Assembly (NCBI GenBank): GCA_902761825.1
Contig: CACWLY010000028.1
Coordinates: forward strand, 1 to 51,071
Direction of reading: 5' to 3'
DNA: 51,071 nucleotides
Origin: an uncultured Eubacteriales bacterium
GTDB lineage: Bacteria; Bacillota; Clostridia; Christensenellales; Aristaeellaceae
This document shows, piece after piece, positions 1 through 51,071 of the stretch (positions are counted from its first letter, which is position 1; each line of letters opens with the position of its first letter). Under the pieces are notes generated by a model that saw only the letters and a list, made by a program, of their open reading frames with translations, had not been told where the DNA came from and did not search any database. A program made the position numbers and the translations under genes.

Positions 1-113
1 GGCAGGCTAAGGGCGGGCAATCCGCAGATTGCCGCCCGCAACCCGCGCTTCCCGCAGGGAGTAGCGCGGGGCGAGCCAGAAGAAAGCGCGTATTTCCTGC
101 CTGTTCCGCGGAA
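1..113. other. Structured intergenic DNA at the window edge
   Basis: No gene is visible before position 220. Bases 1-6 (GGCAGG) can pair with 96-101 (CCTGCC). Inside lie two hairpins: 12-36, with arms around GGCAATC/GATTGCC and one bulge, and 42-70, with CCCGCGCT/AGCGCGGG enclosing TCCC/GGGA. Together they would form a three-way junction. The palindrome TTCCGCGGAA follows at about 104-113. No T-run follows, so these are not ordinary terminators. The element may continue left of the window. Confidence 0.4.
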
Positions 114-167
114 ATTTGGCGCTTTTGTCTTAAATCACCATTCACATCATGGCCCTTAGAACGCGAA

Positions 168-203
168 TAATATAAAAGCCCGGCAGCGTGAGGCTGCCGG
201 GCT
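168..203 (-). terminator. Rho-independent terminator of the PhnD-like gene
   Basis: An 11-bp perfect stem (177-187 with 193-203) has a 5-nt loop and is followed on the minus strand by TTTATATT. It lies 17 bp after the stop codon of the 220-1266 gene, so it closes that transcript. Confidence 0.9.
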
Positions 204-219
204 GAACTGTCCGGGAGGA

Positions 220-1266
220 TTATTTCACGGCGGTCAGGGCCTGACGGGCGGCGTCGTAATCGCTGTCCTGGGCGATGGCATAGCCGGTGTGGCTGTACAC
301 GGAGAAGATCGCCTGGCCTTCTTCGGTGTTGATGATGTTGATCAGAGCGGTCTGCAGCGCGTTGATGAATTCGGGGTTGTTGATCTCGGGCTTGGCGGTG
401 GTGATGGCGACGGTGTCGTTGTAGATGCCGGAGGTCACGCCGATCACGTTCAGCTCGTCCCAGATGGCGCCTTCGCGGCCCATGCCCTGCTTGCCGGTGT
501 CGTCCTTCTGATCGGTGGGCAGGTTCCAGGGCTTCTCGTAGTCGCGGCGGCCATCCGCGTAGCAGCAGATGATGTCAACCTGCTCGGCGGCAGCCTGCGC
601 GAACGCGTCGGCATAGCCCAGGTTTACAACGCTGGAGAGGTCGGAGATCTTCTTGCCGTCGTAGTTGTTCATCAGCCACATGGTGGGATAGATGTAACCG
701 GCGGAAGAGGAGGTATTGCCCACGGCCCAGGTGCAGTCGTTCAGCTCGTCCCAGGTCAGCTTTTCACCGGCGTTGACCTTGGCGGCCAGGGCCTTGCCCT
801 TCTCGGTGGGGGCGGCGTAGATCAGGGAACGGTAGAAGGTCACCTGATTCTCGGTGGGCAGGGTCTTGTTGGCGATGCCGTTCCAGTCGGCGGGGTTTTC
901 GCTGTCGTTGGACAGGCCCGCGCGGGTAGCGGTCAGGATTACGGCGACTTCCTGATTCTGGCTGTAGATGGCATAGGTGCCGCCCGGCAGCCAGCCGACG
1001 TCGATGGTGCCGGCGCTCATGGCTTCGCCGGTGGCTTCATAGCTGGTGCCCACGGAGATTTCAACCTTGCCGATGTCATAGCCCAGCTTGGCCATTTCGG
1101 CCTGAACGAGCTCGGGCAGGTTCTTGGTGCCGGTAATGATCACGTCGGCATCCTTGGAAGGTACAAACTGGAAGGTCAGTGTATCCATCTTGATGTTGTC
1201 GGCCAGAGCCGCCGCGCAGGACAGCACCATGACCAGTGCCAGGATCAGAGATACGAGCTTTTTCAT
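220..1266 (-). CDS. PhnD-like ABC transporter substrate-binding protein (orphan)
   Basis: This is an exported type II periplasmic-binding protein of 348 aa. It resembles phosphate/phosphite/phosphonate binders of the PhnD family. The pattern is visible in an early FVPS segment, a middle stretch with SAGTIDVGWLP (compare GxxDIxWL) and NTSSSAGYIYP (compare the ligand-binding STSG loop). The signal peptide, residues 1-23, ends in AALAD. Cys17 stands in a poor lipobox context (VLSC), so release by signal peptidase I looks more likely than lipidation. The start has AGGAGGAG upstream. The gene has its own promoter and terminator, and no matching ATPase or permease is adjacent. It follows a nucleoside-type importer on the same strand, which does not prove they work together. 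The ligand is unknown; a vitamin precursor or other small anion remains possible. Confidence 0.8.
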   Translation of the reverse strand: MKKLVSLILALVMVLSCAAALADNIKMDTLTFQFVPSKDADVIITGTKNLPELVQAEMAKLGYDIGKVEISVGTSYEATGEAMSAGTIDVGWLPGGTYAIYSQNQEVAVILTATRAGLSNDSENPADWNGIANKTLPTENQVTFYRSLIYAAPTEKGKALAAKVNAGEKLTWDELNDCTWAVGNTSSSAGYIYPTMWLMNNYDGKKISDLSSVVNLGYADAFAQAAAEQVDIICCYADGRRDYEKPWNLPTDQKDDTGKQGMGREGAIWDELNVIGVTSGIYNDTVAITTAKPEINNPEFINALQTALINIINTEEGQAIFSVYSHTGYAIAQDSDYDAARQALTAVK

Positions 1267-1310
1267 GTTTTTCTCCTCCTAAAAGTCATGTAACGGGGTA
1301 CGGAAACAGT

Positions 1311-1339
1311 ATAATATACAGGCGTAAAGAATGTGTGAA
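1311..1339 (-). promoter_or_regulatory. Sigma-A promoter of the PhnD-like gene
   Basis: On the minus strand, TTCACA (1334-1339) is followed after 17 nt by TATTAT (1311-1316). A TATACT box overlaps it. This suggests that 220-1266 is transcribed separately from the permease upstream. Confidence 0.6.
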
Positions 1340-1391
1340 AAATGTATTACCGAATAATAACTTTCCACGCCTCCGCGCCGGTATTGCCGGG

Positions 1392-2345
1392 TCAGCGCTC
1401 CTCGCGGAAATAGGCCAGGCCCAGGCTTTGCGGGGGCTGGTTTTCGCGCTTGTTGCGCACGGAGCTGATGATCAGCACGATGATGGTGACCACGTAGGGC
1501 AGCATTTTGAGCAGCGGCTTCATGGCCATGGTCACGCGGATCCAGCTGATGTTGGTGATATAGCTGCTGCACGAGAACAGCACGCCGAACACCGTGGAGC
1601 CGATGATGGTCACGTGCGGACGCCACAGGGCGAAGATCACCAGGGCGATGCTCAGCCATCCGAAGGCTTCCAGGCTCAGGTAGGCTTCCTGGGAGGCCAT
1701 GTAGTCGATGATGTAGTAGAAGCCGCCCAGCCCGGCGATGCCGCTGCCGATGCAGGTAGCCAGGTATTTGTATTTGGTCACGTTGATGCCCACGGCGTCG
1801 GCGGTGGCGGGGTTTTCGCCCACGGCGCGCAGGTGCAGGCCCGCCTTGGTGCGGAACAGCACCCAGCTGGAGACGATCGCCACGATGACCGCAAGGAAGA
1901 ACAGCACGCCCAGGCACTGCAGGCTGTCCTGCCGTCCGGCGAAGGGCCAGCGGTACAGCTGCTTGGGGCCGACCAGGTATACGGTGGCGTCCAGCTTGAT
2001 CATGATCACCTTCATCAGGCCCACGCCGAAGGTGGTCAGCGCGAGGCCGGTCACGTTCTGGTTGGCGCGCAGCGAAACCGTCAGGAAGGAATAGATCAGC
2101 CCGCACAGCATGGACAGCGTCAGCGCGCCCAGGATGCCCAGAATCACGATCAGGAAGCCCGGAAGCCCGCTTTTGCCGATCATATTCAGCACCAGACAGC
2201 CGCCCGCGCCGCCCATGCACATGATGCCGGGAATGCCCAGGTTCAGGTGACCGGCCTTTTCGGTCAGGATCTCGCCGGTGGAGCCGTACATGAAGGTGGC
2301 GCCGAAGGCCAGCGAGTCGATCAGAAAATTCAGCCAGATATTCAT
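1392..2345 (-). CDS. BMP-type ABC importer permease, second subunit (NupC/YufQ-like)
   Basis: This membrane subunit has 317 aa and about eight to nine hydrophobic segments. It belongs to the BPD_transp_2 permeases that serve BmpA-type nucleoside importers. Family hallmarks are the N-terminal EKAGHLNLGIPG stretch, and GLHLRAVGENPATADAVGI in the cytoplasmic loop that contacts the ATPase. The chosen start is the ATG at 2345, which overlaps the TGA of the upstream permease as ATGA. A longer in-frame reading upstream would only overlap the other permease. The C-terminus is basic and cytoplasmic. It is the last gene of the four-gene importer operon. Confidence 0.9.
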   Translation of the reverse strand: MNIWLNFLIDSLAFGATFMYGSTGEILTEKAGHLNLGIPGIMCMGGAGGCLVLNMIGKSGLPGFLIVILGILGALTLSMLCGLIYSFLTVSLRANQNVTGLALTTFGVGLMKVIMIKLDATVYLVGPKQLYRWPFAGRQDSLQCLGVLFFLAVIVAIVSSWVLFRTKAGLHLRAVGENPATADAVGINVTKYKYLATCIGSGIAGLGGFYYIIDYMASQEAYLSLEAFGWLSIALVIFALWRPHVTIIGSTVFGVLFSCSSYITNISWIRVTMAMKPLLKMLPYVVTIIVLIISSVRNKRENQPPQSLGLAYFREER

Positions 2346-3466
2346 TTGACGGCCTCCTTTCCGGCCTTCTGCTTCGCGCCGCGGAAATGCACCTCGTAAT
2401 TGATGAAAAATTCGCAGCCGATGATAAAGAACAGGATGATGCCCACGATCACGTTGGGCAGCGCGCCGCTGACGTCGAAATCCTGGCTGATCTGGGCCGC
2501 GCCCTGGTTGAGCAGCTGGATCAGGCCGGCCGTCAGCACCATCGCCGCCGGGTTGAATTTGCCGAGCCAGCTGACCATGATGGCGGTAAAGCCCTGTCCG
2601 CCGGCCGATTCGGTCGTGATGGACTGATCCAGGCCCGCGCCGATCAGATAGCCCGCCAGGCCGCACAGCGCGCCGCTCAGGAGCATGGTGCGGATGACGA
2701 CCTTTTTGTCGTTGATGCCCACGTACTGGGCGGTGCGGACGCTTTCGCCCACGACGCTGATCTCATAGCCGTGCTTGGTGTAGTTCAGGTAAATATACAG
2801 GCACACGGTCAGCGCCAGCACGATCAGGATGATCAGCAGATACGCCTGGCCGCCCACGGTGGGCAGCTTGCCGAATTTCTGCTTGGGCAGCGTGCCCGAG
2901 CCGTTGGTGACCCACACCTCCAGGAAGAAGGCGACCAGATAGGTGGCGACGTAGTTCATCATCAGGGTGAACAGCGTTTCGTTTGTGTTCCAGCGCGCCT
3001 TGAACAGGGCGGGGATCAGGCCCCACGCCGCGCCGCAGACCAGAGCGGCAAGCAGCATCAGGATCAGCAGCAGCCATTCGGGGATCTTGCCGCCCAGGTA
3101 GAAGGCGACCGCAATGCAGCCCAGCACGCCGACAAGCGTCTGTCCTTCGCCGCCGATGTTCCAGAAGCGCATGCGGAAGGCCGGGGTCAGCGCAAGCGCG
3201 ATGCACAGCAGGATGGACAGGTTTTTCAGATATTTCCATATTTTGCGCGAGGTTGAAAAGCTGCCCTTGATAAAAGTGTAATAAAATTCCCCGATCCTGC
3301 CCGGATTGGCGCGCAGCCTTTCGATCAGCAGGAAAGCGACCAGGCCGCACAGCGCCAGTCCCAGCGCGACGGCGGCCAGGCGGATCATCCAGGCCTTGAG
3401 CGGATGGATGGAGGAGCGCTTGCTCAGATGGATCAGGGGCTCGCGGGTTTCGCTTGTACGGGCCAT
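2342..3466 (-). CDS. BMP-type ABC importer permease, first subunit (NupB/YufP-like)
   Basis: The protein has 374 aa with many hydrophobic helices. It is a BPD_transp_2 permease of the nucleoside-importer group. Visible hallmarks are RMRFWNIGGEGQTLVG in the N-terminal half and HGYEISVVGESVRTAQYVGI in the ATPase-coupling loop. The start ATG at 3466 follows directly on the TAA of the ATPase gene. Its GGAGG site sits inside the end of that gene, so the two are translationally linked. The first 25 or so residues are charged and cytoplasmic, which is usual for this subunit. It would pair with the 1392-2345 product as a heterodimer. Confidence 0.9.
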   Translation of the reverse strand: MARTSETREPLIHLSKRSSIHPLKAWMIRLAAVALGLALCGLVAFLLIERLRANPGRIGEFYYTFIKGSFSTSRKIWKYLKNLSILLCIALALTPAFRMRFWNIGGEGQTLVGVLGCIAVAFYLGGKIPEWLLLILMLLAALVCGAAWGLIPALFKARWNTNETLFTLMMNYVATYLVAFFLEVWVTNGSGTLPKQKFGKLPTVGGQAYLLIILIVLALTVCLYIYLNYTKHGYEISVVGESVRTAQYVGINDKKVVIRTMLLSGALCGLAGYLIGAGLDQSITTESAGGQGFTAIMVSWLGKFNPAAMVLTAGLIQLLNQGAAQISQDFDVSGALPNVIVGIILFFIIGCEFFINYEVHFRGAKQKAGKEAVK

Positions 3467-5170
3467 TTACGCGTCCTCCTTCCTTGCGCGGTCGGTCTTT
3501 GTCATCATCAGGCCGATCTCTTCCTTGGTCGCCGTGCGGGCGTCCACAATGCCGGTCACCGCGCCCGAGTTGATCACCAGGATGCGGTCGCACAGCTCCA
3601 GCAGCACGTCCAGGTCCTCGCCCACGAAGATCACGGCCACGCCGCTTTCCTTCTGCTTGTTGAGCAGATTGTAGATCGTGTAGGAGCTGTTGATGTCCAG
3701 GCCGCGCACGGGATAGGCGGCCATGAGCACCTTGGGGGTAAAGGCGATCTCGCGGCCCACCAGCACCTTCTGCACGTTGCCGCCGCTCAGGCGGCGCACC
3801 GGGCTGTTGACGCCGGGCGTGGAAACCTCCAGATCGTGGATGATCTCCTCGGCCAGTTCCTTGGGCTTTTTACGGTCCAGGAAGCCCGCGCGGCCCTTGC
3901 GGTAGCTGCGCAGCATCATGTTATCGGTGATGCCCATGCTGCCAACCAGGCCCATGCCCAGGCGATCCTCGGGCACGAAGGAGAGGCGCACGCCCAATTG
4001 CCGGATCTCCAGCGGCGTTTTGGCCTTCAGGTCGATCAGCTCGTCCTCCTTGAACAGCACGTCGCCCGATTCCACCCATTTTTTGATGGCGCCCGCGCTC
4101 ATCCCGTCGAAGGAGACGGGCTTCATGTTTTTGTCGTGGAACATGCCCTGCGCGCCGAGCTCCTTTACGCGCTTCATGCTCTTGTGGAAGAAGGTAACGG
4201 GCTTGTCCTTTTTCGGGTTATGGAAAATGATGTCGCCGGTGATCTGGGGCTGCAGCCCGGCGATGGCTTCCAGCAGCTCCCTCTGACCGCTGCCCGCGAT
4301 GCCCGCGATGCCGAGGATCTCGCCGCCGTTGGCGGTAAAGCTGATATCGCGGAGCACGTGGAGCCCTTCGGCGCTGTGCAGGTCAAGATGCGTCACGTCC
4401 AGGCGCGGCGTGGGATGATCGGGCAGCGTGCGGTCGATGTTCAGGCTCACCTTTTTGCCCACCATCAGTTCGGTCAGCTGGCTCTCGTTGGTTTCGGCCG
4501 TGTTCACCGTGGCGATGTGCTCGCCCCGGCGCAGGATGGCCACGCGGTCGCTGACCTCGAGCACCTCGTGCAGCTTATGGGTGATGATGATGATGGATTT
4601 GCCGTCGGCGCGCATGCGGCGCAGCACGTCGAACAGCCGCGTGATCTCCTGGGGCGTCAGCACGGCGGTGGGCTCGTCCAGGATCAGGATATCGGCCCCG
4701 CGGTACAGCACCTTGATGATTTCAACGGTCTGTTTTTCGGAAACCGACATATCGTAAATCTTTTTCTGCGGATCGATGTGGAAACCGTATTTATGGGCGA
4801 TCCCGGTGACCCGGGCGTTCACGTCCTTCAGGCTGTATCGGCCTTCCTCCCTGGTGCCCAGCACGATGTTTTCGGCGGCGGTGAACAGGTCCACCAGCTT
4901 GAAGTGCTGATGGATCATGCCGATCTTATGATCGAAGGCGTCCTTGGGCGAGCGGATGACCACCTCGCGGCCGTCCACAAAGATCTGTCCCTCGTCCGGA
5001 AAGTAGATGCCCGCGATCATGTTCATCAGGGTGGTCTTCCCGCAGCCGTTTTCGCCCAGGATGGCCAGGATCTCGCCTCGGTACACGTCCAGGTCGACGT
5101 GGCTGTTGGCCAGCACGTTGCCGAAACGCTTGGTGATTCCGCGCAGTTGAAGCGCAAGCTGTTTTTCCAC
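3467..5170 (-). CDS. BMP-type ABC importer ATPase, two ABC domains (NupA/YufO-like)
   Basis: The 567-aa protein energises import of a nucleoside-like ligand. Domain 1 has Walker A GENGCGKTT (residues 39-47) and Walker B ILILDEP (about 161-167). Its signature reads MSVSEKQ (141-147) instead of the usual LSVGQQQ. Domain 2 lacks the Walker A lysine (GIAGSGQRE), as is common in this family, but keeps LSGGN. Thus one composite ATP site (Walker A1 with signature 2) looks canonical and the other degenerate. The domain 2 Walker B region reads AAYPVRGLD, where relatives have AQPTRGLD. Domain 2 also carries an insertion of roughly 60 residues before RLSFVPEDR. It is preceded by the BmpA-type gene and an intervening hairpin, and followed without a gap by the permease. 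Confidence 0.9.
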   Translation of the reverse strand: MEKQLALQLRGITKRFGNVLANSHVDLDVYRGEILAILGENGCGKTTLMNMIAGIYFPDEGQIFVDGREVVIRSPKDAFDHKIGMIHQHFKLVDLFTAAENIVLGTREEGRYSLKDVNARVTGIAHKYGFHIDPQKKIYDMSVSEKQTVEIIKVLYRGADILILDEPTAVLTPQEITRLFDVLRRMRADGKSIIIITHKLHEVLEVSDRVAILRRGEHIATVNTAETNESQLTELMVGKKVSLNIDRTLPDHPTPRLDVTHLDLHSAEGLHVLRDISFTANGGEILGIAGIAGSGQRELLEAIAGLQPQITGDIIFHNPKKDKPVTFFHKSMKRVKELGAQGMFHDKNMKPVSFDGMSAGAIKKWVESGDVLFKEDELIDLKAKTPLEIRQLGVRLSFVPEDRLGMGLVGSMGITDNMMLRSYRKGRAGFLDRKKPKELAEEIIHDLEVSTPGVNSPVRRLSGGNVQKVLVGREIAFTPKVLMAAYPVRGLDINSSYTIYNLLNKQKESGVAVIFVGEDLDVLLELCDRILVINSGAVTGIVDARTATKEEIGLMMTKTDRARKEDA

Positions 5171-5206
5171 GGCGGTCCTCCAAAAAATCTGCGATAATAT
5201 GGAACC

Positions 5207-5237
5207 GGACTGCCGCCCCCGCGAAGGGCGGCAGTCC
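5207..5237 (-). terminator. Hairpin between binding-protein and ATPase genes
   Basis: A 12-bp perfect stem (5207-5218 with 5226-5237) has a 7-nt loop and lies between the BmpA-type gene and the ATPase gene. No good T-run follows on the minus strand, so it is probably a partial attenuator or a 3'-end stabiliser that keeps the binding protein in excess over the membrane subunits. Confidence 0.6.
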
Positions 5238-5259
5238 GTATAATAATGATGTTGTTCGA

Positions 5260-6483
5260 TCAGAAACCTTTTTTGTCGTTCAGCAGCTTAATGCCGTCGA
5301 TGCGGGCGTCGAAGTAGGGAGCGGAACGATACAGGGACTCATGGAAGCAGCCGTCGTACACGACCTGGGTGCCTTCCACGAAAGCACCGTCGGTGTACTT
5401 GGGATCGGGACGCCAATCGTTGGTCAGGGGCTGACCGTTCACGGTGATGAAGCCCTCGGTATCCGTGTCGAACACGTTCAGGGTGCCGGCGATCAGCGCG
5501 GCCTGGGCGGCGTCGATGGCGGCCTGGGTGCCTTCGGCGGCGACGGCTTCGTTCAGGTCGGTCACGATGACGGAACCGCCTTCCATGGTGCCCACCCAGT
5601 CGGTGGCGATGGCTTCACCGGCGATGGTCTGGTTGATGATGTACTCGAAGTAGGGCTCCCAGTTGATGCGGGAATAGACCAGATAGGTGTTGGGGCAGGC
5701 TTCCTTGGTGGACACGTTGTAGCACACGTTGGGGATACCGGCGTTCTCGCAGGCGGTGGGAGCGCCCATGGAGTCGGCGTGCTGGCTGATCAGGTCGCAG
5801 CCCGCGGCGATCAGGGCCTCGGCGGCAGCCTTTTCTTCCTTTTCGTCATACCAGGAGCCGGTGAACTGCACCTTCATCTGCACGTCGGGGCAGACGCTCT
5901 TGGCGCCCAGATAGAAGCTGGTGTAGCCGGAGACCACTTCGGCGTAGGTGTAAGCGCCAACATAGCCCATCAGGGGAACTTCGCCCTTCAGGTTGCCGGC
6001 GGCCTTGATCTCGTTCAGCTTCATACCGGCGGCGATACCGGCCAGGTAGCGGCCCTGGTAGATATCGGCGAAGGCGTTGGACAGGTTGTCGAAGCCCTTC
6101 AGATGGGCCAGATCGCCGGTGGCGTGCACAAAGCGCACTTCGGGATTCTCGGCGACAACGTCGTCGGTGTAGAACTGATGGCCGTAGCTGTCGAAGAAGA
6201 CGATGTTGCAGTGTTCGTCGATGGCGTCCAGAGCGGTCTCGGCGCACTCGTTGGATTCGGGACGGTTGCGGTAGAACACGATCTGATCGTCGCTCAGGCC
6301 CAGCGCGGCAGCGGCTTCACGGGCGCCGTTCATGAAGTTCAGGTCATAGGTGGAGTTTTCATCGTGCAGCAGGATAACGCCGATCTTGATATCTTCCTTG
6401 GCGATGGGGGCGAAATCCGCCAGGGCGGAAGTCAGACCCATGCACAGGGCCAGAGTCAGCAGCAGGGCTACGAGCTTCTTCAT
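5260..6483 (-). CDS. BMP family (nucleoside-type) ABC substrate-binding protein
   Basis: This is an exported binding protein of 407 aa. It belongs to the BMP (basic membrane protein, BmpA/Med) family and delivers its ligand to the ATPase and permeases downstream. The type I binding fold shows in IKIGVILLHDEN near the N-terminus, FFDSYGHQF, a central VPLMGYVGAYTYAEVVSGYTSFYLGAK and LISQHADSMGAPTACE. These match the repeated alpha/beta pattern of the family. The signal peptide ends in SALAD and has no lipobox cysteine, which is odd for a Gram-positive BMP protein. I chose the ATG at 6483 because GGAGGAG precedes it. A longer reading by 15 residues lacks that support. The ligand is inferred to be a nucleoside or base from the family. 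Confidence 0.88.
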   Translation of the reverse strand: MKKLVALLLTLALCMGLTSALADFAPIAKEDIKIGVILLHDENSTYDLNFMNGAREAAAALGLSDDQIVFYRNRPESNECAETALDAIDEHCNIVFFDSYGHQFYTDDVVAENPEVRFVHATGDLAHLKGFDNLSNAFADIYQGRYLAGIAAGMKLNEIKAAGNLKGEVPLMGYVGAYTYAEVVSGYTSFYLGAKSVCPDVQMKVQFTGSWYDEKEEKAAAEALIAAGCDLISQHADSMGAPTACENAGIPNVCYNVSTKEACPNTYLVYSRINWEPYFEYIINQTIAGEAIATDWVGTMEGGSVIVTDLNEAVAAEGTQAAIDAAQAALIAGTLNVFDTDTEGFITVNGQPLTNDWRPDPKYTDGAFVEGTQVVYDGCFHESLYRSAPYFDARIDGIKLLNDKKGF

Positions 6484-6568
6484 GTTGTTTTCTCCTCCGT
6501 TTTCACAGTCGGTGGTGAGATTTGTCATATCTGGTAAAACACGAACGTTTTAACCGGATAACACGGTT

Positions 6569-6597
6569 ATTATACGGGATTTTGCCGATAAAAGCAA
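6569..6597 (-). promoter_or_regulatory. Sigma-A promoter of the BMP importer operon
   Basis: On the minus strand, TTGCTT (6592-6597) is followed after exactly 17 nt by TATAAT (6569-6574). About 85 nt of leader follow before the ATG at 6483. I found no purine-riboswitch core in the leader. Confidence 0.75.
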
Positions 6598-6650
6598 CCC
6601 TTTTCAATCAAATAATTATTAAATATTTGTTTCCGATTGCGAATATGTAC

Positions 6651-6683
6651 AAAAAAAAGGCCATCCGTTACAGGCGGATGGCC
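6651..6683 (-). terminator. Terminator of the aquaporin gene
   Basis: A 9-bp GC-rich stem (6659-6667 with 6675-6683) is followed on the minus strand by eight T. It lies just after the stop codon of the 6700-7386 gene. Confidence 0.92.
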
Positions 6684-6699
6684 GGAAAACGAAAAGCGG

Positions 6700-7386
6700 T
6701 TATTTTTCCAGCGCCTTGTACACGCAGGCGGCCAAACCGGAACCGATGAAGGGGCCGACGATGAACACCCACAGGGCCTTGAGGGGCTCGGCGTTGCCGC
6801 CGATGGCGGCCACCAGCGCGGGGCCGAAGGAGCGGGCGGGGTTGACCGAGGTGCCGGTCAGGCCGATGCCCAGGATATGCACGACCACCAGGGTCAGGCC
6901 GATCACCAGGCCGGCAAAGGAGCCGTGCTTCTGCTTGCTGCTGGTAACGCCCAGGATGGCGGTGACAAAGATGTAGGTGAGCACGATCTCAACCAGCAGG
7001 CCGGCGAAAGCGTTTCCGTTCACGCCCGCCAGGCCGTTGCTGCCATAGCCGCCGGTCATGTCGGTCACATTGCCGGTCTTGAAGATCAGGGCCAGCAGGG
7101 CCGCGCCGATCAGCGCGCCGGCGCACTGGGAAATCACGTAGCCGATAAAGTCCTTGACGCTCAGGTCGCCGCGGATCACCATCGCCAGCGATACGGCGGG
7201 GTTGATGTGGCAGCCCGAAATGTTGCCGATGGAATACGCCATGGCCACGATCGTCAGGCCAAAGGCGAACGCCGTGAGGATATAGCCGCCGCCGTTCGCG
7301 GCGTCGCAGCCCACCAGCATGGCGGTGCCACAGCCCAGCACGACCAGCGTCATGGTGCCGATGCATTCAGCCAGATACTTTTTCAT
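6700..7386 (-). CDS. aqpZ: Aquaporin, MIP family, AqpZ type
   Basis: This is a 228-aa membrane channel with six transmembrane helices. The two half-helix motifs are HINPAVS (Asn62) and SVNPARS (Asn182). The selectivity-filter residues Phe42, His170, Thr179 and Arg185 sit at the same spacing as Phe43, His174, Thr183 and Arg189 of E. coli AqpZ. This predicts a water channel rather than a glycerol facilitator, which would have Gly in place of His. The gene is monocistronic, with its own promoter and terminator and an AAGGAGG site before the ATG. No glycerol kinase is nearby, which fits a water channel. Confidence 0.93.
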   Translation of the reverse strand: MKKYLAECIGTMTLVVLGCGTAMLVGCDAANGGGYILTAFAFGLTIVAMAYSIGNISGCHINPAVSLAMVIRGDLSVKDFIGYVISQCAGALIGAALLALIFKTGNVTDMTGGYGSNGLAGVNGNAFAGLLVEIVLTYIFVTAILGVTSSKQKHGSFAGLVIGLTLVVVHILGIGLTGTSVNPARSFGPALVAAIGGNAEPLKALWVFIVGPFIGSGLAACVYKALEK

Positions 7387-7424
7387 GGAAAAAAGCCTCC
7401 TTTTGATTGGTTTTGTCCGGGCCT

Positions 7425-7453
7425 ATTATAGTACGGTCCGTCGAAAAGTTCAA
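7425..7453 (-). promoter_or_regulatory. Sigma-A promoter of the aquaporin gene
   Basis: On the minus strand, TTGAAC (7448-7453) is followed after 17 nt by TATAAT (7425-7430). The leader is about 30 nt. Confidence 0.8.
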
Positions 7454-7458
7454 GCGCC

Positions 7459-7476
7459 CGGCCCGTAACCGGGCCG
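7459..7476 (-). terminator. Hairpin at the end of the glycosidase operon
   Basis: CGGCCCG (7459-7465) pairs with CGGGCCG (7470-7476) around a 4-nt loop, just after the GH67 stop codon. No adjacent T-run follows on the minus strand, so it is at best a weak terminator. Some read-through into aqpZ is possible. Confidence 0.4.
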
Positions 7477-7487
7477 AAGCGGAACGG

Positions 7488-9305
7488 TCAGTCGTATATG
7501 ACCCGGCCTTTCTCGTCGTCTATCCCGCTGAAACGGTGGAAGAAGGTATTGATCACGTCGCGCCAGTTCCGGGCGTTGCGCGCCTGCTTATCCATCCGCT
7601 CCAGCGCTTCGGCGCGGTCGGGCTCGGGCAGGGCGAGGCCTTGCAGATCGCGCCGCATGGCTTCGGCCGCTTCGCAGCCCTCGAAGTGATCGTCGTATAT
7701 GCGCTGGATCAGCGTGCGCCCGTCCTTCATGCGGTACGTATAGGGCAGGCGGTGGAAGAAGAGCAGCAGGTTTTCGGGACACCGGGCGGGATCACCGTAT
7801 GCGTCGGCCAGCTCCTTCGGATACTGGCAGGCGTATCCCGTTCCCGCGGCCGTGCGGTCGATGCCCACGCCGTTGCGGTCGGCCCGGTTATACGTGCCCC
7901 AGGCGTCGAACTCGTACCCGTAAGGATTGGGGCCGTAATGCAGCCCGGGCTGCACCATCCAGCAAAGTCCCAGGGGCGAAGTGTATTTTTCATAGACAGC
8001 GCGGCTGCCAAGCAGCATATCGGCGAGCGTTTTTTCCTGATCGGCGGGCAGGGCGTAGGTCAGTTTCGCCCAGCTGCCGATCAGCGCAGCGGGCGCGCTG
8101 TCCGGATCCCATGCAAACAGGCCGAATGCGAACAGATTGAGCGCCGCGAAGGGATGGCCGAACCAGTTTTCGTCGCGTCCCAGGTTGCTGACGGCGGCGA
8201 TGGCCTGCACGGCTTCCTTGCCGATGCAGTCGGTCACCTCCCGCCACATGGGCGGCATGGCGTACAGGTCGATCTGATGCCCGGTGTATTCCTGGGCCAG
8301 CTGGTATTCGATGGCCGTGCGCGTGTTTCTCAGGCCGAAAAAGAGGGGAGAGGCGGGCTCCCGCACCTGGAAGTCGTAGGGGCCGTTCTTGATCTGCAGG
8401 ATCACGTTTTCGTCAAACCGGCCGTCCAGCGGCATGTAGGCGTTATAGGCCGCGCAGGGCCGGTCGATGCTGTGATCCCGCCAGTCCTGCATGCAGTTGT
8501 ATACGAACGCGCGCCACACCAGAACGCCGCCGTGGGGCTTCAAAGCCCGGGCGAGCATGTTGGCGCCCTGGGCGTGATCGCGGCCGTAGGCGTTGGGGCC
8601 GGGACGGTGCTCGCTGTCGGCCTTCACCAGGAAGCCCGCCAGATCGGGCACGGCGGCGTAGACCGCGTCCGCACGCGCGTTCCACCAGGCCTGCACCCGG
8701 CTGTCCAGCGGATCGGCTGTATCCAGCCCGCACTGCAGGGGCATGGAAAAGTCCACGCTCACCATCAGCCGAACGCCGAAGGGGCGCAGGATATCCGCGA
8801 AGGCGGCCAGGTCGGGCAAAAGCCAGCCGATCAGCTGCTGGGCGGGCGCGTGCACGTTGACGTTGTTGACGCACAGCGCGTTGATGCCCACGCTGGCAAG
8901 CATACGGCCCAGCTGACGGATGCGCGCGGGATCATAGCGGAATTCCCCGCCCTCGAACCACAGCGAGCGCCCGGCGTAGCCGCGCTCCACCGTGCCGTCC
9001 ATGTTGTCCCAGCAGTCGATCATGCGCAGCGGGTAGAAGGGCTTCTGCACGCCCTCCGGCAGGGGATCGCCCGCCGCCAGCGCCCGCACCAGCGCGTACG
9101 TCCCGTACAGCACGCCGGTTTCGCCGCCTGTGATCCTGTATCCGTCCCCGGCTTTTTCCAGCTTGTAGCCTTCGCCCATGTCCCGGTCAACGGCAAAGCA
9201 GACGCCGTCCGCGACCTGCCGGGCTTCATGATCCGCCACCGACAGCGGCCGCTTCAGCGTTTCGGGAACGGGCGATTTCAGACAGGGAAGCCAAGCGTAT
9301 CTCAT
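7488..9305 (-). CDS. aguA: Alpha-glucuronidase, GH67
   Basis: The enzyme removes (4-O-methyl-)glucuronic acid from the non-reducing end of xylo-oligosaccharides. It has no signal peptide, so it acts in the cytoplasm on imported fragments. Visible GH67 hallmarks are LRMIDCWDNMDGTVERGYAG (about residues 93-112), the KADSEHRPGP segment with the general acid Glu232, QIKNGPYDFQ with Asp311, and YQLAQEYTG with Glu339. The spacing of Asp311 and Glu339 matches the paired catalytic bases of known GH67 enzymes. At 605 aa it is shorter than usual (about 680-730 aa). The catalytic acid lies about 50 residues earlier than in characterised enzymes, so the N-terminal domain is trimmed. I chose the ATG at 9305, which has GAGGTG at good distance, over a GTG at 9317 without a ribosome site. 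Confidence 0.93.
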   Translation of the reverse strand: MRYAWLPCLKSPVPETLKRPLSVADHEARQVADGVCFAVDRDMGEGYKLEKAGDGYRITGGETGVLYGTYALVRALAAGDPLPEGVQKPFYPLRMIDCWDNMDGTVERGYAGRSLWFEGGEFRYDPARIRQLGRMLASVGINALCVNNVNVHAPAQQLIGWLLPDLAAFADILRPFGVRLMVSVDFSMPLQCGLDTADPLDSRVQAWWNARADAVYAAVPDLAGFLVKADSEHRPGPNAYGRDHAQGANMLARALKPHGGVLVWRAFVYNCMQDWRDHSIDRPCAAYNAYMPLDGRFDENVILQIKNGPYDFQVREPASPLFFGLRNTRTAIEYQLAQEYTGHQIDLYAMPPMWREVTDCIGKEAVQAIAAVSNLGRDENWFGHPFAALNLFAFGLFAWDPDSAPAALIGSWAKLTYALPADQEKTLADMLLGSRAVYEKYTSPLGLCWMVQPGLHYGPNPYGYEFDAWGTYNRADRNGVGIDRTAAGTGYACQYPKELADAYGDPARCPENLLLFFHRLPYTYRMKDGRTLIQRIYDDHFEGCEAAEAMRRDLQGLALPEPDRAEALERMDKQARNARNWRDVINTFFHRFSGIDDEKGRVIYD

Positions 9306-9313
9306 AGCGCACC

Positions 9314-10786
9314 TCACTTGCAGTAGTAGGAATAGTCATACCCTTCGTCGGGCTCGCCGCGCGCGGGCAGCATCCGCAGGCGCGCCACGGCGTTGCGGGG
9401 CAGCGATACGGTAACGCGCCCATCCTCCGCCGTCCGCGTTCCGGCCGCGGGCATGCCCGCGGCGCGCAGGAAGGCCAGCTGCTCGGCGTTCAGGCTTTCG
9501 GGTTCGCCCATCCGGTGCCAGGCCTGCAGCGGATTGCAGGTTTCCGCGTCCACGCGCTCGATCAGCGCGACCGCGCCGCGCAGGGGCAGGGAGATCTCCA
9601 TTTCCATGTCCTCGCCCAGGTTCCAGAGCACGGCTTCATAGCCGCCGTCGGGCCGGAGCACGATGACGGCGTTTTCGTCCCGGTATACCGCCTCTCCACG
9701 CAGGCCCGTGAAGAAAGCGAAGGTCCACAGGGTGGGCTTGGCGATCAGGCCGTTCGCCATCATGCCGAAGCCGCCGTGGAAAGGCCGGGTGGGAATGCCC
9801 TGCTCCTCAAACACGTCGCCGAAGGTCCAGTAGCTGTAGCCCTCGGCCACGTCGCCCAGGCGGGCGAGCAGCCCGGCGCACAGCGCGGCGTTATAGTTGG
9901 TGTCGTGAATGGGGCAGAAGGGATTGTAGCTGGTGTTGAACTCGGTGATATACATGGGCAGGCCGCGGTATTCGGGGAAGGAATCGATGATATCCCGCGT
10001 TTCCTGCATTTCCGCCATCAGGCTTTCGGGCGTGCGCATGGAATGGTACAGATAGCGGCCCTTGTGCTCAGGCGCTTCGCCCATGTAGGCGTGGCGGGTC
10101 ACGAAATCGACCGGCAGCTTCTGATCGCGGCAGAAGGCCAGGAAATCGCTGACCCACTGCTGGCTGCCCTCGCCGCCGCAGATGGCCGGGCCGCCCACGC
10201 GCATGGCGGGCAGCGTTTCCTTGATGGCGGTCACGGTGGCGCGGTACAGTTCCAGATACTTCGCCTTGTCGGCGTTTTCCCAGAAGCCCCTCAGGTTCGG
10301 CTCGTTCCAGATTTCGCAGGGCCAGCTTTCGACCTCGGCCTTTCCGTAGCGCTGGATCAGGTGCTTGAGCGTCGCCTGCACCAGATCGGTCCACTCGCGC
10401 ATCTCCCGCGGCGGCGCGGTATGCGCGTTCCAGTAGAACAGCGTGTTGGGGCTGTCGGTCATCGCGGCGGGCATGAACCCGGTCTCCAGGAAGGGCTTCA
10501 GGCCGTTTTCCAGCCAGGCGTCCATCACCCGGTCCAGATAGGTGAAGCAGTACCAGGTCCTCTTTACGCCGTCCGGCCCTGTGAAAGCCTGATAAATGCC
10601 CATCTGGTCGCTGAACAGGCCGTGGCCGCGGATCATTTTGAAATGGCATTTTTCCTGAACGGCCCGCAGCTGATCCTGGTATTCGCGGTGCAGGGCAAGA
10701 TCGATCCTGCCCGTGCCGACGCATACGTCCGAGCGGTTGTTGAACCGCGCCTTATCGCCGGCGTGAACGGTGATTTGCTTTTTCAT
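9314..10786 (-). CDS. xynB: Beta-xylosidase, GH39
   Basis: This 490-aa cytoplasmic glycosidase likely releases xylose from xylo-oligosaccharides with retention. The TIM barrel carries the acid/base in EIWNEPNL (Glu162) and the nucleophile in ITEFNTSY (Glu282), both typical of GH39. The segment FKMIRGHGLF near the N-terminus and SYWTFGDVFEE late in the barrel also fit. A C-terminal beta domain begins near residue 370. The gene lies 3 bp after the GH2 gene and 8 bp before GH67, so the three are co-transcribed. This pairing supports glucuronoxylan breakdown. Specificity could extend to other beta-linked pentosides. Confidence 0.92.
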   Translation of the reverse strand: MKKQITVHAGDKARFNNRSDVCVGTGRIDLALHREYQDQLRAVQEKCHFKMIRGHGLFSDQMGIYQAFTGPDGVKRTWYCFTYLDRVMDAWLENGLKPFLETGFMPAAMTDSPNTLFYWNAHTAPPREMREWTDLVQATLKHLIQRYGKAEVESWPCEIWNEPNLRGFWENADKAKYLELYRATVTAIKETLPAMRVGGPAICGGEGSQQWVSDFLAFCRDQKLPVDFVTRHAYMGEAPEHKGRYLYHSMRTPESLMAEMQETRDIIDSFPEYRGLPMYITEFNTSYNPFCPIHDTNYNAALCAGLLARLGDVAEGYSYWTFGDVFEEQGIPTRPFHGGFGMMANGLIAKPTLWTFAFFTGLRGEAVYRDENAVIVLRPDGGYEAVLWNLGEDMEMEISLPLRGAVALIERVDAETCNPLQAWHRMGEPESLNAEQLAFLRAAGMPAAGTRTAEDGRVTVSLPRNAVARLRMLPARGEPDEGYDYSYYCK

Positions 10787-10789
10787 GGC

Positions 10790-13700
10790 TCAAGCCTCCT
10801 CAAAACGGAATCCGTAGAAATCAAAGCTGCTGCCCGGCAGGAATACGAAGGACACGGCGCATTCGCCCGGAAGCACGGCCGCGTCGAAGGCCTGCTCGCA
10901 CGCGTCGCCGCTCTGCCTAAACAGGCACATGGCGGTCGCCTGACGGCCGTCCGGACCGGTGACGCGCACGTGAACGGCGTTCTCCGGCAGGGGCGTCGCG
11001 CCCTTGATGATCAGCCGCAGCGTTCCTTCCCGGGCGAATTCCATATGCTCAAAGGTCAGCGTCACGTTGTTGCCGATCCCGCGCACGGCGTCGGCCTCCT
11101 TTACGAAGCTGTCGCCGTAGATCTGATCGGCGTCAACGGCCCTGTTATACCGGAGCGCCCGGCTCTGCTTCCGGAAGGAGAAGCCCTTCAAATGGATTTT
11201 CTGATTCATGGAGAAGCACAGCGTGTGCACGCCGGTCAGCGTTTCGGGCAGGCGGTAGGTCTCGGGCTGATAGACGTTCCAGATGCTGGGCTTCTGATAG
11301 GGCAGCTCGCAGATCCTGCGCCCGCCCTGGCCGGGCACGCCGTCCCATACGCCGATATCATAGCGGTCGCCGTTCAGCGCGAACACCGGAAGGGTCAGCG
11401 TATCCGAGCCCGCCGGGCCGAAATCCACGTTGGTGAAGCCCGCGGCGCTCATGCCGTCCCGGGCGAAGGCGATGCCCCGCTCGTTGCCCGCGCCGATATC
11501 CCCGACGCGCACGTCGCAGAGCGAAGCCGATACGAAGCGGTAGGGATCGATGCCCATGGGGCCGAAGCCCGTCGCCGTGATCTCCCGCGTGGAGATGACC
11601 CGGGGATGCGGATAGCCGTTGCACGCCGTGACCCGCAGGTACATTTTGCCGTCGCCCAGGGCTTTTACGGTGACGATGTTCTTTTCCCGGCTGATCTCCC
11701 CGCAGGGCATGTCGATGCCCTGCGCGTTGGTGACGCGGCAGGTCAGCTCCTGCTCCGGCGCGAGCGCGGGCAGCGCGCAGATGAGGAACGAAACGCTGTC
11801 ATGCCCGGGCGTCAGGCGCGGTTCGCCCAGCGGGCACAGGTCGATGCGGCGGATGGCGATATCCTCCTCCCGGACCGTTTTGTCGCATTCGTCGTTGAAA
11901 AGGCGGCTGCCGCCCCGGGAGACCGGGATGGTCAGGCTCGCGCCGCGCAGGCCGGGCGCGTCCGCCGTGATCTCGATGCCGCCCGGGCCCTGCTGCGCGC
12001 CGACCATGATCAGCAGTTTTCCGTTGAACAGGCAGCGGCTGCTCACCTTGTATCCGTCCTTGTCCGCGCTGTCGCCGTTGTCCAGACCCAGCAGCACGCC
12101 CGCGCCCGCGACCTTCACGTTCACCCGGTCGCAGGCGTTTTCCACCGGCAGTCCCTGGGCGTCGAGCGCTGTGACCTCGATGAAAGCGATCTCGCCGCTT
12201 CCGCCGCGCATGCCGGCGCGGTCGGCCCGCAGGCACAGGCTGCGGCTTTCCCCGGAGGTCGTCCGGCGGGCGCTGCACACCTCGTTGCCCTCGGCGTCGT
12301 AGGCCTTCGCCTCGAGCGTGCCCTTGGCGAAGGGAACGCGCCACAGAGGAAGGCAGGCTTTGCCGTCCAGGCGGTTCACCTCTTTGCGGCCCAGGGAATA
12401 GCCGTTTAAGAAAAGCTCCGCCGCGGCGCAGTTGGTCATGACCGGCACGTCGATCATCTGGCCGGCGTTCCAGTCCCAGGCGACGCCGATGTGCACCATG
12501 GGCTTGTCGGTCCACATGGCCTGATAGAAATAATAGCTGTCCTTGGGGAAGCAGGCGGTGTCGGCCTGGCCGAAATAGCTGCTGCGCGTATGATAGGGCG
12601 TGGGCTCGCCGATGTAATCGATGCCCGCCCAGACGAACTGGCCCAGGGAGTATTCCGTGCGGAGATCGTCAGAAAGCATCGCCCTCAGATCGCGCGCGCC
12701 CCAGCTGGTGTTGCTGTTCATCAGCGCCGAGCACTGCAGATCCTCGTCGCTCATGATATCCTCGGTGACCGGGAAATGGTACACGCCGCGGCTCAGCACC
12801 AGCGAGGCCGTTTCGCTGCCGTATATCACCCAGTCGGGATGCTTTTCGTGGTGATCGGCATAGTATTTTTCGGCGTAGTTATAGCCCGGCAGCCTGATGA
12901 TGTCGGCGCATTTCTGCGCGCCTTCCCAGGGCATGTAATTGCTGCCGAAGGTGACCGGCGCGTGGCGCGTATCGTGCCTGCGAACCTCGTCCGCCAGCGT
13001 TTTTGTCCAGTACTGGCCCCGGTCCGAAGCCTGCATATCATAGATCTCGTTGCCGATGCTCCACAGGATCACGGAGGGATGGCAGCGGTCGCGCCGTACC
13101 CATTCGGCCACGGACTGCGGATAGGTCTGCGGGAAAAAGCGCGCGTTGTCATAGGCGGTCTTGGGCAGCTCCCACATGTCGTAAAGCTCGTCCATCACCA
13201 TCAGGCCCAGACGGTCGCACAGGTCCAGCAGCTGCCGCGCGGGCGGGTTGTGGGCCGTGCGGACGGCGTTCGCGCCCATCTCCTTCATCAGCCGCAGCTG
13301 ACGTTCGGCTGCCGCTTCGCTGAAGGCCGCGCCGAGAGCGCCCAGGTCGTGATGCAGGCACACGCCGTGAATTTTGATATGCTCGCCGTTCAGGAAGAAC
13401 CCGTGATCGGGCGAAAAGCGCGTTTCCCGGAAGCCGACGTTCAGCGTTTCCTTCTGGTCGCCCAGCGTCAGTACAAGCCGGTACAGACTGGGCCAGTCGG
13501 GCGACCAGGGCAGCACGCCGGGAAGCGTCAGCGAATGGCTGAGGCCGGTCATCGCGCCGGAGGCGATCTCCTCGATGCCGTCCATGAGCTTAAAGGAAGG
13601 GAAGGGGCCCTCGCCGGTCAGCTCGACGTCGAAATCGAGCCGCCAGCCGTCCTCCGTCCGGACGGTGTTCACCTGGAAGCCGTCCGGCATCATATGATGC

Positions 13701-14128
13701 GCGGGCAGCGATTCAAAGTGCACGTCGCGGAAAATGCCCGCGCCGGAGTACCAGCGGCTGTTGGGGCTGCGGTGGCGGATATGCACGGCGATCTCGTTAT
13801 CGCCCGCGTTCAGCCTGCCGGTCAGTTCCACCCGGAACGCGGTGTAGCCGTAGCGATGCGTGCAGACCGTTTCGCCGTTCAGCAGCACGTCGGCGTCCAT
13901 GTACACGCCGTCGAAATCCAGAAACAGGCAGCGATCCGCAAAGCCGTCCTGCCAGGGCAGCGTTTTCACGTACCAGCCGTCCCCGTCCTCGTAGAGGGCG
14001 TCGGCGTTCAGGATCAGCCAGTCGTGGGGCAAGAGGATGGGCCGCGTTTGGGCCGCCCGCATATCGGCGTACCCGCTCCCCGGCGGCAGCTTGACGAACT
14101 GCCAGCCGTCGTTCCACAGTGTGCGCAT
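10790..14128 (-). CDS. GH2 glycosidase (beta-galactosidase-like) with DUF4982 and C-terminal modules
   Basis: This is a large 1112-aa cytoplasmic glycoside hydrolase. The order is a jelly-roll sugar-binding domain (about 1-140), an Ig-like domain (about 150-240), and a TIM barrel (about 245-540). A DUF4982 domain beginning TDKPMVHIGVAWDWN, a further Ig-like domain, and two C-terminal beta modules follow; one of them (about 850-990) resembles CBM6-type folds. The acid/base is Glu361 in WSIGNEIYD. The nucleophile is Glu439 in YGSETAS, a sequence typical of the GH2/DUF4982 group. The substrate could be a beta-galactoside or an alpha-L-arabinopyranoside side chain of hemicellulose; sequence alone cannot decide. 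I chose the ATG at 14128 because GGAGGG precedes it. Confidence 0.88.
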   Translation of the reverse strand: MRTLWNDGWQFVKLPPGSGYADMRAAQTRPILLPHDWLILNADALYEDGDGWYVKTLPWQDGFADRCLFLDFDGVYMDADVLLNGETVCTHRYGYTAFRVELTGRLNAGDNEIAVHIRHRSPNSRWYSGAGIFRDVHFESLPAHHMMPDGFQVNTVRTEDGWRLDFDVELTGEGPFPSFKLMDGIEEIASGAMTGLSHSLTLPGVLPWSPDWPSLYRLVLTLGDQKETLNVGFRETRFSPDHGFFLNGEHIKIHGVCLHHDLGALGAAFSEAAAERQLRLMKEMGANAVRTAHNPPARQLLDLCDRLGLMVMDELYDMWELPKTAYDNARFFPQTYPQSVAEWVRRDRCHPSVILWSIGNEIYDMQASDRGQYWTKTLADEVRRHDTRHAPVTFGSNYMPWEGAQKCADIIRLPGYNYAEKYYADHHEKHPDWVIYGSETASLVLSRGVYHFPVTEDIMSDEDLQCSALMNSNTSWGARDLRAMLSDDLRTEYSLGQFVWAGIDYIGEPTPYHTRSSYFGQADTACFPKDSYYFYQAMWTDKPMVHIGVAWDWNAGQMIDVPVMTNCAAAELFLNGYSLGRKEVNRLDGKACLPLWRVPFAKGTLEAKAYDAEGNEVCSARRTTSGESRSLCLRADRAGMRGGSGEIAFIEVTALDAQGLPVENACDRVNVKVAGAGVLLGLDNGDSADKDGYKVSSRCLFNGKLLIMVGAQQGPGGIEITADAPGLRGASLTIPVSRGGSRLFNDECDKTVREEDIAIRRIDLCPLGEPRLTPGHDSVSFLICALPALAPEQELTCRVTNAQGIDMPCGEISREKNIVTVKALGDGKMYLRVTACNGYPHPRVISTREITATGFGPMGIDPYRFVSASLCDVRVGDIGAGNERGIAFARDGMSAAGFTNVDFGPAGSDTLTLPVFALNGDRYDIGVWDGVPGQGGRRICELPYQKPSIWNVYQPETYRLPETLTGVHTLCFSMNQKIHLKGFSFRKQSRALRYNRAVDADQIYGDSFVKEADAVRGIGNNVTLTFEHMEFAREGTLRLIIKGATPLPENAVHVRVTGPDGRQATAMCLFRQSGDACEQAFDAAVLPGECAVSFVFLPGSSFDFYGFRFEEA

Positions 14129-14152
14129 GTAGTTTCCCTCCGATAAACAGAA

Positions 14153-14167
14153 TTGCAAACGAATGCT
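14153..14167 (+). promoter_or_regulatory. cre box (CcpA catabolite-repression site) before the GH2 gene
   Basis: The 15 bases TTGCAAACGAATGCT fit every position of the Bacillus cre consensus WTGNAANCGNWNNCW. The site lies 25 bp upstream of the GH2 start, overlapping a palindrome CGAAT-GCTG-ATTCG (14160-14173). It would let CcpA repress or road-block the GH2-GH39-GH67 genes when glucose is present. Confidence 0.7.
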
Positions 14168-14217
14168 GATTCGCCGCGCCCGGCCCGTTTCCTGCCGGAA
14201 AGCGTCGATTTTGGTTT

Positions 14218-15192
14218 TCAGTAACCCCGGACGCCGATGATTTCCTCCGTCAGCCCGCCGGCGTCGAAGGAGGTTTCCTCCACATAGGTGAACTTGGGCG
14301 GCGTTTCGCCCCGCTGCAGCTGCTCAATTATGGAAAGCACGCGCGGCCCGTGCAGGGGATTGCATTCCACGTCCAGGCTGATGGTGCCGTCCAGGATCAT
14401 GCGCAGGGCGGTGCTGTTGGCGTCAAAGGAGATGATGGCCGCGTCCTCGCCGGGGCGCAGCCCGGCCATTTTGAGGGCGTCGATGACGCCGTAGGCCATG
14501 TTGTCGTTTTCGCAGTAGATCACGTTGAAATCGGTATGATCGCGGATCAGCGCCTCCATCACCTCCTGGCCCTTGGCCTGGGTGAAATCGCCTGAGCCGC
14601 GGAAGACCAGCTGCCAGGCGGGATGGCGGGCGAGCCCGGCGTCCAGCCCCTCGGTGCGGCCGATCTGCGCGGAGGAGCCGATATTGCCCTGCAGGTGCAC
14701 GATGCGCAGGGGCGCGTCGCCGTAATGCTCCTCCAGCCAGCGCACGGCGGTATCGCCCTCCTTGCGGAAGTCCGATCCGATCCAGCAGGTGAACAGATCG
14801 GTGTCCTCCACCTCGATCATGCGGTCCACCAGGATCACCGGGATGCCCGCGGCCCTGGCCTCGGCCAGCACGGTATCCCAGCCCGTTTCGGTGTTGGGGG
14901 CCAGTACGATGTAATCCACGCCCAGATTGATGAAGTTGCGGATGGCGGTGATCTGCCGATCCTGCTTCTGCTGGGCGTCGTCAAAGATCAGGCGGTAGCC
15001 GTTGGCCGCCGACAGCGCCTGCTGCATGCTGCGCGTGTTGGCGTTGCGCCAGTCGCTTTCGGCGCCCACCTGCGAAAAGCCCACGACGGCCAGATCGCGG
15101 GCTTCGGGCTCCTGAACGGGCGCGGGGCCGCCGCACGCGCAGAGCAGAAGGCATGCGAGCAGCAGCGGCAGCAGCGGCACATATTTTTTCAT
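14218..15192 (-). CDS. Sugar-binding lipoprotein, probable sensor subunit (YtfQ/XylFII-like)
   Basis: This is a 324-aa lipoprotein of the type I sugar-binding fold. The signal peptide ends in a lipobox-like LCAC (Cys20). It is a clear paralogue of the importer binding protein at 16919-17884. Both share TGWDxVLxxAxxAGI, the DRMIE strand, LQGxxGSxAQIGR and NxxYxENDxMAxGVxxAL. Its gene overlaps the histidine kinase gene by ATGA and is not in the importer operon, so it more likely presents a sugar to the kinase than feeds the transporter. The closest described arrangement is XylFII-LytS of Clostridium beijerinckii, where a binding protein tethered outside the cell activates a LytS-type kinase on D-xylose. 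The ligand here could be xylose, arabinose or galactose. Confidence 0.82.
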   Translation of the reverse strand: MKKYVPLLPLLLACLLLCACGGPAPVQEPEARDLAVVGFSQVGAESDWRNANTRSMQQALSAANGYRLIFDDAQQKQDRQITAIRNFINLGVDYIVLAPNTETGWDTVLAEARAAGIPVILVDRMIEVEDTDLFTCWIGSDFRKEGDTAVRWLEEHYGDAPLRIVHLQGNIGSSAQIGRTEGLDAGLARHPAWQLVFRGSGDFTQAKGQEVMEALIRDHTDFNVIYCENDNMAYGVIDALKMAGLRPGEDAAIISFDANSTALRMILDGTISLDVECNPLHGPRVLSIIEQLQRGETPPKFTYVEETSFDAGGLTEEIIGVRGY

Positions 15193-16655
15193 ATTTTTTT
15201 CTCCTTTATGGATTCGGTGACGCCCTCGCCCGGCAGCGTGACGGTGACCGTCGTTCCAAGGCCGGGCGCGCTTTCAAAGGAAAGGCCGTACTGTTCGCCG
15301 CAGTACAGGACGATGCGTTGATGCACGTTTTTGAGGCCCAGGCCGCTGTGATGCTCCTGGTATTCGCCGGACTGCAGGCGGCGAAGCTGGCTTTCTTCCA
15401 TGCCCGCGCCGTTGTCATGCACGCGCAGGAGCATTTTGCCGTCCCGCTTGTCGCCCGTAATGGTGATCATTCCCCGGCCGCGGCGGTTCTTGATGCCGTG
15501 GTACAGCGCGTTTTCGATCAGCGGCTGCAAAATCAGCTTGGGCACCATCGCGTCCTGCATTTCCTCGGGCACGTCCATGCGGTAATCCAGGATGTCGCTG
15601 TACCGGATCTGCTGGATCTCCAGATAGCTTTTGGCCTGCGTCAGCTCGGCCCGCAGCGTGATGATATCCTGGCCGCCGCTGAGCGAATTACGGAAAAACG
15701 TCGAAAGGCTGGTGACCATGGTCACCACGTCCTCCTCGCGCTGGCATTCGGCCAGGATGGCGATGGAGTCCAGCGTATTATACAGGAAATGCGGGTTGAT
15801 CTGGGCCTGCAATAGCTCCAGCTCGGCCCGGTGCAGCTGGCGCTGGTCTTCCATCTGCTTATCCATCAGGTGGTTGATCTGCCCGGCCATTTTGTCAAAG
15901 TTCTGGTCCAGCGTCTGCAGTTCCACGATCTCGGTATCCACCGGCGTGCTGGTGAACTGTCCCGCGCCAAGCCGCTGCGCCTTGAAGCTCAGCGCGCGGA
16001 TGGGCTCGGCGATGCGCCGGGTGACGCGGACCGAATAGAGCACCATGGCGGCGGCCAGAAGCGCCAGGGCGGCCACCGCCGATGTGACCACGGTGTTCAC
16101 CTGCCGGCTCATCACGCCGCGCAGGCGGGCAAGCTCGCGCACCTCGTCGTCCAGAAAATCGTGCATGTAGGTTTCGATCAGGCGCGTCAGGCCGGTTTCG
16201 CCCCGGATGTTGCGCTCCAACAGCTCCATGCGCAGGTCGTAGCTTTCGGTCCCGGCGATCTCGATCATATACATGCGCAGGTTGCTGCACATATCCAGCA
16301 TGCTGCGGATGCGCCACTGGTTGTCGCTGAGCGAGGTGGCGTCCGCGAGACGCCGCAGCACTTCCTCGGCGCTGTCCAGCTCCTCCATGGGCAGTTCCTG
16401 CGCCGACTGCGGCGTGCGGGGCCGGATCACATGGTTATACATTTCGGAATCCAGCGTGCTTTTGAATTCCTTATTGAAATCGGCGGCGGTGTTCGCGCAC
16501 TGCAGCGCGTTCTCGTACTGCCGGTTGATTGATACCATCATGGCGGCGAAGCCCACGATCACCACGACCAGCAGAGCCGATACCATGAGCAGCAGGCGGC
16601 TGATCTGCTGCCGGATGCTGCGCGCCGTCGCGGGCGTTTTTCTGCGTATCTTCAT
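15189..16655 (-). CDS. Sensor histidine kinase, LytS/YesM type
   Basis: This is a membrane sensor kinase of 488 aa. A first transmembrane helix (about residues 20-45) and a second (about 190-210) flank an extracellular domain of about 145 residues. A HAMP-like linker follows, then a His_kinase domain with INPHFLYNTLDS (His289), and a HATPase_c domain with PLIENALYHGI (N box), HDNGAGM and GLGLKNV. The extracellular domain is too short for a full sugar-binding fold, so a partner should bind the ligand; the lipoprotein encoded next is the obvious candidate. I chose the ATG at 16655, with AAGGGTG upstream, over a GTG at 16664. No response regulator is encoded next to it, which is unusual for this family. 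Confidence 0.9.
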   Translation of the reverse strand: MKIRRKTPATARSIRQQISRLLLMVSALLVVVIVGFAAMMVSINRQYENALQCANTAADFNKEFKSTLDSEMYNHVIRPRTPQSAQELPMEELDSAEEVLRRLADATSLSDNQWRIRSMLDMCSNLRMYMIEIAGTESYDLRMELLERNIRGETGLTRLIETYMHDFLDDEVRELARLRGVMSRQVNTVVTSAVAALALLAAAMVLYSVRVTRRIAEPIRALSFKAQRLGAGQFTSTPVDTEIVELQTLDQNFDKMAGQINHLMDKQMEDQRQLHRAELELLQAQINPHFLYNTLDSIAILAECQREEDVVTMVTSLSTFFRNSLSGGQDIITLRAELTQAKSYLEIQQIRYSDILDYRMDVPEEMQDAMVPKLILQPLIENALYHGIKNRRGRGMITITGDKRDGKMLLRVHDNGAGMEESQLRRLQSGEYQEHHSGLGLKNVHQRIVLYCGEQYGLSFESAPGLGTTVTVTLPGEGVTESIKEKKI

Positions 16656-16695
16656 GATTGTCACCCTTACTGTGCGGCTGTGTTGTTCCTCAGCC

Positions 16696-16726
16696 AGTAT
16701 AGCATAATTCCGCCGAAAAACGGCGG
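16696..16726 (-). promoter_or_regulatory. Extended -10 promoter and inverted repeat before the kinase gene
   Basis: On the minus strand TATACT (16696-16701) is preceded by TGC, an extended -10. No good -35 is seen. Where it would lie there is an inverted repeat, CCGCCG (16710-16715) and CGGCGG (16721-16726) around five A, a possible operator. Confidence 0.5.
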
Positions 16727-16837
16727 GCGAAACGTATATTCAAAAAAAGTGTCAGGAATCGAAAAAAAGTTGCATTCCGACGCCGCCGAAAAAAGCATAT
16801 CGAAAATTGTTGCTATGAAATCCGGAAAAATTGTGAA

Positions 16838-16865
16838 TGTTTTCTTGACGGCGTCCGTATATAAT
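16838..16865 (+). promoter_or_regulatory. Promoter of the sugar importer operon, weak -35
   Basis: TATAAT (16860-16865) is a perfect -10, but the hexamer 16-17 nt upstream (about 16838, TGTTTT) is poor. Such a promoter usually needs an activator. The AT-rich stretch 16740-16840 upstream would be the place for its site. The leader is about 45 nt and ends in GGGAGGTAA before the ATG. Confidence 0.5.
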
Positions 16866-16918
16866 GGGAGCATCAAAAGGTCTTTGAGCAAGGCCTAATA
16901 ATTTGGGAGGTAACCTTT

Positions 16919-17884
16919 ATGAAGAAGTTTGTCGCATTGCTGCTGATGCTGGCGATGGTGCTGTGCTGCGCGGCTGCCATGGCCGACGGTATCAAGGTTG
17001 GCATCATCAACCTGGATCCCTCCGAGTCCGGCTATCGTGAGGCCAACGTTCGCAACCTGACCGAAACCTTCACCGCCGAGAACGGCTATGACGCCACTTT
17101 CGTCACCGCTCCCACCGCCGATAAGCAGCTGGAAGCTGCCCGCGGCTTCATCACCGCCGGCGTCAAGTACATCCTGGTGTCCGCCGCCGAGACCACCGGC
17201 TGGGACGAAGTCCTGACCGACGCTCAGGAAGCCGGCATCACCGTGTTCCTGTTTGACCGTATGATCGAATGCGATCCCAGCCTGTATGCCGCCGCCGTCG
17301 TTTCCGACATGCGTCAGGAAGGCGAGACCGCCGTGGCTTGGCTGGAGAGCCTGGGCCTGGAAGAGTATAACATCCTGCACATTCAGGGCCAGCTGGGCAG
17401 CGCCGCTCAGATCGGCCGCTCCGATCCTCTGACCGAAAAGTGCGCTGCTGAAGCCAACTGGACCATCGTCCGCGAAGGCACCGGCGGCGACAGCTGGGAT
17501 CCCAACGAAGCCCGCAAGATCGCCGAGGCTGCCATCAACGCCGGCGAGAAGTTCAACATCGTGTACGCCGAGAACGACGGCATGGCTGACGGCGTTGTGG
17601 CCGCTCTGGATGCTGCCGGCATCACCCACGGCGTGGACGGCGACGTGTACATCATGGGCTTCGACTGCAACAAGTGGGCGCTCGAAAAGCTGCTGAACGG
17701 CGAATGGAACTACGACGGCCAGTGCAGCCCCTTCCAGGCTGTGAAGATCGACGAAATGATCAAGGTTCTGGAAGCCGGCGGCCAGATCGAGGGCCTGAAC
17801 GATCTGAACCAGATCATCTCCGAGGAGAAGGGCTTCGACGCCAAGACCATCACCCAGGCTGATATCGACGCTTACGGCCTGTAA
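16919..17884 (+). CDS. ytfQ: Sugar ABC transporter substrate-binding protein, YtfQ-like
   Basis: This 321-aa exported binding protein is the receptor of the importer encoded downstream. It has the type I periplasmic-binding fold with the YtfQ pattern: TGWDEVLTDAQEAGITVFL, a DRMIE strand (ligand-contact Arg), HIQGQLGSAAQIGR and IVYAENDGMADG. E. coli YtfQ binds the furanose forms of galactose and arabinose, so a furanose sugar from hemicellulose is the best guess. The signal peptide ends in AAMAD. Two cysteines near residue 17 do not make a good lipobox. Codon use is very biased toward GCC/GAC/AAG-type codons, as in highly expressed genes. It is followed by a strong hairpin that probably raises its level over the other subunits. 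Confidence 0.9.
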   Translation: MKKFVALLLMLAMVLCCAAAMADGIKVGIINLDPSESGYREANVRNLTETFTAENGYDATFVTAPTADKQLEAARGFITAGVKYILVSAAETTGWDEVLTDAQEAGITVFLFDRMIECDPSLYAAAVVSDMRQEGETAVAWLESLGLEEYNILHIQGQLGSAAQIGRSDPLTEKCAAEANWTIVREGTGGDSWDPNEARKIAEAAINAGEKFNIVYAENDGMADGVVAALDAAGITHGVDGDVYIMGFDCNKWALEKLLNGEWNYDGQCSPFQAVKIDEMIKVLEAGGQIEGLNDLNQIISEEKGFDAKTITQADIDAYGL

Positions 17885-17901
17885 TTCAAGCATAACACAG
17901 C

Positions 17902-17942
17902 GGCGCGGTATGAACATGCGCGTTCATACCGCGCCTTCTTTC
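17902..17942 (+). terminator. Attenuator hairpin between binding-protein and ATPase genes
   Basis: A 14-bp perfect stem (17902-17915 with 17922-17935) has a 6-nt loop and is followed by TTCTTT. It would end part of the transcripts after ytfQ. The same arrangement is seen at 5207-5237 in the BMP operon. Confidence 0.75.
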
Positions 17943-17995
17943 AGAAAAACAGAGGCGCGCAGCAGCGCCTCAGATCCGGGAAGGAGCAATCCCAG

Positions 17996-19423
17996 ATGCA
18001 GAACGATGCGGTATTGACCATGCGCGGAATCTGTAAACGGTTTCCGGGCACCATGGCGCTGAACCATGTGGATTTTACCCTGCGCAAAGGCGAGATCCAC
18101 GCACTGATGGGGGAAAACGGCGCGGGAAAATCCACGCTGATCAAGGTGCTGGATGCCCAGAACGCGGGCATCAGCACGGTCTATCAGGAGATCACCCTGT
18201 GTCCCAACCTGACGGTGGCCGAAAACATGTTTATCGGCCGCGATCCGGGAAAGTCCGTTCATTGGAAGGAATACGAAAAGCGGGCCGCCGCGATCCTGGA
18301 CGGTCTGGGCATTCCCGCCCGGCCCAGGCAGGAGCTGTCCCGCTGCTCGCTGGCCGTCCAGCAGATGGTAGCCATCGCCCGCGCGGTGGATATGAAGTGC
18401 AAGGTGCTGATCCTGGACGAGCCCACCTCCTCCCTGGATGAAAAAGAGGTGGAGATGCTGTTCAAGCTCATGCGCGATCTGCGCGCGCGGGGCGTGGGCA
18501 TCATCTTCGTCACCCACTTCCTGGAGCAGGTGTACGAGGTCAGCGACCGCATCACCGTGCTGCGCAACGGCGAGCTGGTGGGCGAATACGCCGTGGCCGA
18601 TCTGCCCCAGGTGGAGCTGGTGGCCAAAATGATGGGCAAGGACCTGAACGACCTGGCCGATCTGGAGCAGGTCGGTCAGAAGAGCCTGGGCGGACAGGAA
18701 GTCGTCTATGACGCCCGGGGGCTGTCCAGCAGCGAAAGCCGCCCCTTCGATTTCAGCATCCGCTGCGGCGAGGTCAACGGCTTTACCGGCCTGCTGGGCT
18801 CGGGCCGCAGCGAAAGCGTGCGCGCCGTGTTCGGGGCCGACCGCGTGACCGGCGGCAAGGTGCAGATCAAGGGAAAGACCGTGAAGATCAGCAAGCCCCA
18901 CGACGCCATGACGCACGGGATCGGCTATCTGCCCGAGGACCGCAAGCGCGACGGCATCATCGCCGATCTGAGCGTGCGCGAAAACATCATCCTTGCGCTG
19001 CAGGTCATGAAGGGATTCTTCCATCCCATGTCGCGCTCGCAGATGGAAAAGTTTGCCGACGAATATATTCAGGCCTTGCAGATCAAGACCGCTTCCCAGG
19101 ATACGCCCATCAAATCGCTTTCCGGCGGCAACCAGCAGAAGGTCATCCTCGCGCGCTGGCTGCTGACGCATCCGGATTATCTGATCCTGGACGAGCCTAC
19201 CCGCGGCATCGACGTGGGCACAAAGCTCGAGATCCAGAAGCTGGTGCTGAAGCTGGCGGAGGAGAACATGAGCGTTACCTTCATTTCCTCCGAAATCGAG
19301 GAAATGCTGCGCGTCTGCTCGCGCCTGATCGTGATGCGCGACCGCAAGATCGTGGGCGAGCTGAGCGGGGACGATCTGACTCAGGGACATGTGATGAAGA
19401 CCATTGCGGGAGGTGAGCAGTAA
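17996..19423 (+). CDS. ytfR: Sugar ABC transporter ATPase, two ABC domains, with an apparent internal deletion (YtfR-like)
   Basis: The 475-aa protein would energise sugar import. Domain 1 has Walker A GENGAGKST (39-47). The sequence then runs from LIKVL (48-52) straight into DAQNAGISTVYQE (53-65). Relatives such as E. coli YtfR have about 24 residues between these blocks, forming the TGVxxPDxGxIxxxG strands. This looks like an in-frame loss of about 72 nt at position 18151/18152, and the total length is short by the same amount. Walker B ILDEPTSS follows normally. Domain 2 has a lysine-less Walker A (GLLGSGRSE), as usual, and an intact LSGGNQQ and Walker B. Whether the protein still works is uncertain, because domain 1 holds the only intact Walker A. 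The start has AAGGAG upstream. Confidence 0.88.
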   Translation: MQNDAVLTMRGICKRFPGTMALNHVDFTLRKGEIHALMGENGAGKSTLIKVLDAQNAGISTVYQEITLCPNLTVAENMFIGRDPGKSVHWKEYEKRAAAILDGLGIPARPRQELSRCSLAVQQMVAIARAVDMKCKVLILDEPTSSLDEKEVEMLFKLMRDLRARGVGIIFVTHFLEQVYEVSDRITVLRNGELVGEYAVADLPQVELVAKMMGKDLNDLADLEQVGQKSLGGQEVVYDARGLSSSESRPFDFSIRCGEVNGFTGLLGSGRSESVRAVFGADRVTGGKVQIKGKTVKISKPHDAMTHGIGYLPEDRKRDGIIADLSVRENIILALQVMKGFFHPMSRSQMEKFADEYIQALQIKTASQDTPIKSLSGGNQQKVILARWLLTHPDYLILDEPTRGIDVGTKLEIQKLVLKLAEENMSVTFISSEIEEMLRVCSRLIVMRDRKIVGELSGDDLTQGHVMKTIAGGEQ

Positions 19424-19424
19424 G

Positions 19425-20504
19425 ATGAAGCAGAAAAGAAAAGCCTTTTCCGGGATCGGCCAGCTGATCATCCCGCTGGTCGCGCTGAGCCTGCTGATCC
19501 TGTTCAATCTGTTCCGTGATCCGGGCTTCTTCAGCATCGGCGTGGCCGTCAACAGCAGCGGGAACAAGGTGCTCAGCGGCAACCTGATCAGCGTTATCGA
19601 CAGCGCAAGCGAGCTTGCGATCATTTCCATGGGCATGACGCTCGTGACCGCGGCCTGCGGCGGACAGGATATTTCGGTCGGCGCCGTGGGCTCGATCGCC
19701 GGCGCGGTGTTCGTCAAGGTGCTGCTCGGCGCTTCCTCCATTAACGGCGGCATCGTCGTGCTGGGCATCATCGCCTGCTGCCTGGCTACGATCGCGTTCA
19801 AGCTGTTCAACGGCGCGCTGGTCGCCGTGTTCAGGATCCAGCCCATGATCGCCACGCTGATCCTTTACTCCTGCGGCCGCAGCATCGCCTATTGGATCAG
19901 CGGCAGCGCAACGCCGCAGCTCAACAGCCCGATCATCAGCGCGATGGGCATGACCATCCCGGGCATTCCCGTTCCCACGCCGATCTTCGCTGTGATCCTG
20001 GTGGGATTGCTGCTGGCGCTGCTGTTCAAACTGACCAATACCAGCCTGTATACCCAGACCGTGGGCATCAATCAGGGCGCGGCCAGGCTGAACGGCATCA
20101 ACCCGATCCTGATCAAGCTGCTCAGCTTCGTGATCCTGGGCGTGTGCGTGGCCGTTGCCGCCGTGATCGGCGTTTGCCGCATGGGCAACCTGAGCCACAA
20201 AACGCTGCTGGTGGATATCGAAATGGACGCCATCCTGGCCGTCGCGATCGGCGGCAATAACCTGGGCGGCGGCAAGTTCCGCATCAGCGGCAGTATCCTC
20301 GGTGCGTACATCATTCAGATGCTTACCACCACGCTGTACGCCATGAACGTTCCGCCCGTGAACGTGAAGGCGTACAAGGCCGTCGTGATCGTGATCATCG
20401 TGGTGGCGGGTTCTCCCGTCGTCAAGAGCAAGGTGACGGCGATGTGGAACCGCCTGCGTTCGGGCGGCAGCACCGCCGCCGTCCAGAAGGGGGTGAGGGG
20501 ATGA
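19425..20504 (+). CDS. ytfT: Sugar ABC transporter permease, YtfT-like
   Basis: This is a 359-aa membrane permease of the RbsC/YtfT family. Multiple hydrophobic helices are visible. Family landmarks are ELAIISMGMTLVTAACGGQDISVGAVG in the first half and the coupling-loop region TVGINQGAARLNGI. The chosen start is the ATG at 19425, one base after the ATPase stop, with GGGAGGTGAG upstream; a TTG 21 bases earlier is less likely. The next permease starts in the overlap ATGA, so the two membrane subunits are made together. Confidence 0.92.
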   Translation: MKQKRKAFSGIGQLIIPLVALSLLILFNLFRDPGFFSIGVAVNSSGNKVLSGNLISVIDSASELAIISMGMTLVTAACGGQDISVGAVGSIAGAVFVKVLLGASSINGGIVVLGIIACCLATIAFKLFNGALVAVFRIQPMIATLILYSCGRSIAYWISGSATPQLNSPIISAMGMTIPGIPVPTPIFAVILVGLLLALLFKLTNTSLYTQTVGINQGAARLNGINPILIKLLSFVILGVCVAVAAVIGVCRMGNLSHKTLLVDIEMDAILAVAIGGNNLGGGKFRISGSILGAYIIQMLTTTLYAMNVPPVNVKAYKAVVIVIIVVAGSPVVKSKVTAMWNRLRSGGSTAAVQKGVRG

Positions 20505-21604
20505 GCGCCGTGAAAACCGAACGCGCCGCGAAGCGCCGCGAGCCGCTGACCAATACCTCGCTGCTGATGCTGATCAGCGTCTGCATCTTCTTCTTCATGT
20601 ACGCGGCTGCGATTATCTTCATGGGCGATTCCGGCTTTACCAAGCCGCAGATGTTCTTCGATCTGCTCAACGATAACGCGTATCTGATCATTATCGCCTG
20701 CAGTCTGACCATCGTTATGATCGGCGGAGGCATCAATATCAGCGTCGGCGGCGTGATCGGGCTTACGGTCATGGCCTGCGCGCTGTTCCTGAACGGAAAC
20801 GGCATCGAAAACAGCTTCCTGAGCATCCTGCTTACGCTTCTGCTGGCGCTGGGCATCGGCCTGGCCTTTGGCGTGGGGCAGGGCTTCCTGGTCAGCTATC
20901 TGGATATCCAGCCCTTCATCGTAACGCTGGCCGGCATGTTCCTGTCCCGCGGCCTGACCACCATCCTTTCCGTCAATCCCGTCAAGGTGACGCACGCGGG
21001 CTTCCTGGAGCTGGTAAAGACCAAGATCAAAATCCCCTGGCTGGGGTACACCGCCCAGAACGGCAACCTGATCCCTGCCAAGCTCGAGATCGGCGCAGTC
21101 GTCGCGCTGTGCGTCGTGGTGCTCATGTATGTGCTGCTGCGCTATATGCGCCTCGGACGCCATATCTACGCGCTCGGCGGCAACCAGCAGAGCGCGCTGA
21201 TGCTGGGCATCAACGTAAGGCGCGCCCGCTTCTCCAGCTATGTCATCAGCGGCGTGCTCAGCGGCCTTGCCGGCTTCATCTTCCTGATGCATAAGCCCAC
21301 CGGCAACGCCAGCGTGGCCATGCGCAGCGAGATGGACGCCATCGCCGCATCGATCATCGGCGGCACGCTGCTGACCGGCGGCGTGGGCAACGTGATCGGC
21401 ACCTTCTTCGGCGTCATGATCCTTGCGACCATCCAGAAGATCATCGGCCTGAGCCCGCTCAAGGAATCCTACTGGCAGGATATGACCAGCGGCGCAATGC
21501 TGGGCTTCTTCATCCTGCTGCAGAGCGTGGTGCTGTCCAGCCGCGGCAAAAAAATGAAGCTGCCCGACTGGATGAAGATCGGCGCGCCGAAAAAAACGGC
21601 GTAG
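20501..21604 (+). CDS. yjfF: Sugar ABC transporter permease, YjfF-like
   Basis: This is the second membrane permease of the importer, 367 aa, of the YjfF branch. The N-terminus is basic (KTERAAKRREP), followed by about nine helices. Landmarks are TIVMIGGGINISVGGVIGL, YLDIQPFIVTLAGMFLSRG and GRHIYALGGNQQSALMLGI in the coupling loop. The start ATG at 20501 overlaps the previous stop (ATGA), with GGGGGTGAGGGG upstream. Having two different permeases after a YtfQ-type receptor and YtfR-type ATPase matches the galactofuranose/arabinofuranose importer layout of E. coli. A good terminator follows. Confidence 0.92.
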   Translation: MSAVKTERAAKRREPLTNTSLLMLISVCIFFFMYAAAIIFMGDSGFTKPQMFFDLLNDNAYLIIIACSLTIVMIGGGINISVGGVIGLTVMACALFLNGNGIENSFLSILLTLLLALGIGLAFGVGQGFLVSYLDIQPFIVTLAGMFLSRGLTTILSVNPVKVTHAGFLELVKTKIKIPWLGYTAQNGNLIPAKLEIGAVVALCVVVLMYVLLRYMRLGRHIYALGGNQQSALMLGINVRRARFSSYVISGVLSGLAGFIFLMHKPTGNASVAMRSEMDAIAASIIGGTLLTGGVGNVIGTFFGVMILATIQKIIGLSPLKESYWQDMTSGAMLGFFILLQSVVLSSRGKKMKLPDWMKIGAPKKTA

Positions 21605-21630
21605 GCCGAACGAAAAACGCAATAAAAGAG

Positions 21631-21669
21631 AGAAACGGCAAAGGGCGCTGACTCCTGCCGTTTCTTTTT
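21631..21669 (+). terminator. Terminator of the sugar importer operon
   Basis: AGAAACGGCA (21631-21640) pairs with TGCCGTTTCT (21656-21665), followed by TTTTC. It ends the ytfQRT-yjfF transcript 27 bp after the stop codon. Confidence 0.85.
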
Positions 21670-21682
21670 CTATTCTGATTTT

Positions 21683-21867
21683 ATACTATTCTCAATCTAA
21701 AATCTTATCATCTTTGGGTGTCTTTTCCGTCTTGGCGTTGCTTCATTCCGGTCAACGTAGCGCTGCTACGCCTCCCAACGTAGCGCTGCTACGCCTCCCT
21801 CCATTCAGCTTAGCCAGGGCGAAAAATCCATCCCAAATCTGATAATCTTTTATACTGAGAATAGTAT
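21683..21867. mobile_element. MITE-like element, copy 1 (185 bp)
   Basis: The ends are imperfect inverted repeats of 36 bp: ATACTATTCTCA and onward at the left, and its complement ending GAGAATAGTAT at the right, 29 of 36 positions matching by hand. TA lies at both borders, consistent with a TA target duplication as made by IS630/Tc1-mariner-type transposases. The interior has no gene and is less GC-rich than its surroundings. It sits in the 304-bp gap between the convergent yjfF and pyk genes. The first 86 bp are identical to copy 2 at 28495-28597. Confidence 0.8.
21754..21799 (+). repeat. 23-bp tandem duplication inside MITE copy 1
   Basis: Two perfect adjacent 23-bp units (21754-21776 and 21777-21799) each contain the palindrome CGTAGC-GCT-GCTACG. 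Copy 2 retains only the first part of one unit. Confidence 0.9.
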
Positions 21868-21908
21868 TACAGCCTGAGAATACCGTTCAAAGCATTCGTC
21901 AGGCGATA

Positions 21909-23327
21909 TCACGGCACGCTCTCGATGCGCAGCACGTTGGTATTGCCGCTTGCGCCGCTGGTGTCGCCGCCTGTCATGACGATGGTATCGCCCTTATGCA
22001 GGCCAAGCGCGTCGCGCGCGGCGCGGACGGCGTAGTAGTACAGCACGTCCATACTGGGGAACTGCTCGGTCAGCATGGGCAGCACGCCCCAGGAAAGGGC
22101 GAGCTTGTACCAGGCTTTTTTGCTGGTGGCGAGGCCGACGATATCGGTGGGCGCGCGGAAGCGCGAAACCATGCGCACGGTCATGCCGCTTAGCGAGGTG
22201 ACCACGATCGCTTTTGCGTTCAGGTCGATGCCCATGGTGCAGGCGGCGTGGCTGATGGCGTCCACCCGATTTTCGATGTGGAAGGCCTGGGTATGGAAGC
22301 GCTCGGTAAAATCGATATGCCGTTCGGTTTCCAGCGCAATCTCGCTCATCACGCGCACCGAAGCGACGGGATATTTGCCTGCGGCGGATTCGCCGCTGAG
22401 CATGATGGCGCTCGTTCCGTCGTATACGGCGTTGGCCACGTCGCTGATTTCGGCGCGGGTGGGACGGGGATTGGTGATCATGCTCTCCAGCATTTCGGTG
22501 GCGGTGATCACGCGCTTGCCGAGCATGCGGCATTTGGTGATCAGGTATTTCTGAATGGCGGGCAGCTCGGTAAAGGGCACCTCCACGCCCAGATCGCCGC
22601 GGGCGACCATGATACCTTCGCAGACCGAGCAGATTTCGTCGATGTTGTCCACGCCGCTCTGGTTTTCGATCTTGGCGATCACGTCGATGTTCTCGCCGCC
22701 GTTGGCCTTGAGGAACTTTTTCATGTCCACCAGGTCCTGCTTGCGCGACACGAAGGACGCGGCGATGAAATCCACGTCGTTTCTGATGCCGAACAGCAGG
22801 TCCTTTTTATCCTGCTCGCTCAGGAAGGCCTGGCGCAGCACCTTGCCGGGAAAGCTCATGCTCTTGCGGTCGCTGAGCACGCCGCCGGTGAGCACCCGGC
22901 AATGGGCCTCGGTGCCGTTTTCAAGGCTTTCGACCTCGAAGATCACCAGGCCGTTATTGACCAGGATGCGGTCGCCGGGGGCCAGGTCGTCGATCAGGCC
23001 GGAATAGCTGACCGATACGATGCTTTCGTCGCCCTCGGTTTCGCGGGTGGTAAAGGTGAAGCGGTCGCCGTCCTTGAGGGTGATTTTTCCGTTTTTGAAG
23101 GTTTTGATGCGGTATTCGGGGCCTTTCGTGTCCAGCATGATCGCGATGGGCAGGTTCAGCTCTTCGCGGACGGCCTTGATCATATCGATCTTTTTCTGGT
23201 GCTCCTCATGCGTGCCGTGCGAAAAATTGAGCCGGGCCACGTTCAGCCCCTTCAGGCACATCTCCCGGAAAATGGCCGGATCCTCGCTGGACGGGCCGAT
23301 GGTGCAGATGATCTTGGTTTTTCTCAT
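21909..23327 (-). CDS. pyk: Pyruvate kinase
   Basis: The enzyme converts phosphoenolpyruvate and ADP to pyruvate and ATP in the last step of glycolysis. At 472 aa it is the standard length without the C-terminal PEP-utiliser-like extension seen in some Bacillota. Landmarks are TKIICTIGPSS at the start, NFSHGTHEEH, MLDTKGPE, IAKIENQSGVDNIDEI (active-site Lys and Glu), VARGDLGVE, and a C-terminal allosteric domain with VVTSLSG. The chosen start is the ATG at 23327, with AAAGGAG upstream; an open frame continues further but without a ribosome site. It follows the HAD gene by 32 bp on the same strand and probably shares its promoter. Confidence 0.96.
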   Translation of the reverse strand: MRKTKIICTIGPSSEDPAIFREMCLKGLNVARLNFSHGTHEEHQKKIDMIKAVREELNLPIAIMLDTKGPEYRIKTFKNGKITLKDGDRFTFTTRETEGDESIVSVSYSGLIDDLAPGDRILVNNGLVIFEVESLENGTEAHCRVLTGGVLSDRKSMSFPGKVLRQAFLSEQDKKDLLFGIRNDVDFIAASFVSRKQDLVDMKKFLKANGGENIDVIAKIENQSGVDNIDEICSVCEGIMVARGDLGVEVPFTELPAIQKYLITKCRMLGKRVITATEMLESMITNPRPTRAEISDVANAVYDGTSAIMLSGESAAGKYPVASVRVMSEIALETERHIDFTERFHTQAFHIENRVDAISHAACTMGIDLNAKAIVVTSLSGMTVRMVSRFRAPTDIVGLATSKKAWYKLALSWGVLPMLTEQFPSMDVLYYYAVRAARDALGLHKGDTIVMTGGDTSGASGNTNVLRIESVP

Positions 23328-23359
23328 GCGGAAAACTCCTTTCAGCTTACAAAAACGCG

Positions 23360-24238
23360 TTACTTTTTCAGCTCGTCCATCATGCGCTGGGCTTCGTCCA
23401 GCTGCTTGCGGTTCAGCGCGATATTGCGGCTTTCGGCGGCCACGCTGTCGAATATGCCGAATACGATCTGCTCCATATCGCTGCCCACGGAGTAATCGGT
23501 CGGCGCGACGAAATGCACGCGCCCGTGGATCAGCATATCGTTGACCACGGCGTTGCGCTTGCCGGTGTACACGCCGATGGAATGCCCGCCGCGGCTGCCG
23601 ACGAGCTTCATGCACGGCACGTCGGTGGTGCCGTCGCCGACGTAGATCATGTTGGTGAACGGCACGCGGCGCATATCGTGGGGCGTATGCTCGTTGAGCC
23701 TGTCGTTGTCGGTCACGTCCAGTATGCCCTTGTTGATGCGGTAGATGAACTGGGTCTTGTTCGTATAATTGACCGCCATGGCGGGCCATTCGGGCTCGCC
23801 GGATTCGTCGTTATAGACGAACTCGGCGGCATAGATCATTTTGAAGCGGTCGGCGATGGGCGTGCCCTCGACGATCTCCTTGATGCCGGAGGACAGCACG
23901 TAATGCTCCACCGCGAAGCCCAGCCTTTCCCCGTAGGCGTTCACGCGGTCAAACCAGGTGAGCATGCCGGGAAACAGCTCCACCTTCGCGCCCTGCCGGT
24001 TAAAGGTGCCGCGGCTGAGCTTCATGCCGCGTCTGCGCGCTTCCCAGATCATGACGTACATGTACGCCAGTATGGAATCCATATGATGCCGCGCGCCTTC
24101 GCGCTGACACAGCGCCCAGAAATCGCCCGCTTCCATGCCAAGCTCGGGGATGAATGCGTATTCCTGCATATCCCGGGGCGAAAGGGTATGATCAAAATCG
24201 TACATCAAAGCCAGGATCGGCTTCTCGGCTCCATCCAT
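23360..24238 (-). CDS. HAD-superfamily phosphatase (phosphoserine-phosphatase-like)
   Basis: This is a 292-aa cytoplasmic hydrolase. HAD motif I is MYDFDHTLS (nucleophile Asp14, acid Asp16), motif II is VLSSG (about 115-118), motif III is probably Lys161, and motif IV is VGDGTTDVP (201-208). A helical cap of about 90 residues follows motif I, as in the phosphoserine phosphatase group. The FDHT variant and long cap do not point to a known substrate. The GGGAGGAA site before the ATG fixes the start. It heads a two-gene unit with pyruvate kinase under a strong promoter. Confidence 0.85.
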   Translation of the reverse strand: MDGAEKPILALMYDFDHTLSPRDMQEYAFIPELGMEAGDFWALCQREGARHHMDSILAYMYVMIWEARRRGMKLSRGTFNRQGAKVELFPGMLTWFDRVNAYGERLGFAVEHYVLSSGIKEIVEGTPIADRFKMIYAAEFVYNDESGEPEWPAMAVNYTNKTQFIYRINKGILDVTDNDRLNEHTPHDMRRVPFTNMIYVGDGTTDVPCMKLVGSRGGHSIGVYTGKRNAVVNDMLIHGRVHFVAPTDYSVGSDMEQIVFGIFDSVAAESRNIALNRKQLDEAQRMMDELKK

Positions 24239-24293
24239 AGGACATTCCTCCCGCGTTCAAGATGGAAACAAATGCTTATTTTTCAGTAAAACC

Positions 24294-24322
24294 ATCATAT
24301 CAAAAACCGCGGGCGATGTCAA
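24294..24322 (-). promoter_or_regulatory. Sigma-A promoter of the HAD-pyk unit
   Basis: On the minus strand TTGACA (24317-24322) is followed after 17 nt by TATGAT (24294-24299), a near-consensus promoter. Confidence 0.85.
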
Positions 24323-24371
24323 TTCATACCGGCGGTATACGGATCGATTCGCGGAACGGCTCGCGCAGGGA

Positions 24372-24399
24372 TTGCGCGGTTCATGTCGAATAATATAAG
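24372..24399 (+). promoter_or_regulatory. Candidate promoter of the methyltransferase cassette
   Basis: TTGCGC (24372-24377) is followed after 16 nt by TATAAG (24394-24399). It is weaker than the divergent promoter about 50 bp to the left. Confidence 0.45.
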
Positions 24400-24442
24400 A
24401 ATACGCCCGCGCGCTCCGGGTGGGACGGGAGGAGGAAAACCG

Positions 24443-25267
24443 ATGGATCTCCACGATTTTCAGGACGTGGCGGAGAATTATGACCGCTATCTCGAAGCGA
24501 TGTACGCAACCGACGACCATCATGAGCATTTTCAGGAATTTTACCTGAACCTCGCCCGGCAGTACGGCGCGGGCGGCGTGGTGGACGTCGCCTGCGGCAC
24601 CGGAGCGGTGCTGCTGTATCTCGCGGAAAGAGGCGTTGAGATCGACGGCACCGATCTGTCCGCCGAAATGTGCAGGTTGGCCGCCGCCAAAGCGGAGGCG
24701 ATGGGGCTGAAGCTGCGGATCATTCCGGCCGATATGACCGCGTTTTCCTCCGGCCGCAAATATTCGCTCGCCATTATCGCGCGCAGCGGCTTTATGCATT
24801 TGCCCACGCAGGAGCTTCAGGAAAAGGCGCTGCGGAATTTGCGGGAGCAGCTGCTTCCCGGCGGCATACTGACGCTCAACACCTTTGACCCGTGGCCGCC
24901 GATCCAGGCGCAGCAGATGCGGACGACGCCGGAGGATTATACCTTCCGCCTGGAATACGTGAACAGCGCCGGGAACCGGGAAAAGATATACAACGCCATC
25001 ACGTACGATCCTTATTCGCAGCAGATGTACGGCAACTGGAAGTTTGTGGAATACGGCGCGGGCGGCGAAGTGATTTCCGAGCGCATCCGTCCGCTGCGGA
25101 TGCGGCAGACCACCCGCTGGGAAATGTTCCTGCTGGCCAGGCTGTGCGGGTTTGAGGTGACGGATATCTATCGCGGGTATAACGGGGACAAGGAGGATCT
25201 GAACGATATCTCGACCGCGTCCAGGTATCGGGAAAACCTGATCTGGATACTGAAACGGAAGGACTGA
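24443..25267 (+). CDS. Class I SAM-dependent methyltransferase
   Basis: This 274-aa cytoplasmic enzyme has the Rossmann-type methyltransferase core. Motif I is VVDVACGTGAVLLYLA, the acidic loop is IDGTDLSAEM, and post-motif II RKYSLAIIARSGFMHL leads to LLPGGILTLNTFDP. The C-terminal half shows the beta hairpins typical of small-molecule methyltransferases (Methyltransf_11/25 group). The substrate is unknown. I chose the ATG at 24443, which has GGGAGGAGG at ideal distance, over an in-frame ATG at 24383. It is the first gene of a tight five-gene run. Confidence 0.85.
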   Translation: MDLHDFQDVAENYDRYLEAMYATDDHHEHFQEFYLNLARQYGAGGVVDVACGTGAVLLYLAERGVEIDGTDLSAEMCRLAAAKAEAMGLKLRIIPADMTAFSSGRKYSLAIIARSGFMHLPTQELQEKALRNLREQLLPGGILTLNTFDPWPPIQAQQMRTTPEDYTFRLEYVNSAGNREKIYNAITYDPYSQQMYGNWKFVEYGAGGEVISERIRPLRMRQTTRWEMFLLARLCGFEVTDIYRGYNGDKEDLNDISTASRYRENLIWILKRKD

Positions 25268-25277
25268 TATCAGCCGC

Positions 25278-25910
25278 ATGCGATTTGAAAACGTGTATTT
25301 CATCAACGGCCTGGCCTATGCCGGCAAATCCACGATGGTCAGGCTGCTGGCCCGGCGCCATGACGGCATCGCGTGCGGGGAGAATTACCACGACGCCCTG
25401 CTGCCCGGGCTGGACGCGAAGGAGTTTCCGTATCTGAGTTATACCCGCGAGCTGCGGGACTGGCACGACTTTATCCGCCGCACGCCCGACGAGTACGAGA
25501 CCTGGATTAAGGGCGTGACAAAGGAATGCGAAATCCTGGAGCTGCGCATTCTGGAAGACGTGGCCCGGCAGGGCAAGAAAGTGTTCGTGGATACCAATAT
25601 ATCGGTTGAAACGCTCAAGGAAATTTCCGACCGCCGGCACGTGCTGATCATGCTGGCCGATCCCGAAATCTCCGTGCGCCGGTTTTTCGAGCGTCCGGAC
25701 AGGGAAAAGCAGTTCCTTTACCGGCTGATGATGGAGGAGCCCGACCCGCGGAAGGCGCTGGACAACTTCCGCGAATGCCTGAAGCGCGTCAACTCGCGGG
25801 CGAATTACGACGCCTTTCTCAATTCCGGCTTCCGGGTGATATTGCGGGACGAAAACCGCAGCATAGAAGAAACGCTTGCCCTCGCGGAAAGCGCGTTTGA
25901 ACTGAGGTGA
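25278..25910 (+). CDS. P-loop kinase-like NTPase
   Basis: This is a 210-aa cytoplasmic protein. The P-loop is GLAYAGKST (residues 11-19) directly after the first beta strand. The following sequence (LLARRHDGIACGENYHDALL) resembles the lid and substrate region of small-molecule kinases related to shikimate, adenylate or antibiotic kinases. VFVDTN is a possible Walker B-like strand and LIMLADPE a later one. The phosphoryl acceptor is unknown. It lies 10 bp after the methyltransferase, with no strong ribosome site of its own, so it probably relies on coupled translation. Confidence 0.7.
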   Translation: MRFENVYFINGLAYAGKSTMVRLLARRHDGIACGENYHDALLPGLDAKEFPYLSYTRELRDWHDFIRRTPDEYETWIKGVTKECEILELRILEDVARQGKKVFVDTNISVETLKEISDRRHVLIMLADPEISVRRFFERPDREKQFLYRLMMEEPDPRKALDNFRECLKRVNSRANYDAFLNSGFRVILRDENRSIEETLALAESAFELR

Positions 25911-25915
25911 AACGC

Positions 25916-26398
25916 ATGCATGATGAACAGATACGGATCAGGAGATTCCGGGATGCCGACGCGCAGGCGGTGTCCGAGGTGATCGTCACGACGATCCGCA
26001 TATCGAACGTGAAGGATTATCCGCCCGAGCTCATGGAAGAGCTTGCCCGGACGCAGACGCCCGCGCATGTGCTGGAGCGCGCGGGCTGGACGCATTTCTA
26101 TGTGGCGGAGGACGGCGCGCGCGTCGTCGGCTGCGGCGCGATCGGCCCGTACTGGGGCAAAGAGGATGAAAGCAGCCTGTTTACCATCTTCGTGCTTCCG
26201 GAGTATCAGGGGCGGGGCATCGGAAGGGCCATCGTGGAGACGCTGGAGCGCGACGCGTTCGCCCTGCGCGCAAAGCGCATCGAGATCCCGGCCTCGGCCA
26301 CCGGGCTGGCGTTTTATCAGAAGATGGGGTATACTTTCAAAAACGGCTGCGATGCAATGGATGAAGAGCATCTGTACAGGCTGGAAAAATTCAGATGA
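25916..26398 (+). CDS. GNAT family N-acetyltransferase
   Basis: This 160-aa acetyltransferase starts IRIRRFRDADAQAVSEVI, the usual first strand and helix. The acetyl-CoA pyrophosphate loop is seen in VLPEYQGRGIGRAIVETLE, and the last part (GLAFYQKMGYTFKNG) is typical of the fold. The acceptor is unknown. I chose the ATG at 25916 with GAGGTG upstream rather than a GTG at 25907. It follows the P-loop gene by 5 bp. Confidence 0.85.
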   Translation: MHDEQIRIRRFRDADAQAVSEVIVTTIRISNVKDYPPELMEELARTQTPAHVLERAGWTHFYVAEDGARVVGCGAIGPYWGKEDESSLFTIFVLPEYQGRGIGRAIVETLERDAFALRAKRIEIPASATGLAFYQKMGYTFKNGCDAMDEEHLYRLEKFR

Positions 26399-26416
26399 CC
26401 GGAAAGGAACACGCAA

Positions 26417-27223
26417 ATGACGAATCATGAAATGCTGCGCGTCGCCATGCGGCAGTCCGCGGAGGATATCGGCTGCCGATGGGACGATTTTCTGAAGGAT
26501 GAGCAGGTGCTCGTTCCGTTCCGGATGGGAGCGAAGGCGCGCAGATACCTGCGCGAGCCGATCACCTGCAACCTCGTGTCGTACGGAAACAATGTCGTGA
26601 CAGCGGCGGCGGAAGCGGCTGCTGATACCGTGGCCGCGTACATCGCGCGCTATCCGTTCTATCATTGCTTCGAGACGCCGAACATGCACTGGCTGAACGA
26701 ACGGCTTGCGGAGCGCGGGCACAAGGTTTGCTTTATGGCCGAATACTACCTGCCGGATACTGAGCGCATCCCGGACCTGTCCTGCCCTTATGAAACGCGC
26801 GTGCTGACGCAGCCGGATTTCGCCGGGCTGTACCTGCCGGAATGGAGCAACGCGCTGTGCAGGGAGCGGTCGCAGCTGGACGTTCTGGGCGTCGGCGCGT
26901 ATGACGGAGAAAAGCTCGTGGGCCTCGCGGGCTGCTCCGCGGACTGTGACGATATGTGGCAGATCGGCGTCGACGTGCTGCCGGAATACCGGCGGCGGGG
27001 GATCGCGTCGGCGCTGACGAGCAGGCTGGCAAAGGAGATCCTGCTGCGCGACAAAGTGCCCTTTTACTGCTCGGCCTGGTCGAATATCCGCTCGGTCCGG
27101 AACGCGGTCAAAAGCGGATTCATCCCCGCGTGGGTGGAGATGACGGCCAAGCCTTCGGGTATTACGGATGAAATGAACCTGACAGACGAAGAACGGGAGC
27201 GCAGGAATGAACAGCGAGCGTAA
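26417..27223 (+). CDS. GNAT family N-acetyltransferase with extra N-terminal domain
   Basis: This 268-aa protein has a GNAT domain in its C-terminal half. The acetyl-CoA loop is VDVLPEYRRRGIASALTSRLAK in its usual place, followed by SAWSNIRSVRNAVKSGF. The N-terminal 130 residues do not show a second acetyl-CoA loop and are probably a degenerate or accessory GNAT half. A ribosome site (AAAGGAA) precedes the ATG. The 3' end overlaps the next gene by 17 bp. The substrate is unknown; proteins of this kind often modify amino groups of small molecules. Confidence 0.8.
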   Translation: MTNHEMLRVAMRQSAEDIGCRWDDFLKDEQVLVPFRMGAKARRYLREPITCNLVSYGNNVVTAAAEAAADTVAAYIARYPFYHCFETPNMHWLNERLAERGHKVCFMAEYYLPDTERIPDLSCPYETRVLTQPDFAGLYLPEWSNALCRERSQLDVLGVGAYDGEKLVGLAGCSADCDDMWQIGVDVLPEYRRRGIASALTSRLAKEILLRDKVPFYCSAWSNIRSVRNAVKSGFIPAWVEMTAKPSGITDEMNLTDEERERRNEQRA

Positions 27224-28430
27224 CGCGGCCATGCCGACGGTTTCCCGGGAACAGGCGAAGCGCTATATGCTCATCAGGCAGGGCCTGCTGGGCAGGCATC
27301 GCTTTGTCGGAAAAGCCGGGGCATACCAGTATGTGCGCCAGGCGGGCTGCATTCAGTACGATCCAGTGGACGTCTGCAGCAGGAACGCGGAGCTCACGCT
27401 GCAATCGCGCGTGAAGGGGTTCACCAAAAACACGCTGGCCGAGCTGCTCTATCGGGACCGCCTGCTGGTGGATTACAGCGATAAGGAGCTGTCCATCTGG
27501 CCGCGGGAGGATTGGCCGTACTTTTCGGGCTACCGCGAAAGGAGCCGGGAGCTGGGGGAGAGCTTTGAAGGCATTCCGGAACTGGAGAAACGCGCGATCG
27601 CGTATATCCGCGAGCACGGCCCGGTCAGCAGCGACACCCTGCCGATCGGTGGAACGGTCTACTGGCATTCTTCCATGCACTGGAGCGGCAACTGGCATGG
27701 GCAGTCGCAGGCGGCGCGGTCCGTGCTGGAGCAGCTTTATGCCGACGGCGTGCTTCTGATCCATCATAAGAGCGGATCGCGCAAGTATTATGACCTGGCG
27801 GAAAAGTATTTCGATGCGGCGCTGCTGCGGGCGGCCAATCCCTGCGCCGACGAAGCGGACTTTGTTGCGTGGCGCGTCGCCCGGCGGATCGGCGCGGTCG
27901 GGATGCTGTGGAACCGGCGCTCGGACGCCTGGCTCGGGATCCGGATGAACACCGATCAGCGCGAACAGGCCTTCGACGCCCTCGGGCGGGCGGGAAGGAT
28001 CACGCCCGTGCGGGTCGAGGGCATCGGGACGCCGATGTATATCCTGACGCAGGACGCCGCGCTTCTTGACGCCGTCCTGCGGGACGAAGCCGATACGAAA
28101 GCGCGGCTGGAATTCCTGGCGCCCCTCGATCCGATGCTGTGGGATAGAAAGCTGATTGAGGCGCTGTGGGATTACAAGTATTCATGGGAAATCTATACGC
28201 CGGCGGCGAAACGCAAGTACGGCTATTACGTGCTTCCCATGCTGTGCGGCCAGGAGCTGGTCGGGCGCATCGAGGCCGCGGCGGACCGGAAAACGAATAC
28301 GCTGGTCGTGAAAAACGTGTGGTTCGAGCCCGGAGTTCGGCAGACGAAAAAGCTGGACGGCATGATCGACGCCGCCGTGAAACGGCTGGCGAAGCTCAAC
28401 GAATGCGGACGGGTGGAAGGAAGAGGATAA
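27207..28430 (+). CDS. ycaQ: YcaQ/AlkZ-type DNA glycosylase (HTH_42 winged-helix family)
   Basis: The 407-aa protein belongs to the family of E. coli YcaQ (AlkX) and Streptomyces AlkZ. These unhook DNA interstrand crosslinks and excise bulky alkylated bases. The catalytic QxD/QxQ motif is seen as IQYDPVD (Gln50, Asp52), and the YcaQ-type Asp is present. The order is an N-terminal winged helix, a middle helical/winged-helix part (about 140-230) and a C-terminal beta-barrel with LAPLDPMLWDRK and GYYVLPMLCGQELVGR. The ATG at 27207 has GGGAG upstream and overlaps the GNAT gene. Its place behind a methyltransferase, a kinase and acetyltransferases is suggestive of defence against, or self-protection from, an alkylating natural product, but this is inference. 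Confidence 0.85.
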   Translation: MNSERNAAMPTVSREQAKRYMLIRQGLLGRHRFVGKAGAYQYVRQAGCIQYDPVDVCSRNAELTLQSRVKGFTKNTLAELLYRDRLLVDYSDKELSIWPREDWPYFSGYRERSRELGESFEGIPELEKRAIAYIREHGPVSSDTLPIGGTVYWHSSMHWSGNWHGQSQAARSVLEQLYADGVLLIHHKSGSRKYYDLAEKYFDAALLRAANPCADEADFVAWRVARRIGAVGMLWNRRSDAWLGIRMNTDQREQAFDALGRAGRITPVRVEGIGTPMYILTQDAALLDAVLRDEADTKARLEFLAPLDPMLWDRKLIEALWDYKYSWEIYTPAAKRKYGYYVLPMLCGQELVGRIEAAADRKTNTLVVKNVWFEPGVRQTKKLDGMIDAAVKRLAKLNECGRVEGRG

Positions 28431-28494
28431 ACGGTCGGGCGCGCGGCGGCTGTTAGGACAAATGAGAGCCTTTCATGTCGCAAAGGCTGAAATA

Positions 28495-28597
28495 ATACTA
28501 TTCTCAATCTAAAATCTTATCATCTTTGGGTGTCTTTTCCGTCTTGGCGTTGCTTCATTCCGGTCAACGTAGCGCTGCTATATACTGAGAATAGTAT
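28495..28597. mobile_element. MITE-like element, copy 2 (103 bp, internally deleted)
   Basis: The first 86 bp are identical to copy 1. The sequence then jumps directly to the right terminus (TATACTGAGAATAGTAT). It has the same orientation as copy 1 and again TA at both borders. It lies between the convergent ycaQ and phosphohexomutase genes and directly abuts their shared terminator. Confidence 0.8.
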
Positions 28598-28642
28598 AAA
28601 ACAGGGAGAACGGCGGGGACGTCCCGATGTTCTCCCTGTTTT
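28598..28642. terminator. Bidirectional terminator between ycaQ and the phosphohexomutase gene
   Basis: The arms 28598-28611 and 28629-28642 form a 14-bp stem with A-run and T-run at its base on both sides. An inner palindrome GGGACGTCCC sits in the loop. The MITE has inserted between ycaQ and this terminator. A hairpin at 28467-28488 before the MITE lacks a T-run. Confidence 0.85.
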
Positions 28643-28657
28643 TTGAATGCGTTCGGA

Positions 28658-30079
28658 TCACGCGTCGAAGGGCAATCCGACGAAATCGGCCATCGTGCCC
28701 ACCAGCGTTTTGGCGTGGTGGATCGTATCGTCCTCGGCAAAAATGCGCACGCGCGGCTCGGTGCCCGAGAAGCGCACGATCACCCATGCGCCGTCGAAAT
28801 AGACCTTGCAGCCGTCCAGATAGCTGACCCGCTGAACGGGCTTTTTGAACGCGGGCAGCTTTTTGTCGGTCATGATCATCTGCCGGATGCGCGTCTTGTT
28901 TTCGGGCGTCAGCGCCCAGTCGTATTCCGCGGTATGCAGTTCGCCGAAGCGCGCGTACAAATTGTCGATCAGCACGCTCAGCGGCTTCCCGGTGACCGAC
29001 AGCATTTCCACCAGCAGGCTGGCGGCGTACAGGCCGTCCTTGCCGCTGATGTGCCCGCGCACGGTCAGGCCGCCGCTGGATTCGCCGCCGATCAGCGCGT
29101 CGTGCGCTTCCATGCCGGAGGAGATGTGCTTGAAGCCGACGGGCACCTCGTAGCATTCCTGGCCGTAAGCGGCGGCGACGCGGTCCAATAGGTGCGTGGT
29201 GGCGATATTGCGCACCGCCGCGCCGCGCCAGCCCTTGTACTCCAGCAGATAATAGTACAGCAGCGTCAGGATCTCGTTTGCCGAAATATAGCTGCCCTTT
29301 TCGTCGATAATGCCCAGCCGGTCGGCGTCGCCGTCGGTGGCGATGCCCACGGCGGCGTTGTGCTCGCGCACGGCCTGCTGCAGGTCGGTCAGCGTTTCGG
29401 GGGAAGGCGCGGGCAGATGGCGGCCGAAGAACGCGTCGTGCCGGTCGTTGATCACGTCCACGTCGCAGCGCGCCGTGTACAGGATCGTCATAAGGCCCGT
29501 CAGGCTGGTGCCGAACATGGGATCGAGCACCACCCGCAGCCTGCGGCGGCGAATGGCGTCGGTATCCACCTGCGCCAGGATCGAATCGAGGTAGGCATCG
29601 CGCGGATCGATGAACTCGATGCCGCCATCGCGCAGCGCTTCTTCAAACGACGCGCGGCGGATGCTGCCGGGCTCGATGGCGTTGGCCTCGTCCTGGATCG
29701 GCGCGGTCACGGTCTCGGTGGCGTCGCGGCCGCCCAGGGTAAACAGCTTGATGCCGTTATAGATCGCGGGATTGTGGCTGGCCGTCACCATCGCGCCGTA
29801 CTGCAGGCGCAGGTGCTTCACCGTAAACATGATCTGCGGCGTCGGGCAGCTGAGATTGACGAAATACACATGCACGCCCTCGCCCGCCATGACCTCGGCG
29901 AACCAGATGCAGGCCTCGCGGCTCAGAAAACGCCGGTCATAGCCCACGCAGATGCCCTTTTCGGCGCATTTTTCCCGTATCATGCGCCTTGCCAGGGCCG
30001 CGGCCACGCGCTGAATGTTCTCCCGAATGAAGTCGTCGCCGATCACGGCGCGCCATCCGCCTGTGCCGAATGCAATCAT
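28658..30079 (-). CDS. Phosphoglucomutase/phosphomannomutase family protein
   Basis: This 473-aa phosphohexomutase interconverts 1- and 6-phospho-sugars. All four family signatures are present: the phosphoserine loop VTASHNPAIYNG, the metal loop ATDGDADRLG, the sugar loop GGESSGG, and the phosphate loop VRFSGTEPRV. The start AFGTGGWRAVIGDDF is typical of bacterial two-substrate enzymes. Glucose or mannose preference cannot be told. I chose the ATG at 30079 with GAGGG upstream. It lies 54 bp after the LRR protein gene without a clear terminator between, so they may be co-transcribed. Confidence 0.93.
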   Translation of the reverse strand: MIAFGTGGWRAVIGDDFIRENIQRVAAALARRMIREKCAEKGICVGYDRRFLSREACIWFAEVMAGEGVHVYFVNLSCPTPQIMFTVKHLRLQYGAMVTASHNPAIYNGIKLFTLGGRDATETVTAPIQDEANAIEPGSIRRASFEEALRDGGIEFIDPRDAYLDSILAQVDTDAIRRRRLRVVLDPMFGTSLTGLMTILYTARCDVDVINDRHDAFFGRHLPAPSPETLTDLQQAVREHNAAVGIATDGDADRLGIIDEKGSYISANEILTLLYYYLLEYKGWRGAAVRNIATTHLLDRVAAAYGQECYEVPVGFKHISSGMEAHDALIGGESSGGLTVRGHISGKDGLYAASLLVEMLSVTGKPLSVLIDNLYARFGELHTAEYDWALTPENKTRIRQMIMTDKKLPAFKKPVQRVSYLDGCKVYFDGAWVIVRFSGTEPRVRIFAEDDTIHHAKTLVGTMADFVGLPFDA

Positions 30080-30133
30080 CCGTATCCCTCTTTTCCTCAA
30101 TAAAAAGTGCGTATCTGACGGACGGTTATCCCG

Positions 30134-31123
30134 TTAGCGGGCGAAGAACGAGGCGGCGTAGCTTCCGGAGGGGACCGAGAGCTTCAGCCCCTTGCCGCAG
30201 CCCCGGAAGGGCGAGCCGTATATGGCGGTCAGGCTGGATGGCAGCGACGCTTCCGCAAGGCCCGAGCAGTCCATGAACGCGCCGTCGGCGATGGTTTCCA
30301 CGCCCTCGGGGATCGTGATTCCGGTCAGCCCTTCGCAGCCCCGGAAGGCCAGCAATTCGATGGATCTGACGCTGGAAGGGATCTGCACGCTCCGCAGCCT
30401 TTTGCAGCCCGCGAACGTGCCGCAGCGGATGACCCGCAGCGCGTCGGGAAGCGTGACGCCGGACAGGCCTTCGCAGTCCTCGAAGGCCGATATGCCGATC
30501 TCGCGCACGGTGTTGGGTATTTTCACGCGGGAGAGCTTGGCGCAGCCCTTGAACGCGAAGGTCCGGATCGTCTCCACCCCCTGCGGAATGGTGACGCGCA
30601 CCAGGCTGCCGTTGGAGGCGAAGGCCGAAGGGCCGATCACGCGCACGGGATATCCGTCCAGCTGATCCGGGATGTTGAGCGCCGCGGCGTCTCCGGAGTA
30701 GCCGATGATCATGGCCGTGCCGTCGGCCTGCAAGCGATAGGAAAAATCGCTCGCGTCGGCGAAAATGACCTGTTTTTCAAAATACTGCACCTGATCGGAA
30801 GGCCGGTAAATCAGCTGATTGCCTTCCACGGCGAAACGCGCGCGGTCGCCGTCCTCGTACAGCAGTTCGATGCCGTCCCCGTCCTGCTCCCAGGAGCCGT
30901 AATACACCTTTTTGTTGATCGTCACCACGGCCGTTCCGTCCTCGTTGAAGGTCACGGTCTTGCTGCTGCCGGACGCGCGGGGATTATCCACCGTCCGCCC
31001 TTCGGCGTACAGCCTGATCATTTCCCAGGTGCCGGCGATGCCGTCCTCTTCTTCCTCGGCCAGAGCGAAAGCAAAAGCGGCCGTCAGCGCGAGAATCGTT
31101 ATCAGCGCCAGGATTCGCCTCAT
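30134..31123 (-). CDS. Secreted lipocalin-like/BspA-type leucine-rich-repeat protein
   Basis: This is an exported protein of 329 aa. The signal peptide (1-22) ends in FALA and is followed by an acidic stretch EEEED. Residues about 28-120 (GTWEMIRLYAEG, VTFNEDGTAVVTINKK, YYGSWEQDGDGIELLYEDG) resemble the lipocalin-like domain found in Clostridia. From about 150 on there are six to seven LRR_5 (BspA-type) repeats of about 23 residues, each with an L/I-P-x-x-V-x-x-I-x-x-x-A-F pattern. Surface adhesion or polysaccharide contact is known for some BspA proteins; no cell-wall anchor is visible here. It has a good own promoter. Confidence 0.85.
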   Translation of the reverse strand: MRRILALITILALTAAFAFALAEEEEDGIAGTWEMIRLYAEGRTVDNPRASGSSKTVTFNEDGTAVVTINKKVYYGSWEQDGDGIELLYEDGDRARFAVEGNQLIYRPSDQVQYFEKQVIFADASDFSYRLQADGTAMIIGYSGDAAALNIPDQLDGYPVRVIGPSAFASNGSLVRVTIPQGVETIRTFAFKGCAKLSRVKIPNTVREIGISAFEDCEGLSGVTLPDALRVIRCGTFAGCKRLRSVQIPSSVRSIELLAFRGCEGLTGITIPEGVETIADGAFMDCSGLAEASLPSSLTAIYGSPFRGCGKGLKLSVPSGSYAASFFAR

Positions 31124-31203
31124 TTTTGTTTTCTCCTTCGTATATTGTGCCGCCTTCCGGTGTGCCGGGCGCGGCCTGAATGCGCGATAAAACCAGCCGT
31201 CTG

Positions 31204-31232
31204 ATTATAGCATAGCGGCCGTGAAATGTCCA
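31204..31232 (-). promoter_or_regulatory. Sigma-A promoter of the LRR protein gene
   Basis: On the minus strand TGGACA (31227-31232) is followed after 17 nt by TATAAT (31204-31209), with an extended -10 TGC. It is back to back with the promoter at 31242. Confidence 0.8.
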
Positions 31233-31241
31233 CAGCGGCGA

Positions 31242-31270
31242 TTGACTTTTGCGGCGCTTCCCTTTACAAT
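31242..31270 (+). promoter_or_regulatory. Sigma-A promoter of the histidine phosphatase gene
   Basis: TTGACT (31242-31247) is followed after 17 nt by TACAAT (31265-31270). Only 9 bp separate its -35 box from that of the divergent promoter, so the two polymerases may interfere. Confidence 0.82.
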
Positions 31271-31299
31271 GAAACCATCAATCTGCTCAGGAGGGCGCT

Positions 31300-32067
31300 A
31301 TGCGAATACTGATCGTTCGTCACGCGGAACCCGATTATATTCATGACAGCCTGACCGCCAAGGGCCGGCGGGAGGCAGAGCTGCTTTCGCGGCGGCTGGC
31401 GGCGATCCCGGCGAAGGCGTATTACGTCTCGCCCCTGGGGCGCGCGCAGGAGACGGCTTCCTATACGCTGAAAAAGGTGAACCGGCAGGCGGTCACGCTG
31501 CCCTGGCTGGCGGAATTCCGGGGGAAAACCGTTGATCCGGATACCGGAAAGCCCCGCATTCCCTGGGATTATCGCGCCTCGGTCTGGACCGGCCGGCCGC
31601 TGCTGCTGGACAGGGAGCGCTGGATGGAGGACGGCCTGGTCAGCGAGGGGAACACCGCGGAGATCTGGCGCGAAACGGCCGAGGGCGTGGACGCGCTGCT
31701 GGCTGAGCACGGCTATCGCCGCGACGGGTGCGTGTACCGCTGCGATACCAATACCGACGACACGCTCGTGCTTTTCTGCCATTTCGGCATCGGCACGGCC
31801 ATCCTGTCCTACCTCACCAATATGCCGCCCGTACCCATGTGGGAGAGCTTTCTGTTCCTGCCCAGCGCCGTCACCACGGTGATCACCCAGGAGCGCGTGA
31901 AGGGCGAAATCGAATTCCGCTGCGTCTCCGCGGGCGACGTGAGCCACCTGCTGGCCGCGGACGAGCCGCTCTCGCTCGCCGGGCTGTATCCCGAAACCTT
32001 CAACGGCGTCGAATCCACCGATCCCGGCCTCTGGCCGGATCAGCCGTGGCCGCAGGCGATCCGGTAG
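31300..32067 (+). CDS. Histidine phosphatase family protein (phosphoglycerate-mutase-like)
   Basis: This 255-aa cytoplasmic protein is of the branch-1 histidine phosphatase family. The catalytic motif is ILIVRHAEPDY with the nucleophile His8 and Arg7. A later FCHFGIGTAIL carries the second conserved His, and VSPLGRAQETA holds the substrate-binding Arg. The length exceeds CobC/GpmB-type proteins by about 50 residues, with an acidic tail ending in Pro- and Trp-rich sequence. The substrate is unknown. The AGGAGGG site precedes the ATG and a near-consensus promoter lies upstream. Confidence 0.87.
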   Translation: MRILIVRHAEPDYIHDSLTAKGRREAELLSRRLAAIPAKAYYVSPLGRAQETASYTLKKVNRQAVTLPWLAEFRGKTVDPDTGKPRIPWDYRASVWTGRPLLLDRERWMEDGLVSEGNTAEIWRETAEGVDALLAEHGYRRDGCVYRCDTNTDDTLVLFCHFGIGTAILSYLTNMPPVPMWESFLFLPSAVTTVITQERVKGEIEFRCVSAGDVSHLLAADEPLSLAGLYPETFNGVESTDPGLWPDQPWPQAIR

Positions 32068-32118
32068 AAAAATAAGTCGGAGCGCGTCGATAAATAAAAA
32101 AGGATTTTCCGCCGATCT
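32067..32118 (+). promoter_or_regulatory. Candidate sigma-D (sigma-28) type promoter boxes before the EAL gene
   Basis: Two boxes resemble the flagellar sigma -10 GCCGATAA/T. GTCGATAA (32086-32093) has GAAA 15 nt upstream (32067-32070). GCCGATCT (32111-32118) has TAAA 16 nt upstream (32091-32094). The usual form is TAAA-N15-GCCGATAA. No good sigma-A promoter is seen in this gap. This is a hand match only. Confidence 0.35.
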
Positions 32119-32204
32119 GTCGAATAAAAACAGAAGACACAAATATTGAGCGTCATATGATCCCCCGTTCAATCTGAAAAGCCAATTCAAGGAGGCCAAA
32201 AACA

Positions 32205-32987
32205 ATGGAGCAAAGCGTTATTTCCAATCTGATCCTGAGCAACTCCATGATACTGCAGGGACAGCCCAAATGGACGTTTGGCAAGAACACCTGCAACACC
32301 TATGAAATGGTCGTAACGCATTTCCGCGATTCGGCGGGAAAGCTGATGCCTGCCTGGCCGATCCTCCGCATCGTAGAGCAGGACGACGCGCTGACGCAGC
32401 TTTTCTCCACCACGCTGCTGTGGGAAGCCGTGCGCCAGACGGTCAGGATCAGCGACGAGGTCAATACCAATATAACGCTGTCGCTGAACCTGCTGCCCAG
32501 GTTTGCGGAAAATGAGTTCTTTGTGGAGCAGGTGCGCTCCTGCCTGGAGGAAACCGGCCTGCCCAGCAGGCATTTCCAGTTCGAGGTCAGCGAACTGCAG
32601 GATATCAACCAGCAGGGCTGCGATAACCTCAACTATATCCATGACGAGCTGGGCGTCACCCTGGTCATGGGCAATTTCGGCACCAAGAAAACCAATATCC
32701 CCCTGCTCTGCAAGGTGCATTTCGACCTGATCGAGATGGACAAGGATCTGTCCCTTGCGATCCCGCAGGACGACCTGAGCTGCAAAGCCGTGATCGCCAT
32801 TCAGCATATGGCCGATACGCTGGGGATCAACGTCTGCGCCAAGGGCATCGAGACCCAGGAGCAGTTCGAGTTCTATGAGGAAATCGGCATCTTCAAGGGA
32901 CAGGGCCCGCTGATCGGCCCCATCATGTCCCTGGACGACCTGAAGGAATACGTAAAACGCTACGGCCTGAAAAAGGGTCATGAATAA
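32205..32987 (+). CDS. Degenerate EAL-domain protein
   Basis: The 260-aa protein has an EAL (c-di-GMP phosphodiesterase) fold but probably no activity. The signature EAL reads EMV (Glu34). The metal-binding DDFG motif reads GNFGT, losing both Asp. The catalytic EGVE reads KGIET, with Lys for Glu. LSLNL and FEVSE are still recognisable, and QGPLIG replaces QGY. Such proteins often bind c-di-GMP or act as protein-interaction regulators. There is no sensor domain or membrane segment, so it is cytoplasmic. AAGGAGG precedes the ATG. No flagellar genes are in the window, but the upstream region has sigma-28-like boxes. Confidence 0.82.
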   Translation: MEQSVISNLILSNSMILQGQPKWTFGKNTCNTYEMVVTHFRDSAGKLMPAWPILRIVEQDDALTQLFSTTLLWEAVRQTVRISDEVNTNITLSLNLLPRFAENEFFVEQVRSCLEETGLPSRHFQFEVSELQDINQQGCDNLNYIHDELGVTLVMGNFGTKKTNIPLLCKVHFDLIEMDKDLSLAIPQDDLSCKAVIAIQHMADTLGINVCAKGIETQEQFEFYEEIGIFKGQGPLIGPIMSLDDLKEYVKRYGLKKGHE

Positions 32988-33190
32988 TCCTGCTATTGAA
33001 GGAAACGTTAGGGCCTACGCGATCCGGGGCCTTCCGGCCCGTTTCTCGCTAAAAACCCCCAGCCCTCGCCAACTGCGGTTCCGGTGTAACTTGTCGAAGC
33101 AGCAGCTTGCCGCTGCCGGTTGGATAGCGTGAGCCACCGCTCCCGGGCAGCGCGGCAAAGCCGCGCATACTGTGCGCGTCAGCGCACAGT

Positions 33191-33252
33191 GAGCAAAAGG
33201 GAAATGCCAGAAAAACAAGCTCGTTTGTTTTTCTGGCATTTTTCTTTTGTTC
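33191..33252 (+). terminator. Long terminator-like hairpin in the structured region
   Basis: Arms of 28 nt (33191-33218 and 33225-33252) pair fully if three G-U pairs are allowed, around a 6-nt loop. The right arm includes TTTTTCTTTT, so it may stop transcription from the EAL gene. The A-rich left arm makes it work in the other direction too. Confidence 0.6.
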
Positions 33253-33257
33253 ATTAT

Positions 33258-33347
33258 GCCCGGGAGCTCACTTAGCCCCATAGGCCAAACAGGTGGAAGC
33301 AAGTCTGGTTTACGCTCCGCGCCCCAACGCCGGGATGGGTCCAGGGG
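33258..33347 (+). repeat. 90-nt inverted repeat, copy B
   Basis: This aligns without a gap to the reverse complement of 35601-35690, with 59 of 90 bases identical by hand count. The best blocks are GCCCGGGA, GGTTTACG and GGTCCAGG. Copy B lies before parE. Confidence 0.7.
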
Positions 33348-33491
33348 TTTCGAGCGCCCGGAAAATCTTCCCTTGGGATGATAATCCTGGCCTTCGGCCA
33401 GCGCAAGCGAACAGCGAGAAACGACTCAGGCGGGCCCTGGCGAAGAGCTCGAGGGCGGCGCCCTCGAACATCCCCTTTATAATGGTATGTT

Positions 33492-33521
33492 TTGACATCC
33501 GACCGCAATATGTGGTATAAT
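33492..33521 (+). promoter_or_regulatory. Sigma-A promoter of parE
   Basis: TTGACA (33492-33497) is followed after 18 nt by TATAAT (33516-33521), both perfect. The leader is about 30 nt and includes CAGGAGGA before the ATG at 33559. Confidence 0.88.
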
Positions 33522-33558
33522 ACAATAACTATGTCCATGAAACAGGAGGATTGGCCGC

Positions 33559-35547
33559 ATGTCACAGATCAGGTCGCAGGAGAGCAGCTACAACGCGGGA
33601 AAACTGCAGGTGCTGGAAGGGCTGGACGCGGTGCGGATGCGTCCGGGCATGTACATAGGCACCACGAGCTCGCGGGGGCTGCATCATCTGCTGTGGGAGA
33701 TTGTGGATAACGGCATTGACGAAGCGCTGGGCGGCTACGCGACGGAGCTGATCGTCACGCTGCACAAGGATGGCAGCGCGTCGGTATGGGACAACGGCCG
33801 CGGCGTGCCGGTGGACGAGCATCCGCAGTATCACATCAGCGGCATCGAGCTGATTTACACGCGGCTGCACGCGGGCGGCAAGTTTGGCAACGACAACTAC
33901 GCGTATTCCGGCGGCCTGCACGGCGTAGGCGCGTCGGTGGTCAACGCGCTGTCCAAATGGATGACGGTGGATTCCTTCCGCGACTGGACGCATTACCAGA
34001 TGCGGTTTGAAACGCTCTGGGACGAGAAAGAAAAGAAATGGCACGGGGGCAAGCCGGTAAGCGGGCTTGAAAAGCTGGGCAACACGCGCAAGCGCGGCAC
34101 GCTGGTGCGCTTCATGCCCGACGACACGATCTTCACCGAGGATCACCGGTTCAACAGCGAAACGGTATCGCGCCGCCTGCGCGAGCTGGCCTACCTGAAC
34201 AAGGGGCTCAAGATCACCTTTGTGGACGAGCGCGCGAAGGAAGACGACAAAAAGCAGATGGAGTTCTGCTACGCCGGGGGCATCAGCGATTACGTGAAAT
34301 ATCTTAACCAGAACAAGACCCCGCTTCACGACGACCCGATCCTGCTGGAGGGCAAAAAGGACGACATCCTCTGCTCGGTATCCATGCAGTACACCGACAG
34401 CTACACCGAGAGCGTGTTCAGCTACGTGAACAACATCCCCACCGGCGAGGGCGGAACGCATGAAATGGGCTTCCGCACGGCGCTGACGAAGGCCTTCAAC
34501 GATTACGCGCGCAAGATCGGCGCGCTGAAGGAGAAGGACGCGAACCTGGCCGGCGAGGACTTCCGCGAGGGCCTGACCGCGGTGGTGACCGTAATGGTCA
34601 AAAACCCGCAGTTTGAGGGCCAGACCAAGGGCAAATTGGGCAACAGCGAGGTAAAGCCCGCGGTGGAAGCGATCGTTTCGGCCCAGCTGTACGAGTTTCT
34701 GGAAAACCTGAAAAACGCCGATCTGGCCGCGAAGATCATTGAAAAATCCATCAAATCGGCCAAGGTGCGCGAGGCCGCGCGCAAGGCCCGCGACGTGGCG
34801 CGCCAGCGCAACAGCCTGGAGGCCGCGCCGCTGGTGGGCAAGCTGAGCGCCTGCACGGGCAGAAAGCCGGTGGAAAACGAGCTGTTCATCGTGGAGGGCG
34901 ATTCGGCCGGCGGCAGCGCAAAGCAGGGCCGCGACCGGCATTTCCAGGCGATCCTTCCGCTGCGCGGAAAGCCGCTGAACGCCGAGAAAAAGCGGCTGGA
35001 TCAGGTGCTGCAGAACGAGGAATTCCGCAGCCTGATCACGGCGCTGGGCACCAATATCGACGAGGATTTTGATATCTCGGCGCTGAAATACCACAAGGTG
35101 ATCATCCTCAGCGACGCCGACCAGGACGGCGCGCACATCCGCGCCATCCTGCTGACCTTCTTCTACCGCTACATGAAAGAGCTGATCGCCCAGGGGCACG
35201 TGTACATCGGCATGCCGCCCTTGTACCTGGTCAAGCGCCCGGGCGGCCAGCAGGAATACGCCTACGACGACAAAGCGCTCAAAAAGCTGACCGAGGGCAA
35301 AAAGAACTACACCATCCAGCGCTACAAGGGCCTGGGTGAAATGAACCCCGAACAGCTGTGGGAGACCACCATGGACCCGGCCAACCGCCGCCTGATGCGC
35401 GTGACGCTGGAGGACGCCGCCCGCGAGGACGAGATCGTCACCATCCTGATGGGCGACAAGGTCGATCCCCGCCGCGAGTACATCATCAGCCACGCCGAGT
35501 TCAACAAGGTAGACAAGTTTGCCGAGCACGCGCAGGTGCAGAACTGA
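33559..35547 (+). CDS. parE: DNA topoisomerase IV subunit B (ParE/GyrB family)
   Basis: This is the ATPase subunit of a type IIA topoisomerase, 662 aa. The GHKL ATPase domain shows EIVDNGIDEA, WDNGRGVPVD and the ATP-lid sequence GGLHGVGASVVNALS. A transducer domain follows. The TOPRIM domain shows EGDSAGGSAKQGRDR and DADQDGAHIRAILL, and the C-terminus ends in the usual YKGLGEMNPEQLWETTMDP and MGDKVDPRREYI. Pairing with a GyrA-type gene without a gyrase box in blade 1 favours ParE over GyrB. It would decatenate daughter chromosomes together with ParC. Two hairpins follow the stop codon. Confidence 0.93.
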   Translation: MSQIRSQESSYNAGKLQVLEGLDAVRMRPGMYIGTTSSRGLHHLLWEIVDNGIDEALGGYATELIVTLHKDGSASVWDNGRGVPVDEHPQYHISGIELIYTRLHAGGKFGNDNYAYSGGLHGVGASVVNALSKWMTVDSFRDWTHYQMRFETLWDEKEKKWHGGKPVSGLEKLGNTRKRGTLVRFMPDDTIFTEDHRFNSETVSRRLRELAYLNKGLKITFVDERAKEDDKKQMEFCYAGGISDYVKYLNQNKTPLHDDPILLEGKKDDILCSVSMQYTDSYTESVFSYVNNIPTGEGGTHEMGFRTALTKAFNDYARKIGALKEKDANLAGEDFREGLTAVVTVMVKNPQFEGQTKGKLGNSEVKPAVEAIVSAQLYEFLENLKNADLAAKIIEKSIKSAKVREAARKARDVARQRNSLEAAPLVGKLSACTGRKPVENELFIVEGDSAGGSAKQGRDRHFQAILPLRGKPLNAEKKRLDQVLQNEEFRSLITALGTNIDEDFDISALKYHKVIILSDADQDGAHIRAILLTFFYRYMKELIAQGHVYIGMPPLYLVKRPGGQQEYAYDDKALKKLTEGKKNYTIQRYKGLGEMNPEQLWETTMDPANRRLMRVTLEDAAREDEIVTILMGDKVDPRREYIISHAEFNKVDKFAEHAQVQN

Positions 35548-35554
35548 GGGGACG

Positions 35555-35610
35555 TTGGGGGCTTCTTCAGCCCCCAAACCCCCGAACCAGGAGATTTCAT
35601 CTCCTGGACC
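35555..35610 (+). terminator. Two hairpins after parE
   Basis: Stem 1 is 35555-35563 with 35569-35577 (9 bp, no T-run). Stem 2 is 35587-35595 with 35599-35607 (9 bp), followed by ACCTTTT. The second may end part of the parE transcripts, making parC partly independent. Confidence 0.55.
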
Positions 35611-35690
35611 TTTTCCCGCGATGCGGCGTATCCCGTAAACCATGCTTGCCTCCGCGTGCGGCTTATATGCCGTCAACCGAGTTCCCGGGC
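35601..35690 (-). repeat. 90-nt inverted repeat, copy A
   Basis: This is the reverse-strand relative of 33258-33347, 59/90 identical without gaps. Its outer arm GTTCCCGGGC (35681-35690) pairs with 35708-35717 around a 17-nt loop. In copy B the corresponding stem encloses 107 nt with three hairpins. Confidence 0.7.
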
Positions 35691-35785
35691 TGATGAAAAC
35701 CTGGCCGGCCCGGGAACGCCGATACATCCCATAACCAGTTGGCGGTCGCGCTGCAACAGGAGCGGCGACAGACGCAGGTTTCTTT

Positions 35786-35814
35786 GTTTCTTTCTTTGAC
35801 GCAAAGAAAGAAAC
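35786..35814 (+). other. 13-bp perfect hairpin before parC
   Basis: GTTTCTTTCTTTG (35786-35798) pairs with 35802-35814 around ACG. No T-run follows on the plus strand. It stands 27 bp before the parC start and could affect parC translation or act as a terminator on the minus strand. Confidence 0.6.
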
Positions 35815-35841
35815 GTATTCCCCAAAAAGGAGAGCCTTTCC

Positions 35842-38295
35842 ATGCCCAGAACCACCCAAACGCCCCCGCCCGTGAATCCCCCCGAGATCATCCAGATGCC
35901 GCTGGAAGACGTGATGCATATGAGCATGATGCCCTATGCCGAGCACGTTATCCTGGAGCGCGCGCTCCCGCGGGTGGAGGACGGCCTGAAGCCCGTGCAG
36001 CGCCGCATCCTGTACACCATGATGGAGCTGGGCAACACGCCCGATAAGCCGCACCGCAAGTGCGCGCGCATCGTGGGCGACTGCCTGGGCAAATACCATC
36101 CCCACGGCGACAGCAGCGTATACGACGCGCTGGTGCGCATGGCGCAGGATTTCAGCATGCGCGAAACGCTGGTGGACGGCCACGGCAACTTCGGCTCGCT
36201 GGACGGCGACAGCGCCGCGGCGATGCGTTATACCGAAGCGCGCATGGCCCCGCTGGCGCTGCAGATGCTGCGCGATCTGGACAAGGACACCGTGCCTTTC
36301 AGCCTGAACTTTGACGACACGCTGAAGGAGCCCGATATCCTGCCCGCGCGCTATCCGAACCTGCTGGTCAACGGCGCGACGGGCATTGCGGTGGGCCTGG
36401 CGACCAATATCCCCACGCATAACCTGCGCGAGGTCATCTCGGCGGTCAACCTGCGCATCGACGACCCGAGGGCCGGGCTGGACGATTTCATGCGCCTGCT
36501 GCCCGGGCCGGACTTCCCGACCGGCGGCGTGCTGCTGGACACGCCGGAGATCCGCACGGCCTACGAGACCGGCCGCGCCAAGCTGACGCTCCGCGCGCGC
36601 GCGCACATCGAAAAAGGCCCGCTGGGCCGCAGCCTGATCGTGATCACCGAGATCCCCTACGGCGTCAACAAGGCCGATATGCTGTCCAAGATCCTCAAGG
36701 TCTCGGAAGAGAAAAAGGCCATGTTCAGCTGCATTCACGATATCCGGGACGAGAGCGACCGCAGCGGCCTGCGCGCCGTGATCGAGATCAAGAAGGACTT
36801 CGACGCCAATAAAATATTGCAGAAGCTGTACAAATACAGCGACCTGCAGATCACCTACGGCGTCAATATGGTGGCGATCAAGGAGGGCAAGCCCGTGCAG
36901 CTGGGGCTGATCCCGCTGCTGGACGCCTTCATCGACCACCAGAAAAACGTAATCACCCGCCGCAGCCGCTACGATCTGGACCAGGCGAAAGCCCGCGACC
37001 ACATCGTGGAAGGCCTGATCCGCGCGGTGGATATCCTGGACGACATCATCAAGACCATCCGCGCGAGCAAGAACGGCAAGGAAGCCCGCGAGCGCCTGTG
37101 CGAACAGTTCGGCTTCACCGAACAGCAGGCCCAGGCCATCCTGGATCTGCGCCTGCAGCGCCTGACCGGGCTTGAGATACTGCAATTGCAGCAGGAGTCC
37201 GAGCAGCTGAAAAAGACCATCGCCGAGCTGGAGGGCATATTGGGCAGCGAAAAGAAGCTGCTGAAGGTGATCAAGAAAGAGCTGGGCGAGATCGGCGAAA
37301 AGTTCGGCGACGACCGCCGCACGTCCATCCTGCGCGAGGACCCCGCCGCTTCGGCCGCCGAGGAGGAAGAAACAGACCTGCCCGTGCCCGAGGACTGCGT
37401 GGTGCTCTACACCCGCGGCGGACAGCTGCGCCGCATGCTGCCGCGCATCTTTGAAAAGCTCGACCTGACCACGCAGGAAAGCGACATGCCGCGCTTCCTG
37501 CTGCGCACGCAGACCGATCATACGCTGCTGTTCTTCACCGACTGCGGCCAGTGCTACATGCTGCCGGTGGCGGCGATCGCCGACAGCCTGCGTCCCCGCG
37601 AGCGCGGCGTGGCGCTGACCGGCATACTGAACGGCTTTGAGAGCGGCGAAAACTGCGTCAATATCCTGGATATCGCCCCGGGCGGCTTCGACGCCCTGCC
37701 CGATTTCCTGTTCTATACGAAGAGCGGCCTGGTCAAGCGCAGCCCGGCGAAGGAATACGCCGTGCGCCGCGCGCGCTTCGCCGCGCTGAGCCTCAAGGAG
37801 GGCGACGCCGTGATCGCGGTCTGCCTGTGCGCCGAGCGCGCCGACGCGTTCATCGTGACCCGCGCCGGCATGAGCATCCGCTTCGCGCTGGACACCGTGC
37901 CCGCGCAGGGCCGCGCCAGCGGCGGGGTAAAGGGCATCGCCCTGGCCGCCGGGGACGAAGCCATCCTGGGCGGCACGCTGCTCAACAGCGACCAGGTGCT
38001 GATCTTTACCGAGTGCGGCTACGCCAAGCGCGTGCCCGGGGCCATGCTCGATCCCCAGGGCCGCGGCGGCAAGGGCGCGCGCATCATTCCCTTCAACAAA
38101 AACGGCAGCACGGGCACCTATATCGCGGCCTGCAAAAAGCTGACCTCCGTGCGCGATTTCACCGTCATGCAGAAAAACGGCATGCTCACCCCCATGAACA
38201 GCGAGTCTATCGCGCCGCAGGGGATGAACGACAAGGGCAAAACCGCCGTGATCGCGGTGATGGACGACGTGGTGACCGATATTATACTGTGGTAA
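35842..38295 (+). CDS. parC: DNA topoisomerase IV subunit A (ParC/GyrA family)
   Basis: This is the DNA-cleaving subunit, 817 aa. The winged-helix domain has the catalytic tyrosine in AAMRYTEAR (Tyr130). The quinolone-resistance region [20 protein letters not shown] keeps Ser91 and Asp95, the usual sensitive residues. IGKYHPHGD-type and GHGNFGS motifs, the tower, a long coiled coil (about 400-500) and a C-terminal beta-pinwheel follow. Blade 1 has no QRRGGKG gyrase box, which favours ParC. A related GRGGKGA sequence instead appears in a late blade (about residues 735-745). The ATG has AAAAAGGAGAG upstream. It lies 294 bp after parE. Confidence 0.93.
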
Positions 38296-38303
38296 AAGAA
38301 AAA

Positions 38304-38337
38304 CCCGACGGATTCTGTTTCCGTCGGGCTTTTTTTT
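38304..38337. terminator. Bidirectional terminator after parC
   Basis: CCCGACGGA (38304-38312) pairs with 38320-38328, followed on the plus strand by CTTTTTTTT and preceded by an A-run. It serves parC and, on the minus strand, the operon ending at 38349. Confidence 0.92.
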
Positions 38338-38348
38338 GATGCGGCGGA

Positions 38349-38888
38349 TCATTGGCCGCGCCGCTGCAAATACGCTTCAAACTCCGGCGTGCGCGACCAG
38401 TATTTGACGCCCCAGTTTTCAAAATTCCATTCTTCCATATACGCGTTGCACTCATAATCCACATACCAGATCACTCCCTCCCGCGCCACGAAATTGGTGG
38501 GGAAATAATCGATGTTCAGGCCGGCGGCCTTCGCCTGCGCCGCCATTTGCCGCGCCTGCGCAAGATAGGGCTCGACGGACTGTCCGGCGAGCACGAGATC
38601 GAAAACGGTCGGCCCTTCGATATACTCCTTCACGATGCGCTCGGCTTCGGTATCGACGGCCAGCATCCGGGGAACGCGGATCCCGGCGCGCAGCAGCCGC
38701 GCGTAATCCCGCTGCTCCGCTTCGATTTTATTGCCGAAGGTATAATAATCGCAGGGCTCGTGATGAATCTGCTTGAGCACGGCCAGCTCCGCGCCCGCGC
38801 GGGCGAGATAGGAATAGCCGCCCTTGCCGTGGCCCAGCAGGCGGAGGATATCATACGTTTTTCCGCAGACGACGCATTGCTTTTCCAT
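38349..38888 (-). CDS. Very small protein-kinase-fold protein with N-terminal CxxC
   Basis: The 179-aa cytoplasmic protein has the skeleton of a protein or small-molecule kinase. It shows a glycine-rich loop LGHGKGGYSYLA (18-29), an invariant-type Lys39 in LAVLKQI, a helix-C Glu (Glu56 or Glu58), a hinge near VKEYIEG, a catalytic loop NIDYFPTNF with Asp127 and Asn132 in D-x4-N spacing, and a metal Asp144 in VDYEC. The N-terminus has CVVCG, a possible half zinc knuckle. It lacks most of the C-lobe, being about 70-80 residues shorter than a normal kinase. The substrate is unknown. It is last in a seven-gene run headed by a LytTR regulator. Confidence 0.65.
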   Translation of the reverse strand: MEKQCVVCGKTYDILRLLGHGKGGYSYLARAGAELAVLKQIHHEPCDYYTFGNKIEAEQRDYARLLRAGIRVPRMLAVDTEAERIVKEYIEGPTVFDLVLAGQSVEPYLAQARQMAAQAKAAGLNIDYFPTNFVAREGVIWYVDYECNAYMEEWNFENWGVKYWSRTPEFEAYLQRRGQ

Positions 38889-38899
38889 AGGCTTCCCCG

Positions 38900-39283
38900 T
38901 TATTGCCCGCCGGTCCGGACGCGCTCGAAGGAAACGCGGCCCTTCGCGTGACGCCCGGTGACGGCGATGCGGTATACGCCGTCCTCCGGCGCGGTCAGGA
39001 CGAATTCGGCGTTCGCCTGCGCTTTTCCGGTATAGAGCGGTTCCTTTCCCGGCCGGCCGACCGTCAGGTCGATATCGCCCGCGGAATGCGCGAGGAACAC
39101 GCGCAGCTGTTCGCCCGCGGCAAGCGTGAGATCAGCCGTTTCTTGGCGGTTCAGCGCGGCGTATTCCATATAAAACCCCGTCTCGTCGGATGTCCGCGAG
39201 CCGTCGAACGCGGCGGGCGATCCGCACCCCGTAAGCGGCAGGAGAAGCGCGGCAAGGCATAATAAAGCGAGCGTTCTTTTCAT
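38900..39283 (-). CDS. Small lipoprotein of unknown function
   Basis: This is an exported 127-aa lipoprotein. The signal peptide ends in the lipobox PLTGC (Cys20). The mature part of about 107 residues looks all-beta, with the pattern of a small PPC-like/beta-sandwich domain (AGEQLRVFLAHSAGDIDLTVG, DGVYRIAVTGRHAKG). Such domains occur at the C-terminus of secreted enzymes. No function can be assigned. It lies 11 bp before the kinase-like gene and 20 bp after the isomerase gene. Confidence 0.7.
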   Translation of the reverse strand: MKRTLALLCLAALLLPLTGCGSPAAFDGSRTSDETGFYMEYAALNRQETADLTLAAGEQLRVFLAHSAGDIDLTVGRPGKEPLYTGKAQANAEFVLTAPEDGVYRIAVTGRHAKGRVSFERVRTGGQ

Positions 39284-39303
39284 CCGGGTTCGCGCCTCTT
39301 TTC

Positions 39304-39942
39304 TTAACGGTATCGTTCGATCAGCGCCGCGATCTCCCGATCGGTTCCGTGCCGCAGAATGTCCTCGCGCACGGCTTCACGGCGCAGCGCCTTGCGCACC
39401 AGCTCCTGATCGTACACGCCGACGACCTCGCTCAGCGGCCGTTTGGTGATCGCGCCGATCGCCTTCAGCGCTTCGGCGTCGCGCTTTTTCCGCTGCGCTT
39501 CCCCGGGCGGATACCCGCAGCCGAAGGGCCCTTCAAACAGCTTATCCAGCGTGCATTGCAGGTTGATTTCACCCAGCCAGCCGAAGCCGAGGCCCAGGGG
39601 AAAGGAGGCCGCGTTGCCGCCGTTGATCCGCCCGAACAGGAAGGCGTCCTGCGGCGTGGGCACATATCCGCACAGCACGCCGGGCAGGCTGTTGCAGGCC
39701 AGCATCATGCCCTGGCCGGAGGAGCAGCCCGTCACGATAAAATCCGCCGCGCCGCTGGAGAGGAGCAGGCAGATGTCCAGCGCGGTTTCGATATAGGAAA
39801 ACGTTTCGGCCTCGCCGGGGAAAACGCCGTAATTGACCACCGTGTCTTCCCTGCCGTTCTTCTCCGCGGCAAGGCGGACGCAGCGGTACAGCGCCGCGTT
39901 TTTGTCGCTTTGCGAGGACGCCTGGATCACGCCGATTCTAAT
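39304..39942 (-). CDS. RpiB/LacA/LacB family sugar-phosphate isomerase, probable ATT start
   Basis: The 212-aa protein matches the RpiB/LacA/LacB family, which interconverts aldose and ketose phosphates. Landmarks are IGVIQASSQSDKN at the start, AADFIVTGCSSGQGMMLACN with the Cys and GxG-type active-site loop, and RINGGNAASFPLG. Family members begin M-(K/R)-IGVIQASSQ. Here that reading needs ATT as start (39940-39942), with GGGAGGG 6 nt upstream. The only standard start nearby is a GTG at 39930, 18 nt from the ribosome site, which would cut off MRIG. An in-frame TGA lies 18 nt upstream of the ATT, so no longer ATG form exists. It is not known which sugar phosphate is used. Confidence 0.8.
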   Translation of the reverse strand: MRIGVIQASSQSDKNAALYRCVRLAAEKNGREDTVVNYGVFPGEAETFSYIETALDICLLLSSGAADFIVTGCSSGQGMMLACNSLPGVLCGYVPTPQDAFLFGRINGGNAASFPLGLGFGWLGEINLQCTLDKLFEGPFGCGYPPGEAQRKKRDAEALKAIGAITKRPLSEVVGVYDQELVRKALRREAVREDILRHGTDREIAALIERYR

Positions 39943-39957
39943 GGAAAACCCTCCCTG

Positions 39958-40596
39958 TCAGGCGATGGAACGGTACAGCAGATAAAGCACCGCGCTGAGC
40001 AGCACGGCCCCGATGATGTCCGTCAGCCAGTGCACGCCCGCCGTCAGCCTGCCGATCACCATGAACGCGGAGAACAGGATCACAAACAGCGCGGCGATCC
40101 GGCGGATAATAGGCCGCTTCGACCTCCTGCCGACCTGGAACAAAAGCGTGGGCATCACGCTCAGCACCAGCAGCGTGGTGGACGAGGGATAGGAGGCCTC
40201 CATCGCGCCGTCTATCAGGATCGGGCGGTAGTTGATGGGGATCATTTCAAAGATCAGATATCCCAGAATGACCAGGATATAGTAAACGCCCAGCAGGATG
40301 ATGTCCCGGTCCACCTTCAGCAGGCTTTTCCTGCGGATCCACTGCGAAAGCCCCAGTACGCCGAACCCCATGCAGACCGCGATGGGCACCAGCCCCAGCC
40401 AGTCCGTGACCGTGTACAGACCCATGTGAACGCCCGTCAGGCGGTGGAACCAGGTATTGACCGCCGCGAAACCGACGTCTGTTCCGTTGACGCCGACGGG
40501 CCGCACGTCCACCGTCTGGATCAGAAATGTCCAGAGAACAAAACTCAGGAACAATATGCCGCTCCAAATCAATCCTTTTCGCCTGCTGCGATTCAT
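39958..40596 (-). CDS. PAP2 family phosphatase, membrane
   Basis: The 212-aa membrane protein has five to six helices. PAP2 motifs are NYRPIL (first Arg-Pro motif), YPSSTTLLVL (variant of PSGH, with Thr for His) and GRLTAGVHWLTDIIGA (variant of SRxxxGxHxxxD, keeping the catalytic His and Asp). It probably dephosphorylates a lipid phosphate or undecaprenyl pyrophosphate outside the membrane. The loss of the PSGH histidine may lower activity. The ATG has GGAGGGG upstream. Gaps to the neighbours are about 15 bp. Confidence 0.83.
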   Translation of the reverse strand: MNRSRRKGLIWSGILFLSFVLWTFLIQTVDVRPVGVNGTDVGFAAVNTWFHRLTGVHMGLYTVTDWLGLVPIAVCMGFGVLGLSQWIRRKSLLKVDRDIILLGVYYILVILGYLIFEMIPINYRPILIDGAMEASYPSSTTLLVLSVMPTLLFQVGRRSKRPIIRRIAALFVILFSAFMVIGRLTAGVHWLTDIIGAVLLSAVLYLLYRSIA

Positions 40597-40611
40597 TTTC
40601 CCCTCCGTATA

Positions 40612-41235
40612 TCAGTCAAACAGCTGTCCCGGCAGCTTCATCTTGACCTTGGGCGGGAACGCGCGGTCGAATTCCTCCACCTCGGCGTCGTCCACGTAAT
40701 AGCCCGCCGGCGTCTGATACACGCCCGCGACCCCGCGCAGATAGCCCGGGATCAGCTCTTTGCAGAGGAAGAACGAATCGTCCGCGCCCTCCGGCAGGTC
40801 GTGGTAGCGGATGCCGAAATAGCGGGCGTAGTCGAACCCGCTTTTGCCGTAAAAGTCGATATTGCCCTCGAACAGCACGGCCCCGAAGCCCATTTCCGCC
40901 GCCTTTTCCAGCGAATAATCCAGCAGCTTTTTGCCGTAGCCTTTGCGCTTCAGTTCCGGCGCGATGCAGATCGGCCCCATCGTCAGCACGGGAACGGCGC
41001 TGCCGGAATCGGAAAGGATGACCGTTTTCATGAACATGTTCTGGCCGATCAGCTGCCCGTCCTTTTCCATCACGAAGTCCAGTTCCTTCACGAACGCCGG
41101 GTCGTCCCGGAGCACGTGGATCACGTAATGCTCGCTGCAGCCCGGGCGATAGACGTTCCAGAAGGACTCGCGGACCAGGTGCTCCACCGCGCTGTAATCC
41201 TCTTTCCGCTCCGGACGGATGATATAATCGTTCAT
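40612..41235 (-). CDS. GNAT family N-acetyltransferase
   Basis: The 207-aa protein starts YIIRPERKEDYSAVEHLVRESF, the first strand and helix of GNAT. The acetyl-CoA loop is APELKRKGYGKKLLDYSLEKA. Then GFGAVLFEGNIDFYGKSGFDYARYFGI follows, typical of the YhbS-like group. The acceptor is unknown. AAGGAGG precedes the ATG. It lies in the LytTR-headed run. Confidence 0.87.
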   Translation of the reverse strand: MNDYIIRPERKEDYSAVEHLVRESFWNVYRPGCSEHYVIHVLRDDPAFVKELDFVMEKDGQLIGQNMFMKTVILSDSGSAVPVLTMGPICIAPELKRKGYGKKLLDYSLEKAAEMGFGAVLFEGNIDFYGKSGFDYARYFGIRYHDLPEGADDSFFLCKELIPGYLRGVAGVYQTPAGYYVDDAEVEEFDRAFPPKVKMKLPGQLFD

Positions 41236-41253
41236 GGATGTTTTCCTCCTTGC

Positions 41254-41679
41254 TTATCGCTGCCGCAGCCGGTTTTCCCGGATTTTTTCATTGATCTGCG
41301 AAGCGGTTTTTGCGTTGATGCCGTAATCGACCAGATGCCACATGCATTTGGCCAGCAGGATGAAGGCGGCGTAGATCCAGACGTCCGGCCCGCTGTGCCA
41401 GAATCCCCAGGCGTGCGCCAGCGGCAGGAGCGCCGCTTCCAGCAGGATCAGGTGCAGCGCCGTGCGGATCCACCACGCCTTCGCGGTCAGTTCCTCCCGG
41501 GAGCAGTACACGGCCATCGTCAGCAGGCTGATCGCCGTAAAGACGAGGATCCGGCCAAAGTAGGACACGACCGGAAGCGTGGACGCGGGATTGAAGCACA
41601 GGCACATCAGAAACGTGCAGATCATGATGATCCCGTATATTTCGGCAAAGCGCCGGGCCCATAGCGTAAGGCTTTTCAT
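41254..41679 (-). CDS. DUF3021 membrane protein
   Basis: This is a 141-aa membrane protein with about four hydrophobic helices and a charged C-terminal tail (KIRENRLRQR). The shape and the position directly after a LytTR gene (7 bp gap) match the DUF3021 family. In LytTR regulatory systems such as HdrRM and BrsRM of Streptococcus mutans, a membrane protein encoded beside a LytTR regulator restrains it. I infer a similar role here. Confidence 0.8.
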   Translation of the reverse strand: MKSLTLWARRFAEIYGIIMICTFLMCLCFNPASTLPVVSYFGRILVFTAISLLTMAVYCSREELTAKAWWIRTALHLILLEAALLPLAHAWGFWHSGPDVWIYAAFILLAKCMWHLVDYGINAKTASQINEKIRENRLRQR

Positions 41680-41686
41680 CGTCTTT

Positions 41687-42124
41687 TCACACCCCCAGCA
41701 GGCGTTTGAGCTCCGCCACGTATTTCCGGGAAACGACGACCTTTTCGCCGTTGGAAAGCACCGCCTCGAACCTGCCGGAAAGCGAGGGACGGATATAGTC
41801 GATTTTGTCCGCGTTCAGGATCATGGATTTGCTGCACCGGAACAGCGCGCTTCCGGCGGCGACGCGTTCAAACTCGTACAGCTTTTCGCGGCAGCCGAAT
41901 ACTTCCCGCTGCGTGTAGAGGAAGGACGCGTCGTCGACGACCTCGAAATAATAGATTTCCGACAGCTGCAGGGGATGCAGGCTGCCGTCCTTCCAGGCGC
42001 TGATACGGCGCGACCCCGACGCCGCCTCCCGCACGCGGCCGACCCACGCCGCCTCGGGATCGCGGCAGCGCAGGACGACTTCCTCCTCGCGCTCCGGGCC
42101 GATCCGTTCCACAGAAACCTTCAC
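41687..42124 (-). CDS. LytTR-domain DNA-binding regulator
   Basis: This 145-aa regulator has no receiver domain. Residues about 45-145 form a LytTR DNA-binding domain: LSEIYYFEVVDDASFLYTQ, FGCREKLYEFE, FRCSKSMILNADKIDYI and VVVSRKYVAELKRLLG. The N-terminal 40 residues are a short beta segment, as in LytTR proteins paired with DUF3021. The start is a GTG (42122-42124) with a perfect GGAGGTGAT upstream. It heads the 38349-42124 run and probably regulates it. Confidence 0.88.
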   Translation of the reverse strand: MKVSVERIGPEREEEVVLRCRDPEAAWVGRVREAASGSRRISAWKDGSLHPLQLSEIYYFEVVDDASFLYTQREVFGCREKLYEFERVAAGSALFRCSKSMILNADKIDYIRPSLSGRFEAVLSNGEKVVVSRKYVAELKRLLGV

Positions 42125-42155
42125 CGTATCACCTCCGGCGGCTGACCGCTTTTTT

Positions 42156-42184
42156 ATTGTATCCGGGAAACGCGCCTGTGTCTA
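42156..42184 (-). promoter_or_regulatory. Sigma-A promoter of the LytTR run
   Basis: On the minus strand TAGACA (42179-42184) is followed after 17 nt by TACAAT (42156-42161). The leader is about 25 nt. Confidence 0.78.
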
Positions 42185-42254
42185 TGCCCCGGCGGCCAAG
42201 ATGCCGAAAACGTGGGGTAAGATGCGCGGCTTCCGGCTTTGATGGTGCCATGTA

Positions 42255-42285
42255 CAAAAAACGGCTCCCCGGAAGAGGAACCGTT
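42255..42285 (-). terminator. Terminator of the aminopeptidase gene
   Basis: AACGG-T-TCC and GGA-G-CCGTT (42260-42268 with 42277-42285) form a 9-bp stem with one wobble pair, followed on the minus strand by a T-run. Confidence 0.8.
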
Positions 42286-42308
42286 TGAGCCGCCGAGGGG
42301 CGAAGACC

Positions 42309-43697
42309 TTAATTCGCGTCTTTCATGAACGCGGCGTACGCCTTGACGGCCTCGTACAGATCGGCCTTGCTGATGATCTCCTGCGGCGCGTGCATGCTGA
42401 GCACCGGCACGCCGCTGTCGATCACTTCCATGCCGTACAGCGCGCAGATATAGGCGATCGTTCCGCCGCCGCCCACGTCCACCTTGCCCAGCTCGGCGGT
42501 CTGCCAGGTGATCGCGTTATCCTCCATAATTTTGCGCAGGCGGCCGATAAATTCGGCGTTGGCGTCGTTGGAGCCCGATTTGCCGCGGGAGCCGGTGAAC
42601 TTGTTGTAGCATACGCCGCAGCCCATCAGCGCGGCGTTCTTCTTTTCAAACGCGCTCGCGTACAGCGGATCGTAGCCCGCGCTGACGTCGCAGGACAGCA
42701 TGCGGCTGTTTTTCAGGGCGCGGCGCAGCGTGAGCTCGCTGTAATGCTCGCTCGTCAGGTTGACCAATTCGGCCATGGCGTTCTCGAAATAATGCGCGCG
42801 CATGCCGGTCGCGCCCACGCTGCCGATCTCTTCCTTGTCGGCCAGCAGGCAGCAGCAGGTGTACTCGGGCAGCATGGGCAGGCGCAGCATGGCTTCCAGC
42901 TCGGCGTAAGCGCACACGCGGTCGTCGTGGCCGTAGCCCAGGATCATGCTGCGGTCCAGGCCCAAATCGCGGCTCTTTCCGGCGGGGACGGCTTCCAGCT
43001 CGGCGGAGAGCATATCCTCCTCCTCGATGCCGTAGCGCTCCTTGAGAATGCCGAGCATCATGGCTTTGACGGCGTCCTTTTCCTCGCCCTCCAGGGGACG
43101 GCCGCCCAGCAGGATGTCCAGCCCTTCGCCGGTCACGGCTTCCCCGGCCTTTTTGGCCATCTGCTCCTGCGCCAGATGGATCAGCAGATCGCTGATGCAC
43201 AGCACGGGATCGCTTTCGTCCTCGCCGATCACCACTTCGATGAGCGAGCCGTCCTTTTTGGCGACCACGCCGTGCAGCGCGAGCGCGCGGGCGACCCACT
43301 GGTATTTTTTGATGCCGCCGTAATAATGGGTGTCGGCGTACGCCAGGTCGGTATCCTCGTAGAAAGGATTCTGCTTTATGTCGATGCGGGGCGAATCGAT
43401 ATGCGCGCCCACGATATTGACGCCGGATTCAAGCGGCTTTTTGCCCAGATGGAACAGCATGACGGCTTTGTCCATGCAGACGGAATATACTTTATCGCCT
43501 GCGATCAGCTTTTTGCCGTGGCTGATGACGTCCTGCAGGCTGCGGTAGCCGTTCTTTTCGGCCAGCGCCACGGCCTGCTTCACGCATTCGCGCTCGGTTT
43601 TGCCGTGATCCAGAAAATCGCGGTAGCGCTTACTGATCGCTTCCAGTTCCTTAAGGGCGGTTTCGTCATATTTTTTCCAGGCGCTGATGCGTTCCAT
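42309..43697 (-). CDS. M18 family aminopeptidase
   Basis: This 462-aa cytoplasmic metallo-aminopeptidase removes N-terminal residues (acidic, in some members) from peptides. Metal and catalytic motifs are VGAHIDSPRIDI (His, Asp), ADKEEIGSVGATG (catalytic and metal Glu), LSCDVSAGYDP (Asp) and SMHAPQEIISKADLYE (His). FYEDTDLAYADTHYYGGIKKYQWVAR is typical of the clostridial M18 group. I chose the ATG at 43697 with GGAGG upstream. It is monocistronic, with its own promoter and terminator. Confidence 0.93.
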   Translation of the reverse strand: MERISAWKKYDETALKELEAISKRYRDFLDHGKTERECVKQAVALAEKNGYRSLQDVISHGKKLIAGDKVYSVCMDKAVMLFHLGKKPLESGVNIVGAHIDSPRIDIKQNPFYEDTDLAYADTHYYGGIKKYQWVARALALHGVVAKKDGSLIEVVIGEDESDPVLCISDLLIHLAQEQMAKKAGEAVTGEGLDILLGGRPLEGEEKDAVKAMMLGILKERYGIEEEDMLSAELEAVPAGKSRDLGLDRSMILGYGHDDRVCAYAELEAMLRLPMLPEYTCCCLLADKEEIGSVGATGMRAHYFENAMAELVNLTSEHYSELTLRRALKNSRMLSCDVSAGYDPLYASAFEKKNAALMGCGVCYNKFTGSRGKSGSNDANAEFIGRLRKIMEDNAITWQTAELGKVDVGGGGTIAYICALYGMEVIDSGVPVLSMHAPQEIISKADLYEAVKAYAAFMKDAN

Positions 43698-43726
43698 GTA
43701 AAGAACCTCCAATCGTTGATGCCGCT

Positions 43727-43755
43727 ATTGTAGCACGTTCCCGGCGATCAGACAA
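43727..43755 (-). promoter_or_regulatory. Sigma-A promoter of the aminopeptidase gene
   Basis: On the minus strand TTGTCT (43750-43755) is followed after 17 nt by TACAAT (43727-43732). Confidence 0.8.
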
Positions 43756-43773
43756 GCAATGATTGCCTGCGTA

Positions 43774-43802
43774 TGGACTTTTTTGACGGAAACTGGTATA
43801 AT
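43774..43802 (+). promoter_or_regulatory. Promoter of the lipid kinase - LTA synthase run
   Basis: TATAAT (43797-43802) carries an extended -10 (TGG). TGGACT lies 17 nt upstream as a partial -35. The leader of about 33 nt ends in AAAGGAG. Confidence 0.65.
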
Positions 43803-43834
43803 TGACGGTATCAGGACGGTAAAGGAGAAGACCG

Positions 43835-44734
43835 ATGGAGAACAGGCTGCTGATGATCGTCAATCCGGCCGCGGGCATGGGCAGGGGCAAAACGATCAAG
43901 GATGAAATCGCCCGCATGTACGAGCGGTATCATTGGCAGTACACCCTTTGCTGCACCGAGGGCGAGGGCGACGGCGCGCGCTTCGCGCGGGAAAAAGCCG
44001 CGGATCACGATATGGTGCTGTGCGTGGGCGGCGACGGCACGCTGTCCGAAACGCTGAACGGACTTGCGGAGGTGGAAAACGCGCCCCCGCTGTGCTATGT
44101 GCCCATGGGCTCGACCAACGATCTTGCGATGTCCGCCGGGCTGCCGCGCGATCCCATGTCGGCCGCCGCCGTAGGCCTGGGCGGGTACAGCCATCCCATC
44201 GACGTCGGGCGCTTCAACGGCCGCGTGTTTTCCTATGTGGCCAGCTTCGGCGCGTTTACGCGCACGTCGTATGAGACCGACCGCGCCCTGAAAAACAAGA
44301 TCGGGCATCTGGCGTACATTCTGACCGGCGCGCAGGAACTGACCCGCATCCAGAGCTATCATGTGCGGGTGGAAACCGGGGAAGAGGAGATCGAGGGCGA
44401 TTTCCTGTTCGGCTCCTTCTGCAATACGCGTTCGCTCGGCGGGGTATTGAAGCTGCCGCTGGAACAGGAAAACCTGTGGGACGGCGAGCATGAGCTGCTG
44501 ATGGTGCGCACGCCCCAGCATATAACGGATATGCCCACGCTGCTGCCCACGCTGATGTCCGGGCGTTACGATCATCCGCTGCTGGTGTATCGGCATGTCC
44601 GGCAGGCCGTGTTCCATATGCCGGAACCGATGCCCTGGTCGCTGGACGGCGAACGCGCGGACGCGGATACCGAAGTGCGGATCTGCAACGTTCATAACGC
44701 ATATCGGCTGATGCTGCCGGGAAAGAAGGAATAA
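43835..44734 (+). CDS. Diacylglycerol kinase family lipid kinase (DgkB/YegS-like)
   Basis: The 299-aa cytoplasmic kinase has the DAGK_cat fold. NPAAGMGRGK near the start and VGGDGTLSE (Gly65-Asp67-Gly68-Thr69) form the nucleotide site. MGSTNDLAMSAGLP is the next family motif (relatives have GTxNDFAR). The likely reaction is phosphorylation of diacylglycerol. The LTA-synthase-type gene follows 9 bp later. Since LTA synthesis releases diacylglycerol from phosphatidylglycerol, a DgkB-type kinase would recycle it. That pairing supports this role. Confidence 0.88.
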   Translation: MENRLLMIVNPAAGMGRGKTIKDEIARMYERYHWQYTLCCTEGEGDGARFAREKAADHDMVLCVGGDGTLSETLNGLAEVENAPPLCYVPMGSTNDLAMSAGLPRDPMSAAAVGLGGYSHPIDVGRFNGRVFSYVASFGAFTRTSYETDRALKNKIGHLAYILTGAQELTRIQSYHVRVETGEEEIEGDFLFGSFCNTRSLGGVLKLPLEQENLWDGEHELLMVRTPQHITDMPTLLPTLMSGRYDHPLLVYRHVRQAVFHMPEPMPWSLDGERADADTEVRICNVHNAYRLMLPGKKE

Positions 44735-44743
44735 AGGATTTCC

Positions 44744-46729
44744 ATGAGTGCAAGCAAGAAGGGAGAAAACGCCGCGCGCAGGGTTTTCTATCAGACGGTC
44801 ATCCGGCTGATGGCGCTGGCGCTTTCCCTGAATTTCGCAATCGAATGGCTTTCGCGCCACAGGTTTGTGAGCGCGTTTTTGTTCGCGGTCACGCGGCCTC
44901 ACGCCTTTTTGTACAACAGCCTGATCATCGCCTGCACGCTGGGCGTCGCCCTGCTGTGCCGCCGCAAGGTGTTCGCCGTCGTGCTCACAAGCACGGTCTG
45001 GCTTGTTTTGGGGCTGATCAACTGCATCATGCACATCGTGCGCATAACGCCCTTGGGCTTTTACGATTTTGTGATCTGGATCAAAAACACCAGCATTTCC
45101 AACGCGTACGTGACCATCGGTCAGTTCGTGCTGATCGGCGCGGCCGTCATGCTGATCGTCGCGGCGATGGTGCTCGTTTTCCGCCGCGCGCCCAAATGGC
45201 GTCCGCAGCGCAAGCGCGGACTGGTCTTCGTCGTGCTCCTGTGGGCGTTTACCGTGGTGTGCACGGTGCCTTACGCCATGTTTTACCATGATTACGCCGA
45301 TCCGGCGAAGGCTTACCGCAGCTACGGCTTCCCTTACAGCCTGCTGCGCAGCGCCGTGGACCGCGGCATATCGAAGCCCGACAATTACGACCGGGACGCC
45401 ATCAGCGATATCCTGCCGGAAAAGGCCGATCCGCATGCTTCCAGGCCGGCCGGGCGGCCGAACTTCATCTTCCTGCAGCTTGAATCCTTCCTTCCGCCCG
45501 ACAACATCACGTCCGTGACGCTCAGCGAAAACCCGACGCCGACCTTTACCGGCCTGCGGGATTCCTGCACCGGCGGCGATCTGTACGTGCCCATGATCGG
45601 CGGCGGCACCGCCAATGTGGAATTTGAGGTGATCACGGGCATGAAGCTGAGCGATTTCGGCACCGGCGAATACCCGTACAGCACGGTGATGAAGGACGCG
45701 GTGTGCGAATCGGTGGCTTACGATCTCAAGGAGCTCGGCTACCGCGCCCATGCGATCCACAGCAACACGGCCACCTTCTACCAGCGGCATCTGGTGTTCC
45801 CGCGCCTGGGCTTCGACACCTTTACGCCCATCGAGTACATGTACGATTATACGGTCAACAGCCTGGGCTGGTGCCGGGATGAATGCCTGATCGCGCCGAT
45901 CATGCAGGCGCTGACGCTGGACGACGAACCCGACGTGGTATTCGCCATTGCGGTGCAGGGGCACGGCATGTACGCCACCGACGAACCGGCGGAGCCTTAC
46001 GCCATCACAAGCACGGGGCTGGAGGACAATCCGGGGCTGAAAAACGCCTTCGAGTATTACGTCAGCCAGCTGAAGGAAACCGACGATTTCCTGGCGCGGC
46101 TGACGGACGAACTGCGGGCCTATCCCGAGCCCGTGGTGCTGGTGGTATACGGCGATCACCTGCCGGCGCTGGATATCCCGGAGGAAAGCCTGCGCTCCGG
46201 CAGCCTGCTGGCTACCGAATATGTGATTTGGACCAACGACGGCAGCCTTTCCCGCGAGCGCAGGGATCTGAGCAGCTTCCAGCTCACCTCCTATACCCTG
46301 GGACGCTGCGGCATCAGCAGCGGCTTGCTGACCCGTTTCCACCAGCAGCGCTGGCAGGATGCCGATTACCTGGAGGACCTGCACGATCTGGAATACGACA
46401 TGCTGTACGGCGACCGGTATCTTTACGACGGCGATCTGCCGTATACGCCGACGGACATGCGGATGGGCTTGCTCGATATCCGCGTGGACAGCGCGGAGTA
46501 TACGGGAAAGGCGCTGATCGTGCGCGGAGAGAATTTCAACGCTTTCAGCACGGTCTGTCTGGACGGTGACAGCGAGCTGGACACCATCTTCGTGGACAGC
46601 GGAACGCTGGTGGCGCTGCCCGGCCTGCTGAACAAGCTCGTCGGCAAGGAAGCGACGGTTTCGGTGGCCCAGGTGGCGACGGACGGAACGGTGCTGGGGC
46701 AGACGGGGAATATTCCGTGCGTGATCTGA
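44744..46729 (+). CDS. LTA synthase family protein (alkaline-phosphatase/sulfatase fold)
   Basis: This is a 661-aa membrane enzyme. Five hydrophobic segments lie in residues 20-180, then a sulfatase-type extracellular domain begins near PNFIFLQLESF (metal Glu247). The nucleophile is Thr289 in MIGGGTANVEFEVITGM, as in LtaS enzymes. A later YGDHLPAL provides metal ligands, and a C-terminal IPT/TIG-like beta domain (about 575-661) is unusual for LtaS. It would transfer glycerol-phosphate from phosphatidylglycerol onto a polymer or glycolipid. The ATG is preceded by AAAGGA. The lipid kinase gene lies just upstream. Confidence 0.87.
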   Translation: MSASKKGENAARRVFYQTVIRLMALALSLNFAIEWLSRHRFVSAFLFAVTRPHAFLYNSLIIACTLGVALLCRRKVFAVVLTSTVWLVLGLINCIMHIVRITPLGFYDFVIWIKNTSISNAYVTIGQFVLIGAAVMLIVAAMVLVFRRAPKWRPQRKRGLVFVVLLWAFTVVCTVPYAMFYHDYADPAKAYRSYGFPYSLLRSAVDRGISKPDNYDRDAISDILPEKADPHASRPAGRPNFIFLQLESFLPPDNITSVTLSENPTPTFTGLRDSCTGGDLYVPMIGGGTANVEFEVITGMKLSDFGTGEYPYSTVMKDAVCESVAYDLKELGYRAHAIHSNTATFYQRHLVFPRLGFDTFTPIEYMYDYTVNSLGWCRDECLIAPIMQALTLDDEPDVVFAIAVQGHGMYATDEPAEPYAITSTGLEDNPGLKNAFEYYVSQLKETDDFLARLTDELRAYPEPVVLVVYGDHLPALDIPEESLRSGSLLATEYVIWTNDGSLSRERRDLSSFQLTSYTLGRCGISSGLLTRFHQQRWQDADYLEDLHDLEYDMLYGDRYLYDGDLPYTPTDMRMGLLDIRVDSAEYTGKALIVRGENFNAFSTVCLDGDSELDTIFVDSGTLVALPGLLNKLVGKEATVSVAQVATDGTVLGQTGNIPCVI

Positions 46730-46754
46730 TCAAAACAGAGCGGGAGGAAGAACG

Positions 46755-47408
46755 ATGCCGACCCGGTGTTTTCTGTTCAGCGGCCTGACGGAGGGCGAAC
46801 TGAGCGACGCTCTGCATTTTTTCGACGCGCGGGAGAAAAAATACGCGCGGGGAGAGCTTTTGAAAAGCGCGGTCGATCCGCTGCCCGCCTTCGGCCTGGT
46901 GCTGTCCGGCGCGGTGACGGTGGCGATGGAGGATATCGACGGGCGTGAAATGCTGCTCAGCCACGTCGCGCCCGGCAGCACCTTCGGCGAATCGCTGTGC
47001 TACCTGCGCGAATCCGCGCCGATCACGATCGCCGCGCTGAGCGACGCGCGGGTAATGTGGCTGCGCGCCGACCGGCTGCGCGAACGGGCGGAAACGCCGC
47101 TGGAGCAGACCTTGCAGGCGCGCTTTACCGCCATGCTGGCCCGCAGGACGCTGAAAATGAACGACCGCATTCAGATCCTGTCGCGCGGCAGCATCCGGCA
47201 GAAGCTGAACGCCTTTTTTACCGAGTGCGCGCGCGACGCGGGCAGTCCGGCCTTCGCCGTGCCCTTCGACCGCGCGGGCATGGCGGCGTATCTGGGCGTC
47301 GACCGCAGCGCGCTGAGCCGCGAGCTTTCCCGGATGCGCGGCGAAGGGCTGCTGACCTTCAGCAAAAATCAATTTGCGTTGCATACGCAACAGACAAAGC
47401 CCGATTGA
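46755..47408 (+). CDS. Crp/Fnr family transcriptional regulator
   Basis: This 217-aa regulator has an N-terminal cyclic-nucleotide-binding-like beta-roll (about 15-120, with GLVLSGAVTVAMEDIDGREMLL and GSTFGE), a dimer helix, and a C-terminal HTH_Crp domain with FDRAGMAAYLGVDRSALSRELSRMRGEGLL. No Cys cluster for an iron-sulfur centre is visible, so it is not a typical Fnr. It may sense a small ligand. The place between LTA synthase (25 bp gap) and an ABC importer suggests it controls the latter. Confidence 0.88.
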   Translation: MPTRCFLFSGLTEGELSDALHFFDAREKKYARGELLKSAVDPLPAFGLVLSGAVTVAMEDIDGREMLLSHVAPGSTFGESLCYLRESAPITIAALSDARVMWLRADRLRERAETPLEQTLQARFTAMLARRTLKMNDRIQILSRGSIRQKLNAFFTECARDAGSPAFAVPFDRAGMAAYLGVDRSALSRELSRMRGEGLLTFSKNQFALHTQQTKPD

Positions 47409-47457
47409 TACGCTATCCTTACTTCTGCCCGGAATGGGCGAAAGGATGGAGAAAACA

Positions 47458-48408
47458 ATGAAAAAGCTGATTTCCGTTTTGCTTTCCTTCGCGCTGCTCC
47501 TGTCGCTGACCGCCTGCGCCGTCGGGGAAGACGCGCCGCGCCTTGCCGCGCTCAGCGGCCCCACCGCGATGGGCATGGCGCAGCTGCTGACGGCCGACAA
47601 TGTCTACGCGGCCGCCGACGAACTGGTGCCGCTGTTCAACAAGGGCGAGATCGATATCGCTTCCGTACCCATCAACCTGATCGCCAACCTGTACAACAAC
47701 GCGAACATCAAGGATGAAAACAAGCCGATCCTGCTGGCCGTCAACACCCTGGGCGTGCTGTACATCGTGGAAAAGGGCGGCGAGGAGATCAGCGCCCTGG
47801 AGGATCTGAAAGGCCGCACGCTGTACGCCACCGGCGCGGGCAATACGCCCGAATACGCTCTGACCTATCTGCTGCGGCAGCACGGATTGGAGATCGGCGC
47901 CGACGTGAACGTGGAATTCAAGAGCTCTCCCAACGAAGTCCTGCCTCTGCTCAAGAACGACGAAAAGGCCGTCGCCATGCTGCCCCAGCCCTTCGTCACC
48001 GCCGCTTCCGCGCAGGTGGACGGCCTGCGCGTCGCGCTGAGCCTGAGCGACGAATGGGATAAGCTGGACAACGGCAGCCGCATGATCACCAGCGGCGTCA
48101 TGGTGCGCCGCGGCTACGCAGCCGAGCACCGCGCGGAGATCGAGGCCTTCCTGGCCGATTTCGCCGCCTCCGTGGAGTACGTGAATACCAATGTGGAGGA
48201 AGCCGCGCAGAAGATCGAAGAGCTGGGCATCGTCAAAGCGCCCGTGGCGAAAAAAGCCATCCCCAACTGCAATATCGTCTGCATTTCCGGGCCCGACGCG
48301 CAGGCGATCCTGCCCGGCTATCTGCAAACGCTGCTCGATCTGAACCCCGCTTCCATCGGCGGCAGCCTGCCCGGCGATGACTTCTACTGGAGCAATGAAG
48401 CCGAATAA
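47458..48408 (+). CDS. NitT/TauT-type ABC substrate-binding lipoprotein
   Basis: This is a 316-aa lipoprotein with the type II binding fold. The signal peptide ends in the lipobox SLTAC (Cys20). The N-terminal strand APRLAALSGPTAMGMAQLL, DIASVPINLIANLYN and LKGRTLYATGAGNTPEYALTYLL match the SsuA/THI5-like group. The ligand is unknown; sulfonates, nitrate or thiamine precursors are known for relatives. I chose the ATG at 47458, with GGATGGAG upstream. It comes 49 bp after the Crp/Fnr gene. Confidence 0.85.
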   Translation: MKKLISVLLSFALLLSLTACAVGEDAPRLAALSGPTAMGMAQLLTADNVYAAADELVPLFNKGEIDIASVPINLIANLYNNANIKDENKPILLAVNTLGVLYIVEKGGEEISALEDLKGRTLYATGAGNTPEYALTYLLRQHGLEIGADVNVEFKSSPNEVLPLLKNDEKAVAMLPQPFVTAASAQVDGLRVALSLSDEWDKLDNGSRMITSGVMVRRGYAAEHRAEIEAFLADFAASVEYVNTNVEEAAQKIEELGIVKAPVAKKAIPNCNIVCISGPDAQAILPGYLQTLLDLNPASIGGSLPGDDFYWSNEAE

Positions 48409-49162
48409 TCCGCTGAAAAAAGAGAAAATATGGCGCGTCGCCGCCGTCCTGTTCTGGCTTGCCGCCTGGCAGGGCGGGGCGATGCTGCTGAACGATTCGC
48501 TGCTGCTGGTCCCGCCCGCGCGGGTCCTGCAGCGGTTTTTTGCGCTTGTCAGGGAAAAGAGCTTTTATTCCGCCGTGCTGTTCAGCCTGGCGCGAAACGC
48601 CGGCGGCTTCGCGCTGGGGCTGGCTGCCGGCGTGCTGCTGGCGGCGCTGGCCGCCCGCGCGCGCCCGGTGGAATATTTGCTTCGCCCGCTGATGGTGGCG
48701 GTCAAATCGATCCCGGTGGCCAGCTTCATCATCCTGGCACTGGTCTGGCTGAGCGGCAGGCGGGTTAGCGTGTTCATCGTTTTTCTGATGGTCGCGCCCA
48801 TCGTGTACGGAAATTTGCTGGCGGGCATCAAAAGCGAAAGCGTCCAGCTCAGGGAGATGGGGGAAATGTACCGCGTGCCCTGGCCCGACCGCGTGCTGTA
48901 CATTGAATTGCCGCAGCTGAAGCCTCATCTGATGTCCGCGCTTTCGCTGAGCCTGGGGCTGAGCTGGAAATCGGGCGTCGCGGCCGAGATCATCGGCGTG
49001 CCCCGCGGATCCATGGGCTACGCCCTGTATCAGGCCAAGCTGTACCTGGATACGCCCAGCCTGTACGCGTGGACGCTGACCGTGGTGCTGCTCAGCGTGC
49101 TGTTCGAGCGGTTCGTGCTGTGGACGGTAAAACGGGCGTACGCCCGATTGGAGCGCTTATGA
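48395..49162 (+). CDS. NitT/TauT-type ABC permease
   Basis: This 255-aa membrane subunit has about six helices and the BPD_transp_1 (SsuC/TauC) pattern. Landmarks are PPARVLQRFFALV near the start and the EAA-type coupling loop EMGEMYRVPWPDRVLYIELPQL followed by GLSWKSGVAAEIIG. The start is uncertain between the ATG at 48395 (14 bp overlap with the binding-protein gene) and the ATG at 48377. Neither has an ideal ribosome site. The next gene overlaps it by ATGA. Confidence 0.85.
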   Translation: MKPNNPLKKEKIWRVAAVLFWLAAWQGGAMLLNDSLLLVPPARVLQRFFALVREKSFYSAVLFSLARNAGGFALGLAAGVLLAALAARARPVEYLLRPLMVAVKSIPVASFIILALVWLSGRRVSVFIVFLMVAPIVYGNLLAGIKSESVQLREMGEMYRVPWPDRVLYIELPQLKPHLMSALSLSLGLSWKSGVAAEIIGVPRGSMGYALYQAKLYLDTPSLYAWTLTVVLLSVLFERFVLWTVKRAYARLERL

Positions 49163-49722
49163 CCAGACTGATCGATATCTGCAAAGCCTTTGACGGAAAG
49201 CCCGTGCTGGAGCATGTGACGCTCTCGCTTGCGCCCGGCGTTACCTGCCTGATGGGCGTGTCCGGCCGCGGAAAGACCACGCTGCTGCGCATCCTGACGG
49301 GCCTCGAAACGCCCGATTCCGGCACGGTGGAGGACCGCCCCGGGCGCATCGCCGTGCAGTTCCAGGAGGACAGGCTGGTGGAAAGCCTGACCGTGGGCCG
49401 CAATTTGCAGCTCGCGCTCGGCAGGGCCTACGACGCCGGAAAAGCCGAAAGCTGTCTCGCATCCCTGGGCCTGCCCGGCTGTCTTCAATTGACCGTTTCC
49501 ACGCTGTCCGGCGGCATGAAGCGCCGCGTGTCGCTGGCCCGGGCGCTATTGTATCCCGCACCGCTGCTGGTGCTGGACGAGCCCTTCCAGGGGCTGGACG
49601 CCGATACGCGCGGGGCCGCCATCGCCGCCGTGCGCCGCGGCGCGGAAGGCCGCGCGGCGCTGGTGGTGACGCATGAGGCGAAGGACTGCGAGCTGCTCGG
49701 CGGACGCCTGATCACGCTGTAG
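49159..49722 (+). CDS. NitT/TauT-type ABC ATPase, short form
   Basis: This is a single-domain ATPase of 187 aa. Walker A is GVSGRGKTT, the Q-loop is VQFQEDRL, the signature is LSGGMKRRVSLARAL, and Walker B is LLVLDEPFQGLD. The switch His is in VVTHEAKD. The length is about 40-60 residues below typical SsuB/TauB proteins because the C-terminal tail is missing, while the core is complete. The start is the ATG at 49159 with TTGGAG upstream, coupled to the permease stop. Confidence 0.9.
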   Translation: MTRLIDICKAFDGKPVLEHVTLSLAPGVTCLMGVSGRGKTTLLRILTGLETPDSGTVEDRPGRIAVQFQEDRLVESLTVGRNLQLALGRAYDAGKAESCLASLGLPGCLQLTVSTLSGGMKRRVSLARALLYPAPLLVLDEPFQGLDADTRGAAIAAVRRGAEGRAALVVTHEAKDCELLGGRLITL

Positions 49723-49750
49723 CAAAGGCCGGTCACGCCTTTGGCGTTTT
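49723..49750 (+). terminator. Weak terminator after the ABC ATPase
   Basis: CAAAGGC (49723-49729) pairs with GCCTTTG (49737-49743) and is followed by GCGTTTT. The stem is short, so termination may be partial. Confidence 0.5.
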
Positions 49751-49796
49751 CCCGGAAAGGCGCTTTAAGAAAACGCATAAAACGTTAAAAAAACGG

Positions 49797-49826
49797 TTGC
49801 GAACAGGCGGCAGGCTATGCTATACT
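49797..49826 (+). promoter_or_regulatory. Promoter of the IscU-like gene
   Basis: TTGCGA (49797-49802) is followed after 18 nt by TATACT (49821-49826), which has an extended -10 (TGC). AAGGAGG lies 10 nt before the ATG at 49879. Confidence 0.72.
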
Positions 49827-49878
49827 TAATTGGTTTTCTGTTTATATAGTATCACCTGAATAAGGAGGATTGAGTTAC

Positions 49879-50580
49879 ATGCAATACACCAAGGAAGTGG
49901 AAGACATGGTCTGTGTTGCGAAGGGCCCCAACCACGGCCCCGCGCCCATTCCCGAAGAGGGAAAATGGATCCAGGCCAAAGAGATCAAGGATATTTCCGG
50001 CTACACCCACGGCATCGGCTGGTGCGCTCCCCAGCAGGGCACCTGCAAGCTGAGCCTGAACGTGAAGAACGGCGTCATCGAGGAAGCGCTGGTGGAGACC
50101 ATCGGCTGCTCCGGCATGACCCATTCCGCCGCCATGGCCAGTGAGATCCTGCCCGGCAAGACCATTCTGGAAGCGCTGAACACCGACCTGGTTTGCGACG
50201 CCATCAACACCGCCATGCGCGAGCTGTTCCTGCAGATCGTGTACGGCCGCACCCAGTCCGCCTTCTCCGACGACGGCCTGCGCATCGGCGCCGGCCTGGA
50301 AGACCTGGGCAAGGGCCTGCGCTCCATGGTGGGCACCATGTACGGCACCAGGGCGAAGGGTACCCGCTATCTGGAGATGACTGAAGGCTACGTGGTCAAG
50401 ATGGCGCTGGACAAGGACGATCAGGTTTGCGGCTACCAGTTCCTGAGCCTGGGCAAGATGATGGACGCCATCAAGAAGGGCATGTCCCCGAACGAAGCCT
50501 ACGAAAAGAATCTGGGTACCTATGGCCGGTTCAAGGCTGAAGACGGCGCGGTCAAGTGGATCGACCCGCGCAAAGAATAA
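49879..50580 (+). CDS. IscU/NifU-like iron-sulfur scaffold protein
   Basis: This 233-aa cytoplasmic protein has a region (about 35-110) like the IscU/NifU N-terminal fold. GTCKLSLNVKNGVIEEALVETIGCSGMTHSAAMASEIL parallels the IscU strand-turn-helix with its central Cys, and an upstream GWC and a downstream LVCDAIN supply further Cys. The third Cys position differs from IscU. About 120 further residues have no clear match. It resembles the scaffold-like proteins that occur beside GGGtGRT-family proteins in Clostridia. The ATG at 49879 is chosen over a TTG at 49870. The next gene follows after 15 bp. Confidence 0.72.
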   Translation: MQYTKEVEDMVCVAKGPNHGPAPIPEEGKWIQAKEIKDISGYTHGIGWCAPQQGTCKLSLNVKNGVIEEALVETIGCSGMTHSAAMASEILPGKTILEALNTDLVCDAINTAMRELFLQIVYGRTQSAFSDDGLRIGAGLEDLGKGLRSMVGTMYGTRAKGTRYLEMTEGYVVKMALDKDDQVCGYQFLSLGKMMDAIKKGMSPNEAYEKNLGTYGRFKAEDGAVKWIDPRKE

Positions 50581-50595
50581 TGGGAGGTGCGACAT

Positions 50596-51071
50596 ATGGC
50601 TCTGTTTGAAAACTACGAAGGCCGCATGCCCCAGCTGCAGCCTGTTCTGGACAAGTACGGATTCAAAAACTTTGACGAAGTCAAAGCCTACACCAACGGC
50701 AAGGGCGTGGACGCGTACAGCATCGTGGAAAGCACCCAGCCCATCTGCTTCGAAAACGTGAAATGGGCCTATGAACTGGGCGCGGCCATCGCCATGAAGG
50801 AAAACGTCAAGAGCGCGGCCGAGGCCGCCAAGTGGATCGGCGTGGGCCTGCAGGCCTTCTGCATCCCCGGCTCCGTGGCGGACCAGCGTCAGGTCGGCAT
50901 CGGCCACGGCAACCTGGGCGCGATGCTGCTGGACGAGGAGACCGAGTGCTTCGCTTTCCTGGCCGGACACGAGTCCTTCGCCGCCGCCGAGGGCGCCATC
51001 AAGATCGCCCTGAACGCCAATAAGGTGCGCCAGAAGCCCCTGCGCGTGATCCTGAACGGCCTGGGCAAGGA
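50596..51071 (+). CDS. GGGtGRT-family protein (truncated by the window end)
   Basis: Only the first 158 residues are present. The beginning (ALFENYEGRMPQLQPVLDKYGF, KWAYELGAAIAMKE, GVGLQAFCIPGSVADQRQVGIGHGNLGAML, FLAGHESFAAAEGAIKIA) matches my recollection of the GGGtGRT family of unknown function. Its eponymous motif would lie beyond the window end, so it is not seen here. No signal peptide is visible. GGGAGGTG precedes the ATG. It is co-transcribed with the scaffold gene. Its function is unknown. Confidence 0.7.
   Translation, partial: MALFENYEGRMPQLQPVLDKYGFKNFDEVKAYTNGKGVDAYSIVESTQPICFENVKWAYELGAAIAMKENVKSAAEAAKWIGVGLQAFCIPGSVADQRQVGIGHGNLGAMLLDEETECFAFLAGHESFAAAEGAIKIALNANKVRQKPLRVILNGLGK

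Follow-up and report, generated by a model that had tools for sequence, protein, structure and literature searches.

Organization of the EAL-parE intergenic region

The window (the whole stretch of DNA analysed here, 51,071 nucleotides) comes from an uncultured gut bacterium of the Eubacteriales (family Aristaeellaceae) and includes an EAL gene, parE and parC. A sequence-only reading had proposed that the region between the EAL gene and parE holds a structured RNA of about 400 nt, with three long nested stems and a four-way junction. The features of this region, together with two further copies of the repeat to which it belongs, are listed below in the order of the window.

1..172, + strand: third copy of the repeat, truncated where the contig begins; its terminal inverted repeat occupies 150-172 and has TAA next to it
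32991..32997, + strand: TGCTATT, possibly a vestige of the left terminal inverted repeat (consensus of the family TACTATTC), a weak likeness read against complete copies
32998..33479, + strand: extent of the recognisable copy of the repeat (GAAGGAAACGTTAGGGCC ... GAACATCCCCTTT), lying after the EAL gene stop and before the parE promoter; dispersed matches in its own genome, orthologous site empty in 7 congeners
33040..33050, + strand: proposed outer stem, left arm; both arms in 4/25 copies
33053..33059, + strand: proposed middle stem, left arm; both arms in 6/25 copies
33139..33149, + strand: closing stem of the four-way module, 5′ arm; two-sided changes at 4/11 aligned pairs
33150..33166, + strand: hairpin 1, GCGCGGC-AAA-GCCGCGC; swapped as a whole in other copies
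33169..33190, + strand: hairpin 2, from fold and covariation
33191..33252, + strand: hairpin 3, ~28 bp, terminator-like on both strands; in other copies its place is taken by many unrelated sequences, almost all of them well paired
33257..33267, + strand: closing stem, 3′ arm, pairing with 33139..33149; covariation
33268..33314, + strand: conserved tract (CCAAACAGGYGGAAGCAAGTYTGG) that lies outside the four-way module; found 44 times at ≤3 mismatches, reversed control 0; also in G003
33344..33350, + strand: proposed middle stem, right arm; both arms in 6/25 copies
33413..33423, + strand: proposed outer stem, right arm; both arms in 4/25 copies
33449..33467, + strand: right terminal hairpin (TCGAGGGCG-G-CGCCCTCGA); variants in other copies
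33481..33487, + strand: AATGGTA, possibly a vestige of the right terminal inverted repeat (AATAGTA in the consensus), a weak likeness from direct reading
33492..33521, + strand: parE promoter downstream of the repeat, TTGACA-18-TATAAT, 12/12 match, perfect sigma-70
35548..35823, - strand: second copy, degenerate, which takes up the gap from parE to parC (GGGGACGTT ... AACGTATTCCCC); match to model R1 at 35718-35634, E 1e-11

All three stems of the earlier proposal are present. The outermost, 33040-33050/33413-33423, is 11 bp long and 100% paired; the pairing 33053-33059/33344-33350 is part of a stem; and the innermost extends to 33139-33149/33257-33267 (11 bp, 100%) and encloses hairpins at 33150-33166, 33169-33190 and 33191-33252, giving the four-way junction. 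The energy-model fold that had been suggested as a check gave a minimum free energy of -250.1 kcal/mol for 32990-33490, far below the shuffled sequences (-189.4 ± 6.4; z -9.6; 0/100 shuffles as low). The remarks that no coding frame and no known RNA core explain the stretch also held: the longest ORF across it has 97 aa and is no plausible gene, the window has no Rfam match at the gathering score, and neither tRNA nor tmRNA was detected. The Rfam search at gathering score was likewise negative for 13 further loci from several genera, and a permissive scan of the window returned matches far below the gathering scores, mostly of microRNA type at hairpin 3.

Since the parE promoter lies downstream of the repeat, the repeat is outside the parE 5′ UTR, and the stretch can be transcribed only by read-through from the EAL gene or from a promoter of its own. 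With a perfect promoter located after the repeat, the reading as a parE leader or riboswitch is rejected. Similar parE promoters are found in congeners both with and without the repeat. On the - strand, opposite parE and parC, the 1596-aa open frame at 33562-38352 is a very long spurious ORF.

A dispersed and mosaic repeat

Matches to the stretch were found at 40 or more places in its own genome (118 aligned pieces), many of them at contig ends, at which the assembly breaks. A search for the conserved 27-base core at ≤3 mismatches gave 44 occurrences in the genome, on both contig strands, and 0 for the reversed pattern. The repeat is about 200-700 bp long, its conserved module alone ~130 bp, and it is non-coding, no module lying inside any ORF. 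The aligned copies are mosaics in which left modules are interchangeable and several right modules occur. Hairpin 1 has three forms and hairpin 2 two main forms, while hairpin 3 is represented by many unrelated sequences, including one form that is much longer. Exact core patterns had no match in genome_contigs or viral_contigs, and an iterative profile built with nhmmer was set aside after it had wandered onto both strands of the palindrome. Loci L073, L079, L107, L112, L033, L031 and L065 carry another short repeat (TACTATTCTCAGTATAAAAGATTATC ... GCGCTACGTTG), different from the first and often inserted in it or beside it; at L073 this second repeat has a 10-base direct repeat, TTGGAATTAA, on its two sides.

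The surroundings of parE were compared at species level among 10 genomes of the genus, a comparison of occupied and empty sites rather than of exact insertion or excision junctions or strain-level empty sites. The repeat stands directly upstream of the parE promoter in G000, G007 and G008; the same site is empty in G001, G002, G004, G005, G006, G009 and G010, whose ParE proteins are 88-95% identical (the G009 contig starts shortly before parE, and only the adjoining stretch is readable). Synteny differs at the EAL orthologue of G003, which was of no use as an empty site. The second copy of the window begins right after the parE stop codon, and the parE-parC gap is ~290 bp there and ~78, 41, 41 and 28 bp in G002, G006, G008 and G001, respectively. 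The repeat has been gained or lost at orthologous sites. Model matches were also present downstream of parE in G007. At L220, L221 and L213, upstream of parE in congeners without the repeat, ordinary hairpin-plus-T-run terminators are found.

Covariation of the four-way module

An alignment of 31 modules from four species has 50 consensus pairs, and the two-sided changes at 34/50 of them show that the pairing of the four-way module is conserved. The closing stem, for example, takes the forms CTCCCGGGCA/TGCCCGGGAG, TTCCCTGGCA/TGCCAGGGAA and CTTCCGGGCA/TGCCCGGAAG. The core, made up of the closing stem and the three hairpins, remains paired through complete changes of its sequence. The compensatory changes anticipated by the sequence-only reading were therefore found in the innermost stem and the three hairpins and not in the two outer stems, for which both arms occur in only 4/25 and 6/25 own-genome copies; these two outer pairings are local and not conserved.

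Ends and mobility

Complete copies start with TACTATTC...TTCTAAGAGCC and finish with its inverse. The terminal inverted repeat was located at 66 sites of its own genome at ≤3 mismatches (control 0), and TNA stands outside it at 52/67 distinct ends, against a background of 3.7% (p 4e-61). Among the two-ended copies with TNA on both sides, the three bases are identical in 7/12 (chance 25%, p 0.014) and differ in 5/12. TNA duplications are known in the IS1031 group of IS5 elements. The inverted repeats with TNA flanks are a DNA-transposon signature, and the family is MITE-like. The copy between the EAL gene and parE retains only 7-base remnants of the terminal repeat (32991, 33481), whose flanks do not match; outside the 7 nt on the left stands TCC, not TNA. 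Those copies from other species that were read lack the TACTATTC inverted repeat, so the evidence from terminal repeats and target duplications is limited to this species.

No PF01609 (DDE_Tnp_1) transposase was detected in the own genome, an 87% complete draft that breaks at repeats, and its absence thus counts weakly against the mobile reading. The Y1 transposase PF01797 was absent from the repeat-rich genomes G000, G002, G003, G004 and G008, which are drafts, so that this absence is not absolute; Y1 transposases do not appear to track the repeat.

A long RNA-like fold in a multi-copy, mobile element would also be seen in a ribozyme or an intron-type RNA (a group I or II intron or similar). 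This origin is very improbable, given that the copies are intergenic and split no gene, that the Rfam searches at gathering score were negative in the window and the 13 further loci, and that the inverted repeats and TNA flanks point to a DNA transposon.

Position at gene ends

Genes were called with a simple codon-usage caller, which was checked on the window. The 66 copies that could be classified lie between convergent genes (36) or between co-directional genes (30), with 0 between divergent genes and 0 inside genes; every copy therefore follows at least one gene end. The background of the window is 3 convergent and 4 divergent gaps, and a circular chromosome has as many gaps of the one kind as of the other. 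The co-directional copies are oriented 17 versus 13, with no significant bias.

Such a distribution would be expected of a strand-symmetric device working at gene ends, be it a bidirectional terminator, a barrier at the 3′ end of mRNAs or a DNA-protein site (e.g. for gyrase, between convergent genes). The enrichment between convergent genes and the lack of copies between divergent promoters speak for it, as do hairpin 3, which scores terminator-like on both strands, and the hairpins with T-runs that several congeners without the repeat carry upstream of parE instead; REPs and BIMEs share the location bias (PMC3733652). The terminators of these congeners suggest that the repeat occupies the terminator position upstream of parE, and bidirectional termination at gene ends is plausible, given the scores of hairpin 3 on both strands. 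However, the hairpins are not classic terminators, their T-runs lying inside the stem; an insertion preference or purifying selection accounts for the location equally well; and a strict terminator scan yielded too few cases for comparison. We regard a gene-end device as possible, on balance short of probable, and it is compatible with a mobile origin.

Distribution among relatives

The covariance model of the module matched 14/150 genomes of the family, in 3/50 genera; copies are many in the own genus and in genus g46 and few in genus g10. Related modules are multi-copy in at least 5 congeneric species and in one more genus; the copies of G007 were detected by DNA matching. In an order-wide covariance search 3/297 genomes were positive, all from the same family, and none outside it. 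Those relatives that public records name are assemblies of uncultured gut Clostridia and Christensenellaceae. Elements that proliferate typically show such a patchy presence at high copy number.

As seen at loci L192-L211 of G137 and G117, the entire arrangement around the module recurs across genera; it consists of a GGGGCTTTGCCCC hairpin, a CCAGGG..CCCTGGACCC hairpin, GCGGAAGT..TTTCCCGC, the module, GCGGAAACAAGTTTG and a GGGTCCAGGG..CCCTGG hairpin. In these loci the GCGGAAG on both sides could alternate in pairing with one CCGC.

Strand symmetry of the pairing

A transcript tolerates GU pairs and not AC pairs, while a palindrome in DNA treats both alike. In a strand-neutral count over 56 distinct modules the imperfect pairs were GU 46 versus AC 55 (p 0.43), or 39 and 37 when distinct contexts are counted, figures that share ancestry among copies and for which the limits of the hairpins were taken from RNA folding. 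The fold of the + strand is the more stable in 27/56 modules, and modules from other genera gave GU:AC = 7:7. The tRNAs of the same genome gave 39:0, a control biased by the detection method, yet the contrast is large. The pairing is equally conserved on both strands, so the repeat looks like a folded DNA element and not a dedicated RNA. GU is the commoner of the two in the closing stem and hairpin 2 (18:6), leaving room for some RNA-level constraint, and an RNA acting from both orientations would likewise give symmetric counts.

These results bear on the proposal of a functional structured RNA, either a 3′ UTR element or an independent ncRNA, that has become multi-copy and whose four-way junction is selected in the transcript. 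Its covariation is extensive, the conserved tract adjoins the module, the location at gene ends provides read-through transcription, and the GU lean of the closing stem and hairpin 2 points the same way. Against it stand the GU:AC counts of the modules in comparison with the tRNAs, the co-directional copies facing either way, the patchy presence with no Rfam family, and the orthologous sites that are empty in close relatives. A structured RNA is accordingly improbable, and the designation given in the sequence-only reading is unsupported: the stretch is better described as a dispersed, mosaic, mobile repeat whose pairing is strand-symmetric and which has no preferred orientation relative to the preceding genes.

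Proposed origin and maintenance

We propose that the stretch represents a single copy of a mobile DNA repeat found in this Clostridia lineage, which is non-coding, rich in palindromes and kept downstream of genes, and we consider this probable. The repeat would be moved as DNA by a transposase supplied in trans. Its arms may be kept matched at the DNA level by template switching between them during replication or, alternatively, because a hairpin or cruciform in the DNA is under selection; the perfect arms and the free turnover of sequence fit either process. Copies would survive only downstream of genes, where the insertion may be harmless or a hairpin-rich, terminator-like block may be useful.

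A more speculative extension, which we hold to be rather unlikely, is that the conserved trait is the shape itself, a folded single strand of DNA or a cruciform with a four-way junction and three hairpins. A transposase or host DNA protein would then recognise the shape and not the sequence, the sequences of the hairpins would turn over freely, and the shape would persist across genera. If true, the repeat would offer a natural system for the study of DNA hairpin recognition and palindrome upkeep.

Covariation is often held as the best evidence for a functional RNA, and this element passes that test yet fails the strand-specific ones. In scans based on structure, mobile repeats of palindromic form can pass for RNA genes, and the GU-versus-AC count combined with gene-orientation statistics is a cheap means of separating the two.

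Comparison with known systems

The family is closest to the bacterial MITEs (PMC2229807) and to the REP/BIME elements. Bacterial MITEs such as Correia/NEMIS, RUP, ERIC and RU-1/2 (reviewed in PMC2229807) are, like the repeat, short, non-coding, intergenic, dispersed and foldable. The terminal inverted repeats and short target duplication are also MITE-like, being seen in the family of this species; the copy between the EAL gene and parE has 7-nt remnants of the former and no visible duplication. Unlike MITEs, the repeat is built around a palindromic four-way core that is conserved even as entire hairpins are swapped, and its relatives in other species share the core but differ in their ends. 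No parent transposon was found in the searches for PF01609 in its own genome and for PF01797.

With the REP/BIME elements (PMC3733652) the repeat shares a palindromic, mosaic, multi-copy nature and a location downstream of genes, in convergent and co-directional gaps. REP/BIME units measure 20-40 bp, whereas those of the repeat measure 200-700 bp, and their partner is a Y1 (RAYT) transposase, while in the drafts examined PF01797 does not track the repeat. In addition, the frequent GT pairing of REP/BIME elements was taken as support for a role as RNA (PMC3733652), and the stems of the repeat have no overall GU excess.

Template switching between arms has been proposed to make and repair hairpins (PMC8794818). 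Hairpins of that origin have perfect stems and multi-base compensatory changes created at the DNA level, a likeness to the repeat; they were described for the histories of RNA genes, and their extension to a mobile repeat is proposed here by analogy. In comparison with these systems, the family is unusual for its conserved four-way shape, which persists from genus to genus while the hairpins that form it are fully exchangeable.
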